Source: Bacteroidaceae bacterium (GTDB lineage Bacteria; Bacteroidota; Bacteroidia; Bacteroidales; Bacteroidaceae). From it: a stretch of DNA of 48,782 nucleotides. The notes beneath the pieces are model-generated. The model made no database searches. It saw nothing but the letters and a program-made list of their open reading frames with translations, and had not been told where the DNA came from. Shown piece by piece: positions 1-48,782 of the stretch. Made by a program: the position numbers and the translations under genes. The first letter of the stretch is position 1. Every line of letters begins with the position of its first letter. The stretch lies in the NCBI GenBank assembly GCA_024398595.1, contig JAKSIX010000012.1, forward strand, positions 1 through 48,782, given 5' to 3'.

Positions 1-881
1 GCCCAAGACTACGACACTGGAGAGTTAATTGTACAAAATGACGGAAAACTCATGAAGGCTGGCCGTTATTCAGAATATACATTGTCCCGGCAGTTGGCAC
101 TGATTACCTTTTCCTTGATTTCCATCATCTGATTTGTGATGGCTCTTCCATCTGCGTCTTTATGGAGAATGTGTTCAGGGCATATAGGCATCAGGCTCTT
201 CCCGTGGACTACGGGTGGCAGTATATGCCGTCTGTGCAGGAAGCCTGCAAAGTGGATTTGTCTGCTGTATGTGAGACAGATCTGAAGTATTTTACCCACA
301 GATATCAGACCGGTATTACTTCGGAACAAATCAGAAGTGCCGAAAAGCGATGGGGCTACTCAATAAACGTGCTTGCGGTTGCTGCCGGTCTTATGGCCCG
401 CTCGCGTCTTGGTGCGGCTCAGCCTGTATGTGTCAACTGGATGTATGGCAATCGTGTCAATGCCAAACTCAAGAATGCCTTCGCACCTTTAGTACGAAGA
501 TACGGAGTCAATATAGATGCCGGAAGTCTTTCCGGCAAGTCCCTTCTTGCCGGGATAAGCCGTCAGATGGAATATTCCATACAGCACCCTGAAACAGAAT
601 ATTATTGTATGGAAAGCTCTGATTTGAGGCATCAGCCGCTTTTGATCAACAATATGATTGACTTTGACGATTCCTGTTCTTCCGCTCCGTTTGAAATAAG
701 GGAATTTCCATATTTCTATGCCCAATCTGAGCCTGCAGAGTATATGGATGTGGAATTGCATTTGGCAGAAGGTTGTCTGGACTTTAATCTTGTGGGGGCA
801 GAGAGCGTACCTTCACGGGGTAAATACGAAAATATGGGTCTGGAGTTTGAAAGATGTCTGAAAAAACTCATTTTGAAATGA
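1..881 (+). CDS. Condensation-domain protein, 5'-truncated and apparently frameshifted
   Basis: This is the C-terminal part of an NRPS-type condensation (C) domain, a fold that joins an acyl or aminoacyl donor to an acceptor. The hallmark HHxxxDG motif is present as HHLICDG at nt 123-143, preceded by WPLFRIYIV at nt 60-86, which fits the strand before that motif in C domains. Automatic calling would start at the ATG at 162 and lose the catalytic histidines. The motif frame is closed by a TGA at 39-41, while the frame beginning at base 1 reads protein-like (GELIVQNDGKLMKAG) up to about base 63. A one-base shift near bases 42-63 would join the two. No carrier or adenylation domain follows in the same chain. 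The 3' end overlaps the next gene. The family call is fairly secure; the biological role and product are unknown. Confidence 0.6.
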
Positions 882-2185
882 TGAAAAGTTTTTTTATGCG
901 TCGAAGGTTCTGGTTCAAGGATTTTGCCACCGGAGGGAATATGTGGAGGCATTACCGTGATGTGCGTCGGATAATGCGGCATCCGGAGGAATCACAACCT
1001 GTTCTTGAAGAAAGACTTGAAGATATCCTGAAATATGCAAAAAGTCACACGGGGTATTATTCCGGTTTTGAGGGCAAGGTATTGTCCGATTTTCCCGTTG
1101 TGAACAAAAATACAATCAGGGAGAATTATGATGCTTTTATTGTAGGTTCGAAGGACGGATATATTCCCCGCTTTACAAGCGGCTCAACCGGTACACCGTT
1201 CTGTGCTTATCAGGATAAGGACAGTGCCATAAGACGTATCGCGACTATCAAGGCTTCAAACGATGGGTTCGGTTTCCATTCCTGTATGCCTATGCTGTAT
1301 TTGCGTTCGTTAGAGATTCCGGAAGAAGATGGCAGTATGCTGCGTTACGAAAAGGCCCAGAACATCTGGTATGGCTATATCGCCTCGTATGATGACGCTG
1401 AACTTGAACGGGTAGTCAGATTCATATCGGACAGACGTATTCGCTATGTTAAAGGATATGCCTCTGTTATTGGGTATCTTACGGATTATATTGAGAAAAG
1501 CGGGGCTGTGCTGCCACGGGAACTGGTGTTCATCACAATCAGTGAAATCCTCACGGAGAATGTCCGTTCGCGCATAGTTGACAGGCTCGGTCTGCACGTG
1601 GTCTCCCAGTATGCCAACGAGGAGAACGGTCTGTTGGGGCAGTCAGTGCCGGACGGACCGGGTACCGTGTTCCGTCTGAACAAGGCGAATTGCAGAATTG
1701 AGCTGCTTGGCCTTGACAATGATGAGCCTGTCAGCATAGGTCAGCCGGGAAGGGTGGTGGTAACGGATATGACCAATAGGGCTATGCCTATGATCCGCTA
1801 TGATATCGGGGATGTGGCTGTCTGTCTGGAGGCTTTGCCGAACGGAGAGCCACTGGTAATCCGTCTGCTTGACTACAGGCGGATAGATATGATTTATGAT
1901 ACTTCCGGGAATCCTGTGCCTATGGCTGTCCCTCCTCAGGTATTTGCACTGCCTTCTTTGCGCCAGATGCAGTTCATTCAGGAGGATGTGAAAGAGTATG
2001 TGCTGAATCTCAATATGTCGCCTGATTCTCAGAATGTTGACTGCACTCAGGTGGCGCAGTATATCAAAGACCTTCTGGGGCGGGATGCCCAAGTCCGTGT
2101 CCAAGTCCTGTGCGAAATGCCGCAGACAAGCACCCGCAAGCACAAGCTGTGCATACAGAAATGCAGCCGCTATCTGCCTTTATGA
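854..2185 (+). CDS. PaaK/CapK-like adenylate-forming enzyme (acyl-CoA ligase family)
   Basis: A 443-residue protein resembling phenylacetate-CoA ligase, coenzyme F390 synthetase and CapK proteins, which activate a carboxylate as an acyl-adenylate. The ATP-binding P-loop-like motif SGSTGTPF lies at residues 109-116. A central YANEENGLLGQ segment and the later TNRAMPMIRYDIGD motif are typical of the PaaK branch. The C-terminal subdomain ends in a TSTRKHKL segment, where the family places a catalytic-loop lysine. ATGs at 854, 878 and 881 are possible starts; the last two form an ATGATGA junction with the upstream stop, so the two genes are probably translationally coupled. No carrier protein is fused. 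With the condensation domain it would form a split activation/condensation pair, but substrate and product cannot be read from sequence. Confidence 0.8.
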   Translation: MSEKTHFEMMKSFFMRRRFWFKDFATGGNMWRHYRDVRRIMRHPEESQPVLEERLEDILKYAKSHTGYYSGFEGKVLSDFPVVNKNTIRENYDAFIVGSKDGYIPRFTSGSTGTPFCAYQDKDSAIRRIATIKASNDGFGFHSCMPMLYLRSLEIPEEDGSMLRYEKAQNIWYGYIASYDDAELERVVRFISDRRIRYVKGYASVIGYLTDYIEKSGAVLPRELVFITISEILTENVRSRIVDRLGLHVVSQYANEENGLLGQSVPDGPGTVFRLNKANCRIELLGLDNDEPVSIGQPGRVVVTDMTNRAMPMIRYDIGDVAVCLEALPNGEPLVIRLLDYRRIDMIYDTSGNPVPMAVPPQVFALPSLRQMQFIQEDVKEYVLNLNMSPDSQNVDCTQVAQYIKDLLGRDAQVRVQVLCEMPQTSTRKHKLCIQKCSRYLPL

Positions 2186-2234
2186 CACAATTTTTTAACG
2201 AAGGAATGAATACAGGAAATTGTGATTTGTTGTA

Positions 2235-2252
2235 TTTTTACGGGCGTAAAAA
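2235..2252. promoter_or_regulatory. Palindrome upstream of nagB (possible operator or weak terminator)
   Basis: A perfect 8-bp inverted repeat, TTTTTACG-GG-CGTAAAAA, lies 25 bases before the nagB ATG in the 91-base gap after the adenylating enzyme. Flanking TTG and CAA can extend the stem around a two-base bulge. The AT-rich arms and 2-base loop suit a dimeric repressor site better than an RNA hairpin terminator. Which protein would bind is unknown. Confidence 0.35.
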
Positions 2253-2276
2253 CAATATCGTTAAACAGTTAGGACA

Positions 2277-3095
2277 ATGAGAGTAATTATTGCAAGGAAT
2301 TATGATGAAATGTCAAAGTGGGCGGCCAATTATGTCGCTTCACGTATATTGGAGTTCAATCCTACGGCGGAGAAGCCGTTCGTGCTTGGTTGCCCCACCG
2401 GTTCATCGCCATTGGGACTGTACAGACAGCTGATTAAACTGTATGAGGCCGGCAAGATAAGTTTCAGGAATGTGGTGACTTTCAATATGGACGAGTATGT
2501 GAATCTGCCGGAGGAACATCCGGAGAGTTATCACTCATTCATGTGGACGAATTTTTTCAGCCACATTGACATCAGAAAGGAGAATGTGCATATACTGAAC
2601 GGTAACGCAAAGGACCTGAAGGTGGAGTGTGAGAACTATGAGAAGGCCATTGAGGCGGCTGGTGGAATAGACCTGTTTATGGGCGGTATCGGTCCGGACG
2701 GGCATATCGCGTTCAATGAGCCGGGTTCGTCACTGTCATCGCGTACCCGCGTGAAGACTCTGACCACCAACACCATTCAGGCAAACTGCCGTTTCTTTGA
2801 CAATGATGTGACCAAGGTGCCCAAGCAGGCTCTGACTGTTGGTGTGGGTACTGTGATGGCAGCCCGCGAGGTGCTGATTGTATGCAACGGCCCGCAGAAG
2901 TCGCGTGCATTGCACCATATCATCGACGATGGTGTGAATCATATGTGGACGGCATCGGCACTGCAGATGCACGAGCACGGTATCATTGTCTGTGACGAGG
3001 AGGCCTGCGTGGATCTGAAGCTCTCCACATATCAGTATTTTATGGATAAGCAGACGCTGGAGGGTGCTCTGCCACAGTACATAGATAAATTTTAA
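2277..3095 (+). CDS. nagB: Glucosamine-6-phosphate deaminase
   Basis: Converts glucosamine-6-phosphate to fructose-6-phosphate and ammonia in the cytoplasm, linking amino-sugar breakdown to glycolysis. The 272-residue length is usual for the hexameric NagB family. Catalytic residues fall at the same numbers as in the E. coli enzyme: Asp72 (FNMDEY), Asp141 and His143 (GPDGHIAFNEPG) and Glu148. The phosphate-binding GCPTGSSP loop is at residues 38-45. It is followed after 12 bases by alanine dehydrogenase, so the two may be co-transcribed, both releasing or using ammonia. A palindrome sits just upstream. No nagA or N-acetylglucosamine kinase gene is visible nearby. Confidence 0.95.
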   Translation: MRVIIARNYDEMSKWAANYVASRILEFNPTAEKPFVLGCPTGSSPLGLYRQLIKLYEAGKISFRNVVTFNMDEYVNLPEEHPESYHSFMWTNFFSHIDIRKENVHILNGNAKDLKVECENYEKAIEAAGGIDLFMGGIGPDGHIAFNEPGSSLSSRTRVKTLTTNTIQANCRFFDNDVTKVPKQALTVGVGTVMAAREVLIVCNGPQKSRALHHIIDDGVNHMWTASALQMHEHGIIVCDEEACVDLKLSTYQYFMDKQTLEGALPQYIDKF

Positions 3096-3107
3096 ATATA
3101 GAACCAA

Positions 3108-4226
3108 ATGATTATCGGAACAACGCGTGAGCTGAAGAATCACGAGTATCGCGTCGGGCTGGTGCCTGACAATGTGGCTGCGTTCGTGTCAAAAGGACAC
3201 AAGGTGTTGGTTGAGACAAATGCCGGTACAGGTGCCGGATTCACTGACGGTCAGTACAAGGCTGCCGGAGCCGTTATCTGTGATACTCCTGCGGAGGTTT
3301 ACAGCCAGTGTGATATGATAGTGAAGGTCAAAGAGCCGGAGCAGTGTGAGTACGGGTTCCTGCGCAAAGACCAGATTCTCTTCACGTATCTGCATCTGGC
3401 ACCGAATCCTGAGCTGGCACAGGCTCTGATGAAGAGTGGCTGCAAGGCTGTGGCCTTTGAGACTATCCGGGATGCGCAGGGCAATCTGCCGTGCCTGAGG
3501 CCTATGAGTCAGATTGCAGGCCGTCTGTCCATACAGCAGGGTGCCAAATATGTAGAGATGAGCTATGGTGGCCGCGGTATCCTGCTTGGCGGTGTCCCGG
3601 GCGTGGAAAAGGGTAACATTGTGATTCTGGGTGGCGGTATTGCCGGAACGTATGCCGCTAAGGCGGCCATAGGTATCGGTGCGCACGTTATTTTGCTTGA
3701 TGTGAACCTGAACCGCCTGTCCTATTTGGACGATATATTCGGCAATTCCGTAGAGACTCTGTACAGTACAGAGGCCAATATACGCAAGGCTCTGAGTACG
3801 GCCGATCTGGTAATCGGTACTGTGCTGGTTCCGGGAGGCAAGACCCCGAAACTGGTGCGTAGGGAGCATTTGCCGCTGATGAAGAAGGGCGCCGTGATTG
3901 TGGATGTCGCTATTGACCAGGGTGGTTGCTGCGAGTCATCGCATGTCACCACGCACGATAATCCGGTGTTTGTGGAGCAGGGCATCGTCCACTACTGTGT
4001 GGGCAATATGCCTGGTGCGGTTCCTTATACATCGACGGTGGCTTTGGCCAATGCCACGTTCAAGTATGGTATGATGATGGCTGAGTACGGTCTGGAGAAA
4101 GCTGTCGGAATGGATCCGAACTTCGCTTTTGGACTGAACATATACAAAGGTCTCTGCACCAACGAAAATGTGAGCAAGGCTCTTGGTCTGGAATACGTCC
4201 CGGCTCAGGTGGCTGTCGCACAATAA
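3108..4226 (+). CDS. ald: Alanine dehydrogenase
   Basis: NAD-dependent oxidative deamination of L-alanine to pyruvate and ammonia, reversible in the cell. The 372-residue length matches the family. The N-terminal TRELKNHEYRVGLVP signature contains Arg15; Lys75 (VKVKEP) and His96 (LHLAPN) match the pyruvate-binding and catalytic residues of characterised alanine dehydrogenases. The NAD-binding glycine motif GGGIAG is at residues 175-180. The related transhydrogenase alpha subunit shares this fold, but the single full-length chain and absence of a pntB gene favour Ald. It lies between nagB (12-base gap) and rfbD (11-base gap), suggesting one transcription unit from 2277 onward. Confidence 0.92.
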   Translation: MIIGTTRELKNHEYRVGLVPDNVAAFVSKGHKVLVETNAGTGAGFTDGQYKAAGAVICDTPAEVYSQCDMIVKVKEPEQCEYGFLRKDQILFTYLHLAPNPELAQALMKSGCKAVAFETIRDAQGNLPCLRPMSQIAGRLSIQQGAKYVEMSYGGRGILLGGVPGVEKGNIVILGGGIAGTYAAKAAIGIGAHVILLDVNLNRLSYLDDIFGNSVETLYSTEANIRKALSTADLVIGTVLVPGGKTPKLVRREHLPLMKKGAVIVDVAIDQGGCCESSHVTTHDNPVFVEQGIVHYCVGNMPGAVPYTSTVALANATFKYGMMMAEYGLEKAVGMDPNFAFGLNIYKGLCTNENVSKALGLEYVPAQVAVAQ

Positions 4227-4237
4227 TACGGTTTGGC

Positions 4238-5173
4238 ATGAGAATTCTGGTCACCGGGGCGAACGGGCAGTTGGGCAATGAAATGCGCATAGTATCACGT
4301 GGAGCTTCGGATGATTATATCTTCACCGATGTTAGCGATGTGGAGGGCCTGCAGACTGCGTATCTGGACATAACGGATCCGGATGCTGTCAGAAGTATGG
4401 TGGAAGAGAACGATGTCAGAGTGATTGTGAACTGCGCGGCTTACACGAATGTGGATGCGGCGGAGAGCAATGAGGCTCTGGCGGAGAGACTGAATGCCGG
4501 TGCTCCTGAGAATCTGGCTATGGCTATGAAGGAGGCCGGTGGTCTGTTGATACAGATAAGCACTGACTATGTGTTCGGCAGGGAACCGTACAATACGCCT
4601 TGCCGCGAGAATCAGAATGGTACGCCTACCGGGGTGTATGGCCTGACCAAACTGCACGGTGAGCAGAAGATTGCAGCTGCGGGCTGTGACTATGTGATTA
4701 TCCGGACGGCTTGGCTTTACAGCGAATTCGGCAGGAACTTCTGTAGGACTATGCTGAATCTGACTGCTGCGAAGCCTCAACTGAAAGTGGTTTTTGACCA
4801 GGTGGGGACTCCTACCTACGCCCTTGACCTTGCCAAAGCGATAACCGTGATTATAGAGGATTATAAAACTTCTCTCAGTTCTAATCTCCCGGTTCTCCCC
4901 TACGCCCATAATGGCATCTACCATTTCTCGGACGAGGGCGTATGCTCCTGGTACGATTTCACTAAGATGATACAGGAATACAGCGGACAGGTGGAGTGCG
5001 ATGTGCTACCCTGTCACAGCAATGAGTTCCCGAGCCCTGTCACAAGGCCGGCATATTCGGTGTTGGACAAAACTAAGATTAAGGAAGTTTTTGGGGTAGA
5101 GGTTCCGTATTGGACTGACAGCCTGAAACAGTGTATTGAAAATATAAAGAAGGATAGATTCCAGGTGAGATGA
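4238..5173 (+). CDS. rfbD: dTDP-4-dehydrorhamnose reductase
   Basis: Last step of dTDP-L-rhamnose synthesis: NAD(P)H-dependent reduction of dTDP-4-dehydrorhamnose, giving the rhamnose donor for surface glycans. A short-chain dehydrogenase fold is shown by GANGQLG at residues 7-13, the STDYVF strand at 108-113 and the catalytic YGLTK pair, Tyr134 and Lys138. The length of 311 residues is slightly over the usual 280-300. rfbA, rfbB and rfbC are not next to it, so the rest of the pathway must be elsewhere. Its stop codon overlaps the start of the next gene (ATGA), indicating translational coupling to the adenylate kinase-cupin fusion. Confidence 0.9.
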   Translation: MRILVTGANGQLGNEMRIVSRGASDDYIFTDVSDVEGLQTAYLDITDPDAVRSMVEENDVRVIVNCAAYTNVDAAESNEALAERLNAGAPENLAMAMKEAGGLLIQISTDYVFGREPYNTPCRENQNGTPTGVYGLTKLHGEQKIAAAGCDYVIIRTAWLYSEFGRNFCRTMLNLTAAKPQLKVVFDQVGTPTYALDLAKAITVIIEDYKTSLSSNLPVLPYAHNGIYHFSDEGVCSWYDFTKMIQEYSGQVECDVLPCHSNEFPSPVTRPAYSVLDKTKIKEVFGVEVPYWTDSLKQCIENIKKDRFQVR

Positions 5174-6162
5174 AACATTACATTCTGTTTGGCCCTCCGG
5201 GTGCGGGTAAAGGCACCCACGCCGGTGCGATAGCGGCGAAGTATAATCTTAAGCACGTGAGTACGGGTGAATTGCTGCGCAATGAGATAGCAGAGGGAAC
5301 TGAACTCGGCAAGATGGCAAAGTCTCTGATTGAGGCGGGTAATCTGGTACCCGACTATGTGGTGGAGGGTATGATTGAACATCTGTTCCTTACAACGAAG
5401 GGCGTGGCAGGTTTCCTGTTGGACGGTTTTCCAAGGACACTGCGTCAGGCTGAGGATCTGGACAGAATCCTGGCAGAGCGTGGTGAGAAGGTGAATGCCG
5501 TGATATCAATTATGATATCGGACAAGACTATTCACGCGCGTCTGAAACATCGTGCCACTATTGAGGGACGGGCAGACGATGCCAATGAGGATACCATAAA
5601 TAACCGCATAGAGACCTATCACCGTCAGACCGAGCCGCTTATCACCTACTACAAAGGTGCAGGCAAATATTTGGAGGCTCCTGGCGAGGATGGTGTGGAG
5701 GCTGTGCGCGAGCATCTGTTTGACCTGTTCAACGGCTTGGATTCCACATATACCAAACAGCAGGTAGTTATAGATGATGCTCTGTACCGCAAGCTTGAGG
5801 AAGAAGCACGTGACACCCCGAGGCTCAGAATGAACTATGACCTGCGTAACGGTGAGAACGATGGCTCACAACGTATGCTGAACGTGTGGCTGCCGGGCAG
5901 CAAACTGGTGGTTCACCGCCATCAGAATACGAACGAGACTATTCTGGTGCTGAAGGGCCGGATGGATGTGATTCTATATAATGATGACGGTCACGAGACG
6001 GAACGCTACCATATGGGTGGCGATTCCGGTATTCACGGTATCAATGTGACGAAGGGCTGCTGGCATACGGTGGAGGCTCTTGATATGACTATCACATTTA
6101 CCGCAAAGAGCGGTGCGTGGGCTACCAATGCGCCGGAGGATATACTTGAAGTAAAGGACTGA
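5170..6162 (+). CDS. Adenylate kinase-like domain fused to WbuC-type cupin
   Basis: A two-domain protein of 330 residues. Residues 1 to about 190 are adenylate-kinase-like: P-loop GPPGAGKGT (8-16), STGELLR (31-37), DGFPRT (85-90) and GRADD (133-137), with a short lid. Residues about 197-320 resemble the WbuC cupin-fold metalloproteins found near O-antigen genes, with putative metal ligands His249, His251, Glu257 and His299 in VVHRHQNTNETILVLKG and CWHTVE. The kinase half differs clearly from the housekeeping Bacteroidales Adk and is probably a second copy. It overlaps rfbD by 4 bases and precedes manC by 9 bases, so a role in sugar-nucleotide or surface-glycan metabolism is inferred. No frameshift separates the domains, and the start is a clear ATG. 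Confidence 0.8.
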   Translation: MKHYILFGPPGAGKGTHAGAIAAKYNLKHVSTGELLRNEIAEGTELGKMAKSLIEAGNLVPDYVVEGMIEHLFLTTKGVAGFLLDGFPRTLRQAEDLDRILAERGEKVNAVISIMISDKTIHARLKHRATIEGRADDANEDTINNRIETYHRQTEPLITYYKGAGKYLEAPGEDGVEAVREHLFDLFNGLDSTYTKQQVVIDDALYRKLEEEARDTPRLRMNYDLRNGENDGSQRMLNVWLPGSKLVVHRHQNTNETILVLKGRMDVILYNDDGHETERYHMGGDSGIHGINVTKGCWHTVEALDMTITFTAKSGAWATNAPEDILEVKD

Positions 6163-6171
6163 CCACGGGAT

Positions 6172-7521
6172 ATGCAACTGATTTTATTATCGGGAGGTTC
6201 GGGCAAACGGCTGTGGCCACTCAGCAACGATGCGCGCAGCAAGCAGTTCCTGCCATTCTTGGAGAGGGAGGACGGAGAACGTGAGTCAATGCTGCAGCGT
6301 GTGGTGCGTCAGCTTGATGCCGCCGGTCTGGCGGATAATATCACAATTGCCACGAATATTGCACAGAAGGATATCATTGTCAACCAGTTGGGTGAGAATG
6401 TCCGGGTGGTTACAGAGCCTGAGCGTAGGGATACGTTTCCGGCAATAGCTTTGGCCGTATCGTACCTGTCAATAGAAAAGAAGTGTGGGGACGATGAGGT
6501 GGTGGTGATAATGCCGTGTGACCCATATACGGAGTCCGGATATTTCGAAGCTGTAAAGGATATGGTGAGTGTGGCCCAGCGGAATGTGGCTGAACTGGTA
6601 CTGATGGGAATTACACCCACGTATCCGTCGGAGAAGTTCGGTTATGTGGTGCCGGAGAGCCACGATACTTCGCGCAAGGACTATTACAGAGTGGAGAGGT
6701 TTACCGAGAAACCGGATGTGAGAAAGGCGGAGGAATTGTTGGCGGAAGGCGCGTTCTGGAACGGTGGCGTGTTTGCGTTCCGCATAGGATATATGATGGA
6801 TATTGTCCGCAGATACGTCCGTTCGGACAGTTTTGAGGATACCAGAGCGCGTTATCAGGAATTTCCGAAGATAAGTTTTGATTACGAGGTGGCTGAGAAG
6901 GCTGCCAGTGTGGCTGTGGTGCCGTTTGCCGGCTCATGGAAGGATCTCGGCACCTGGAATGCCCTGACGGATGAGCTGAAGTGCAATGTAATCGGAAATG
7001 CCGTGATGGGCGGGCATTGCCGAAACACGCATATCATCAATGAATTGCAGTATCCTATATTTGCAGACGGCCTTGAGGATGTGGTCGTAGCTGCCTCACC
7101 TGATGGTATTCTGGTGTGTGGCAAGGAACATACCGAGCATATAAAGAAGAGTGTGGAGAACCTGACGCACCGTCCGATGTACGAGGTGCGTCGCTGGGGA
7201 ACGTACCGTGTCCTGGATGATACGGTATATCCTGACGGGCATCACGCGCTTACGAAGAGCATCACGCTGGAGAGAGGCAGAAATATATCATATCAGATAC
7301 ATCACCACCGTTCGGAAACCTGGACTTTTGTGCAGGGTGAGGGATTGTTCGCCTTTGACGGCAAAGTCCGCAGGGTGACGGCAGGTGAGACCGTCGTCAT
7401 CCCTGTGGAACATTATCACGCCATCAAGGCTGTCACCGAACTGACATTCATAGAGGTGCAGACTGGACATCCTCTGATAGAGGAGGACATTGAGCGCTTT
7501 GAATGGCAGTGGCCAGAATGA
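6172..7521 (+). CDS. manC: Mannose-1-phosphate guanylyltransferase / mannose-6-phosphate isomerase
   Basis: Makes GDP-mannose from mannose-1-phosphate and GTP; the C-terminal cupin also fits a type II mannose-6-phosphate isomerase. The nucleotidyltransferase signature GGSGKRLWP is at residues 8-16, with SKQFL following and FTEKP and WNGGVF further on. The last 110 or so residues hold the isomerase-like cupin with RRWGTYRVLDD, QIHHHRSETW and a VIPVEHYH strand. The 449-residue length is close to the bifunctional family. It is the third gene of the rfbD/fusion/manC block, supplying donors for fucose-, mannose- or rhamnose-containing surface polysaccharide. Its last 74 bases overlap, in opposite orientation, the end of the lipoprotein gene on the minus strand. 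Confidence 0.9.
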   Translation: MQLILLSGGSGKRLWPLSNDARSKQFLPFLEREDGERESMLQRVVRQLDAAGLADNITIATNIAQKDIIVNQLGENVRVVTEPERRDTFPAIALAVSYLSIEKKCGDDEVVVIMPCDPYTESGYFEAVKDMVSVAQRNVAELVLMGITPTYPSEKFGYVVPESHDTSRKDYYRVERFTEKPDVRKAEELLAEGAFWNGGVFAFRIGYMMDIVRRYVRSDSFEDTRARYQEFPKISFDYEVAEKAASVAVVPFAGSWKDLGTWNALTDELKCNVIGNAVMGGHCRNTHIINELQYPIFADGLEDVVVAASPDGILVCGKEHTEHIKKSVENLTHRPMYEVRRWGTYRVLDDTVYPDGHHALTKSITLERGRNISYQIHHHRSETWTFVQGEGLFAFDGKVRRVTAGETVVIPVEHYHAIKAVTELTFIEVQTGHPLIEEDIERFEWQWPE

Positions 7522-8839
7522 CTTTTACCTTGCGTACAAGACGCAGATGGTAGTTCTTGGCCGAGGCTCCTGCATCCAGTATGCTGTTGACTTTGTAACT
7601 GTATGTACGTGATGCGTCATGACACAGATAGCGTACATTGTTGCTCTTTTCGGTCAACACTATTTCATCGCCGCCTGCATCGGTCATAACCTGTGCCAAC
7701 GGAAGGTTATTGTAGGCATTGAACAGGGCGCGTGCTTCATCTTCTGTTGGTATTCTCCAATTTTTCAAGTCAAACTCCTGATATGCGGATGCGGTGCTGC
7801 GGGCCATATCCGGAGTGGCAGCGTGGGTCGATGCTGTCATATCGCCCCAGTCGCTGAGGCTGAGTAGCGTAAGCGTGGCACTGTTCCGGCTGGTGCTGTC
7901 GGTTATGACTACCACGTGACCTTCCCATATTGTAGCAGGGGAGGGTATCTGTGATACCTTATATACCTGCCCATCGTCTTCGTTTGAGCCGGAGTCTATT
8001 ACGGTATTTGTGCCAGGACCAAAGGAGAAATTGAGATTGATGCTCTCATTCCATCCTGTCATGGATATGTTTCCTGTCAAGTTTATGCCTCCATCGGCAA
8101 ATGTACCGCTGATGTTGTACGGTGTGCCGGCATCCAACTGGCCGTTATATGTTACGGAACAGAAGTGGTCTCCGCCATTATCTTTGTACGAGATTGTGAA
8201 TATGGTCTGTTCCGTGTCAGAGGGAAGCAGATATGCGGCGACTGATTGCCACTTGTCACCGTTTTTGCCACACTTGATATGAGCTGTGCCTGATTCCCTG
8301 TTCTCACCTTCCAATGTCATTGACTGGGCTACGCTCTGAACTGATACGCTTACTTCGCTGCATTCCGATGGCAGTCCTGCCAATGCGATGCTGACTGATG
8401 CCATACGTTGTCCCATATGTATGGCGACTGTCGATTTCTCCGAAGAAGGAATGATTTCCGCCAACCCCCATCCCATAGGCTTGTCTGCAATTTTGTCTGC
8501 CGATTTGATGCAGATTACGGATGTTATGTCCGGCGCGTCTTCGATGGTATAGTCGCTTTCCGGCGCGGTAATAGCGACGATGCGGTAACTCTGTCCGCTG
8601 TTAAGTGTCAGGGACATCTGTTCTTCCTGTGAACTGATGGTCTGACTGGCCTTCAATGTGCCGTCCGAATTGAAGGCATAGACCGTTAGCGGATAGTCAA
8701 AAGACGAACCGACAGCACTCCGGGTGAGGATATCCACTTGCGATGTCTTGCCGTTGCCGTACTCTGATTGATTGAACGCTGATTTCTCACACGATGCGGT
8801 GAGAATGGCTGCCATTAGCAGCAGGCTTGTTTTTTTCAT
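7448..8839 (-). CDS. Surface lipoprotein, fimbrillin/Mfa2-like
   Basis: A 463-residue predicted lipoprotein: signal peptide MKKTSLLLMAAILTASC with the lipidated Cys at residue 17. The body is rich in Ser, Thr and beta-strand-like segments and contains an N-terminal fimbrillin-associated style region (YPLTVYAFNSDGTL, YRIVAITAPE) and a C-terminal NWRIPTEDEARALF segment seen in Bacteroidota fimbrillin-like and DUF1566-like domains. Such proteins sit on the outer membrane as pilus components or glycan-binding adhesins. The chain would naturally end near LRLVRKVK, as related proteins do, but the frame runs 24 residues further, antisense to manC. No other fimbrial gene is adjacent. The exact family is uncertain. 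Confidence 0.7.
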   Translation of the reverse strand: MKKTSLLLMAAILTASCEKSAFNQSEYGNGKTSQVDILTRSAVGSSFDYPLTVYAFNSDGTLKASQTISSQEEQMSLTLNSGQSYRIVAITAPESDYTIEDAPDITSVICIKSADKIADKPMGWGLAEIIPSSEKSTVAIHMGQRMASVSIALAGLPSECSEVSVSVQSVAQSMTLEGENRESGTAHIKCGKNGDKWQSVAAYLLPSDTEQTIFTISYKDNGGDHFCSVTYNGQLDAGTPYNISGTFADGGINLTGNISMTGWNESINLNFSFGPGTNTVIDSGSNEDDGQVYKVSQIPSPATIWEGHVVVITDSTSRNSATLTLLSLSDWGDMTASTHAATPDMARSTASAYQEFDLKNWRIPTEDEARALFNAYNNLPLAQVMTDAGGDEIVLTEKSNNVRYLCHDASRTYSYKVNSILDAGASAKNYHLRLVRKVKVILATAIQSAQCPPLSEDVQSAPL

Positions 8840-8876
8840 GTTTGGAAAGAATTAGGTTAATATTAGATTTACGCCT

Positions 8877-8908
8877 CTAAGGTATGAAAACCGCTTGACA
8901 ATGACAAG
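8877..8908 (-). promoter_or_regulatory. Possible promoter of the lipoprotein gene
   Basis: On the minus strand, CTTG (8905-8908) is separated by 20 bases from TACCTTAG (8877-8884). This differs from the Bacteroidota TTTG-N19-21-TAnnTTTG consensus by one base in each box. It lies about 40 bases before the lipoprotein ATG, just after the LysR stop, so the lipoprotein may be transcribed on its own. Confidence 0.35.
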
Positions 8909-8918
8909 TATTGGTATG

Positions 8919-9821
8919 TTAATTTATTGATTCTTTCAGCTGGGACACCATGGGCGATGCGTACAGCATTTTCAGGAACACTTCGCCTGCCTGTTTGTGG
9001 TAAATGCCTTTCAGATAATGCACGCAGCCTACCATATCCCTGCGTACACCCTCCAGAGGCTTGGCTATCAGTGTCGGGTGGTAATGAATGGCCACGGATG
9101 AGAGTATTGTCACAAGGTTCGTGCCTTCCACTATGTTCATGATGATGTTGGGATCGTTCAGTTCAATCTTGATGTTCAGTTTGCTCGTGTCAATGTCAAT
9201 GAAACGCTCGAATGCGCGCCGGGCCTGCAGCCCGCTTCCCGGAAGGGCAATGCCCAGTTTCTGCAAGTCGTTCATTGTGAGCAAGGGACGGTCTGCCATG
9301 GGGTGCTCCTTGCGCATGACCACGCTCAATGCGGAAGTGAACAATACGTCTGACTGTATGATGTCGTATTCCTGTAATGGCTTGAATGCCATTATGAAAT
9401 CCACCTCTTTATTATGAAGCATCTCAAAGAGTTCGGAGGCTGTGTTGTAGTGGATTTTCAGCTTTACGTTAGGATATTTGCGGAGAAAGTCCTTTACCGT
9501 GCCGGTCAGCAGGACACTGAATGAGTGCGTGACACCTATGTCAAGTGTACCGGAGAGTGCTCCGTGAAGGTCGTGCATCTTGTTCTTGCAGTTGTCAGCC
9601 TCGTCGAGTGTCTTTTGGGCGTATGGTAGAAGTTCCATCCCGGCATCGGTGAGCGATACACTGTGCGATGTCCTGGTGAACAGCAATGTTCCAACCTCCG
9701 ATTCCAGTTGGTGTATCTGTTGCGACAGGGTGCCTTGTGTTATGAATAAAGAGTGTGCAGCATCGGTAAAATTCAAATTTTTTGCAACGGTCACAAAATA
9801 TTTCAATTGACGTAATTCCAT
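8919..9821 (-). CDS. LysR-family transcriptional regulator
   Basis: A 300-residue DNA-binding regulator. The N-terminal winged helix-turn-helix covers roughly residues 1-60 (MELRQLKYFVTVAKNLNFTD, then TQGTLSQQIHQLE), followed by a linker helix and a two-lobed effector domain starting near LDIGVTHSF. The start was moved to the ATG at 9821, because the longer reading adds a hydrophobic 30-residue stretch not found in the family. The effector domain has only an isolated cysteine (DMVGC), so it does not look like OxyR. It is transcribed divergently from desulfoferrodoxin with back-to-back promoters, which suggests it may regulate that gene and itself. The effector is unknown. Confidence 0.88.
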   Translation of the reverse strand: MELRQLKYFVTVAKNLNFTDAAHSLFITQGTLSQQIHQLESEVGTLLFTRTSHSVSLTDAGMELLPYAQKTLDEADNCKNKMHDLHGALSGTLDIGVTHSFSVLLTGTVKDFLRKYPNVKLKIHYNTASELFEMLHNKEVDFIMAFKPLQEYDIIQSDVLFTSALSVVMRKEHPMADRPLLTMNDLQKLGIALPGSGLQARRAFERFIDIDTSKLNIKIELNDPNIIMNIVEGTNLVTILSSVAIHYHPTLIAKPLEGVRRDMVGCVHYLKGIYHKQAGEVFLKMLYASPMVSQLKESIN

Positions 9822-9851
9822 AATAATGCGTGATTTATCCTGTTTCTGATA

Positions 9852-9882
9852 CAAATATATTGAAAATATCAATAGCAGCAAT
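9852..9882 (-). promoter_or_regulatory. Promoter of the LysR gene
   Basis: On the minus strand, ATTG (9879-9882) is followed after exactly 19 bases by TATATTTG (9852-9859), matching the Bacteroidota -33/-7 pattern with one mismatch in the upstream box. The predicted transcript starts about 25 bases before the ATG at 9821. Confidence 0.6.
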
Positions 9883-9904
9883 CTAAAAAATGTATAGATT
9901 AACA

Positions 9905-9935
9905 ATTGCAAGCCTGTAATTCACATTTACATTTG
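9905..9935 (+). promoter_or_regulatory. Promoter of desulfoferrodoxin
   Basis: ATTG (9905-9908), a 19-base spacer and TACATTTG (9928-9935) match the Bacteroidota promoter pattern. It mirrors the LysR promoter, with 22 bases between their upstream boxes, so one regulator could act on both. The start of transcription would fall near 9940, giving a leader of about 100 bases that begins at the large stem-loop. Confidence 0.6.
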
Positions 9936-9937
9936 CA

Positions 9938-10008
9938 GTGTCGAAGCCGGTCAGATAACAGACGATGTCTTAGGATCCGGACACTGATGTCTGACCGGCG
10001 GGCGACAC
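9938..10008 (+). promoter_or_regulatory. Structured leader (long stem-loop) of desulfoferrodoxin
   Basis: A 71-base imperfect hairpin: GTGTCG (9938-9943) pairs with CGACAC (10003-10008), and GCCGGTCAGA (9946-9955) pairs perfectly with TCTGACCGGC (9990-9999). The two helices are separated by a small internal loop. The 34-base apical part can form smaller stems. CAGAC (9959-9963) can pair alternatively with GTCTG (9989-9993), which competes with the main stem. The GC-rich element stands out in an AT-rich spacer. It may be a regulatory 5' leader, an mRNA stabiliser or, as DNA, an operator. No known riboswitch class is recognised. Confidence 0.5.
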
Positions 10009-10040
10009 CCAAAGTTATTGATTTAATAGAATTATTTATT

Positions 10041-10487
10041 ATGGCAACAAAATTTTTCAAATGTGAGACTTGCGGTAATGTGGTGGTTAAGTTTGTTGAC
10101 AGCGGTGTCGTGCCATTTTGCTGCGGTGATGAGATGACTGAACTGAAGTCAGGGTCTACTGATGGCAAATTTGAATATCATCTTCCTGTAGTTGAACAAC
10201 TTGACGATTGTAAAGTAAAGGTGCGCATAGGTGCGGAACCACATCCTATGACTGATGAACACCACATAATGTTCATATATATTGAGACTGAGAAGGGAGG
10301 GCAGCTCAGGTATCTGAAACCTGGAGACAAACCTGAAGCCGTATTTGTATGTAAAGAAAAATTGTTATCGGTATATGCGTATTGCAATAAACACGGGTTA
10401 TGGAGAACTGATGTTGATGCGGATTGTAAGTTGGAAAACAGGTCTTGCAAATCAGATTCAGATCGTCAGTGCTGTTTTTTCGGGTAA
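10041..10487 (+). CDS. dfx: Desulfoferrodoxin (superoxide reductase)
   Basis: Reduces superoxide to hydrogen peroxide without releasing oxygen, a defence used by anaerobes. The N-terminal desulforedoxin-like centre has Cys8, Cys11, Cys27 and Cys28; the catalytic iron site has His47, His68, His74, Cys115 and His118, with Glu45 beside it, all in the pattern of two-iron desulfoferrodoxins. The start is the ATG at 10041 (MATKFFKCETCGN); the longer open frame upstream is the leader region. The chain runs about 22 residues past the usual end, adding four cysteines (129, 136, 144, 145) and ending CCFFG. It is divergent from a LysR regulator, and a hairpin follows the stop. Confidence 0.93.
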   Translation: MATKFFKCETCGNVVVKFVDSGVVPFCCGDEMTELKSGSTDGKFEYHLPVVEQLDDCKVKVRIGAEPHPMTDEHHIMFIYIETEKGGQLRYLKPGDKPEAVFVCKEKLLSVYAYCNKHGLWRTDVDADCKLENRSCKSDSDRQCCFFG

Positions 10488-10491
10488 GCCG

Positions 10492-10517
10492 GCAAACATT
10501 CGGTTGTTTGCTGTTTT
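10492..10517 (+). terminator. Terminator-like hairpin after dfx
   Basis: GCAAACA (10492-10498) pairs with TGTTTGC (10505-10511) around a 6-base loop and is followed by TGTTTT. It begins just after the dfx stop and lies before the lipocalin gene, so it probably ends most dfx transcripts. Confidence 0.5.
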
Positions 10518-10543
10518 GATAACTAATTAATTGAGATTTGACT

Positions 10544-11089
10544 ATGAAACGTAATATGTTACTTTGGATTCTTGTTATGTTCACAGCTTTATCCTGTACT
10601 GCACGTAAGGTGGATAATACCCCGGTTCCATCGCTTGACCTTCAGCGGTATCTTGGGAAGTGGTATGAGATTGCCAGATACGACCACAGTTTTGAACGTG
10701 GCATATATTTCCCCATAGCGACTTATTCTATGGACAGTGACGGTTCGATAAGGGTCGTCAATACCGGAATCAGGAAAGGCAAGACAAAGATATCTGTTGG
10801 CAGGGCCAAGACTACTGACACAGCAGGCCTGCTCAGAGTGTCGTTCTTCGAGCCGTTTTATTCGGACTACAGGGTGCTGATGCTTACCGATGATTACCGG
10901 AATGCGCTTGTAGGCTCAGGCTCATCGAAGTACCTGTGGATTCTGTCACGCGATTCTGTGATACCTATGCAGGTGAAGTACCAGATTCTGACAGAGGCCT
11001 GCCGTCGCGGTTACGATGTGAACAGCCTTGTCTGGATGGAGCAGCAGAAGGATTACGAGAACGCAGATAACTGGACTGCAGAGAAATGA
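10544..11089 (+). CDS. blc: Lipocalin-family outer-membrane lipoprotein
   Basis: A 181-residue lipoprotein: signal peptide MKRNMLLWILVMFTALSC with lipidated Cys18. The mature part carries the lipocalin signature LGKWYEIARYDHSFERG (Gly38, Trp40), a YSMDSDGSIRVVN strand and a C-terminal helix region (YQILTEACRRGYDVN), all as in bacterial lipocalin Blc, which binds lysophospholipids or fatty acids at the outer membrane. The ATG at 10544 was chosen over an in-frame TTG six bases earlier. It follows dfx by 56 bases, which include a terminator-like hairpin. It converges on the DUF349 gene with a 6-base gap, and a hairpin spans both ends. Confidence 0.88.
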   Translation: MKRNMLLWILVMFTALSCTARKVDNTPVPSLDLQRYLGKWYEIARYDHSFERGIYFPIATYSMDSDGSIRVVNTGIRKGKTKISVGRAKTTDTAGLLRVSFFEPFYSDYRVLMLTDDYRNALVGSGSSKYLWILSRDSVIPMQVKYQILTEACRRGYDVNSLVWMEQQKDYENADNWTAEK

Positions 11090-11110
11090 GAGCGGTTATT
11101 CCCCGCTCTC
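11088..11110. terminator. Hairpin shared by convergent lipocalin and DUF349 gene ends
   Basis: GAGAGCGG (11088-11095) and CCGCTCTC (11103-11110) form a perfect 8-bp stem with a 7-base loop, spanning the stop of the lipocalin gene and the stop and last codons of the DUF349 gene. There is no strong T-run on either side, so it may act as a bidirectional 3'-end stabiliser or partial terminator. Confidence 0.4.
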
Positions 11111-12937
11111 CTCTGACCCCAGCGATTTAATCTGATTGAGAAGATCGGCAGCCTCTTCCTTGAGTCTGTTGATCTTTTCCTGTATGCTATTGACAAGCTT
11201 GTTCCCTGATTTGCTTGACGTGCTCAGGAAACCGAGGTTGTTCTCGTATGTCTGTATTTCGTTTTTGAGTGCTTCATACTGGCGTGACAGTTTCTCCAAT
11301 GGAGTCTCGCTTGCCTGACGTCTCTGACCGCCGCGACGGTTAGTGTCGCGCAGATTGACGGTGGATGACAGAATGTCGGTAAGACGGCGGAACTCCTTGA
11401 TGATGCTGTCCTTGTGCTTGAATGGCACGTGACCTATGCTGTTCCATTCGGATATGAGTTCCTGTATTTCCTCAACGTCTGTCTCGGACAGTGTTGACGG
11501 ATCGTAGTTGCTGAGTTTCTCAAGAATCTCTTTTTTTGCCTTGAGGTTCGAGCTCTCTTCGGTGCGCTGGCTGCTCAAGGTGCTGTTGCGGTTCTCAAAG
11601 AAGACATCGCAGGCATCATTGAAGCGCTTCCAGATGCTTGCTGAATATTTCTTTGCCACAGGGCCTATGTTTTTCCATTCCTGACGGAGTTCGGCTATCT
11701 TCTCGGCCGTAGCCTTCCATTCGGTGCTTCCCTTCAGGGCCTCCACCTGCTCACAGAGTTTGAGTTTCTTCTCAAGGTTCTGCCCCATATCGTCCTTGGC
11801 CTGTTTGAAGAACTCGGCCTTGCCGGTGAAGAACTTGTCGCAGGCGGCACGGAATCTTTCGAATATTCTGGAGTTGGTTTTCTGCGAGGTGCGGCCTATG
11901 CTCTTCCATTTCTCCTGCAGTGCTATGATTTCCTGTGTCTTGTCGTTCCAGTCCTGATATTTGGTCAGTGTGGTACAGTCAATGCTCTCGACGGCCTCGC
12001 ACAAAGCTGTCTTCTGCTCAAGATTCTCCTGTTCCTTCTGCTTCAACTCATCGAAATGCTGCTGGTGACGGCGGTTGATTATGGTTGATGCCGCCTTGAA
12101 GCGGTTCCATATCTCTTCGCGAAGATCCTTTGCCACAGGGCCTATCTCGCGGTACTCCTGATGCATTTTCTGCAATTGATGGAAGGCAGAGACTATGTCT
12201 TCCTGATTAGCGAGGGACTCGGCCTGCTCGCAGAGCTTTATCTTTGACTCAAGGTTCTTTTTGAAATCGTATTCTCTGAACTCGGCATTGATTTTCTGTA
12301 TGTCGTAGAACTGCTCGGCATATTGCTGGAATGACTTCCAAAGCTCGTTTGCCTTGTCCGCCGGAATTTCCTTTATATCCTTCCATTCCTGCAGAAGATC
12401 GCGGAATTCGTTGTATGACGCAGCCCCGGTGTTGGCTTTTTCGATAAGTGTCTTGAGCTTGTCAAGTATTTGGAGCTTGCGTGCATAGTTCTCTTTGCGG
12501 AAAGCCTCAAGAGCTTCCTGGGCGGCTGCGCGTTTCTCGCGTATGATGTTCATCAGTTTCTTGTACTGTTCTTCCACAGGGTTAGGCACCGGTGAATACT
12601 CTCCGGCCACGCCGCCGGCCTGAATGAAATCCTGATAACTCTTTTCCTGCTCTGTCTTGAGGAAACGGTAGAAACTCTGCTTCAGCATATCCAGTTCCTG
12701 ACGCGGTGAATTTGTCGGATCCTCCAGAATATCCTGCAGACGTGTTATTACGTCATCCATGGATTTGGGCTGCTCCAAATCCGGTGCCTCTTCCTGCCGT
12801 GCGGAATCCGGACATTCCATACCTGTCGGGTTTTCAATACTCTCTGCCTGATTTTCCTGTATGGCAGTGTTGTCAATCGTGTCTTCTGCCACCTGTCCGG
12901 CAGCTGCGATCATCTCATTCTGAACTTGGTCACTCAT
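11096..12937 (-). CDS. DUF349 repeat protein
   Basis: A long, highly charged, helical protein of 613 residues. At least five DUF349-type repeats are visible through recurring W..I/G..P....IW..F motifs: EWKDIKEIPADKANELW, EYREIGPVAKDLREEIW, KWKSIGRTSQKTNSRIF, EWKNIGPVAKKYSASIW and EWNSIGHVPFKHKD. The N-terminal 90 residues are acidic and Gln/Glu-rich, probably disordered; the C-terminus is coiled-coil-like. The function of DUF349 proteins in Bacteroidota is unknown. The ATG at 12937 (MSDQ) is preferred over a TTG at 12946. No signal peptide is seen, so it is likely cytoplasmic. It stands alone between a convergent lipocalin and an upstream membrane protein gene. Confidence 0.88.
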   Translation of the reverse strand: MSDQVQNEMIAAAGQVAEDTIDNTAIQENQAESIENPTGMECPDSARQEEAPDLEQPKSMDDVITRLQDILEDPTNSPRQELDMLKQSFYRFLKTEQEKSYQDFIQAGGVAGEYSPVPNPVEEQYKKLMNIIREKRAAAQEALEAFRKENYARKLQILDKLKTLIEKANTGAASYNEFRDLLQEWKDIKEIPADKANELWKSFQQYAEQFYDIQKINAEFREYDFKKNLESKIKLCEQAESLANQEDIVSAFHQLQKMHQEYREIGPVAKDLREEIWNRFKAASTIINRRHQQHFDELKQKEQENLEQKTALCEAVESIDCTTLTKYQDWNDKTQEIIALQEKWKSIGRTSQKTNSRIFERFRAACDKFFTGKAEFFKQAKDDMGQNLEKKLKLCEQVEALKGSTEWKATAEKIAELRQEWKNIGPVAKKYSASIWKRFNDACDVFFENRNSTLSSQRTEESSNLKAKKEILEKLSNYDPSTLSETDVEEIQELISEWNSIGHVPFKHKDSIIKEFRRLTDILSSTVNLRDTNRRGGQRRQASETPLEKLSRQYEALKNEIQTYENNLGFLSTSSKSGNKLVNSIQEKINRLKEEAADLLNQIKSLGSEESGE

Positions 12938-13017
12938 GTTGAACAATTATTTCAAATGCAAAGTGCAAATAAAAACAAATTAATCCGAAAAATCGTAGAA
13001 AGTCGTCAGAAATGTAT

Positions 13018-14007
13018 TTATGTCCTCTTGACGAAGTGCAATGCTATCCAGGCGATTGCTCCGCATAACAGATATGTGGCGGTCTGTGCGGTGTGCAGTA
13101 CGAGGGCGAATGTCTGCGCATCGGTCTGACCGATTCCGTATAACACCAGCATACTTGTCACCGCGAAATGCCAGGGCCCGGCCCCGTTTGGCGTGGGGAC
13201 GAGTACTGCAATGCTGCCTGCCACGAAGCAGACGAGCCCGGCGATGGGACCTACGCCTGCGATGGAGTCTATGCAGAAGAATGCGGCATACATTTCCAGA
13301 TAATAGCATATCCATATTCCTGTGGAGTATGCGAGGAACAGGGGCAGTCTGTCTATCTGTCGGAGTGAGACGAATCCTGCCCAAAAACCCTTGATGAAGC
13401 CGAGTATGCGCTCCCACAGCCTGAATCTGATGCGGACTATGCAGAATATGGCCACCAGCACTGCGGCGGCAATCCATAGCCAGATATGCGGGTCTGCCGG
13501 AGTCTCTGCTGTTTCAGTGACGGCGGTACTTCCGTAAATGCCTGCCTTCCCGGCAAAAAGGTCTATGAACATTTTCCTCTGCGTGACCACTGTGATGACG
13601 GTAAGCAGCAGGAGAAATATGAAATCGACGAATCTTTCCGCCACGAGTGTACCGAAACTCTTGCTGAACGGGACTTTGTTGTTCCTGTCGAGGATGGCGC
13701 AACGGCATATCTCGCCTATGCGTGGAACGATTATGTTGGCCGCATAGCCTGTGAATACGGTCAGTATGGAGTCGCGGACAGGTACCTTGCAGCCGATGGG
13801 ATCCAGCAGCAGATTCCAGCGCAGTCCTCTGAGCAATGGGCCGATTGCACTGCAGAGCAGGGCAAGCCAGAGCCAGCCGAGTCTCATTTCCGCAATGCCG
13901 CTCCAGAATTCCGAGAAATCGTAGTCGCGATACACGAAGTATAGTATCACGGCAGATATTGCGAGTGATATGCCGACCTTGATGATGTTTGACGTAATCT
14001 TTTTCAT
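13018..14007 (-). CDS. Flippase-like membrane protein (lysylphosphatidylglycerol synthase TM family)
   Basis: A 329-residue integral membrane protein with about eight hydrophobic segments, starting with KVGISLAISAVILYFVYRDY near the N-terminus. It resembles the UPF0104/AglD-like flippase family related to the membrane part of MprF. Family features include LLRGLRWNLLL after the second segment, VFTGYAANIIVPRIGEICRC and a C-terminal PTPNGAGPWHFAV motif. No aminoacyl-transfer domain is attached, so lipid translocation or glycolipid export is only inferred. A good minus-strand promoter lies 80-110 bases upstream. It shares the 129-base divergent region with rsmA. Confidence 0.82.
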   Translation of the reverse strand: MKKITSNIIKVGISLAISAVILYFVYRDYDFSEFWSGIAEMRLGWLWLALLCSAIGPLLRGLRWNLLLDPIGCKVPVRDSILTVFTGYAANIIVPRIGEICRCAILDRNNKVPFSKSFGTLVAERFVDFIFLLLLTVITVVTQRKMFIDLFAGKAGIYGSTAVTETAETPADPHIWLWIAAAVLVAIFCIVRIRFRLWERILGFIKGFWAGFVSLRQIDRLPLFLAYSTGIWICYYLEMYAAFFCIDSIAGVGPIAGLVCFVAGSIAVLVPTPNGAGPWHFAVTSMLVLYGIGQTDAQTFALVLHTAQTATYLLCGAIAWIALHFVKRT

Positions 14008-14038
14008 AGGAAGGGATTCGCTTTTGGGATAGTTTGCT

Positions 14039-14046
14039 TAATTTTG
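14039..14046 (+). promoter_or_regulatory. Possible -7 box for rsmA
   Basis: TAATTTTG matches the TAnnTTTG box about 90 bases before the rsmA ATG. No good TTTG box sits 19-21 bases upstream, so the assignment is tentative. Confidence 0.3.
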
Positions 14047-14058
14047 CGGCGTCGTGGG

Positions 14059-14070
14059 CAGTACGTACTG
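14059..14070. promoter_or_regulatory. Perfect 12-bp palindrome between flippase gene and rsmA
   Basis: CAGTACGTACTG is a perfect palindrome in the divergent spacer, lying downstream of the flippase-gene promoter on the minus strand and upstream of rsmA on the plus strand. It could be a dimeric protein site. No second copy was noticed in the window. Confidence 0.25.
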
Positions 14071-14085
14071 GCGTGAACGTGGCGG

Positions 14086-14117
14086 CAAAGTTAGCTGTTA
14101 TTTTGGATATAAGCAAC
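14086..14117 (-). promoter_or_regulatory. Promoter of the flippase-like gene
   Basis: On the minus strand, GTTG (14114-14117), 20 bases, then TAACTTTG (14086-14093), a close match to the Bacteroidota promoter. Transcription would begin near 14080, about 70 bases before the ATG at 14007. Confidence 0.55.
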
Positions 14118-14136
14118 CATTGTATGGACGATTCTG

Positions 14137-14919
14137 ATGCGGATTGTAAGACCGAAGAAGGCTTTAGGGCAGCATTTCCTGACGGATATGGGAATTGCGC
14201 AGTCCATTGCGGACACAGTGGATTGCAGTCCTTCTCTTCCCATCCTTGAGATAGGACCGGGCACGGGTGTGCTCACTCAGTTCCTTATTGGAAAGGACAG
14301 AGAATTCAAGACTGTCGAACTGGACAGCGAATCGGTGTGCTATCTGCGTTCGGCCTATCCGCAGCTCGGCGACAATCTGATAGAAGGCGATTTCCTCCGT
14401 CTGAACCTCAGTGAACTGTTTGATGGCGGGAAATTCCTGCTTACGGGAAACTATCCGTATAATATCTCATCCCAGATATTCTTCAAGATGCTGGATAATA
14501 TGGAACTGATACCGTGCTGTACAGGTATGGTGCAGCGAGAGGTGGCGCAGCGTATATGTGCCGCACCGGGCAATAAGGCTTATGGAATACTCAGTGTGCT
14601 GTTGCAGGCATGGTACGATGCGGAGTATCTTTTTACCGTAGGACCTGAGGTGTTCAATCCACCTCCAAAAGTCCACAGTGCAGTCATAAGGCTGACCCGC
14701 AATGGCAGAGTCGGGCTGGGATGCAATGCTGAACTGTTCAAGAGAGTTGTCAAGGGTACTTTCAACCAGCGTCGTAAGATGATACGGAATTCAATCCGTT
14801 CGTGTATCGGCAAGGAATCGCCTCTCCCGTCGTGCCAGTGGCTGGACAAACGTCCGGAACAGCTGTCTGTCCGGGACTTTATAGAACTGACAAATCTGAT
14901 TGACGGAAAAGAAGCGTAG
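14137..14919 (+). CDS. rsmA: 16S rRNA dimethyladenosine transferase
   Basis: Dimethylates two adjacent adenines in the 3' terminal hairpin of 16S rRNA during small-subunit maturation (RsmA/KsgA). The start region PKKALGQHFL is the family signature. The S-adenosylmethionine loop EIGPGTG is at residues 38-44 and the catalytic motif appears as GNYPYNISS (104-112), with Tyr in place of the more usual Leu. The 260-residue length is normal. The next gene, mgtE, begins 6 bases after its stop, so the two are likely co-transcribed. Confidence 0.95.
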   Translation: MRIVRPKKALGQHFLTDMGIAQSIADTVDCSPSLPILEIGPGTGVLTQFLIGKDREFKTVELDSESVCYLRSAYPQLGDNLIEGDFLRLNLSELFDGGKFLLTGNYPYNISSQIFFKMLDNMELIPCCTGMVQREVAQRICAAPGNKAYGILSVLLQAWYDAEYLFTVGPEVFNPPPKVHSAVIRLTRNGRVGLGCNAELFKRVVKGTFNQRRKMIRNSIRSCIGKESPLPSCQWLDKRPEQLSVRDFIELTNLIDGKEA

Positions 14920-14925
14920 GAAGTT

Positions 14926-16278
14926 ATGGAGAAGGAATTTATAGATAATATACAGCCTCTGATAGAGCGGAAGGATGCTGACAGACTCAAGGCCATTCTG
15001 GAGGATCTGCACCCTGCCGACATAGCCGAGCTGTGCAATACACTTGATGTTGACGAGGCACGTTTCATATATTCCCTGTTGGACAATGAAACTGCCGCAG
15101 ATGTCCTCATCGAGATGGACGAGGATGTACGGCGCGAGTATCTGGACCTGTTGCCGTCCGAGACCATTGCGAAGGAATTCATTGACTATATGGATACTGA
15201 CGATGCCGTCGATATCATACAGGAGATGGATGAGGACAAGCAGGAGGAGGTGCTTGCACATATTGGGGATATTGGGCAGGCGAGCGACATCGTTGATCTG
15301 CTTCAGTATGATGAGAATACTGCCGGTGGTCTTATGGGTACCGAAATGGTGGTTGTGAACGAGAATATGAGTATGCCGGAATGTCTTCAGGAGATGCGCA
15401 AGCAGGCTGAGGATATGGACGAGATATATAATGTATATGTCGTTGATAATGACGGCCGTCTGAAGGGCGTATTCCCATTGAAGAAGATGATTACCAATCC
15501 GTCAGTTTCGAAGGTGAAGTACGTGATGGACGAGAATCTGTTCTCCACCAAGGTAGATACTCCGATAGATGATGTGGTACAGCTCATTGAAAAATATGAC
15601 CTTGTGGCGGTGCCTGTGATAGACAGCATTGGCAGGCTTCAGGGACAGATTACGGTTGACGATGTGATTGATGAGCTGCGTGACCAGCAGGAACACGATT
15701 ACCAGATGGCCTCGGGTATCACAGGTGATGTGGAGACTGCCGACAGTGTCTGGCGTCAGATGTCCGCGCGTATACCGTGGCTGCTGATTGGTATGCTGGG
15801 CGGTATAGCGAATTCATTGCTGCTCGGAAGGTTTGAGAACACGTTTGCCACGTATGCAGGACTGCTGCTGTTCATACCGATGATAGGAGGGACAGGCGGC
15901 AATGTGGGTACGCAGTCGTCGGCTCTGGTTGTACAGGGCCTTGCCAATGGTTCCCTCAATACCTTCAATATATGGAAGCAGGTGTTCAAGGAGTCTCTGG
16001 TGGCGCTGATGAATGCTATTGCCCTGTCGGGCATAGTGCTGACCTACAACATCTTCAGATTCGGCATAGACGCTCCTGTCACGTGGGCAGTGCCTGTGAG
16101 TATGTTCATTCTTGTTGTAGTGGGTACGCTTTGGGGTACGCTTCTGCCATTGCTGTTCGAGAAAATACATATCGATCCGGCCATTGCAACCGGTCCGTTT
16201 GTGCAGATTACGAATGACCTGTTGGGAATAGCAATATATATTGCGGTGATTATGCTGATCAACGGTATAGGCGTTTAA
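14926..16278 (+). CDS. mgtE: Magnesium transporter MgtE
   Basis: Inner-membrane Mg2+ channel of 450 residues. The N-terminal superhelical domain (about 1-130; HPADIAELCNTLD, LLPSETIAKEFIDYM) and a CBS pair (about 135-250) form the cytoplasmic Mg2+ sensor. Five hydrophobic segments follow from about residue 283, with the pore motifs PMIGGTGGNVGTQSSAL and a C-terminal ATGPFVQITNDLLG carrying the conserved acidic residue. The 6-base gap after rsmA leaves no room for an M-box riboswitch, so Mg2+ control is probably through the protein's own sensor. meaB follows after 10 bases. Confidence 0.94.
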   Translation: MEKEFIDNIQPLIERKDADRLKAILEDLHPADIAELCNTLDVDEARFIYSLLDNETAADVLIEMDEDVRREYLDLLPSETIAKEFIDYMDTDDAVDIIQEMDEDKQEEVLAHIGDIGQASDIVDLLQYDENTAGGLMGTEMVVVNENMSMPECLQEMRKQAEDMDEIYNVYVVDNDGRLKGVFPLKKMITNPSVSKVKYVMDENLFSTKVDTPIDDVVQLIEKYDLVAVPVIDSIGRLQGQITVDDVIDELRDQQEHDYQMASGITGDVETADSVWRQMSARIPWLLIGMLGGIANSLLLGRFENTFATYAGLLLFIPMIGGTGGNVGTQSSALVVQGLANGSLNTFNIWKQVFKESLVALMNAIALSGIVLTYNIFRFGIDAPVTWAVPVSMFILVVVGTLWGTLLPLLFEKIHIDPAIATGPFVQITNDLLGIAIYIAVIMLINGIGV

Positions 16279-16288
16279 TTGAATTCTT

Positions 16289-17389
16289 ATGGAACATCCT
16301 GAAAATAGCGATGAGTACAAGGGACTGACGGTTAACAAGGGTATTGAGCAGCCGTCGAGTGTTAATCCGTATCTCAGGAACGGACAGTTCCGGCGTCAGT
16401 CGAAATTGTCGGTGGCGGAATATGTGGATGGTATTGTAAAAGGTAATGTCTCGGTACTGGGCCGTGCCGTCACGCTTGTGGAGAGCTTGCGTCCGGAAGA
16501 TCAGGTGATAGCTCAGGAGGTCATTGAAAAGTGCCTGCCATATTCGGGCAATTCGGTCCGCATAGGAATAAGCGGTGTGCCGGGTGCTGGTAAGAGTACT
16601 TCGATAGATGCGTTCGGACTCCACGTTCTCAAGGACGGAGGTAAACTTGCCGTGTTGGCTATTGACCCCAGCTCGGAGCGTACCAAGGGCAGCATACTTG
16701 GAGACAAGACCCGTATGGAGAGATTGTCGCTTCATCCGTCGGCATTTATCCGCCCCAGTCCATCGGCAGGAAGTCTGGGCGGTGTGGCCCGCAAGACGCG
16801 TGAGACAATCGTGCTGTGGGAGGCGGCCGGATATGACAGGATTTTCGTGGAGACTGTAGGTGTGGGACAGAGCGAGACGGCTGTACATTCGATGGTGGAT
16901 TTCTTCCTGCTTATCCAACTGGCAGGTACCGGCGATGAACTGCAGGGAATCAAGCGGGGTATAATGGAGATGGCCGACGGTATTATCATAAACAAGGCCG
17001 ACGGTGACAATGCCGACAAGGCCGAGCTTGCGGCACGGCAGTTCAGGAATGCGCTGCATCTGTTTCCTGCTCCCGAGAGTGGCTGGACACCTCAGGTGCT
17101 TACATATTCAGGATTCTATGACCTCCGTATAAAAGAGGTGTGGGATATGGTATGGGCATACATTGACTTCGTGAAGAAGAACGGGTATTTTGATGTCCGC
17201 AGGAATGAGCAGGCCAAGTACTGGATGTACGAGTCTATCAACGAGACTCTGCGCAGCAGTTTTTACAACAATGGAAAAATAGCCTCGCTGCTTGAGGCTA
17301 AGGAGAACCTGGTGCTTCAGGGTAAGCTTACGTCGTTTGTGGCGGCCAGACAGCTGTTAGACATCTACAGGGAGTCCAATACCCTCTGA
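16289..17389 (+). CDS. meaB: Methylmalonyl-CoA mutase-associated GTPase MeaB
   Basis: G3E-family GTPase (also named ArgK) that guards loading and reactivation of the B12-dependent methylmalonyl-CoA mutase. The P-loop GVPGAGKST lies at residues 96-104, followed by LAVLAIDPSSERTKGSILGD, the ETVGVGQSET switch and the guanine-specificity NKAD motif. The 366-residue length is usual. The mutase subunits, which in many Bacteroidales lie elsewhere, are not in the window. The end of the gene overlaps the end of ispH, on the opposite strand, by 25 bases. Confidence 0.92.
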   Translation: MEHPENSDEYKGLTVNKGIEQPSSVNPYLRNGQFRRQSKLSVAEYVDGIVKGNVSVLGRAVTLVESLRPEDQVIAQEVIEKCLPYSGNSVRIGISGVPGAGKSTSIDAFGLHVLKDGGKLAVLAIDPSSERTKGSILGDKTRMERLSLHPSAFIRPSPSAGSLGGVARKTRETIVLWEAAGYDRIFVETVGVGQSETAVHSMVDFFLLIQLAGTGDELQGIKRGIMEMADGIIINKADGDNADKAELAARQFRNALHLFPAPESGWTPQVLTYSGFYDLRIKEVWDMVWAYIDFVKKNGYFDVRRNEQAKYWMYESINETLRSSFYNNGKIASLLEAKENLVLQGKLTSFVAARQLLDIYRESNTL

Positions 17390-18246
17390 CGGCACTGCTC
17401 CATCAGCCACTTCGGGGTTGATGTGGCTCCGCAGATGCCTATACTGCCAGTGTCCTTCAGCATCTCCGGCGTGATGTCGTCAGGCCCTTCTACGGAGAAT
17501 GTGCGCGGATTGACAGAGAGGCATTCGTTCAGCAGCACTTTGCCGTTTGAGCTTTTCTGGCCGCTCACGAAGATGATTGTCTGGTGTGTCTTTGCGAATT
17601 CCCTTATGTTCTCGCGACGGTGCGATACCTGACCGCAGATGGTATTGAAGTATGACAGAATAGCTCCGGACTGCATCTGTCTGTTGAGTGTCTCAATTAT
17701 TTTGGAGTATCCGTTGGAGGACTTGGTAGTCTGTGAGTAAAGGAAAATGTCCTTGTTGAAATCTATGCCTGCAATGTCATCCGGTGTTTCTATGACTATG
17801 GCCGTGCCTTCGGTCTGACCTACCAGTCCCAATACTTCGGCGTGTCCTTTCTGTCCGTAGATGACAATCTGCTGCCGCGATTTGTCAATTTTGTTGTATT
17901 GCTCTCTGATGCGTTTCTGAAGCATCAGCACAACCGGACAGGTGGCATCAATCAGCGTGGTTCCGTTTGCGGCTGCCGTGCAATATGTGGATGGCGGTTC
18001 TCCGTGGGCGCGGAGCAGAACCTTGGCATTGCGCAGAGTGTTAAATTGCCCGTGGCTGATGGTCTTGAGCCCCATCTCTGCCAGACGCTGGCATTCCATA
18101 CCGTTATGTACTATGTCGCCAAGACAATACAGCTCTTTACTGCGTGAAAGCTCATCCTCCGCCTTGCCTATGGCGGAGAGTACACCGAAACAGAATCCTG
18201 AATCCTGGTCGATATGAACTTCCGGTATCTTTCCTGTCCTGTCCAT
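17365..18246 (-). CDS. ispH: 4-hydroxy-3-methylbut-2-enyl diphosphate reductase
   Basis: Final iron-sulfur enzyme of the non-mevalonate isoprenoid pathway, giving IPP and DMAPP. The three cluster cysteines are Cys19 (SGFCFGV), Cys103 (DATCPVV) and Cys204 (NTICGQ), and the histidines of DIVHNG and RAHGEPP are present. The 293-residue length fits. The ATG overlaps the stop of cmk in a TAATG junction, so it is translationally coupled and the order porQ-cmk-ispH is a single operon, as seen in other Bacteroidales. Confidence 0.94.
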   Translation of the reverse strand: MDRTGKIPEVHIDQDSGFCFGVLSAIGKAEDELSRSKELYCLGDIVHNGMECQRLAEMGLKTISHGQFNTLRNAKVLLRAHGEPPSTYCTAAANGTTLIDATCPVVLMLQKRIREQYNKIDKSRQQIVIYGQKGHAEVLGLVGQTEGTAIVIETPDDIAGIDFNKDIFLYSQTTKSSNGYSKIIETLNRQMQSGAILSYFNTICGQVSHRRENIREFAKTHQTIIFVSGQKSSNGKVLLNECLSVNPRTFSVEGPDDITPEMLKDTGSIGICGATSTPKWLMEQCRQRVLDSL

Positions 18247-18935
18247 TATGCCTGCCCGGATGCTTTGAGGAAGCGGTCATACAGCCATTCGTCCTGTTCC
18301 TCTATACTCATATTGCTGTTGTCAAGCACTATCGCATCGCTGGCCTGCTTCAATGGAGATATTTCGCGGTGGGAGTCAATGTAATCACGTTCCTGAACGT
18401 TCTTCAACACCTCACTGAAAGTTACGTCACTGCCTTTTGCCTTCAATTCATCAAGCCTGCGCTGTGCCCGGACACGGTCGGTCGCTGTTACGAAAATCTT
18501 CAGTTCGGCATCAGGATAGACTACAGTACCTATGTCACGTCCATCCATTACGACACCTTTTTCCGCCCCCAGAGAGCGTTGACGCTCTACCAGTCTGGCG
18601 CGTACGAAATCTATGGCCGATATGGGACTGACTTTGCCGGACACCTCCATTCCGCGTATATCTTTCTCCACATCTTCTCCGTTGAGTACCGTGACCTGCC
18701 TGCCTTCAGCATCGTATCTGAATGATATGTGGATGTTTTCCATTTCCTGTGCCAGTGTGGATGTGTCTATTCCATCAGCGGTGAACAGTCCGTTGCGTAT
18801 GGCAAACAGTGTGACAGCACGGTACATTGCTCCGGTGTCAACGTATGTATAACCTATTCTCCTGGCCAGAGTCTTGGCCATAGTGCTTTTCCCGCAGGAG
18901 GAATGCCCGTCTATAGCTACTATGATTCTTCCCAT
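18246..18935 (-). CDS. cmk: Cytidylate kinase
   Basis: Phosphorylates CMP and dCMP to the diphosphates in pyrimidine nucleotide metabolism. The P-loop GHSSCGKST is at residues 10-18, followed by [14 protein letters not shown], the conserved [14 protein letters not shown] motif and a lid with RAQRRLDEL. The 229-residue length is typical. It sits between porQ (4-base gap) and ispH (one-base overlap), making it the middle gene of a tightly packed minus-strand operon. Confidence 0.94.
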
Positions 18936-18939
18936 ATAG

Positions 18940-19923
18940 TCAAATGTTTATTGCAAAATTGAAAATGAAGGATGGGGTGGAAACCTGGAATTGCCCGTAT
19001 GACAGTCCGAAGGATATCCTGTCCAGATTGACTCCCGCTCCCAGCGTTACTCCGATAAGGCCTCTATGCCCGTCGGTAGCCAGTTCTGCCGCATTCTTGA
19101 AGTTGTATCCGACAGCCGCATATATTCTGTCTGTTATGAGTATGTCGGCTCCGAGTATGACGTGCCTGAAGAACATATCGCCCGGCGATAGTGTCCCGTC
19201 AGGACTGTAGAAGTCATTGCTGTTCCATCTGTTGAGTCTGTCGAATGTCAGCGACAGTCTGAGCGGTGCGTGCTCCAGCCGCATTGACAATCCGGCGGTT
19301 ATATTGAAAGGCAATGTCTCGCGAATGTCCTGGAACGGCTTTATCTGACCGCCTATGTTTGCGAATGACACACCGGCATTGAAGCGCCCGGACAGGGATG
19401 TGTATGCCAGACCCAGATTGACGGCCAGCGCGAAAGAGGTATAGTAGCTGTACTTGGAGTAGATGGCGTTCAGAGTAGCACCTCCGCCCCATCTGTCACC
19501 GAGACGGTAGCTGTAGGTTCCTCCTATGGCTATGTCGCGCGATGAGAATGTTCCGGATGAATTGCCGACGGCATCGGTAAGGTCGGATACGCCATAATTG
19601 ATGTAACGGGCTGTCACCGCAAATGATGATCTCGCTCCGGCCTTGTCGCAATACTGTGCTCCGGCTGATACGGAGCCTGCTATCCATGTCATGAAATTAA
19701 GACCCAGAATACGTTTGTCAATGGCTGTCAGCACGGCCGGATTGGAATATGTCATAGTGGGATCCGGCTCGGAAATGGATACGTTGCGTCCGCCGAGCGC
19801 GGCTTCGTGAGCCGATATGGGTAACTCCAGAAATCCGAATGCGGATGTCTGGTTCTGTGCGGGTGTCAGGCATGGCAGGCACATCAGCACTGATAATGTC
19901 AACAGGCAAACATTCTTTGACAC
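18940..19923 (-). CDS. porQ: Type IX secretion system protein PorQ
   Basis: A 327-residue protein with signal peptide [21 protein letters not shown] cleaved near the following AQNQ. The rest is a beta-barrel-like PorV/PorP-related sequence with family features [14 protein letters not shown] at the mature N-terminus, repeated alternate-hydrophobic strands and a C-terminal phenylalanine-rich end (FIFNFAINI). PorQ is an outer-membrane component of the T9SS attachment complex that helps anchor secreted cargo. The start is GTG at 19923, since no ATG gives a signal peptide. The gene order porQ-cmk-ispH supports the call. No cargo protein with an obvious T9SS C-terminal domain is in the window. Confidence 0.85.
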
Positions 19924-20003
19924 TTCACAAAGTCTAATCAGTCCATGCGAAGTTAGGAATTAAGTCAGGAATTGTTTGTAATAAAACAGAAATTTTATTG
20001 TTT

Positions 20004-20037
20004 TTTGGCGGACTCAATGAAAAAAACACTATTTTTG
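20004..20037 (+). promoter_or_regulatory. Promoter of tonB
   Basis: TTTG (20004-20007), 22 bases, then TATTTTTG (20030-20037), close to the Bacteroidota consensus with a slightly long spacer. It lies about 40 bases before the ATG at 20076. Confidence 0.45.
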
Positions 20038-20075
20038 CCAAAAGACTGAAAAAAGGTAAAAATGATAATATAATT

Positions 20076-20762
20076 ATGGAAATCAAGAAATCAGAGAAAG
20101 CGGATCTTGAGAGAGGTAAATCTACAGCTTTGCTGGTGGGTTTCGTCGTGGCTCTGTCCGTATTGTTCGTAGCGCTTGAGTGGACCCAGCGCGATAAGAA
20201 GATAGACTTGAGCGGTCTGGTTGTAGCTGAAGTTTCACTGGAGGAGGAGATGGTACCTATCACTCTGCCTGAGAAGAAGACAGTTCCGCCACCACCACAG
20301 TCTGTAACGATTACTGATGTCATTGAGATTGTCGAGGATGATGCAGAGATAGAGGAAACTACCATTGCATCCACCGATGACCAGACAGAATACATTGAGA
20401 TTAAGGAAATCGAAAATGTGGTGGTAGAGGAGGAACCGGATGAGGAGGCTCCGTTTATGGTAGTTGAGAAGATGCCTGAGTTTCCTGGCGGTACAGCTGC
20501 GCTGATGGCTTACCTTCAGAAGAACATCAAGTACCCGTCTGTCTGCCGTGAGAATAACATTCAGGGTCGTGTTCTGATTCAGTTCATCGTCAACAGGGAT
20601 GGCACGATTGTGGAGCCGGAGGTTGTCAAGAGTGTTAACCCGTATTTGGATAAGGAGGCATTGCGTGTTATCTCCACTATGCCAAAGTGGAGTCCGGGTG
20701 AGCAGCGCGGCAAACCTGTACGTGTAAAGTTCACTGTTCCTGTAAACTTCAAACTTCAGTAA
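20076..20762 (+). CDS. tonB: Energy transducer TonB
   Basis: Couples the inner-membrane proton motive force to TonB-dependent outer-membrane transporters. The 228-residue protein has a cytoplasmic Lys/Glu-rich N-terminus, one transmembrane segment at about 16-36, an acidic and proline-containing periplasmic spacer (PEKKTVPPPPQS, then Glu-rich) and a C-terminal TonB domain of about 95 residues starting at MPEFPGG, with YPSVCRENNIQGRVLIQF and PKWSPGEQRGKPV as in Bacteroidota homologues. The ATG at 20076 was chosen; the upstream frame contains only the promoter region. ExbB and ExbD are not nearby. A strong terminator follows the stop. Confidence 0.92.
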   Translation: MEIKKSEKADLERGKSTALLVGFVVALSVLFVALEWTQRDKKIDLSGLVVAEVSLEEEMVPITLPEKKTVPPPPQSVTITDVIEIVEDDAEIEETTIASTDDQTEYIEIKEIENVVVEEEPDEEAPFMVVEKMPEFPGGTAALMAYLQKNIKYPSVCRENNIQGRVLIQFIVNRDGTIVEPEVVKSVNPYLDKEALRVISTMPKWSPGEQRGKPVRVKFTVPVNFKLQ

Positions 20763-20771
20763 TTGGAATAT

Positions 20772-20800
20772 AAAGGGGCTTATACACGGCCCCTTTTTTA
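20772..20800 (+). terminator. Rho-independent terminator after tonB
   Basis: AAAGGGGC (20772-20779) pairs perfectly with GCCCCTTT (20789-20796) around a 9-base loop and continues into a run of T. This is a clear intrinsic terminator between tonB and the polyprenyl synthase gene. Confidence 0.85.
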
Positions 20801-20811
20801 TTGTCGTTGTT

Positions 20812-21786
20812 ATGAGAGACGTATCGTCAATGCTGGAGCAGTTTCAGCAGTATATGGATGCTCTGGATATTCCTGCATCTCCCGCCGGGCTTTATGGGCC
20901 TGTGCGCTACGCGCTGTCGCTTGGAGGAAAAAGGATGAGGCCTCTGTTGCTGATGCTGGCATACAGCATATATCGGGATGATGTGGAGAATGCGTTTGAC
21001 GCAGCATGCGGAATAGAGGTGTTTCATAATTTCACGCTGCTTCACGATGATGTGATGGATAAGGCGGATATGCGGCGTGGTATGCCGACAGTCCACAGAA
21101 AGTGGAATGAGAATACAGCGATTCTGTCTGGTGATGGAATGGTGCTGTTAGCCTACAGATATCTGAACCGAGTATCATCTGAAAATAGGGAACGAGTGCT
21201 GCAGATTGCCGATAAGGCTTTTCTGGAGGTAGTGGAAGGCCAGCAGTATGATATGGACTTTGAACGGCGGGCAGATGTGACGGAAGACGAGTATATGGAG
21301 ATGATAAGGTTGAAGACTGCTGTATTGCCTGCCGCCGCTCTCGAAGCAGGTGCTGTGCTCGGTGGTGCTACGCGGCATGATCAGGAATCGCTATACAGAT
21401 TTGGTGAGAAGATGGGTCTGGCTTTCCAGCTGCAGGATGACTGGCTGGATGTCTATGGCGATCCGGGAGTGTTCGGCAAAAAGACAGGTGGTGACATTCT
21501 TTGCAACAAAAAGACATACCTGTATATCAAGGCTCGTAATCTTGCGGACTGTGAGATGAATGCGGAGATGGACAGATGGGCTGAATATGCAGGAGGGGAT
21601 GACCAAAGGAAGATTGATGCTGTAAAGGGCATATATGACAAGCTTGAGGTGGAATGTCTGTGCAGGGAGAAAATAGTGTCCCTTTTCGGTGAGGCTATGG
21701 AATGTGTCAAGTCCTTGGATGCTGACATGAAAAGACTCGCTGTGCTGACTGATTATGTCAGCGGACTTATTGACAGGAAAATTTAG
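20812..21786 (+). CDS. Polyprenyl diphosphate synthase
   Basis: Trans-isoprenyl diphosphate synthase of 324 residues that extends allylic diphosphates with IPP. The first aspartate-rich motif HDDVMD has Asp79, Asp80 and Asp83, and the second appears as FQLQDDWLD near residue 205. LSLGGKRMRP at 36-45 is the usual IPP-binding start. Chain length (farnesyl, geranylgeranyl or longer) cannot be read reliably; an FTLLHDD approach to the first motif suggests a short-to-medium product. It follows a terminator, so it has its own transcription start, and its end overlaps the possible start of tatD by 32 bases. Confidence 0.9.
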   Translation: MRDVSSMLEQFQQYMDALDIPASPAGLYGPVRYALSLGGKRMRPLLLMLAYSIYRDDVENAFDAACGIEVFHNFTLLHDDVMDKADMRRGMPTVHRKWNENTAILSGDGMVLLAYRYLNRVSSENRERVLQIADKAFLEVVEGQQYDMDFERRADVTEDEYMEMIRLKTAVLPAAALEAGAVLGGATRHDQESLYRFGEKMGLAFQLQDDWLDVYGDPGVFGKKTGGDILCNKKTYLYIKARNLADCEMNAEMDRWAEYAGGDDQRKIDAVKGIYDKLEVECLCREKIVSLFGEAMECVKSLDADMKRLAVLTDYVSGLIDRKI

Positions 21787-22603
21787 AAATATTTGCCATA
21801 CAGGAGGGGTGAGAAGGCTGATTGATACCCATTCCCATATTTTTTTGGAGGAATTTGCCGCAGATGTAGACGATGTCGTGTCGAGAGCCGCAGATGCAGG
21901 CGTTGATACGTTTGTCCTGCCGAATATAACATTGTCCGGACTTGAAGACCTGCTTGTCCTGCGCGAAAGATACCCTGACCGCTGCTATGCCTCGATAGGT
22001 CTGCATCCGACTGAATTGTCTCCGGAGTTCAGAAATGATTTGTCAGCAATGAAAGGTATTCTGGATGAGGATGCCCGCAGTGGCCGGGGACTGTTTCATG
22101 GGATAGGAGAGGTGGGGCTGGATCTGTATTGGGAGCAGGATAGTGTACGTGAGCAGACTGAGGCCTTTGAATGCCAGATAAGGTGGGCTTTGGAGTACGA
22201 CCTGCCTCTTATGGTTCATTCACGAAATGCTTTTCCATTGCTATGTGATATATTGGATAAGTATCGTGATTCAGGATTGAGAGGAGTGTTCCACTGCTTT
22301 TCCGGAGGATATGAAGAAGCCTGCAGGCTTATGGAGTACGAGGGCTTTATGTTCGGGATAGGTGGAACTGTTACCTATAAGAAATCTTTGCTGCCGTTTT
22401 CCCTACCTCTTATACCGCGTGAAAGGGTTGTGGTCGAGACGGATTGCCCGTATCTGTCACCGGTACCGTATCGCGGCAGCCGCAATGAACCTGCGTATAT
22501 GGTCAGAACAGTGGAGAAGATTGCTGGAATATGGGGATGTACGTCCGATGAGGTGGCGGCTGTAACCACCGTGAATGCCTGTAATCTTTTCGGGGTACAA
22601 TAA
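21755..22603 (+). CDS. tatD: TatD-family metal-dependent hydrolase
   Basis: A TIM-barrel hydrolase related to TatD DNases. Metal-binding motifs are DTHSHIF near the start, GEVGLDLYW in the middle, MVHSRNAF, FHCFSG and the late ETDCPYLSP. The frame opens at an ATG inside the upstream gene (21755, 282 residues), but an in-frame GTG at 21809 would start the protein right before RRLIDTHSHIF, which is the normal family beginning; the 18 preceding residues are not typical. An AGGAGG sits only 2 bases from that GTG, so the start remains open. The cellular role (DNA repair or quality control) is inferred from the family. Confidence 0.88.
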   Translation: MSADLLTGKFRNICHTGGVRRLIDTHSHIFLEEFAADVDDVVSRAADAGVDTFVLPNITLSGLEDLLVLRERYPDRCYASIGLHPTELSPEFRNDLSAMKGILDEDARSGRGLFHGIGEVGLDLYWEQDSVREQTEAFECQIRWALEYDLPLMVHSRNAFPLLCDILDKYRDSGLRGVFHCFSGGYEEACRLMEYEGFMFGIGGTVTYKKSLLPFSLPLIPRERVVVETDCPYLSPVPYRGSRNEPAYMVRTVEKIAGIWGCTSDEVAAVTTVNACNLFGVQ

Positions 22604-22645
22604 TCCGGCGTATCCTCCGTTTTTTAACACGTGAATGTATTTGGA

Positions 22646-23803
22646 ATGAACATCAGGATTGTCAGGACTGTGTTTGTCCTGTCGGCGATAGTGATAGCGC
22701 TTGTGTCGCTGTTGGTGTCGCATTCTCTGGTAAGGGATCTGGCTGCGGAGGAACATACCAAGATGGAGATCTTTGCCGGTGCATACAGGACTATCAACGA
22801 GGCCGATGAGAATACTGATCTGAGCCTTGTACAGTTTGTTCTGTCAGGTAACAAGACTATACCCGTGATAGTGTTGGACAGTGATGGAAATATTGAAGAT
22901 TACCTGAATCTCAATATCAGGGGCAATGATACTTTGCAGTATCTGGGCAGGAAGGCTGTACAGATGCGTGAGAGCGGAAACTCAATCCTGATATACCACG
23001 ATAGGGAAATAAATGACAACTATACAGAGGTGTGCTACGGTGATTCCCTGATGCTTAACAGGCTTATGATTTATCCCTACATAGAGCTCGGAGTCGTAAT
23101 GGTTTTCGTGATTATGGGTATAATAGCCCTGCTGAATTTCAAGAAATCGGAGCAGAATAGGGTGTGGGTGGGACTGTCAAAGGAAACGGCTCATCAGTTG
23201 GGTACGCCGATATCATCACTTATGGCGTGGACTGAACTGCTGAAAAGCAAGTATGACGACAATCTGATTGTTGAGATGAGCAAGGATGTGGAAAGGCTTG
23301 ATACGATAGCTAAGCGCTTCTCGAAGGTTGGCTCGATGCCGGAACCACGGGAAGAGAATCTTCAGATGGTACTGCAACATGCTTTGGACTATATAGAGCA
23401 CCGTTCTCCTGCTACTGTGACTTTTGAGAGAGTTTTTCCCGAGGCAATAGTGACGGCCAGCGTGAATGCCCCGCTGTTTGAGTGGGTGGTGGAGAATCTG
23501 TGCAAGAACGCTGTAGATGCTATGGACGGAAAGGGAACATTGACTGTTGAAATCTTTGAGGATTCGGATAATGCGTACATTGAGGTTTCCGACACAGGCA
23601 AGGGTATTCCAAGAAAATCGTTCAAGACGGTGTTTCTGGCAGGATATACTACCAAAACGCGTGGGTGGGGACTCGGACTGTCACTTGCAAAGCGTATTAT
23701 AGAGGATTATCATAAAGGTCGTATTTTCGTGAAGAAATCGGAACTGGGCAAGGGTACCGTGTTCAGAATAGAGCTCAGAAAAAATTCCCATAAAAACGGG
23801 TGA
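22646..23803 (+). CDS. Sensor histidine kinase (orphan)
   Basis: A membrane two-component kinase. From the ATG at 22646 (a GTG at 22631 is the alternative) there are two transmembrane segments, near residues 3-27 and 143-165, bounding a periplasmic sensor of about 110 residues without a recognised fold. The phosphoacceptor is His183 in ETAHQLGTPISSL; the ATPase part has the N box ENLCKNAVDAMD, G1 DTGKGIP and G2 GLGLSLAKRI. No HAMP domain is evident and no response regulator is adjacent, so its partner must be encoded elsewhere. It follows tatD by about 40 bases. Confidence 0.9.
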   Translation: MNIRIVRTVFVLSAIVIALVSLLVSHSLVRDLAAEEHTKMEIFAGAYRTINEADENTDLSLVQFVLSGNKTIPVIVLDSDGNIEDYLNLNIRGNDTLQYLGRKAVQMRESGNSILIYHDREINDNYTEVCYGDSLMLNRLMIYPYIELGVVMVFVIMGIIALLNFKKSEQNRVWVGLSKETAHQLGTPISSLMAWTELLKSKYDDNLIVEMSKDVERLDTIAKRFSKVGSMPEPREENLQMVLQHALDYIEHRSPATVTFERVFPEAIVTASVNAPLFEWVVENLCKNAVDAMDGKGTLTVEIFEDSDNAYIEVSDTGKGIPRKSFKTVFLAGYTTKTRGWGLGLSLAKRIIEDYHKGRIFVKKSELGKGTVFRIELRKNSHKNG

Positions 23804-23807
23804 TATA

Positions 23808-23826
23808 TTAGAACCTGTTTTGAAAT
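23808..23826 (+). repeat. Single copy of the TTAGAAYCTGTTTTGAAAT motif
   Basis: These 19 bases differ at one position from the reverse complement of 40577-40595, which forms one arm of an inverted repeat downstream of the OstA-like gene. Here the motif lies just 8 bases before the -7 box of the DUF177-rpmF promoter. Confidence 0.5.
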
Positions 23827-23834
23827 AAATTTTA

Positions 23835-23842
23835 TATCTTTG
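23835..23842 (+). promoter_or_regulatory. -7 box of the DUF177-rpmF promoter
   Basis: TATCTTTG exactly matches TAnnTTTG, followed by TGCCCCG as often seen at Bacteroidota start sites. The ATG is at 23863, giving a very short leader. An ideal upstream TTTG box at 19-21 bases is missing; the nearest TTTG is 12 bases away, within the shared repeat motif. Confidence 0.45.
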
Positions 23843-23862
23843 TGCCCCGAAAAATTTGTTTG

Positions 23863-24405
23863 ATGGGAAGACTGGGTGCATATAAGATAGATCTGAAGGG
23901 GCAGGAGGATGCTGTAGCATCATACAAGTGGCTTGTTGACAGCGACTTCTTTGCGGCTTTAGATGTGGAGGATATCCATAACGGACACGTTGCCGTGGAT
24001 CTCTCCGTAACGAGGATGTCCGGGGAATATGTCCTGTCATTCAGGGTGAAGGGTGATGTGTCTGTGCCGTGCGACCGTTGTTTGGACGATATGAGCATAG
24101 ATATTGATACCGAAGGGGAACTGAAAGTGCGTCTGGGTGCCGATTTCGCTGATGACGGCGATGTGGTTGTGGTGCCTGAACTGGAAGGAATGATAAATGT
24201 TTCGTGGTATATATATGAGTTCATATCTCTGGCTATACCATTGAAGCATGTACACGCGCCTGGCAAGTGTAACAGGGAGATGAGTGAGCAGCTTGAGAAG
24301 CATATTGTCTCCGACATTGATAACAGTGAGTCCGATGGGCAGATTGATTCCCGTTGGGCCGAACTGGAGAAACTGAACTTTGAAGAAGAATTAAATAACG
24401 ATTAA
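23863..24405 (+). CDS. DUF177 (YceD-family) protein
   Basis: A 180-residue protein of the DUF177 family, linked in bacteria to 23S rRNA or large-subunit biogenesis and usually encoded just before ribosomal protein L32, as here. The recognisable core VPCDRCLDD contains the conserved CxxC pair. A second, shorter reading of the metal-like centre occurs in CNREMSEQ near the C-terminus. The ATG at 23863 was chosen because the longer frame begins with a GTG inside the -7 box. The rpmF start codon is 11 bases downstream. Confidence 0.85.
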   Translation: MGRLGAYKIDLKGQEDAVASYKWLVDSDFFAALDVEDIHNGHVAVDLSVTRMSGEYVLSFRVKGDVSVPCDRCLDDMSIDIDTEGELKVRLGADFADDGDVVVVPELEGMINVSWYIYEFISLAIPLKHVHAPGKCNREMSEQLEKHIVSDIDNSESDGQIDSRWAELEKLNFEEELNND

Positions 24406-24416
24406 AACGAAAGAAA

Positions 24417-24605
24417 ATGGCACATCCTAAAAGAAGGCAGTCAAAGACAAGAACTGCCAAAAGAAGATCCCATGATCATGCAATTGTCCCGACATTGGCA
24501 ATTTGCCCGAACTGTGGCGCTTGGCACGTATATCACACCGTATGCGGTGAGTGCGGATATTACAGAGGTAAGTTGGCCGTTGTAAAAGAGGCTGCCGCTG
24601 AGTGA
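24417..24605 (+). CDS. rpmF: 50S ribosomal protein L32
   Basis: A 62-residue ribosomal protein with the family start MAHPKRRQSKTRTAKRR and a zinc ribbon made by Cys30, Cys33, Cys43 and Cys46. Retention of all four cysteines makes it the zinc-binding form. It is the second gene after DUF177, as in many bacteria, but fabH or plsX does not follow; instead a strong terminator and era come next. Confidence 0.96.
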   Translation: MAHPKRRQSKTRTAKRRSHDHAIVPTLAICPNCGAWHVYHTVCGECGYYRGKLAVVKEAAAE

Positions 24606-24623
24606 TTTATGCAGAGATAAAGG

Positions 24624-24652
24624 AAACGCACCGCTTGCGATGCGTTTTTTTT
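24624..24652 (+). terminator. Rho-independent terminator after rpmF
   Basis: AAACGCA (24624-24630) pairs with TGCGTTT (24641-24647); inside it CGC and GCG add three further pairs after one mismatch. A run of T follows. This separates rpmF from era. Confidence 0.8.
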
Positions 24653-24668
24653 ATATTAATGTACAGCG

Positions 24669-25550
24669 ATGCATAAGGCCGGTTTCGTGAATATAGTGGG
24701 TAACCCGAATGTTGGTAAATCCACGTTGATGAACCTTCTGGTGGGTGAAAGGTTGTCCATAGCTACCTTCAAGGCTCAGACTACCCGTCATCGTATAATG
24801 GGGATAGTGAATACCGAGGAGTCCCAGATTGTTTTTTCCGATACTCCTGGTGTGCTGAAACCGCTCTATAAGCTGCAGGAGTCGATGCTGGCTTTCTCGG
24901 AGTCGGCTCTGGTAGATGCCGATGTGCTGCTGTATATGACTGATGTCGTTGAGAATACTGTCAAGAATGACGGATTCCTGGACAAGGTGGCAAGGTTGGA
25001 TGTGCCGGTACTGGTACTGATTAACAAGATCGATTTGTCCGACCAGGAGTCATTGGAGAAGATGGTGACATCATGGCACGGACTGCTGCCTTCAGCCGAG
25101 ATAATTCCGATTTGCGCCAGGACGGGCTTCGGAGTAGACTATGTACGGAAAAGGATCAACGAACTGATACCTCCGTCTCCTCCGTATTTCGATAAGGATC
25201 AGCTGACGGACAAGCCTGCGCGTTTCTTCGTGTCGGAGATTATACGGGAGAAGATTCTGCTGAATTACGAGAAGGAGATTCCGTATTCGGTGGAGGTCGT
25301 CATTGAACAGTTCAAGGAGAACAGAAACCGCATATTGATAAGTGCGGTGATATATGTGGAGAGAGAGTCACAGAAGGCTATATTGATAGGCCACGAAGGG
25401 AGCGCCATGAAACATGTCGCGACACAGGCCAGAAAAGATTTGGAGAAATTTTTCGGTAAGCGGATATTCCTGGAGGTGTTTGTCAAGGTCGATAAGAACT
25501 GGCGCAGCTCTGACCGTGAGCTGACTAATTTCGGATATAATCCGCAATAA
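24669..25550 (+). CDS. era: GTPase Era
   Basis: Essential GTPase that binds the 3' end of 16S rRNA and assists 30S assembly. The P-loop GNPNVGKST is at residues 11-19, with switch and DTPG motif DTPGVLKP, the guanine-specificity NKID motif, and a C-terminal KH-type RNA-binding domain (from about residue 205) including [20 protein letters not shown]. The length of 293 residues is standard. der starts 8 bases after its stop, so the two GTPases are co-transcribed. Confidence 0.96.
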
Positions 25551-25558
25551 TTGACGCA

Positions 25559-26872
25559 ATGGGTAATCTGGTAGCTATAGTAGGACGCCCTAATGTGGGC
25601 AAATCGACGTTGTTCAACCGTCTGACTCAGACCCGGCAGGCTATTGTAGATGATGAGGCCGGCACTACGCGCGACCGCCAGTATGGCAAATGCGAGTGGG
25701 GTGGTCGTCTGTTCTCGGTAGTGGATACGGGGGGATGGATTGTCAATTCAGACGATGTGTTTGAGGAGGAGATCCGCAAGCAGGTTACTGTGGCGGTGGA
25801 TGAAGCCGATCTGGTGCTGTTTCTGGTGGATATAAAGAATGGTCTTACCGACCTGGATGTGGAGGTGGGCAGGATATTGCGCCGCTCCGCCACTCCGGTG
25901 ATACTGGTGGCCAACAAGATGGATACGTTTGACCTTCAGTATGGTGCGGCAGAGTTCTACAGTCTGGGTCTCGGCGATCCAGTGTGCATATCGGCGGCCA
26001 ATGGCAGCGGTTCCGGTGACCTGTTGGATGTGGTGGCTTCCAAGCTCGGTGACAAGCCCGATGAGGAGGCGGACGACAATATCCCCCGCTTTGCCGTGAT
26101 AGGCAGGCCGAATGTCGGCAAGAGTTCCATAGTCAATGCGTTCATAGGAGAGGACAGGCATATAGTCACGGATATAGCAGGTACTACCCGGGACTCGATA
26201 TATACCCGTTACAACAAGTTCGGCTTTGATTTCTATCTGGTCGATACGGCAGGTATCAGGAAAAAAGGCAAGGTGGAGGAAGACCTGGAGTTCTACTCCG
26301 TGATGCGCTCGATAAGGTCTATTGAAAATTCCGATGTGTGCGTATTGATGCTGGATGCCACGCGGGGTATTGAGAGTCAGGATATGAATATTGTCTCTCT
26401 CGTACTTAAAAACCAGAAGGGACTTGTAGTGGTGGTGAATAAATGGGATTTGATAGAAGACCGTTCTGCTACGGTGATGCGGAATTATGAGGATGCCATC
26501 CGCCGGAGGCTGGAACCGTTTTCGGATTTCCCCATTGTATTTACATCGGCTGTCAGCAAGCAGAGGATAATGAAGGTGCTGGAACAGGCAAAGGATGTGT
26601 ATCTGCATCGTCAGCAAAGGGTATCGACCGGTAAGCTCAATGCGGAGATGCTGCCTTTGATAGAGTCGTACCCGCCGCCATCAATGAAGGGCAAGTATAT
26701 CAAGATAAAATACTGTATGCAGTTGCAGGGACCGGTGGTGCCATCGTTCATATTCTTTGCCAACCTGCCGCAGTATGTGAAGGAACCTTACAAGAGATTT
26801 CTGGAGAATAAGATACGGGAGAAGTGGAATTTCTCCGGAACTCCAATCAATATCTTTATCCGGCAGAAGTAA
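25559..26872 (+). CDS. der: GTPase Der (EngA)
   Basis: Ribosome-assembly GTPase with two tandem G domains and a C-terminal KH-like domain, acting on the 50S subunit. P-loops are GRPNVGKST (residues 9-17) and GRPNVGKS (182-189), each with its own DTGG/DTAG motif and NKMD/NKWD specificity motif. The 437-residue length is typical. The C-terminal domain carries the conserved [12 protein letters not shown] segment. The stop is immediately adjacent to the convergent stop of lptB, with no gap. Confidence 0.96.
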
Positions 26873-27646
26873 TCAGAGCTGGAAACTTTTCTTCCGCAGT
26901 TCAAAGCTCTGGCTGAGGTATTTGGCTTTCACCGTCGGGTTTGCCGCAAGTTCCTCGGGAGTGCCGTGGAACAGTATGCGCCCCTCGTACAGCAGATAGG
27001 CACGGTCGGTGATGCTCAGTGTCTCGTGTACGTTGTGGTCGGTGATGAGTATTCCGATGTTGTGATATTTGAGTTTCCATACAATCTGCTGTATGTCCTC
27101 TACGGCTATCGGATCGACACCGGCGAACGGTTCGTCCAACATTATGAACTTAGGTTCGATGGCGAGGCAGCGTGCTATCTCAGTACGGCGGCGTTCTCCA
27201 CCTGACAGACGGTCTCCGAGGTTCTTGCGGACTTTCTGCAGACTGAATTCCTCAATCAGACTTTCAAGTTTCTCTTTCTGGTAGGACTGTGGCTTGCCGG
27301 TGAGTTCCAACACTGACGCGATATTGTCCTCAACACTCATTTTGCGGAATACGCTGGCCTCCTGGGCCAGATACCCTATGCCTTTGCGGGCGCGCATATA
27401 GACGGGGTATCCGGTTATGTCTTCGTCATTGAGGAATATGCGGCCTTCGTTGGGCGTAATCAGCCCTGTTGTCATATAGAACGATGTGGTCTTTCCTGCT
27501 CCGTTAGGCCCGAGCAGACCTACAATCTCTCCCTGCCTTACATTGATGGATACGTGGTTGACCACAGTGCGCTTGCCGTATCTCTTTACCAGATTCTCTG
27601 TGTGGAGTACCATCGGTTCCGTGCCTGTCTGAGTGCTATCGTCCAT
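26873..27646 (-). CDS. lptB: LPS export ABC transporter ATPase LptB
   Basis: ATPase that powers lipopolysaccharide extraction from the inner membrane together with LptF, LptG and LptC. The 257-residue protein has Walker A GPNGAGKT (46-53), signature LSGGERRR, Walker [10 protein letters not shown] and the H-loop ITDHNVHET. The close family resemblance to LptB ([15 protein letters not shown] start, [17 protein letters not shown]) makes this safer than a generic ABC ATPase call. The partner genes are not in the window. The end of repeat copy A lies 21 bases upstream of its ATG, in the same relative orientation as copy B before 40765. Confidence 0.92.
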
Positions 27647-27667
27647 TTGCAGCTATAACTATGTTGA

Positions 27668-27890
27668 TTCAAGTTTCGCAGGGTTCCAAATTGCTGTCAT
27701 TCAGGGGTTGTCAAGGCGAAACTTGAATAATAATATCCTTGTATGACCCCCACCTGCATCCTCCCCTCAGGGGAGGACTTGAGTTCCGCTTTGCGTAACT
27801 TAAGTCCCCTATCCTTTTATCACCCCACCTTAATCCTCCACGAGGGAGGAGCCGGGAACGGCTGGAACTCAAGTTTCACATGCGAAGCTT
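27668..27890 (-). repeat. Dispersed intergenic element, copy A (223 bp, with tandem duplication)
   Basis: Matches 40594-40747 in inverted orientation: over the 65 bases from 27711 there are three mismatches and one single-base gap. On the plus strand it starts with TTCAAGTTTCGC (27668-27679), which pairs with GCGAAACTTGAA (27716-27727), a perfect 12-bp inverted repeat, and ends near 27890 in a palindrome-like sequence. Two units with a 76-base period are recognisable by a TATCCTT (27734, 27810), a CCCCACCT box and a CCTCC/GGAGG hairpin. It fills most of the 397-base gap between lptB and tig and encodes no protein. The element family is not recognised. Confidence 0.85.
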
Positions 27891-27941
27891 GCGCGTATTG
27901 ACATTTATGCAGTACAAAAGTACGAAAATATATTGGTGCGC

Positions 27942-27949
27942 TAAATTTG
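27942..27949 (+). promoter_or_regulatory. Possible -7 box for tig
   Basis: TAAATTTG fits TAnnTTTG and lies about 95 bases before the tig ATG in the gap after the repeat. No TTTG box is visible at the right distance upstream, so the call is tentative. The remainder of 27891-28043 shows nothing else recognisable. Confidence 0.35.
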
Positions 27950-28043
27950 GCAGTTAATTATTATTGGAGTAAATTCGCAAATTAATATGGTCACGGGTAT
28001 CCGTGACAGTGAGACAGATTATTCCAATAAACAAATAGCAATA

Positions 28044-29498
28044 ATGAAGGTTTCATTTGAGAACGTGAGCAAGGTACAGGGCCTGCTTACGGTAAGTCTT
28101 GAGAGGGCAGATTATCAGGAGAGTCTTGAGAAGTCACTGAAAGAGTACAGAAAGAAGGCAAATATGCCGGGCTTCCGTCCGGGGATGGTTCCTATGGCAC
28201 TGATACAGAAGATGTACGGCAAGGCCATCAAGGCTGAGGAAATCAATAGGATTCTCCAGGATAAGGTGATGGGATACATTAAGGACAACAATATCGATAT
28301 GTTGGGTGAACCTCTGCCGAACGATGAGAAAGAGAAGGGCCAGAGCATGGATGACGATAACCTGACATTCTACTTCGATATAGCAGTGGCTCCTGAGTTT
28401 GATGCTACTGTATCGAAGGATGATACGCTGACTTATTATCAGATAAAGGTTACGGACGAGATGGTTGACGGTCAGGTTAACAGTTATACCCAGCGTAACG
28501 GCAAGTACGACAAGGTTGATTCGTATCAGGCCAACGATATGATGAAGGGTAAGCTGGCTGAGCTGAATGCCGACGGCAGCGTGAAGGACGGTGGCATTGT
28601 GGTGGAGGATACTGCCCTGATGCCGTCATACTTTGCAGATGACAGTGCAAAGTCCCTGTTTGAGGGTGCAAAGACAGGCACTGAGGTCCGCTTCAATCCG
28701 GCTGAGGCATATAAGAATAATGCGGTTCAACTTTCATCTCTGCTCGCACGCAGCAAGGAGGAGGTTGAGAATGTCAAGTCGGACTTCCTGTTCACGATAT
28801 CCGAGATCACCCGCTATACTCCGGGTGATGTCAATCAGGAATTGTTCGATCAGGTGTTCGGAAAGGATGCCGTGAAGAGTGAGAAGGAGTTCCGTGACAG
28901 GATACGCGAGTCTCTGGAGCGCAGTTTCGTTCCGGACAGCGATTACCGTTTCCTGCTGGATGTACGTAAATATCTGACAGACCGTATTGGCAAACTGGAA
29001 TATCCTGAGGTTCTGCTGAAACGTATTCTCCGGGAGAACAGCAGGGAGGAGAATGAGGACATTGACGCAACATACCAGAGGAGCATTGACGAACTGACCT
29101 GGCATCTGATAAAGGAGAGGCTGGTACGCGACAATGATATCAGGATAGAGGAGGCCGATGTCAAGGAACAGGCACGTGAGGCTACCCGCGCACAGTTTGC
29201 CCAATATGGTATGATGGAGATTCCCGAGGAGCTCCTTAACAACTATGCCGGCGAGATGATGAAGAAACGCGAGACTGTTGACGGTCTTGTGAACCGTGCA
29301 GTGGAGACAAAACTGTCGGCTGTCCTGAAGAAGCAGTTCACACTGAAGAAGAAGAACGTGAGTATGGAGGATTTCAATAAGCTGTTCGAGACGGATGGCA
29401 AGGCTTCCGGGGAGAAGGCTGATGGGAAGAAACCTGCAAAGGCTACAGCAAAGAAAAGCACTGGAAAGGCTACCGTCCAGGATGAGAATGCCAAGTAA
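28044..29498 (+). CDS. tig: Trigger factor
   Basis: Ribosome-associated chaperone that receives nascent chains at the exit tunnel. The N-terminal ribosome-binding domain shows the family signature PGFRPGMVP within the first 50 residues, followed by a FKBP-like peptidyl-prolyl isomerase-type region (about 150-240) and a long helical C-terminal chaperone domain. The 484-residue length from the ATG at 28044 is typical of Bacteroidota, and a Lys/Ala-rich tail ends the protein. The longer reading from 27987 adds residues not seen in the family. It is followed by clpP and clpX, the classic tig-clpP-clpX order. Confidence 0.93.
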   Translation: MKVSFENVSKVQGLLTVSLERADYQESLEKSLKEYRKKANMPGFRPGMVPMALIQKMYGKAIKAEEINRILQDKVMGYIKDNNIDMLGEPLPNDEKEKGQSMDDDNLTFYFDIAVAPEFDATVSKDDTLTYYQIKVTDEMVDGQVNSYTQRNGKYDKVDSYQANDMMKGKLAELNADGSVKDGGIVVEDTALMPSYFADDSAKSLFEGAKTGTEVRFNPAEAYKNNAVQLSSLLARSKEEVENVKSDFLFTISEITRYTPGDVNQELFDQVFGKDAVKSEKEFRDRIRESLERSFVPDSDYRFLLDVRKYLTDRIGKLEYPEVLLKRILRENSREENEDIDATYQRSIDELTWHLIKERLVRDNDIRIEEADVKEQAREATRAQFAQYGMMEIPEELLNNYAGEMMKKRETVDGLVNRAVETKLSAVLKKQFTLKKKNVSMEDFNKLFETDGKASGEKADGKKPAKATAKKSTGKATVQDENAK

Positions 29499-29522
29499 TA
29501 CGTCATTGTGATACAGAAAGAT

Positions 29523-30188
29523 ATGGATGATTTCAGGAAATTCGCCACACGTCATATAGGAATGAGCGGACAGACGCTGGACGATGTCGTCAAGGCACAG
29601 TCCCAGTACCTGAATCCGTATATTCTGGAGGAACGTCAGCTGAATGTGACTCAGATGGATGTGTTTTCCAGACTGATGATGGACCGTATCATCTTCCTTG
29701 GTACGGAAATAAGCGATTATACCGCCAATACGATTCAGGCGCAGCTGCTGTATCTGGATTCGGTGGATTCTTCAAAGGAGATATCCATTTATCTCAATTC
29801 TCCCGGAGGATCGGTGAGTGCCGGACTGGGTATATATGATACGATGCAGTTTGTCAGCAGTCCTGTAGCGACAATATGTACCGGAATGGCCGCAAGTATG
29901 GCGGCTGTGCTGCTGGTTGCCGGCCATGACGGCAAACGCTCGGCCTTGCCTCACAGCAGGGTGATGATACATCAGCCTATGGGTGGTGTGCAGGGGCAGG
30001 CCAGTGATATTGAGATTACAGCGCGGGAGATTCAGAAGCTCAAGAAGGAATTGTATTCGATTATAGCTGATCACTCACATACGCCTTTTGATAAGGTATG
30101 GGCGGACAGCGACCGTGATTATTGGATGACGGCGCAGGAGGCTAAGGAGTATGGTATGATTGATCAGGTGTTGGAAAAACGCAAGTAA
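29523..30188 (+). CDS. clpP: ATP-dependent Clp protease proteolytic subunit
   Basis: Serine peptidase that forms the two-ring tetradecamer used by ClpX. From the ATG at 29523 (221 residues) the catalytic triad is Ser125 (GMAASMAA), His150 (VMIHQP) and Asp199 (DSDRDYW). [12 protein letters not shown] and the QGQASDIEI loop are also present. An upstream GTG at 29508 is possible. The TAA overlaps the clpX ATG by one base (TAATG), giving translational coupling to the unfoldase. Confidence 0.96.
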
Positions 30189-31411
30189 TGTCGAAAATTC
30201 AAAATCATTGCTCGTTCTGCGGACGTGGAGAAAAGGAAGTCGGCTTCCTTCTGGCCGGTGTGGATGGATACATATGCAACGAGTGCGTGGAACAGGCACA
30301 TCAAATTATCTCTGAAGCACGCGGGAGTACTGGAGGCAAGAGCACTTTTCAGATTGATATACCGAAACCTAAGGAAATAAAGGAATATCTGGATGATTAT
30401 GTGATAGGTCAGGATGATGCGAAACGCTATCTTTCCGTGGCTGTATATAATCATTACAAGCGCATTTCATCGTCTGTACAGGATGATGTCAATATAGAAA
30501 AGAGCAATATCATACTGGTTGGGGCTACCGGTACAGGAAAGACACTGTTGGCAAGGACTATAGCTGGTTTTCTCAAGGTCCCATTTGCCATTGTCGATGC
30601 TACTGTGCTGACCGAGGCTGGATATGTCGGCGAGGATATAGAGAGCATATTGTCGCGTTTGCTGCAGGTGGCAGACTATGATGTGGAGGCGGCACAGCGA
30701 GGCATCGTTTTCATAGACGAGATTGACAAGATTGCCAGAAAGAGTGACAATCCGTCTATTACCCGTGATGTGAGCGGTGAGGGTGTACAACAGGGTTTGC
30801 TGAAACTTCTTGAGGGCTCGGTTGTGAATGTGCCTCCCCAGGGTGGCCGCAAGCATCCCGAACAGAAGTTCATACAGGTGGACACAAAAAACATTCTGTT
30901 CATCTGTGGCGGGGCATTCGATGGTATAGAGAGGAAGATTGCACAGAGACTGAATACGCAGGTTGTTGGTTTTGAATCTGTAGAAAAACGCGGAAGAATT
31001 GACAACAACAATCTGATGAAGTATGTCTCTCCGCAGGATTTGAAATCGTTCGGCATGATTCCGGAGATTGTAGGTCGTCTGCCGGTGGTCACATATCTGC
31101 AGCCTCTTGACAGAACTGCGTTGAGGAATATCCTGACTGAACCTAAGAACTCTCTGGTGAGGCAGTATGAGAAACTGTTCGCGATAGACGGAGTGAATCT
31201 GTCTTTCCAGCCGGCCGTGTTGGATTATGTCGTGGACAAGGCCATTGAATTCAAACTTGGTGCACGTGGGCTGCGTTCCATAATGGAGGCGATAATGATG
31301 GATGTGATGTTTGACCTGCCTTCGACGGACAGGAAGAAATGCAATATAACATTGGTATATGCCAAAAAACAGTTGGAAAAGGCTGACGGGGTTAGGCTGT
31401 CGTCCGTTTGA
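30188..31411 (+). CDS. clpX: ATP-dependent Clp protease ATP-binding subunit ClpX
   Basis: AAA+ unfoldase that delivers substrates to ClpP. The N-terminal zinc-binding domain has Cys8, Cys11, Cys30 and Cys33; Walker A GATGTGKT is at residues 112-119, Walker B follows with IDEIDK, and the sensor-2 region GARGLRS is near the C-terminus. The 407-residue length is standard. It ends the tig-clpP-clpX unit; recQ begins 101 bases later with its own possible promoter. Confidence 0.96.
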
Positions 31412-31466
31412 GATAAATTTAACAAAAAAATAAAACATATAGTGGGGGTTATTCCGAGGTTGTTCT

Positions 31467-31474
31467 TAACTTTG
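31467..31474 (+). promoter_or_regulatory. Possible -7 box for recQ
   Basis: TAACTTTG matches TAnnTTTG and lies about 40 bases before the recQ ATG, in the 101-base gap after clpX. The TTTG upstream box is not evident at 19-21 bases, so confidence is limited. Confidence 0.4.
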
Positions 31475-31512
31475 TTTTAAATACCTGATTTTTACGGGGA
31501 GAAGTTTTTTGT

Positions 31513-33693
31513 ATGGCTGACAAGTATAATTTATTTGAAACACTGAAAGTTCATTTCGGCTTTGACAAGTTCAAAGGCGACCAGGAGGCTATAATCAGAA
31601 ACCTGCTTGACGGCAACGACACGTTTGTGCTGATGCCTACAGGCGGGGGAAAGTCTTTGTGCTATCAGCTTCCGGCATTGCTGATGGACGGTACGGCGAT
31701 TGTCATCTCACCATTGATAGCCCTGATGAAGAATCAGGTGGATGCTATGAGAAATATGGGTGAGGAGGAAGGAATAGCGCATTTTATCAATTCATCGCTT
31801 ACAAAGAGTGCAATTGACCAGGTTAAGGATGATGTGCTGTCCGGCAAGACGAAACTGCTGTATGTCGCCCCGGAATCGTTGACGAAAGAGGAAAATGTGG
31901 ATTTTCTCAAGAACGTCAGAATATCATTCTATGCAATAGACGAGGCGCATTGCATATCTGAGTGGGGACATGACTTCCGTCCTGAGTACAGGCGTATCAG
32001 GCCTATTATCAACGAAATTGGTAAGGCTCCTGTGATAGCTCTCACAGCTACGGCTACCAATAAGGTGCGCGATGATATAAAGAAGAACCTGCTCATACAG
32101 GATGCTAGGGACTTCAAGTCCTCGTTCAACCGCCCGAACCTTTACTATGAAGTGAGGCCCAAAACCAAGAATGTCGACAAGGAGGTAATCCGTTTTATCA
32201 AGGCCAATGCCGGAAAGTCAGGCATCATATACTGCCTGTCCCGTAAGAAGGTTGAGGAATTGGCCGAACTGCTGAGAGCCAATGATATCCCGGCTCAGGC
32301 ATATCATGCCGGTATGGAGGCTGCGGCACGTACCAAGACTCAGGATGCGTTCCTGATGGAGAAGATTGACGTTATAGTGGCTACAATAGCGTTCGGTATG
32401 GGAATTGATAAGCCGGATGTCAGATATGTGATACATTACGATATACCGAAAAGTTTAGAAGGCTATTATCAGGAGACCGGACGTGCCGGCCGTGACGGCG
32501 GTGAGGGCCAATGTATTGCATTCTATAACAGCAAGGATGTACAGAAGTTGGAAAAGTTCCTGGACGGCAAACCTATAGCAGAACAGGATATCGGCAAGCA
32601 GCTTCTTCAGGAAACGACGGCGTATTGTGAGTCGTCCGTATGCCGTAGAAAACAGTTGCTGCATTATTTCGGTGAGAATTACGAACCGGACAACTGTGGA
32701 AACTGTGACAATTGTCTTAGTCCTAAGAAACAGGTTGAGGCACAGTCATTGCTTACAACCGTACTTGAGGCTGTCGATGCTCTGAAGGAGAATTTCAAAT
32801 CTGACTATATCGTTGACCTGCTGCTTGGGAAAGAAACTTCACAGATACTGGATCATAAGCATGATGAACTTGAGGTATTCGGCTCAGGCAGTGATGAGGA
32901 TGACAAGACCTGGAATGCCGTGATACGTCAGGCTCTTATTGCGGGGTATCTGACAAAGGATGTTGAGAATTATGGCCTGCTCAAAATATCTGATGATGGC
33001 CGTGATTTCATGGGTAGTCCGAAGTCGTTCATGATTGTTGAGGACAATGATTTTGAAGACGAGGATGCAGAGGAACCTATGCGTGGTGGAGGTACATTCG
33101 CTGTTGACCCGGAGTTGTACTCAATGCTGAAGGATTTGCGCAAGAAGATTTCAAAGCAGATGCAGCTGCCGCCTTACGTGATATTTCAGGATCCTTCACT
33201 GGAAGCGATGGCCACCACCTACCCGATATCGCTGGAGGAACTTCAGAACATTACAGGTGTAGGCGCAGGCAAGGCCAAGCGTTATGGTCAGGAATTCATT
33301 GACCTGATAAAGCGTCACGTGGAGGAGAATGAGATTGAACGTCCGGAGGATATGCGTGTGCGTACCGTGGCTAACAAATCGAAACTGAAGGTGGAGATAA
33401 TACGTCTGATTGACCTGAAAGTCGCTTTGGATGATATAGCTATATCAAAAGGTATGGAGTTTGATGAACTGTTGACGGAAATTGAATCAATTGTCTATTC
33501 GGGTTTCAAACTGAATATAAATTATTTCATTGACGAAACGATAGATGAGGACCGTGCAGAGGACATATACTCATACTTCAAGGAATCTGAAACGGATTCA
33601 CTGGATGATGCCATAGATGAACTGGGTGATGATTATTCGGAGGAGGAGATAAGGCTGATAAGGATAAAGTTCATCTCTGAGATGGGAAATTGA
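31513..33693 (+). CDS. recQ: ATP-dependent DNA helicase RecQ
   Basis: Superfamily 2 3'-5' DNA helicase for recombination and repair. The Walker A region MPTGGGKSLCYQ begins at residue 41, DEAH is at 143-146, the aromatic-rich loop CISEWGHDFRPEY follows, and ETGRAGRDG marks motif VI. Zinc-binding cysteines lie in CESSVCRRKQLL and CGNCDNC, then the winged-helix part, an HRDC domain from about residue 535 (DPELYSMLKDLRKKI), and an acidic C-terminal extension of about 110 residues. The 726-residue length matches the longer Bacteroidota type. guaB follows after 30 bases. Confidence 0.95.
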   Translation: MADKYNLFETLKVHFGFDKFKGDQEAIIRNLLDGNDTFVLMPTGGGKSLCYQLPALLMDGTAIVISPLIALMKNQVDAMRNMGEEEGIAHFINSSLTKSAIDQVKDDVLSGKTKLLYVAPESLTKEENVDFLKNVRISFYAIDEAHCISEWGHDFRPEYRRIRPIINEIGKAPVIALTATATNKVRDDIKKNLLIQDARDFKSSFNRPNLYYEVRPKTKNVDKEVIRFIKANAGKSGIIYCLSRKKVEELAELLRANDIPAQAYHAGMEAAARTKTQDAFLMEKIDVIVATIAFGMGIDKPDVRYVIHYDIPKSLEGYYQETGRAGRDGGEGQCIAFYNSKDVQKLEKFLDGKPIAEQDIGKQLLQETTAYCESSVCRRKQLLHYFGENYEPDNCGNCDNCLSPKKQVEAQSLLTTVLEAVDALKENFKSDYIVDLLLGKETSQILDHKHDELEVFGSGSDEDDKTWNAVIRQALIAGYLTKDVENYGLLKISDDGRDFMGSPKSFMIVEDNDFEDEDAEEPMRGGGTFAVDPELYSMLKDLRKKISKQMQLPPYVIFQDPSLEAMATTYPISLEELQNITGVGAGKAKRYGQEFIDLIKRHVEENEIERPEDMRVRTVANKSKLKVEIIRLIDLKVALDDIAISKGMEFDELLTEIESIVYSGFKLNINYFIDETIDEDRAEDIYSYFKESETDSLDDAIDELGDDYSEEEIRLIRIKFISEMGN

Positions 33694-33723
33694 TTTTTTC
33701 AGAATAAACAAAAATTATATTAT

Positions 33724-35199
33724 ATGTCATTTTTAACTGAACGGGTTGTAATGGAGGGGCTCACATTTGACGATGTGCTGTTGGTGCCGTCATATTCAGA
33801 GGTTCTTCCAAAAGAGGTTTCGCTGGCTACAAGATTTTCAAGAAACATCAGGTTGAATATACCATTCGTGACGGCGGCTATGGATACTGTCACAGAGTCC
33901 CAGATGGCTATTGCAATAGCGCGGGAAGGTGGAATCGGCGTGATTCATAAGAATATGTCCATAGAGGAGCAGGCCAGACAGGTGGCGATTGTAAAGCGTG
34001 CCGAAAATGGTATGATATATGACCCGATTACCATTCACCGTGACAATTCCATTCGTGATGCGTTGGCGTTGATGCGTGAATATCATATCGGAGGCATACC
34101 TGTCGTGGAGTCTGATGGCCGTCTGTGCGGTATCGTCACCAATCGCGACCTGAGGTTCCAGAAGAATTTTGATACTCTGATCGGCGATGTAATGACAAAG
34201 GAAAATCTGGTCACTACGTACCAGCAGATTGATATGGCATCGGCCGCACAGATTCTTCAGGAAAATAAGATAGAGAAACTTCCGGTTGTGGATAATGCCG
34301 GAAAGCTGATAGGACTTATCACGTATAAGGATATTACCAAGGCCAAGGATAAGCCTATGGCGTGCAAGGACAGCAAGGGACGTTTGCGCGTGGCGGGCGG
34401 AGTAGGTGTCACGAAGGACTCTATGCAACGTATTGAGGCGTTGGTGGATGCAGGGGTTGATGCCATTGTCATTGATACGGCCCATGGTCATTCGCGCTCC
34501 GTGTTGGAGAAACTGAAAGAGGCGAAGGCGACATTCAAGGATATAGATGTGGTGGTTGGTAACATTGCCACTGGCGATGCTGCCCGTATGCTGGTTGATG
34601 CGGGAGCTGATGCGGTAAAAGTGGGCATAGGACCGGGTTCTATCTGTACTACACGCATTGTGGCCGGTATAGGTGTTCCGCAGGTGTCAGCAATATATGA
34701 CGTTGCGCAGGCTATCAAGGGCTCCGGCGTTCCTGTGATAGCTGACGGTGGTCTCAGATATTCGGGCGATGTGGTCAAGGCTTTGGCTGCAGGCGGTAAC
34801 AGTGTGATGTTCGGTTCCCTTGTTGCCGGAACTGAGGAATCTCCCGGCGAGACGATAATCTTCAACGGCCGTAAGTTCAAGTCCTATCGTGGAATGGGAT
34901 CGTTGGAGGCTATGGAGAATGGTTCAAAGGACCGCTATTTTCAGGGAGACCAGAAGGATGTCAAGAAACTGGTGCCGGAGGGCATTGCAGCGCGTGTTCC
35001 ATATAAGGGTACTCTGTATGAGGTGGTATATCAGTTGGCTGGCGGTCTGAGGTCGGGAATGGGCTATTGCGGTACACCGGATATTGAATCCCTCCATTCT
35101 GCGAAGTTTGTGAGAATCACCAATGCAGGCATACACGAGAGTCATCCTCACGATGTGGCCATTACCAGTGAAGCTCCGAACTACAGCCGTCCTGAGTAA
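33724..35199 (+). CDS. guaB: Inosine-5'-monophosphate dehydrogenase
   Basis: Oxidises IMP to XMP with NAD in the committed step of guanine nucleotide synthesis. The 491-residue protein has the TIM-barrel start ([19 protein letters not shown]), a CBS pair near residues 95-215, the [15 protein letters not shown] loop with the catalytic cysteine, and the RGMGSLEAM flap. Its chain is complete. It follows recQ closely and is followed by a 32-base gap before the chaperone genes. Confidence 0.96.
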
Positions 35200-35231
35200 A
35201 AAGCTTTTTTATCAACAAATTAACGCGATAT

Positions 35232-36641
35232 ATGAGAAGAGCATTTATTACATGTCTGTTAATGGCGTTTGTCACTGTAGTACTCGCTCAAGACAATCCT
35301 GTGGTTATGAATGTAGCCGGATACGATGTCACACGCAGTGAGTTTGAGTACTTCCTGCAGAAGAATTGTGTTGAGGATACACTGGATTTCAAGACAATTT
35401 CAAAGTATGCTGACCTGTATGTGAACTTCAAGTTGAAAGTCGCGGCGGCTAAGAGCGCGGGTATTGATACTACGGCAGCGTTTATAAACGAGTATAAGTC
35501 CTATAGGGATATTTATGCTGACAAAATATTGGTTGATTCAACCTGGCTTGAAACAAGAGCTAAGGATCTGTATCACGAGAATGAGGAAACCGTAGGTCCG
35601 CAGGGATATTATGATGTGTCAATGATATCACTTCTTCCTGAAGATGAGAAAGAAGAGAGTATTAAGGCAACCGGGATGCACTTATTTGAGAGACGGCAGG
35701 CAATATTGGATGGAGAAGTATCTTTCAGCGAAGTGGCCAAACAGGAGTCATACGATATATTGGCCGAGGACGGCGGCTATATGGGATGGATTACAAGGAC
35801 AGAGCTCCCGGGGGCTGTTGCGGATCAGTTGTTCATGTATGGGCCTGATACATTGACAATGCCAATTTGGACTGAGTACGGATGGCTGATGTTTGAAATA
35901 AGGGGACAAAAAGCTTTTGAACCATATGAAGAACAGCGCAGTCAGATTATGCAGTGGATGCATGACAATGGGTATGACAGATTTGCAAAATATTCTACTG
36001 CAAATAAATATGCGCGGAATCACGGATGGGAGGTGAGAGATGAAGAAGCCTTGTCCCGTTTGGATAGTATTCTGGAGGAAGCATATCCTGATTTCGGCAA
36101 TGTGTCTATGGAATATCATGACGGATTGCTGTTGTTTGAGATAAGCAACAGAAAAATATGGAACAGCATAAGTTCCGATACGACACTGCTGGAGAAGTGG
36201 TTTGATGGGCATCGCAACGACTATGTATTTGATAAACCTGTATTCAAAGGCTGCATTATGATGTGCGCCAGTGAGGATATATACAATGAAGTCGTAAAGG
36301 TAACAGAAGGAGTAAATCTGGAACAGTTGAAATCGAGGATTGATGAATATGACCCTGAACATATCAAGGTACATGCGCAATACGGGCCGTTCCGAAAAGG
36401 AGCCAACTCCTATTGCGATGCGATAGTATTTGGTGAGGGACAGCCTTCGATGTCCGTCTCTTTTCCATATACCGGTTATATTGGAAGGGTGCTTGAGACC
36501 CCGGAGGTATGGACAGATGTGCCTGGAGCTGTAATCAGTGACGCACAGGATGCGGCTGAGAAAGCGTGGGTGAAAGAACTGCGTAAGCAATATGGCTTCA
36601 AGTTGTACAAGAAGGAACTTAAGGTAATGTGTACCGAGTAA
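35232..36641 (+). CDS. Periplasmic parvulin-like peptidyl-prolyl isomerase
   Basis: A 469-residue exported protein with signal peptide MRRAFITCLLMAFVTVVLAQ cleaved near the AQD site. An N-terminal SurA-like helical part (GYDVTRSEFEYFLQKN, YVNFKLKVAAAKSAGID) precedes a parvulin-type segment at about 125-225 (ISLLPEDEKEESI, FSEVAKQESYDILAEDGGYMGW). The rest of the protein is a long C-terminal region with weak SurA resemblance. It is the first of three chaperone-like genes in a row that probably serve outer-membrane protein folding. Its TAA overlaps an ATG of the next gene. Confidence 0.85.
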   Translation: MRRAFITCLLMAFVTVVLAQDNPVVMNVAGYDVTRSEFEYFLQKNCVEDTLDFKTISKYADLYVNFKLKVAAAKSAGIDTTAAFINEYKSYRDIYADKILVDSTWLETRAKDLYHENEETVGPQGYYDVSMISLLPEDEKEESIKATGMHLFERRQAILDGEVSFSEVAKQESYDILAEDGGYMGWITRTELPGAVADQLFMYGPDTLTMPIWTEYGWLMFEIRGQKAFEPYEEQRSQIMQWMHDNGYDRFAKYSTANKYARNHGWEVRDEEALSRLDSILEEAYPDFGNVSMEYHDGLLLFEISNRKIWNSISSDTTLLEKWFDGHRNDYVFDKPVFKGCIMMCASEDIYNEVVKVTEGVNLEQLKSRIDEYDPEHIKVHAQYGPFRKGANSYCDAIVFGEGQPSMSVSFPYTGYIGRVLETPEVWTDVPGAVISDAQDAAEKAWVKELRKQYGFKLYKKELKVMCTE

Positions 36642-37489
36642 TGGTCGTATTTCTGCTCATATCAGTGCTTCTTCTGCAATTTTCCTGTTCTGAAAAATCA
36701 AGTACAGCGGAGCAGGGGCGGACACCTGTCGTGTCTGTGGATGGAAACTATCTGTATTATGATGAATTGGCGAAAGTTATGTCCCCGGACCTTTCTCCAG
36801 AGGATAGTGCCGCTTTTGCAGACAGTTATATAAGAAATTGGATATCAGAACTTCTATTATATCAGAATGCCCGTCGTAACATTCCTGATACGAGGGAGAT
36901 TGATGCATTGGTTGAAAATTACAGACGTGCGCTTATAGTTCATGACTATGAACAGAGGATGATAGAGCAGAAATGCAGGAATGAGGTTAATGAGTCTGAT
37001 ATACAGAAGTTTTATGACGAGAATGGTACTCTGTTCATCATAGAAGAGCCCATAGTCAAGGGTCTGTTCATAAAACTGCCGTTGTCAGTGCCCAATTTGA
37101 ACAAGGTGAGGAAATGGTATGCTGATTTGTCAGAGCAGTCATTGGATGAACTTGAGAAGTACTGCATGGTGAATGCTGTCAAATATTATGTTCTTTATGA
37201 CACGTGGACTTCAATTTCTCAGATAGAGTCTATGATGTCGCTGTCATCCAATTCTTTGAGGGATGAAATTGCCCAAAACAAAAAATTTGAGATGAAGGAT
37301 GATTCGTTCATATATTTTGTAAATGTGACGGATATCAGGAATCGTGGAGAACAGGAACCGTTGGAGAAGGCAAGTGTGGAGATAAGACGTCTGCTGAGGA
37401 ACAGCAGTGAGGTGAATTTCATTGAACGCATGAAGCAGGAACTTTACGAAAGTGCCATTGCCAAAGACAGGATAGTTTTTTTCAATTGA
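36629..37489 (+). CDS. SurA-N-like lipoprotein without visible isomerase domain
   Basis: A protein of about 286 residues with a lipoprotein signal ending at LLLQFSC. The start is either the GTG at 36629 (MYRVMVVF, supplying an arginine in the n-region) or the ATG at 36641 that forms a TAATG junction with the upstream stop. The mature protein shows a SurA N-terminal style helical pattern (VDGNYLYYDELAKVM, SYIRNWISELLLYQNARR, ENYRRALIVHDYEQRM) but no parvulin GG..GW motif, so it looks like a chaperone-only or degenerated isomerase. The next gene follows within 8 bases. The exact role is unknown; an outer-membrane folding function is inferred from context. Confidence 0.7.
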   Translation: MYRVMVVFLLISVLLLQFSCSEKSSTAEQGRTPVVSVDGNYLYYDELAKVMSPDLSPEDSAAFADSYIRNWISELLLYQNARRNIPDTREIDALVENYRRALIVHDYEQRMIEQKCRNEVNESDIQKFYDENGTLFIIEEPIVKGLFIKLPLSVPNLNKVRKWYADLSEQSLDELEKYCMVNAVKYYVLYDTWTSISQIESMMSLSSNSLRDEIAQNKKFEMKDDSFIYFVNVTDIRNRGEQEPLEKASVEIRRLLRNSSEVNFIERMKQELYESAIAKDRIVFFN

Positions 37490-37496
37490 CGTGGGT

Positions 37497-38858
37497 ATGA
37501 AGAGATTGTGGTCAATTGTGATATTGATGGTTATGTCGGCTGTGGCAATAGCCCAGAATGACAATGTGATAGATGAGATCGTATGGCTTGTGGGCGATGA
37601 GGCTATATTCAAGTCGGAGGTCGAGGAACTGCGGATTCAGTCTCAGATGCAGGGTGTGCGTTGGGACGGTGATCCCTATTGTCTGATACCCGAGGAACTT
37701 GCGGTTCAGAAATTGTTTATCAATCAGGCTGTGCTTGACAGTGTGATTGTGACTAACAGTGAGGTGTCAGACCAGATTGAATATACGGTGCAGGCATTGG
37801 CAAATCAATATGGGAGTGTTGAGAAAGTGGAAGAGTACTATGAGATGACAATCAATGATATACGTCTCCGTATGGAGGACAATGTCAGAAACCAGCTGAT
37901 TACCAAAAAGATGCGCAGTAATATTGTCGGTAATGTAAAGGTCTCGCCGGCAGAGGTACGCAAGTACATGAAGGAGATACCGATAGAGGAAATACCGTAT
38001 GTGCCTACTCAGGTGGAGGTTCAGATTATCACACGTGAACCCGTTATTCCGCAGGAGGAAATAGATGCGGTTAAGGCTGAGCTGAGAGATTATACGGAGA
38101 GAATCCAGGAAGGAACTGCCCAGTTCTCGACTTTGGCTCTGCTGTATTCAGAGGATCCGGCATCGGCCCGGCGTGGTGGTGAGCTGGGTTTTGTAGGGCG
38201 GGCAGAGGTTGTTCCTGAATTCGCCACGGTGGCATTCAATCTGACTGATCCCAAAAAGGTATCGAAGATTGTCGAAACGGAGTATGGCTATCATATCATA
38301 CAGCTTATTGAGAAACGTGGGGACAGAATCAATGTGCGGCATATTTTGCGGAAGCCCAGAGTGCCGGATGAAGCTGTCAATACGGCATTGAACACCTTGG
38401 ATTCAATTGCCGACGAGATACGCAATGAAAAGTTCTCGTTTGATGAGGGGGCGCGTTATCTGTCATACGATAAGGATACACGTAACAATAACGGACTGAT
38501 GACGTATCACCCCGAGGATGAGAATACGTCAGTATCGAAGTTCGAAATGCAGCAATTGCCTCAGGAAGTGGCAAGGGTCGTTGACAGGATGCATGTCGGT
38601 GAAATATCAGATCCGTTTACCATGGTTACCAGAGATGGCAAGGTGGTCTGTGCCATTGTAAAGCTGAAGAGCCGTATTTCCGGTCATCAGGCTTCAGTAA
38701 CGGAGGATTTCCCTATACTGCGGGAGATAGTGCTGCAACGTAAGCAGGATGAGACTTTGCAGAAATGGATCCGTGAAAAACAAAAGACCACGTATGTGAA
38801 GATATTTGACGGATGGAATGACTGTGAATTCCGCTATCCGGGTTGGGTGGTTCAGTAA
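37497..38858 (+). CDS. surA: SurA-like periplasmic chaperone / peptidyl-prolyl isomerase
   Basis: A 453-residue exported protein with signal peptide MKRLWSIVILMVMSAVAIAQ. The N-terminal SurA chaperone domain begins at VIDEIVWLVGDEAIFKSEVEE; two parvulin units follow, the first with FSTLALLYSEDPASARRGG, ELGFVGRAEVVPEF and EYGYHIIQLIEKRGD, the second with INVRHIL and a less conserved FSFDEGARYLSYDK. The ATG at 37497 is chosen over a GTG 6 bases upstream. It is the most canonical of the three chaperone genes here and probably escorts outer-membrane beta-barrel proteins. An OstA-like gene follows after 3 bases. Confidence 0.88.
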   Translation: MKRLWSIVILMVMSAVAIAQNDNVIDEIVWLVGDEAIFKSEVEELRIQSQMQGVRWDGDPYCLIPEELAVQKLFINQAVLDSVIVTNSEVSDQIEYTVQALANQYGSVEKVEEYYEMTINDIRLRMEDNVRNQLITKKMRSNIVGNVKVSPAEVRKYMKEIPIEEIPYVPTQVEVQIITREPVIPQEEIDAVKAELRDYTERIQEGTAQFSTLALLYSEDPASARRGGELGFVGRAEVVPEFATVAFNLTDPKKVSKIVETEYGYHIIQLIEKRGDRINVRHILRKPRVPDEAVNTALNTLDSIADEIRNEKFSFDEGARYLSYDKDTRNNNGLMTYHPEDENTSVSKFEMQQLPQEVARVVDRMHVGEISDPFTMVTRDGKVVCAIVKLKSRISGHQASVTEDFPILREIVLQRKQDETLQKWIREKQKTTYVKIFDGWNDCEFRYPGWVVQ

Positions 38859-38861
38859 GTT

Positions 38862-40517
38862 ATGTCACTGAATTTGTCTGAGATAGTAAAACATGGAGCC
38901 GGCATTGTACGTTTGCTGTTTTTGTCGGTTTTTTTGATGACTCCGGCATGTATCCTGTATGCGGAGGACGCAGACTCCACGGAGAATTATGTATATCTGT
39001 TGAATTCAGATGAAATCAGGTACAATCAATATGTGAATTCCGAAGCACAGTTGTTGGTTGGAAATGTTATTTTCCGTCACGACAGTATGTACATGTATTG
39101 CGACAGTGCTCTGTTCTTTCAGAAGAGGAATTCCTTTAATGCTTACAGGAATGTGCGTGCAGAACAGGGTGATACGTTATTCCTGTTCGGGGATTCTCTG
39201 CTGTATGATGGCGCATCCAGAGTGGCACGGGTACGTGGCGGGGTGCGTCTTGAGAACAGGGAGATGATTCTGCTCACTGACAGTTTGAATTATGACCGCA
39301 ACAGCAGTATAGGATATTTTTTCAATGGGGGTACGCTGCTTGATGCCACCAGCACTCTTACATCGGAATACGGTGAATATCGCACTGAATCGGGAGTGAC
39401 GGTGTTCCGTCAGGATGTGGTATTTGAGAATGTGGATTATACGATGTACACCGACACGCTGGTGTATAATGTTGACAGCAGAAAGGCTTTTTTTGTGTGT
39501 CCTACGCGTATTGTAAGTGAGGATAATACGGTTGAGACAGATTCCGGATGGTTTGACACTACGAATAGGAATTCCGTATTGCTGGACCGTTCCCGTATTT
39601 TGTATTCGGATGGGGAACAGCAGATGACGGGTGACAGTATTGTTTATCACAATGCGGAAAACCAGATATATGGTTATGGAAATGTGCTGATTAATGATTT
39701 CTCAGATCATATTGATGTGCAAGGGGATTATGCTTTCTATGACAGGAACAGGGATTCGGCAATAGTGAGCGGTAACGCTCTGGCTATTGAGTATTCTGAG
39801 AAGGATAGTCTTTTCCTGCATGCTGATACTTTCAAACTGAGGAGTGTGCAGAAGGATTCTACCCTGAATAGAATTATGATGGCTTATAATAAAGTCAAGG
39901 CATTCAGGATTGACTTGCAGATGATATGTGACTCAATGGAATTCCAGTCGGTTGATTCGTGCCTGACTTTATATGGCGATCCTATTGTATGGTCTCAGAG
40001 CCAACAGATATTGGGCGAGGTCATCAAGGCTTATATGAACGACAGTACGATTGAATGGGCTCACGTGATAGGTCAGGCTCTGTCTGTAGAACAGGTGGCT
40101 ATGGATCAGTTCAATCAGATTTCAGGCCGTGAGATTAAGGCTTTTTTCAAAAATGGGGATATAGACAGGGCAGAAGTTGACGGTAATGTTAATGTCAGGT
40201 ATTATCCGTATGATTCCGATAGTATCGTCATCGGATTGAACGAGACAGCGGCATCACATATGAATGCTGCATTCAAGGCACGAAAGGTAGATAAGATAGT
40301 TGTGACAGGCAGTTCGGAGGGCACGCTTTATCCCATGGATCAGATACCTCCCGGAAAGAGGGAACTTGTCAATTTTGACTGGTTCGCAGATCTGCGGCCA
40401 CGTGACCGTGAGGATGTATTCCACTGGCGTGGCAAGAAGGCTGAGGATAAACTGAGGGAGAATGTTTTTTCCAGAGATGTCCCTTTGCCAACTCTGCCGG
40501 TTATAAAAGGAAAATAA
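38862..40517 (+). CDS. OstA/LptA-like periplasmic protein
   Basis: A 551-residue protein with a hydrophobic export signal (RLLFLSVFLMTPACILYAE). The body is made of repeated beta-strand pairs typical of the OstA/LptA/LptD-N family: NEIRYNQYV-like segments, YMYCDSALFF, GDSLLYDGASRVARVRGGVRLENREMILLTDSLNYDR, and YDRNRDSAIVSGNAL. In this family such strands form the jelly-roll bridge that passes LPS across the periplasm. Bacteroidota commonly carry such a long OstA-like protein after SurA-like genes. It ends the chaperone block; an inverted repeat and repeat copy B follow in the 247-base gap. Confidence 0.82.
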   Translation: MSLNLSEIVKHGAGIVRLLFLSVFLMTPACILYAEDADSTENYVYLLNSDEIRYNQYVNSEAQLLVGNVIFRHDSMYMYCDSALFFQKRNSFNAYRNVRAEQGDTLFLFGDSLLYDGASRVARVRGGVRLENREMILLTDSLNYDRNSSIGYFFNGGTLLDATSTLTSEYGEYRTESGVTVFRQDVVFENVDYTMYTDTLVYNVDSRKAFFVCPTRIVSEDNTVETDSGWFDTTNRNSVLLDRSRILYSDGEQQMTGDSIVYHNAENQIYGYGNVLINDFSDHIDVQGDYAFYDRNRDSAIVSGNALAIEYSEKDSLFLHADTFKLRSVQKDSTLNRIMMAYNKVKAFRIDLQMICDSMEFQSVDSCLTLYGDPIVWSQSQQILGEVIKAYMNDSTIEWAHVIGQALSVEQVAMDQFNQISGREIKAFFKNGDIDRAEVDGNVNVRYYPYDSDSIVIGLNETAASHMNAAFKARKVDKIVVTGSSEGTLYPMDQIPPGKRELVNFDWFADLRPRDREDVFHWRGKKAEDKLRENVFSRDVPLPTLPVIKGK

Positions 40518-40523
40518 TAACTG

Positions 40524-40595
40524 GAATCTGTATTGAAATCCATCTCGAAAATCCTTCATGAAATTTTTAATCGGACATTTCAAAACAGATTCTAA
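40524..40595. repeat. Inverted repeat with GAATCTGTNTTGAAAT arms
   Basis: GAATCTGTATTGAAAT (40524-40539) and ATTTCAAAACAGATTC (40577-40592) are inverted copies with one mismatch around a 37-base centre that contains the palindrome TTCATGAA. The right arm, extended to 40595, recurs with one mismatch at 23808-23826. It lies right after the OstA-like stop and abuts copy B of the larger element. It could be a small mobile-element remnant or a 3'-end structure. Confidence 0.5.
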
Positions 40596-40747
40596 GGTTT
40601 CGCATGCGAAACTTTAGTTCCAGCCGTTCTCGGCTGGGTTCTCCTCTGAGGGGAGGATGTAGGTGGGGGCATACAAGGATATTATTATTCAAGTTTCACC
40701 TTGACAGCCTCTGAATGACAGCAATTTTGAATCCAGCGAAACTTGAA
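40594..40747 (+). repeat. Dispersed intergenic element, copy B (154 bp)
   Basis: The inverted-orientation counterpart of 27668-27890. It begins with a 16-bp perfect palindrome GTTTCGCATGCGAAAC, then an AGCCG/CGGCT hairpin, a CTCCTCTGAGGGGAG hairpin, an AGGTGGGG box, AAGGATATTATTATTC, and a terminal stem between TTCAAGTTTCAC (40688-40699) and GCGAAACTTGAA (40736-40747). It lacks the internal 76-base duplication of copy A. The end lies 17 bases before the ATG at 40765. Confidence 0.85.
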
Positions 40748-40764
40748 ATAATAAAAATGGTATT

Positions 40765-41049
40765 ATGGGAATGTTCAGTATCAGGGAGCCACGCCGTATA
40801 GAGCATAAATATATCTATTATGACGAGCGTAAGGAGAAACTGAAGAAAATAGAGGAGAAAGCGAAGAGGGAGCTTGGTTTGTCGGAGGATACTTTCGATC
40901 CTGAGAATATAAGAGGTAAATTCATTGAGGGTACAAAGCATCTGAAGAGGCGCAAGCAGTCGGGCTCGAAGTCCATACCGCTTCCCGTAGCGATAGTGCT
41001 TATTGTGGCATTGCTGATGCTATGGGTTTATCTCAGACGTGGAATGTAA
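40765..41049 (+). CDS. Small single-pass membrane protein, unknown function
   Basis: A 94-residue protein. The first 65 residues are charged and helical (EHKYIYYDERKEKLKKIEEKAKRE, shortened here to its key Lys/Glu pattern), followed by a basic stretch HLKRRKQSGSKS and one transmembrane segment near residues 72-90 (PVAIVLIVALLMLWVYL), so it is probably tail-anchored with its bulk in the cytoplasm. No family is recognised with confidence. The gene precedes mutL by 16 bases. It directly follows repeat copy B, which may provide its leader or promoter. Confidence 0.7.
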   Translation: MGMFSIREPRRIEHKYIYYDERKEKLKKIEEKAKRELGLSEDTFDPENIRGKFIEGTKHLKRRKQSGSKSIPLPVAIVLIVALLMLWVYLRRGM

Positions 41050-41065
41050 TTTGTGGAAGTATTCT

Positions 41066-42877
41066 ATGGATGATGTGGTTAGGCTTTTGCCAGAGTCTGT
41101 GTCAAGTCGCATAGCCGCCGGGGAGGTGGTGCTGCGTCCGGCATCTGTCGTCAAGGAGATGCTGGAGAATGCTATCGATGCCGGAGCAACATCGGTCCGT
41201 ATTATATTGACGGATGCAGGAAGGACTGCGATACAGATTGTTGACAATGGTATGGGAATGTCCGTAGCGGATGCCTTGCTGGCATTCCAGCGTCACGCGA
41301 CATCGAAGATAAGTACCCCGGAAGATTTGTATTCACTGAGTACATTCGGATTCCGTGGCGAGGCATTGGCATCGATTGCGGCAGTCTCGGAGGTACAGCT
41401 GAGAACACGTCGTGAGGAGGATGAGATTGGCACTTGTGTAACAATACACGGTGGTGGCACTCCAGTGCAGGAGCCTGTGTCCTGTCCTAAAGGTTGTGAC
41501 TTCACGGTAAAGAATCTGTTCTTTAATCTCCCGGCCAGACGGAAGTTCCTGAAAAGCAATCAGACGGAACTCAGCAATATAATGAAGGAGGTGGAGAGAA
41601 TTGCGCTGGTTCATCCGGAACTTGCGGTGTCCGTCTTCCATCAGAATAATGAGATACTGTCATTGCAGACGGTAAGTTCCTTTAAACAACGCATCGCGGC
41701 TGTTTTCGGCAATGGAATAAACAAGTCGCTGATTCCTGTATCAACTGAAACATCGGCGGTTTCCATATCCGGATATGTAAGCACTTTTGACGGGGTGAAG
41801 AAGAAAGGCGCGGAGCAGTTCTTTTTTGTAAATGGACGTTATATGCGTCATCCGTATTTTCATAAGGCTGTGTTGGAGCCATATGAGAATCTTATACCGG
41901 TATCTGAGCAACCGTCATATTTCCTGTTCCTTACCGTTCCGGCGGACTCAATAGATGTGAATATACATCCGGCCAAGACGGAGATAAAGTTTGAAGAGGA
42001 ACAGCTTGTCTGGAAAATTCTGAATGCGGCTGTGCGTGAAGCCGTAGGTCGCTATGAAGGTACCACTTCGATTGATTTTGATACGGAGGGAATGCCTGAT
42101 ATACCTGTAATGTCGGATCCGGCGGTGCAGGTGCGTCAGCCAAAGGTTAGTTATAACCCTACATACAATCCTTTTAATTCGGTCAGCGAAAAACCCCGCA
42201 ACAGTGGTAACGGGGACTGGACAAAACTGTTCGGTGGTGTGCTGGACAGTAAGTTGAAAGAGGCATCGCAGGATTATGAAAAGCCCTTTGCCAGCGAATC
42301 TGCACTTGAAAAGTCATCGGGAATCATTCCCTGTTTTCAATATGGCGGTTATATTGTGACGAAATCGGACAGGGGCGTGATGATTGCAGATCAGCGTAGA
42401 GCACATATTACGATACTGTATAACAGGTATCTGTCTCAGCAAAGAAGCGGAGAGAGTGCATCACAGGGACTGCTGTTTCCTGAGATAATGCAGTTGTCAC
42501 CATCGGATTCGGCCTTGCTCGCCGGATGTGAAGAGGAACTTTTCTCTTTCGGCTTTGATTTGTCGGATATGGGACACGGTGCTGTGGCAATACAAGGCGT
42601 GCCTGCCGGTCTGGAAGGTAAGGATTACGGTGCTTTGTTGACAGACCTTCTTCATTCTGTGACCGATGGTGTGCAGGAGGAATCGGATAAAAGGCGTGAG
42701 AGAATGGCATTGTCAATGGCACGGATAGCTGCGGTCAGCTCAACCAAAGTCCTGTCTGTGGCTGAGATGCAGGATTTGATTGGCGCGCTTATCCAATGTG
42801 GCCTTCCAAACCGTACGCCGGAAGGCAAAGTCATCTATATTGCTATGGATGATGGTGAATTGTCCTCCCATTTCTGA
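41066..42877 (+). CDS. mutL: DNA mismatch repair protein MutL
   Basis: Mismatch-repair GHKL ATPase linking MutS to downstream nicking or excision. From the ATG at 41066 (603 residues) the N-terminal motifs are SRIAAGEVVLRPASVVKEML, NAIDAGAT, DNGMGM and STFGFRGEALASI; the transducer-like region ends with VNIHPAKTEIKF. A variable linker follows, then a C-terminal dimerisation domain. An ATG at 41039, inside the upstream small gene, would add nine residues and is less likely. A 9-bp hairpin spans its stop codon. Confidence 0.94.
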   Translation: MDDVVRLLPESVSSRIAAGEVVLRPASVVKEMLENAIDAGATSVRIILTDAGRTAIQIVDNGMGMSVADALLAFQRHATSKISTPEDLYSLSTFGFRGEALASIAAVSEVQLRTRREEDEIGTCVTIHGGGTPVQEPVSCPKGCDFTVKNLFFNLPARRKFLKSNQTELSNIMKEVERIALVHPELAVSVFHQNNEILSLQTVSSFKQRIAAVFGNGINKSLIPVSTETSAVSISGYVSTFDGVKKKGAEQFFFVNGRYMRHPYFHKAVLEPYENLIPVSEQPSYFLFLTVPADSIDVNIHPAKTEIKFEEEQLVWKILNAAVREAVGRYEGTTSIDFDTEGMPDIPVMSDPAVQVRQPKVSYNPTYNPFNSVSEKPRNSGNGDWTKLFGGVLDSKLKEASQDYEKPFASESALEKSSGIIPCFQYGGYIVTKSDRGVMIADQRRAHITILYNRYLSQQRSGESASQGLLFPEIMQLSPSDSALLAGCEEELFSFGFDLSDMGHGAVAIQGVPAGLEGKDYGALLTDLLHSVTDGVQEESDKRRERMALSMARIAAVSSTKVLSVAEMQDLIGALIQCGLPNRTPEGKVIYIAMDDGELSSHF

Positions 42878-42886
42878 GAGGACAAT
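42859..42886. terminator. Hairpin across the mutL stop (convergent with peptide transporter)
   Basis: ATTGTCCTC (42859-42867) pairs with GAGGACAAT (42878-42886) around a 10-base loop containing the mutL stop. It lies between convergent mutL and the peptide transporter gene. No long T-run follows, so termination or 3'-end stabilisation is only likely. Confidence 0.45.
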
Positions 42887-42894
42887 GCTGTCTG

Positions 42895-44478
42895 TCAGTC
42901 TTTCGTTACGTCCTCAAGTCTTCTGCAGAGGATAAGCATAATGAATCCTGCTATAAAGCACAAAGCAATAAGTATGCTCCAGTTGGACATAAGGGAAATC
43001 CTGTTCCAAAGTGCAGATGGAATACGGCTCAGATAGTTTCCTATTGCGGTGGCCGCGAACCAGCCTCCCATCATCAGGCCTTTGTATTTCGGCGGAGCGA
43101 CCTTGCTCACGAATGATATGCCCATAGGGCTTAGCAGCAATTCCGCAATTGTCAGTGTGAAGTATGTACCGATAAGCCAATTTGGGCTCAGGATACTCTG
43201 TGACTGGCCTTCTTCCAGATCCATAGGCGATACCAGGCCTCGCGATGCAATTGTTATTATGCAGAAACCTACGCCTGCCACGAGCATTCCGATACCGATT
43301 TTGAGAGGTGCAGATGGTTCTTTGCCTTTTTTTGCAAGTCCTGAGAACGCCGCTACCGAAAGAGGTGTGAGCGCGACTACGAAGAACGGGTTGAACTGCT
43401 GGAAATCCGATGATGTCACATTCATTGTCTCCGGGCAGGTCTGATATATGGCAAATGCTCCTATCCACAGGATTATTGTTGCAATGCCTGATATTATGCG
43501 GGACTTGCGTGTGTCGCTCTGGAAAATTGCGAATAGGGTATAGACTGATACGGCAATCAGGAACAGAGACCAAATCTTGAACCATATACGTGCAGGACCT
43601 GTTATTCCATTGAGATTTGTGTATTTGTCGGCGAAGAACGTAAGGGCGGAGCCGTTCTGATGGAACGCCATCCAGAAGAATATTACGACGGCAAAGACCA
43701 GAAGCAATGCTACGATTCTGTTCTTTGTCTGTTTCGGCGTGAGTTCCTGTATCGGTGCTGCGGTGGCTTTGGACTGCTTGACGTTTATATCAGCGTGTCT
43801 ATACCAGGGACGGCACAGGAAGTATATCAGTATGGACAGGACCAGTGAGGCGCAGGCCACATAGAAGCACAGGCGGTAGCCGGCCGCAAGAATCTGGAGA
43901 TACTCAGAAGCCCCGGCACCATATTCGCTTATGGCATTTGCCACTGGTACAAAGTGGTAGCCTTTGCCTTCTATATATGGCACGAACAAAGCCTTGGCCA
44001 TAGCCGGAGCGAACATTGATCCAAGGTTTATTGCCATATAGAACAGACTGAATGCGGCATCCCGCTTGGATTCGTATTTCGGATCATCATACAGGTTGCC
44101 AACCATGACCTGGAGGTTACCCTTGAAGAGACCTGTGCCGATTGCGATGCAAACCAATCCCAGAAACATAGTAATCTTGTCAATGTCTGCTGATACCATA
44201 GGTATGGCCAATGCCAGATAGCCGGCGAACATCACGAAAATGCCGGTGGTTACACACTTGCCGTATCCTATCCTGTCTGCCAGGAATCCGCCCAGAAGTG
44301 GCATGAAATATACCCCAGCCAGAAAAATGGCGTAAATGTGTCCGGCGGTATTTTCATCCCATCCGAATTTAGCTTGCATGTAGAGTGTAAAGATGGCTAA
44401 CATAGTGTAGTAGCCGAATCGCTCGCCTGTGTTGGCAAGTGCCAATGCGAACAGACCTTTAGGTTGACCTTTGAACAT
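42895..44478 (-). CDS. Peptide MFS transporter (POT family)
   Basis: Proton-coupled di-/tripeptide importer of the inner membrane, 527 residues with about 14 hydrophobic segments. The family signature NTGERFGYYTM is near residue 16, the second signature region GGFLADRIGYGK follows, and FYMAINLGSMFAPA corresponds to the PTR2 motif. The C-terminal half contains the usual GISFVSKVAPPKYKGLMMG segment. It lies 9 bases downstream of the antiporter gene, so they form a two-gene minus-strand unit. Exact substrate preference is unknown. Confidence 0.92.
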   Translation of the reverse strand: MFKGQPKGLFALALANTGERFGYYTMLAIFTLYMQAKFGWDENTAGHIYAIFLAGVYFMPLLGGFLADRIGYGKCVTTGIFVMFAGYLALAIPMVSADIDKITMFLGLVCIAIGTGLFKGNLQVMVGNLYDDPKYESKRDAAFSLFYMAINLGSMFAPAMAKALFVPYIEGKGYHFVPVANAISEYGAGASEYLQILAAGYRLCFYVACASLVLSILIYFLCRPWYRHADINVKQSKATAAPIQELTPKQTKNRIVALLLVFAVVIFFWMAFHQNGSALTFFADKYTNLNGITGPARIWFKIWSLFLIAVSVYTLFAIFQSDTRKSRIISGIATIILWIGAFAIYQTCPETMNVTSSDFQQFNPFFVVALTPLSVAAFSGLAKKGKEPSAPLKIGIGMLVAGVGFCIITIASRGLVSPMDLEEGQSQSILSPNWLIGTYFTLTIAELLLSPMGISFVSKVAPPKYKGLMMGGWFAATAIGNYLSRIPSALWNRISLMSNWSILIALCFIAGFIMLILCRRLEDVTKD

Positions 44479-44487
44479 ATAGATTGA

Positions 44488-46134
44488 TTATTTGATTGTT
44501 TGTCCTTCGAAATTGACTGTGTTTGAGTCACGGTCCAGAATAGTCAGCAGATCGTTTGGCAGCAGTAGTGTGTCTCCATTGGGAATGATGCGCTCATTGC
44601 CACGGTTAATCAGGATAATGACGCGGTCTGCCTTGTAAGGATATTCCTTGATGGTGTGTCCTGCCCAGTCGCTGTATTTGCTTACCCTGTGCTGGTAAAT
44701 ACTGTCTGTAGAATAATTGTTGTAGGATTTCGTGCATATTATTATTGTATCACCAGCAAGAATGGTCGTGTGGCCTTTTGGTACGATTTTGTCATTTCCT
44801 CGCAGCAATAGGGCCAACAGCAGGTTTTTTGGCAGCTTGAGGTCGCGCACCATCTGGTTTTTCCAAGGATTGTCCGGGCCGATTTCAATGGTGCCGAACG
44901 ACATCTCGGCTTCTTCGCTGAAGTCGCTGAATGTTTTCATTACGTCCTCTCCGGCATCTATCATATCCAGCTTCTTTGCTGCAATCGGAATCAGGGATCC
45001 CTGTAACAGAATGGACAGCAGTACAATGTAGAACACTATATTGAACAGGTCGTGACTTGATGAGAAGTTTGAGTTTATTACCAGAATGGCGAACACTATG
45101 GATGCCGCTCCACGCAGACCTACGAAAGACACAAGTATCTGCTGTCTTATCGGATAGCGTTTCCACCAGAAACCGAGTACGGAGAATACAGCTACCGGTC
45201 TGGCGATGAATGTAATGAATCCGAAGATTGCAAGCGACGGCAGTGCCACTGTGTGAAGCGTAGGTATGTCCGTGAGTGTTCCCAGTAAGTAGAATATCAG
45301 TATCTGCATCATACTGGTCACTCCATCCAGAAAGTTGACTACAGACTTTTTCCCGTTGAAATCAATTTTGTTACCAAGCAGGATACCTACTATGTAGGTG
45401 CTTAGGAATCCGTTACCTCCAATGGCTGATGGGATGGCGTATGCGGCCAGTGCTATGGCTACGAACAGAACGGAGTCGAATCCGGTTGAACCGATTTTAA
45501 TTTTGGTATTGCATAGGGTGATGAGCAGGTAAGCTATTGCAAAGCCTATTGCAGCTCCCAGTAAAAACTGTGCCAGCAAAAGTTTTATCATCATTATGCC
45601 TGATGCTGTCCCATTGAAGATAGAAATCATTATGATGGTCAGCATATATGACATAGGGTCGTTGCTGCCGCTTTCTATTTCAAGCATCGGGGCTGTGTGA
45701 TTTTTCAGACCTAACCTGCGGGAACGCAGTATGGCGAATACCGAGGCGGCATCGGTAGAACTTATTACGGCTCCCATAGTGAGGCTTTCCAACCATGCCC
45801 ATTTTAATAGAAAATGGCAAAGCAGCCCTACGCAGCCGGCTGTTATAGCGACACCTGCTGTAGCCAGTAATGCCGAAGACAACAGGACAGATTCCGCCGA
45901 TTTGAGTCTGGTTCCGAAACCTCCATAGAACATTATGAAAATCAGTGCAACAGTACAAAGCCTTTCAATGCCTTTCAGATTGGTGTCGGATGCAGTGTCA
46001 ATAGACAGGCTGTTTGTGGCCATACCGAGCAGAAGGAATACCAACAGAACCGGAATCCCGAATTTGCTGGATACCTTGTTAAGTAAAACGCAGATGATAA
46101 TAATCACTGCGATAACTATCATTATCTCATTCAT
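44488..46134 (-). CDS. Cation/proton antiporter with RCK_C domain (CvrA/NhaP2-like)
   Basis: A 548-residue CPA1-type antiporter. About 12 hydrophobic segments fill the first 390 residues, with family features LFLLLGMATNS-like first helices, GAVISSTDAASVFAIL and the SGSNDPMSYMLT motif carrying the ion-binding Asp. The last 150 residues contain TrkA-C/RCK_C-type regulatory domains (KGHTTILAGDTIIICTKS, IPNGDTLLLPNDLLTIL). Such proteins exchange potassium or sodium for protons and support pH or osmotic balance; which cation is carried is not certain. It shares a divergent promoter region with serB. Confidence 0.88.
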   Translation of the reverse strand: MNEIMIVIAVIIIICVLLNKVSSKFGIPVLLVFLLLGMATNSLSIDTASDTNLKGIERLCTVALIFIMFYGGFGTRLKSAESVLLSSALLATAGVAITAGCVGLLCHFLLKWAWLESLTMGAVISSTDAASVFAILRSRRLGLKNHTAPMLEIESGSNDPMSYMLTIIMISIFNGTASGIMMIKLLLAQFLLGAAIGFAIAYLLITLCNTKIKIGSTGFDSVLFVAIALAAYAIPSAIGGNGFLSTYIVGILLGNKIDFNGKKSVVNFLDGVTSMMQILIFYLLGTLTDIPTLHTVALPSLAIFGFITFIARPVAVFSVLGFWWKRYPIRQQILVSFVGLRGAASIVFAILVINSNFSSSHDLFNIVFYIVLLSILLQGSLIPIAAKKLDMIDAGEDVMKTFSDFSEEAEMSFGTIEIGPDNPWKNQMVRDLKLPKNLLLALLLRGNDKIVPKGHTTILAGDTIIICTKSYNNYSTDSIYQHRVSKYSDWAGHTIKEYPYKADRVIILINRGNERIIPNGDTLLLPNDLLTILDRDSNTVNFEGQTIK

Positions 46135-46156
46135 ACTCCAGCTATAGAATATGTTG

Positions 46157-46188
46157 TTCGCAAATTTACAAAAAATAGTTTATCTTAG
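46157..46188 (+). promoter_or_regulatory. Possible promoter of serB
   Basis: TTCG (46157-46160), 20 bases, then TATCTTAG (46181-46188), each one base from the Bacteroidota consensus, 20 bases before the serB ATG. It overlaps the minus-strand -7 candidate of the antiporter gene. Confidence 0.4.
46161..46168 (-). promoter_or_regulatory. Possible -7 box of the antiporter gene
   Basis: The minus strand reads TAAATTTG here, matching TAnnTTTG, about 27 bases before the antiporter ATG. The upstream box at 20 bases is TCTG, a weak match. Confidence 0.4.
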
Positions 46189-46208
46189 CAGATTAAAAGG
46201 ATTACATC

Positions 46209-47441
46209 ATGGAATTGGGTGATATTGAGATTATTCAAGTGAACTTTGCCGGCAATGACCAGCCGGGTCTGACAACAGCACTTACCGAGATACTTGCGCA
46301 GTACGATGCCTTTATCCTTGATATCGGTCAGGCCAATATACATCAGTCGCTGACAATGGGCATACTGTTCCGTACCACGCGCGACAAGTCCGGTTTTATT
46401 ATGAAGGATCTGCTCTTCAAGTCATCGGAATTGGGCGTTCACATACGCTTTACACCTATATCCATAGAGGACTATAACGCGTGGGTGGCGCGTCAGGGCA
46501 AAAACCGCTATATCGTTACCTTGCTTGGCCGTACCATTACGGCGAAGCACATAGCAATGGCTACCAATGTGGTATATAGACACGGACTCAACATTGACTC
46601 CATCCAGCGTCTCAGCGGACGTATTCCGCTGATTGAGGATGGGGGTAATACAAAGGCCGCCATTGAACTTTCCATTCGTGGAATGCTTACTGATGACGAA
46701 CGCCGTGCCCTGCAGTCGGATCTGATGGCACTGTCACCGTCTGGTATAGACATCTCATTCCAGAAGGATAATCTGTATCGGCGAAGCCGTCGCCTGATAT
46801 GTTTCGATATGGACTCGACGCTCATACATACGGAAGTTATCGATGAACTTGCGGAACGTGCAGGGGTGGGCGATGAGGTACGTGCCATCACGGAGAGTGC
46901 TATGCGGGGCGAAATAGATTTCACGGAAAGTTTCACACGGCGTGTGGCTCTGCTGAAAGGACTCGATGAGTCAGTAATGGAGGATATTGCAAACAATCTT
47001 CCTTATAATGAGGGACTTGAACAGATGATGAAGGTGCTGAAGCGGGTCGGCTACAAGACGGCGATACTGTCTGGCGGTTTTACATATTTCGGAAAGGCTC
47101 TACAGCGGAGATTCGGCTTTGATTATGTGTATGCAAACGAACTGGAGGTATCGGACGGCAGACTTACCGGAAACTATGTCGGTGAGATCGTCGATGGACG
47201 CCGCAAGGCCGAACTTCTGCGTCTGTTGTGCCAGTTTGAGAATATTGATTTGGAACAGTCTGTGGCTGTCGGCGATGGGGCAAATGACCTTCCGATGCTC
47301 AATCTGGCCGGACTTGGAATCGCATATCACGCCAAACCCAAGGTGAAGGCAAATGCCCGGCAGTCGATATCCACCACCGGACTGGACGGTATCCTGTATT
47401 TCCTCGGCCTGAAGGATTCCAAGATTAACCCGGCAAATTGA
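46209..47441 (+). CDS. serB: Phosphoserine phosphatase with N-terminal ACT-like domains
   Basis: Removes phosphate from O-phospho-L-serine in the last step of serine synthesis. The first 185 or so residues form tandem ACT-like domains (VNFAGNDQPGLTTALTEIL, YIVTLLGRTITAKHIAMAT), which usually bind amino acids and may give feedback control. The HAD phosphatase part begins with FDMDSTLIHTEVIDEL (Asp200, Asp202), continues with LSGGFTYFG and ends with the VGDGANDLPML motif. The 410-residue length is usual for this two-part form in Bacteroidota. trpS follows after 56 bases. Confidence 0.94.
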   Translation: MELGDIEIIQVNFAGNDQPGLTTALTEILAQYDAFILDIGQANIHQSLTMGILFRTTRDKSGFIMKDLLFKSSELGVHIRFTPISIEDYNAWVARQGKNRYIVTLLGRTITAKHIAMATNVVYRHGLNIDSIQRLSGRIPLIEDGGNTKAAIELSIRGMLTDDERRALQSDLMALSPSGIDISFQKDNLYRRSRRLICFDMDSTLIHTEVIDELAERAGVGDEVRAITESAMRGEIDFTESFTRRVALLKGLDESVMEDIANNLPYNEGLEQMMKVLKRVGYKTAILSGGFTYFGKALQRRFGFDYVYANELEVSDGRLTGNYVGEIVDGRRKAELLRLLCQFENIDLEQSVAVGDGANDLPMLNLAGLGIAYHAKPKVKANARQSISTTGLDGILYFLGLKDSKINPAN

Positions 47442-47497
47442 GCGGAATCTGACCAAAAATCCGTTCCTTTGCAGTCTGAAATTTTCATAATAGAGAA

Positions 47498-48652
47498 ATG
47501 GCAAAGATTATCCTGACAGGCGACCGTCCTACCGGCAGACTTCACATCGGACATTATGTCGGTTCACTCAGACGCAGGGTTGAGCTGCAGAACAGCGGCC
47601 AGTATGATGACATCTTCATTATGATAGCCGATGCGCAGGCCCTGACGGACAATGCGGACAATCCGGAGAAAGTGCGCCAGAATATCATCGAAGTCGCTTT
47701 AGACTATATGTCAGCGGGACTTGACCCTGAAAAATCGACCCTTTTCATACAGTCGCAGGTAAGTGAACTGACCGAACTTACCTTTTTCTATATGAATCTG
47801 GTAACTATACAGCGTCTGAAACGGAATCCGACCGTCAAGGCGGAGATTGCGATGCGCGGGTTCGATGAGAATGACAGCGATGACAATCAGCGCGGTATTC
47901 CGACAGGATTCTTCATATATCCTATCAGTCAGGCGGCAGACATCACCGCATTCAATGCAACTACTGTTCCTGTGGGCGAGGATCAGGCTCCGATGATTGA
48001 GCAGACACGCGAAATCGTGCGCCGTTTCAATACGGTTTATGGTGAGACTCTGGTGGAACCTAATATCCTGCTGCCTGACAATGAAGCCTGTCTGCGTCTT
48101 CCGGGTACTGACGGCAAGGCGAAGATGAGCAAGTCTCTCGGTAACTGCATCTATCTGTCAGATAGTGCAGAACAGGTTTGGACCAAGGTTAGGGGAATGT
48201 ACACTGATCCCGGGCATCTTCAGGTGAGCGATCCCGGCAAGGTGGAGGGAAACACTGTTTTCACATATCTCGATGCCTTCTGCCGTTCCGAGCATTTCGC
48301 GAAATTCCGCGAGGCATTTGTCGGCAAGAAGGTCAGTTTCGAGTTCAATTCCTTGGATGAGGTCAAGGAACAGTACCGCAAGGGCGGGCTTGGTGATATG
48401 ATGGTCAAGAACTTCCTGAACTGTGTCCTGAATGATACACTGGAGCCGATACGCGTGCGCCGTCACGAATTGGAGCAGAATATCCCGTATGTGTATGAAG
48501 TTCTGCGCAAGGGTAGTGAGAGAGCCCGTCGTGTTGCCGCACAGACACTTGCAAATGTCAAGAGGTCTATGAAGATTAATTATTTCGATGAGGGAACACT
48601 GGACGAACTTATACGTGAGCAGGCTCAGAAATATGCTTCGGAAGGGAAATGA
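47498..48652 (+). CDS. trpS: Tryptophan--tRNA ligase
   Basis: Class I aminoacyl-tRNA synthetase charging tRNA-Trp. The HIGH motif occurs as HIGHY at residues 16-20 within [20 protein letters not shown] is at 209-213, with [14 protein letters not shown] and the [13 protein letters not shown] segment as in the family. At 384 residues it is longer than the common 330, mostly through an inserted and C-terminal extended part. No T-box or trp leader is visible in the 56-base gap upstream. The start is a clear ATG. Confidence 0.95.
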
Positions 48653-48672
48653 TTAAAAAAGTTCTTGTTTTC

Positions 48673-48703
48673 TTTGGAAAACGGGAATAAGTCCCTATCT
48701 TTG
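48673..48703 (+). promoter_or_regulatory. Consensus promoter of tRNA-Val
   Basis: TTTG (48673-48676), 19 bases, TATCTTTG (48696-48703): a full match to the Bacteroidota housekeeping promoter. It is the best promoter in the window. A small hairpin CCTTA-AGCG-TAAGG (48709-48722) lies between it and the tRNA. Confidence 0.8.
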
Positions 48704-48728
48704 CACCGCCTTAAGCGTAAGGACAAGG

Positions 48729-48782
48729 GGGCGTTTAGCTCAGCTGGTTTAGAGCATCTGCCTTACAAGCAGAGGGTCGGCG
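48729..48782 (+). tRNA. tRNA-Val(TAC), 3'-truncated by window end
   Basis: The acceptor strand starts GGGCGTT, the D arm is GCTC...GAGC, and the anticodon stem TCTGC/GCAGA encloses the loop CTTACAA with anticodon TAC (48764-48766), which reads valine codons. The T arm and 3' end fall outside the window. It follows a consensus promoter at the expected distance. Confidence 0.9.

What the first reader, a model, noticed from the sequence alone, without database searches (positions are those of the whole stretch)
27668..40747. A dispersed intergenic element present twice in inverted orientation, 13 kb apart
27668-27890 and 40594-40747 share long, nearly identical stretches when one is reverse-complemented: in the 65 bases from 27711 there are three mismatches and one single-base gap. 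Both carry hairpins, an AGGTGGGG box and terminal TTCAAGTTTCRC / GCGAAACTTGAA arms. No coding sequence lies in them. This conservation in spacers where nothing else is conserved points to a mobile or homogenised non-coding element, such as a MITE- or REP-like family.
Basis: partly seen in the sequence, partly recalled or inferred. Interest (0 to 1): 0.7.

Follow-up and report, generated by a model that had tools for sequence, protein, structure and literature searches.

The report
Non-coding miniature transposon of IS4 type
The two look-alike spacers are copies of a small non-coding jumping element, with about 25 copies in this uncultured bacterium and patchy presence in its relatives, whose ends match those of a complete transposon in sister species that probably supplied the enzyme to move it; it is an ordinary kind of mobile element, in a family we did not find described.

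Summary
Copy B (40590-40747) and composite copy A (27668-27891) belong to a ~157-bp family with 25 places in the 2.21-Mb genome; of 24 sampled congeners two have it. Full-length copies have inverted ends (ACT[C/G]AAGTTTCGC / GCGAAACTTGAA) and 6-9 bp target duplications: 9 of 16 score well against 7 of 240 mispaired flanks. At B, 27 measured relatives have spacers of -2 to 29 nt where the window has about 250. The probable mover is an IS4-family insertion sequence, intact in two congeners: 1587 bp, 483-aa transposase, right end matching in 18 of 20 bases. A third congener carries a 141-bp internal deletion of that IS (138 of 141 identical). The window's genome shows no such transposase, so its copies look stranded. 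No partner for a REP/RAYT or DUF559 reading was found. New member of a known kind. Less ordinary: local palindromes show compensatory changes, and right ends favour start codons.

The parts
40590..40747 (+). Copy B: near full-length element (158 bp as aligned), left end degraded beside a neighbouring repeat
40592..40617 (+). Copy B left palindrome CTAAGGTTTCGCATGCGAAACTTTAG (left terminal repeat plus its internal inverted copy)
40620..40637 (+). Copy B second hairpin CCAGCCGTTCTCGGCTGG
40639..40657 (+). Copy B third hairpin TTCTCCTCTGAGGGGAGGA, followed by TGTAGGTGGGGG
40688..40747 (+). Copy B right module: TTCAAGTTTCAC .. GCGAAACTTGAA hairpin; its last bases are the right terminal repeat
27668..27778 (-). 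Copy A, first part: right three quarters of an element, right end (27668) facing the ATG at 27646 of the minus-strand gene
27778..27805 (-). Copy A, junction holding a diverged left-end-like palindrome
27810..27891 (-). Copy A, second part: left half of another, more diverged element (82%)

Best explanation
[quoted passage not shown] An IS4-family transposase encoded elsewhere recognises the terminal repeat (core AAGTTTCGCA) at both ends, excises or copies the element, and inserts it at AT-rich targets, mostly starting TA, duplicating 6-9 bp. Shown: many copies, ends shared with a complete IS in congeners, target duplications, spacers without the element in relatives, and a 141-bp internal-deletion derivative of that IS. 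Inferred: that this transposase, or a close relative, moved the element. No copy of the enzyme was found in the window's genome, so its copies are probably immobile today. The interior (two GC-rich hairpins and the AGGTGGGG box) does not match the IS: only the ends do, so this is a MITE of the ends-only kind.
For: 25 places in G000. 3 of 41 sampled genomes positive, all in the genus: own 29 matches (self-palindromic ones included), G014 15 places, G010 one copy in two matches. Target duplications: TAATTTA, TAAAATA, TAAATA, TAAGAT, TAATCA exact and seven more with one mismatch (one of them over 5 bases only); 9 of 16 copies score >= 4 against 7 of 240 mispaired flanks, 0 of 20000 permutations reach the observed total. 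Boundaries were chosen after seeing the flanks; allowing 49 boundary choices, 0 of 5000 permutations reach the observed best, and the boundary is uncertain by one base. Spacers at site B: 27 relatives measured (of 29 loci given), -2 to 29 nt, window 250 by the same estimate, 247 between ORFs. Site C12: 184 nt in G000, 24 in the closest relative G323; 26 relatives measured of 29 loci, 1 to 129 nt. Autonomous IS: intact in G010 and G011 (94% identical proteins), 1587 bp, ends TTTAAGTTTCGCAAGTT / AACTTGCGAAACTTGAA; MITE right end shares 18 of the first 20 bases with the IS right end. NF049925 IS4 family 392.8 bits, cut-off 250; Y(2)R(3)E(6)K present. G325 carries a 141-bp element, 138 of 141 bases identical to the first 62 and last 79 bases of the G010 IS. 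The motif AAGTTTCGCAAG also bounds related transposases on plasmids of Bacteroides salyersiae (49% identity over 84% of the query) and Segatella hominis (42% over 97%). In G010 the IS and the MITE copy lie 3.3 kb apart.
Against: No IS4_4 transposase was found in the window's genome by protein or profile. G014, with 15 places, has only fragments of this IS (one with a stop inside) besides weak matches to other transposases. Intact IS and MITE occur together only in G010, which has one MITE copy; G011, with an intact IS, showed no MITE. The MITE left end matches the IS left end in 11 of 14 bases. 7 of 16 full copies lack a convincing duplication, and B itself was not scorable. The intact IS in G010 shows no clear target duplication (my reading). 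Sites without the element are shown by spacer length in diverged relatives (closest about 85% identical), not by base-perfect empty sites in sister strains; at site A spacer lengths run from 101 to 646 nt in 28 relatives, so A is weak there.
Confidence: 0.9

Rival explanations
1. A REP/BIME-like palindromic repeat spread by a RAYT (Y1 tyrosine) transposase or a DUF559-type endonuclease.
For: Palindromic, extragenic, with compensatory changes as reported for REPIN hairpins (passages of PMC3116915); paired inverted palindromes resemble a REPIN layout.
Against: No PF01797 (Y1_Tnp) and no PF04480 (DUF559) match in the genome. Target duplications and ends shared with a DDE-type IS4 element point to another kind of transposase.
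Confidence: 0.03
2. A conserved structured 5' leader or regulatory RNA, kept because it controls the downstream genes, rather than a mobile element.
For: Right ends lie within 40 nt of an ATG of a long ORF in 15 of 28 copies against 4 of 28 left ends; strong predicted folds of one copy, z -5.4 and -7.3 for the two strands; compensatory changes in local hairpins.
Against: Relatives' copies of the same genes lack it at sites B and C12; patchy distribution; target duplications. G-U and A-C departures are 10 and 7 cells, so no sign of selection on one RNA strand (small numbers). The start-codon bias could follow from a TAA-type target in short spacers.
Confidence: 0.05
3. The element is a MITE, but of another, unseen IS; the IS4 element shares its end sequence by chance or convergence.
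For: Only about the terminal 14-20 bases are alike, the interior is unrelated, and the left end matches in 11 of 14 bases. The window's genome lacks the IS4 enzyme.
Against: 18 of 20 bases shared at the right end, same genus, G010 has both; the end motif is shared by related transposases of 42-49% identity.
Confidence: 0.07

Closest known systems
IS4 family insertion sequences, NCBIfam NF049925 (transpos_IS4_4) clade
   Same: The presumed partner has a DDE transposase over this profile's cut-off, the YREK signature (that it marks IS4 is recalled) and short inverted ends.
   Different: The window element has no transposase and shares only the ends; no member was found in the window's genome. 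A named relative, annotated ISBf8 family, is about 31% identical in protein to the partner.
MITEs of Porphyromonas gingivalis (BrickBuilt, MITE239, MITE464/MITEPgRS, MITE700)
   Same: Bacteroidales MITEs matching the ends of resident insertion sequences; 19 BrickBuilt copies in one strain (passages of PMC4596501), reported as strictly intergenic (passage of PMC10969869).
   Different: Those match IS5-family ends (GAGACC.. or ACGTCAG..) and their sequences differ; the paper names IS4 only in a reference title.
REPINs / REP-RAYT system
   Same: Paired palindromes with compensatory changes in hairpin arms (passages of PMC3116915).
   Different: No RAYT found in this genome; target duplications present here.
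Correia, BOX, RUP, ERIC elements
   Same: Short, non-coding mobile repeats, Correia mostly just upstream of genes (passages of PMC10969869; other details recalled).
   Different: Other hosts and parent transposases; sequences were not compared here (difference recalled).

Membership tests
MITE | Short (50-1000 bp), no coding capacity | tested here: met
   157 bp in the best copy; both window copies lie between large ORFs
MITE | Multiple dispersed copies in a genome | tested here: met
   25 places in G000, 15 in G014
MITE | Terminal inverted repeats | tested here: met
   left ACT[C/G]AAGTTTCGC, right GCGAAACTTGAA
MITE | Target-site duplication | tested here: met
   9 of 16 against 7 of 240 mispaired; 0 of 20000 permutations; holds over 49 boundary choices
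MITE | Sites without the element in relatives | tested here: met
   site B, 27 measured relatives; site C12, 26; site A inconclusive
MITE | Ends shared with an autonomous transposon in the same or a related genome | tested here: met
   IS in G010 and G011; not found in the window's own genome
MITE | Movement in trans by that transposase | not testable with these tools
   needs a bench assay
IS4-family derived element | Partner transposase over the IS4 profile cut-off with Y(2)R(3)E(6)K | tested here: met
   NF049925 392.8 bits against 250; YAQRWSLEVVFKDSK at residue 361
IS4-family derived element | Internal sequence derived from the IS | tested here: not met
   only the ends match; ends-only kind, unlike the 141-bp derivative in G325
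REP / RAYT (TnpA-REP) | Y1-type transposase in the genome | tested here: not met
   PF01797: 0 matches in G000
REP / RAYT (TnpA-REP) | No target duplication (recalled) | tested here: not met
   duplications present
Rfam structured RNA | Match to a curated family | tested here: not met
   only a tRNA at the window's end reaches a gathering score

The most novel reading that the evidence does not exclude
The element's local palindromes, and not its end-to-end stem, are actively kept as hairpins (paired changes in several copies within one genome), and its right hairpin sits mostly just upstream of start codons: after the transposase was lost it may have been taken up as a portable DNA- or RNA-hairpin that shapes the start of translation or transcription of many unrelated genes in this lineage.
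Probability: 0.1. Interest if true: 0.55.

Novelty: new member of a known kind. Interest (0 to 1): 0.33.

Why it matters
It gives an uncultured Bacteroidales genus a defined MITE family with a probable parent insertion sequence and a readable range of states: intact IS with one MITE copy (G010), many copies with a decayed IS (G014), many copies with no IS found (the window's genome). The paired changes among copies within one genome make it possible to ask whether palindromes in mobile DNA are repaired by hairpin-templated correction or kept by selection. For annotation, it explains a set of spacers in front of genes that might otherwise be taken for regulatory leaders.

Tried and rejected
RAYT and DUF559 partners: no match in the genome. 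Plasmid and phage collections with the element (blastn, E <= 0.01): no match. Candidate autonomous element in G000 at C5 23.3-26.2 kb, suggested by two end-like motifs 2.9 kb apart: both lie inside long ORFs, rejected. Pattern hits in named genomes: of 17 stretches, 7 belong to G014's record, one to G010's and one (L144) to a further MAG with the same element; the other 8, printed, have similar ends but unrelated interiors, so I count them as end-sharing palindromes, not as members. Of 295 genomes of the order, 13 hold the exact 14-mer end; several of those hits look coding and like chance to my eye (no gene calls were run there). End-to-end stem as the conserved structure: no covariation above shuffles. 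Strand-specific RNA selection: G-U 10, A-C 7, other 1 among departing cells, no sign of it. Core pattern in viral contigs: 0 matches; the 16-base end in viral contigs gave 34 stretches, not followed. No solved structure related to the transposase by sequence.

Dropped before counts and limits: copy B (left end not recognisable) and G014 C6 (contig end) were left out, 16 of 18 used. In one search the two outermost pairs of the left hairpin were left out because they overlap the duplication; one search keeps them. Spacer lengths use the loci returned (at most 30 a call) in which both neighbouring genes were found: 27 of 29 at B, 28 of 29 at A, 26 of 29 at C12. score only the first 11-20 candidates in some genomes. 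One search uses copies in loci L090-L129 and the window, with a simple ORF rule; its 40-nt limit was set. Distribution counts come from draft, mostly incomplete genomes.
Full report
OBSERVATION. The inverted pair is real. BLAST of A against the window finds B at 91% over 111 bases (E 1.3e-39), with a second block at 80% over 83 bases, and the repeat finder gives the same arms. Both copies lie between the large ORFs. A is composite: 27668-27778 is the right three quarters of one element, 27810-27891 the left half of a second, more diverged one, with a further palindrome between. No Rfam family other than a tRNA at the window's end reaches its threshold.

FAMILY. Searching the window's own genome (2.21 Mb, 95 contigs, 98.4% complete) with B gives 25 places at E <= 0.004, after one self-palindromic match of B is dropped and the two blocks of A are merged. 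Contig ends C41 and C58 may be two halves of one copy. Six copies in this genome are near full length, counting B. Of 41 genomes searched with a full copy, 3 match: the own genome (29 matches), G014 (15 places) and G010 (one copy), both of the same genus; the other 22 congeners and 16 more distant genomes do not. Genus-wide searches with flanking DNA (37 genomes) add one core fragment without ends in G324.

ANATOMY. Eighteen full-length copies (6 in G000, 11 in G014, 1 in G010) align over 163 columns with 89% mean column identity. From left to right: a 30-base palindrome starting, after one flank-like base, ACT[C/G]AAGTTTCGC in most copies; hairpin CCAGCCG..CGGCTGG; hairpin TCCTCCCC..GGGGAGGA; TGTAGGTGGGGGTCA; an AT-rich link; and a right module TTCAAGTTTCGC..GCGAAACTTGAA. 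Partial copies hold only the left or only the right part. Four very short palindromes made of little more than the two ends also occur.

INSERTION. With the left boundary before ACT and the right boundary after GAA, flanks of the same copy agree: TAATTTA, TAAAATA, TAAATA, TAAGAT and TAATCA exactly, and seven others with one mismatch, one of these over 5 bases only. 9 of 16 scored copies reach the threshold against 7 of 240 mispaired combinations, and none of 20000 permutations reaches the observed total. I chose the boundaries after seeing the flanks; with 49 boundary choices allowed, none of 5000 permutations reaches the observed best, and the boundary is uncertain by one base. Seven of the 16 do not reach the threshold, and B itself was not scorable. 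At site B, 27 measured relatives (of 29 loci) have spacers of -2 to 29 nt where the window has 250 by the same estimate. At the C12 site G000 has 184 nt, its closest relative 24, and 26 measured relatives 1 to 129. At site A the closest relative has 200 nt against 397, but spacers there run from 101 to 646 nt in 28 relatives, so A by itself proves little.

PARTNER. The 14-base end occurs exactly in 13 of 295 genomes of the order. One hit lies directly after the stop codon of a broken DDE transposase in G259. A homologue in G010 is intact: 483 aa in a 1587-bp insertion sequence with ends TTTAAGTTTCGCAAGTT and AACTTGCGAAACTTGAA, 3.3 kb from that genome's MITE copy. It scores 392.8 bits against the IS4 profile NF049925 (cut-off 250) and carries the YREK signature (that YREK marks IS4 is recalled). 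Of 37 genomes of the genus, 7 have a match to the protein and two have it intact, G010 and G011. G014 has only fragments of it, and the window's genome shows none, by protein or by profile. G011 has the IS but no MITE match. G325 has a 141-bp derivative, 138 of 141 bases identical to the first 62 and last 79 bases of the IS, which shows that this IS gives rise to miniature forms. Related transposases on plasmids of Bacteroides salyersiae and Segatella hominis (49% and 42% identical) are bounded by the same AAGTTTCGCAAG motif.

MECHANISM. The best reading is an ends-only MITE moved in trans by this IS4 transposase, with insertion preferring AT-rich targets that mostly begin TA, often TAA. Copy number, ends, duplications, spacers without the element and the IS derivative are shown; trans-mobilisation is inferred. 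Because the enzyme was not found in the window's genome, its copies are probably stranded; a draft genome can, however, lose multi-copy insertion sequences at contig breaks.

LESS ORDINARY FEATURES. First, local hairpins covary: 6 pairs and 14 cells with changes on both sides, 0 of 500 shuffles as high, at most 1 pair in the slid controls; the end-to-end stem shows no covariation. In the full copies, 5 of 6 in G000 read CTCAAG..CTTGAG, and the G014 and G010 copies have G and C at that pair; single copies carry their own paired changes. Cells count sequences, not events, and shuffles do not correct for relatedness. Departures from pairing are 10 G-U, 7 A-C and 1 other, so no sign that one RNA strand is selected; hairpin-templated repair of DNA palindromes is the simpler cause (that mechanism is recalled). 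Second, 15 of 28 right ends lie within 40 nt of an ATG opening a long ORF against 4 of 28 left ends (Fisher p 0.004; simple ORF rule, limit set, copies not fully independent). A TAA-type target in short spacers or stop codons could cause this without any function.

NOVELTY. Bacteroidales MITEs are known in Porphyromonas gingivalis, matching IS5-family ends (passages of PMC4596501). A 2024 review of prokaryotic MITEs has no occurrence of the terms IS4 or Bacteroid- (term counts and passages of PMC10969869). Five paper searches showed no description of this family or its end sequence in the listings I saw: 15 of 155, 10 of 10, 15 of 59, 20 of 50 and 0 of 0 papers, by title and start of abstract. 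The library lacks most subscription journals. I therefore file it as a new member of a known kind.

Noticed in passing
window 40523-40597: A 75-bp copy of a second dispersed repeat with ends GAATCTGTNTTGAAATG / CATTTCAAAACAGATTC directly abuts copy B; longer copies, about 165-240 bp between the matched ends, occur in this genome (L107, L099) and in G001, G017, G323 and G324 (further genus-wide matches). It looks like another MITE family and may explain the odd left end of B.
   Followed up: partly
L170, L178, L182, L187, L188 (G135) and L169, L177, L183, L186 (G317): In two genomes of another Bacteroidales family the same end CTTGCGAAACTTGA bounds repeats whose interior is rich in TTTAACTCC / GGAGTTAAAG-like tracts. 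Neither genome has a strong IS4_4 match: none in G135, one weak in G317. Their mover is unknown.
   Followed up: partly
L137, L139, L140, L145: Pricia antarctica, Bacteroides fluxus, B. xylanisolvens and a Prevotella MAG carry palindromes of about 50-60 bp with the same TCAAGTTTCGC ends but unrelated interiors.
   Followed up: no
L156 about 8284-8310; L155 about 2465; L098 about 7911; L149 about 8641: Very short palindromes made of little more than two end repeats back to back; the one in L156 has flanks TAAACA / TAAATA, as if a unit of about 27 bp had inserted.
   Followed up: no
L340 571-645 (G324 C138): The GC-rich core (hairpins two and three and a GTAGGAGGGGG box) occurs without the transposon ends, so the core may be an older repeat captured between IS4 ends.
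   Followed up: no
L225 2665-3276 (Segatella hominis plasmid NZ_CP137560.1): A DUF559 domain gene lies directly after the IS4-type element with the same end motif.
   Followed up: no
window 48729-48782: A tRNA gene cut by the window's end.
   Followed up: no
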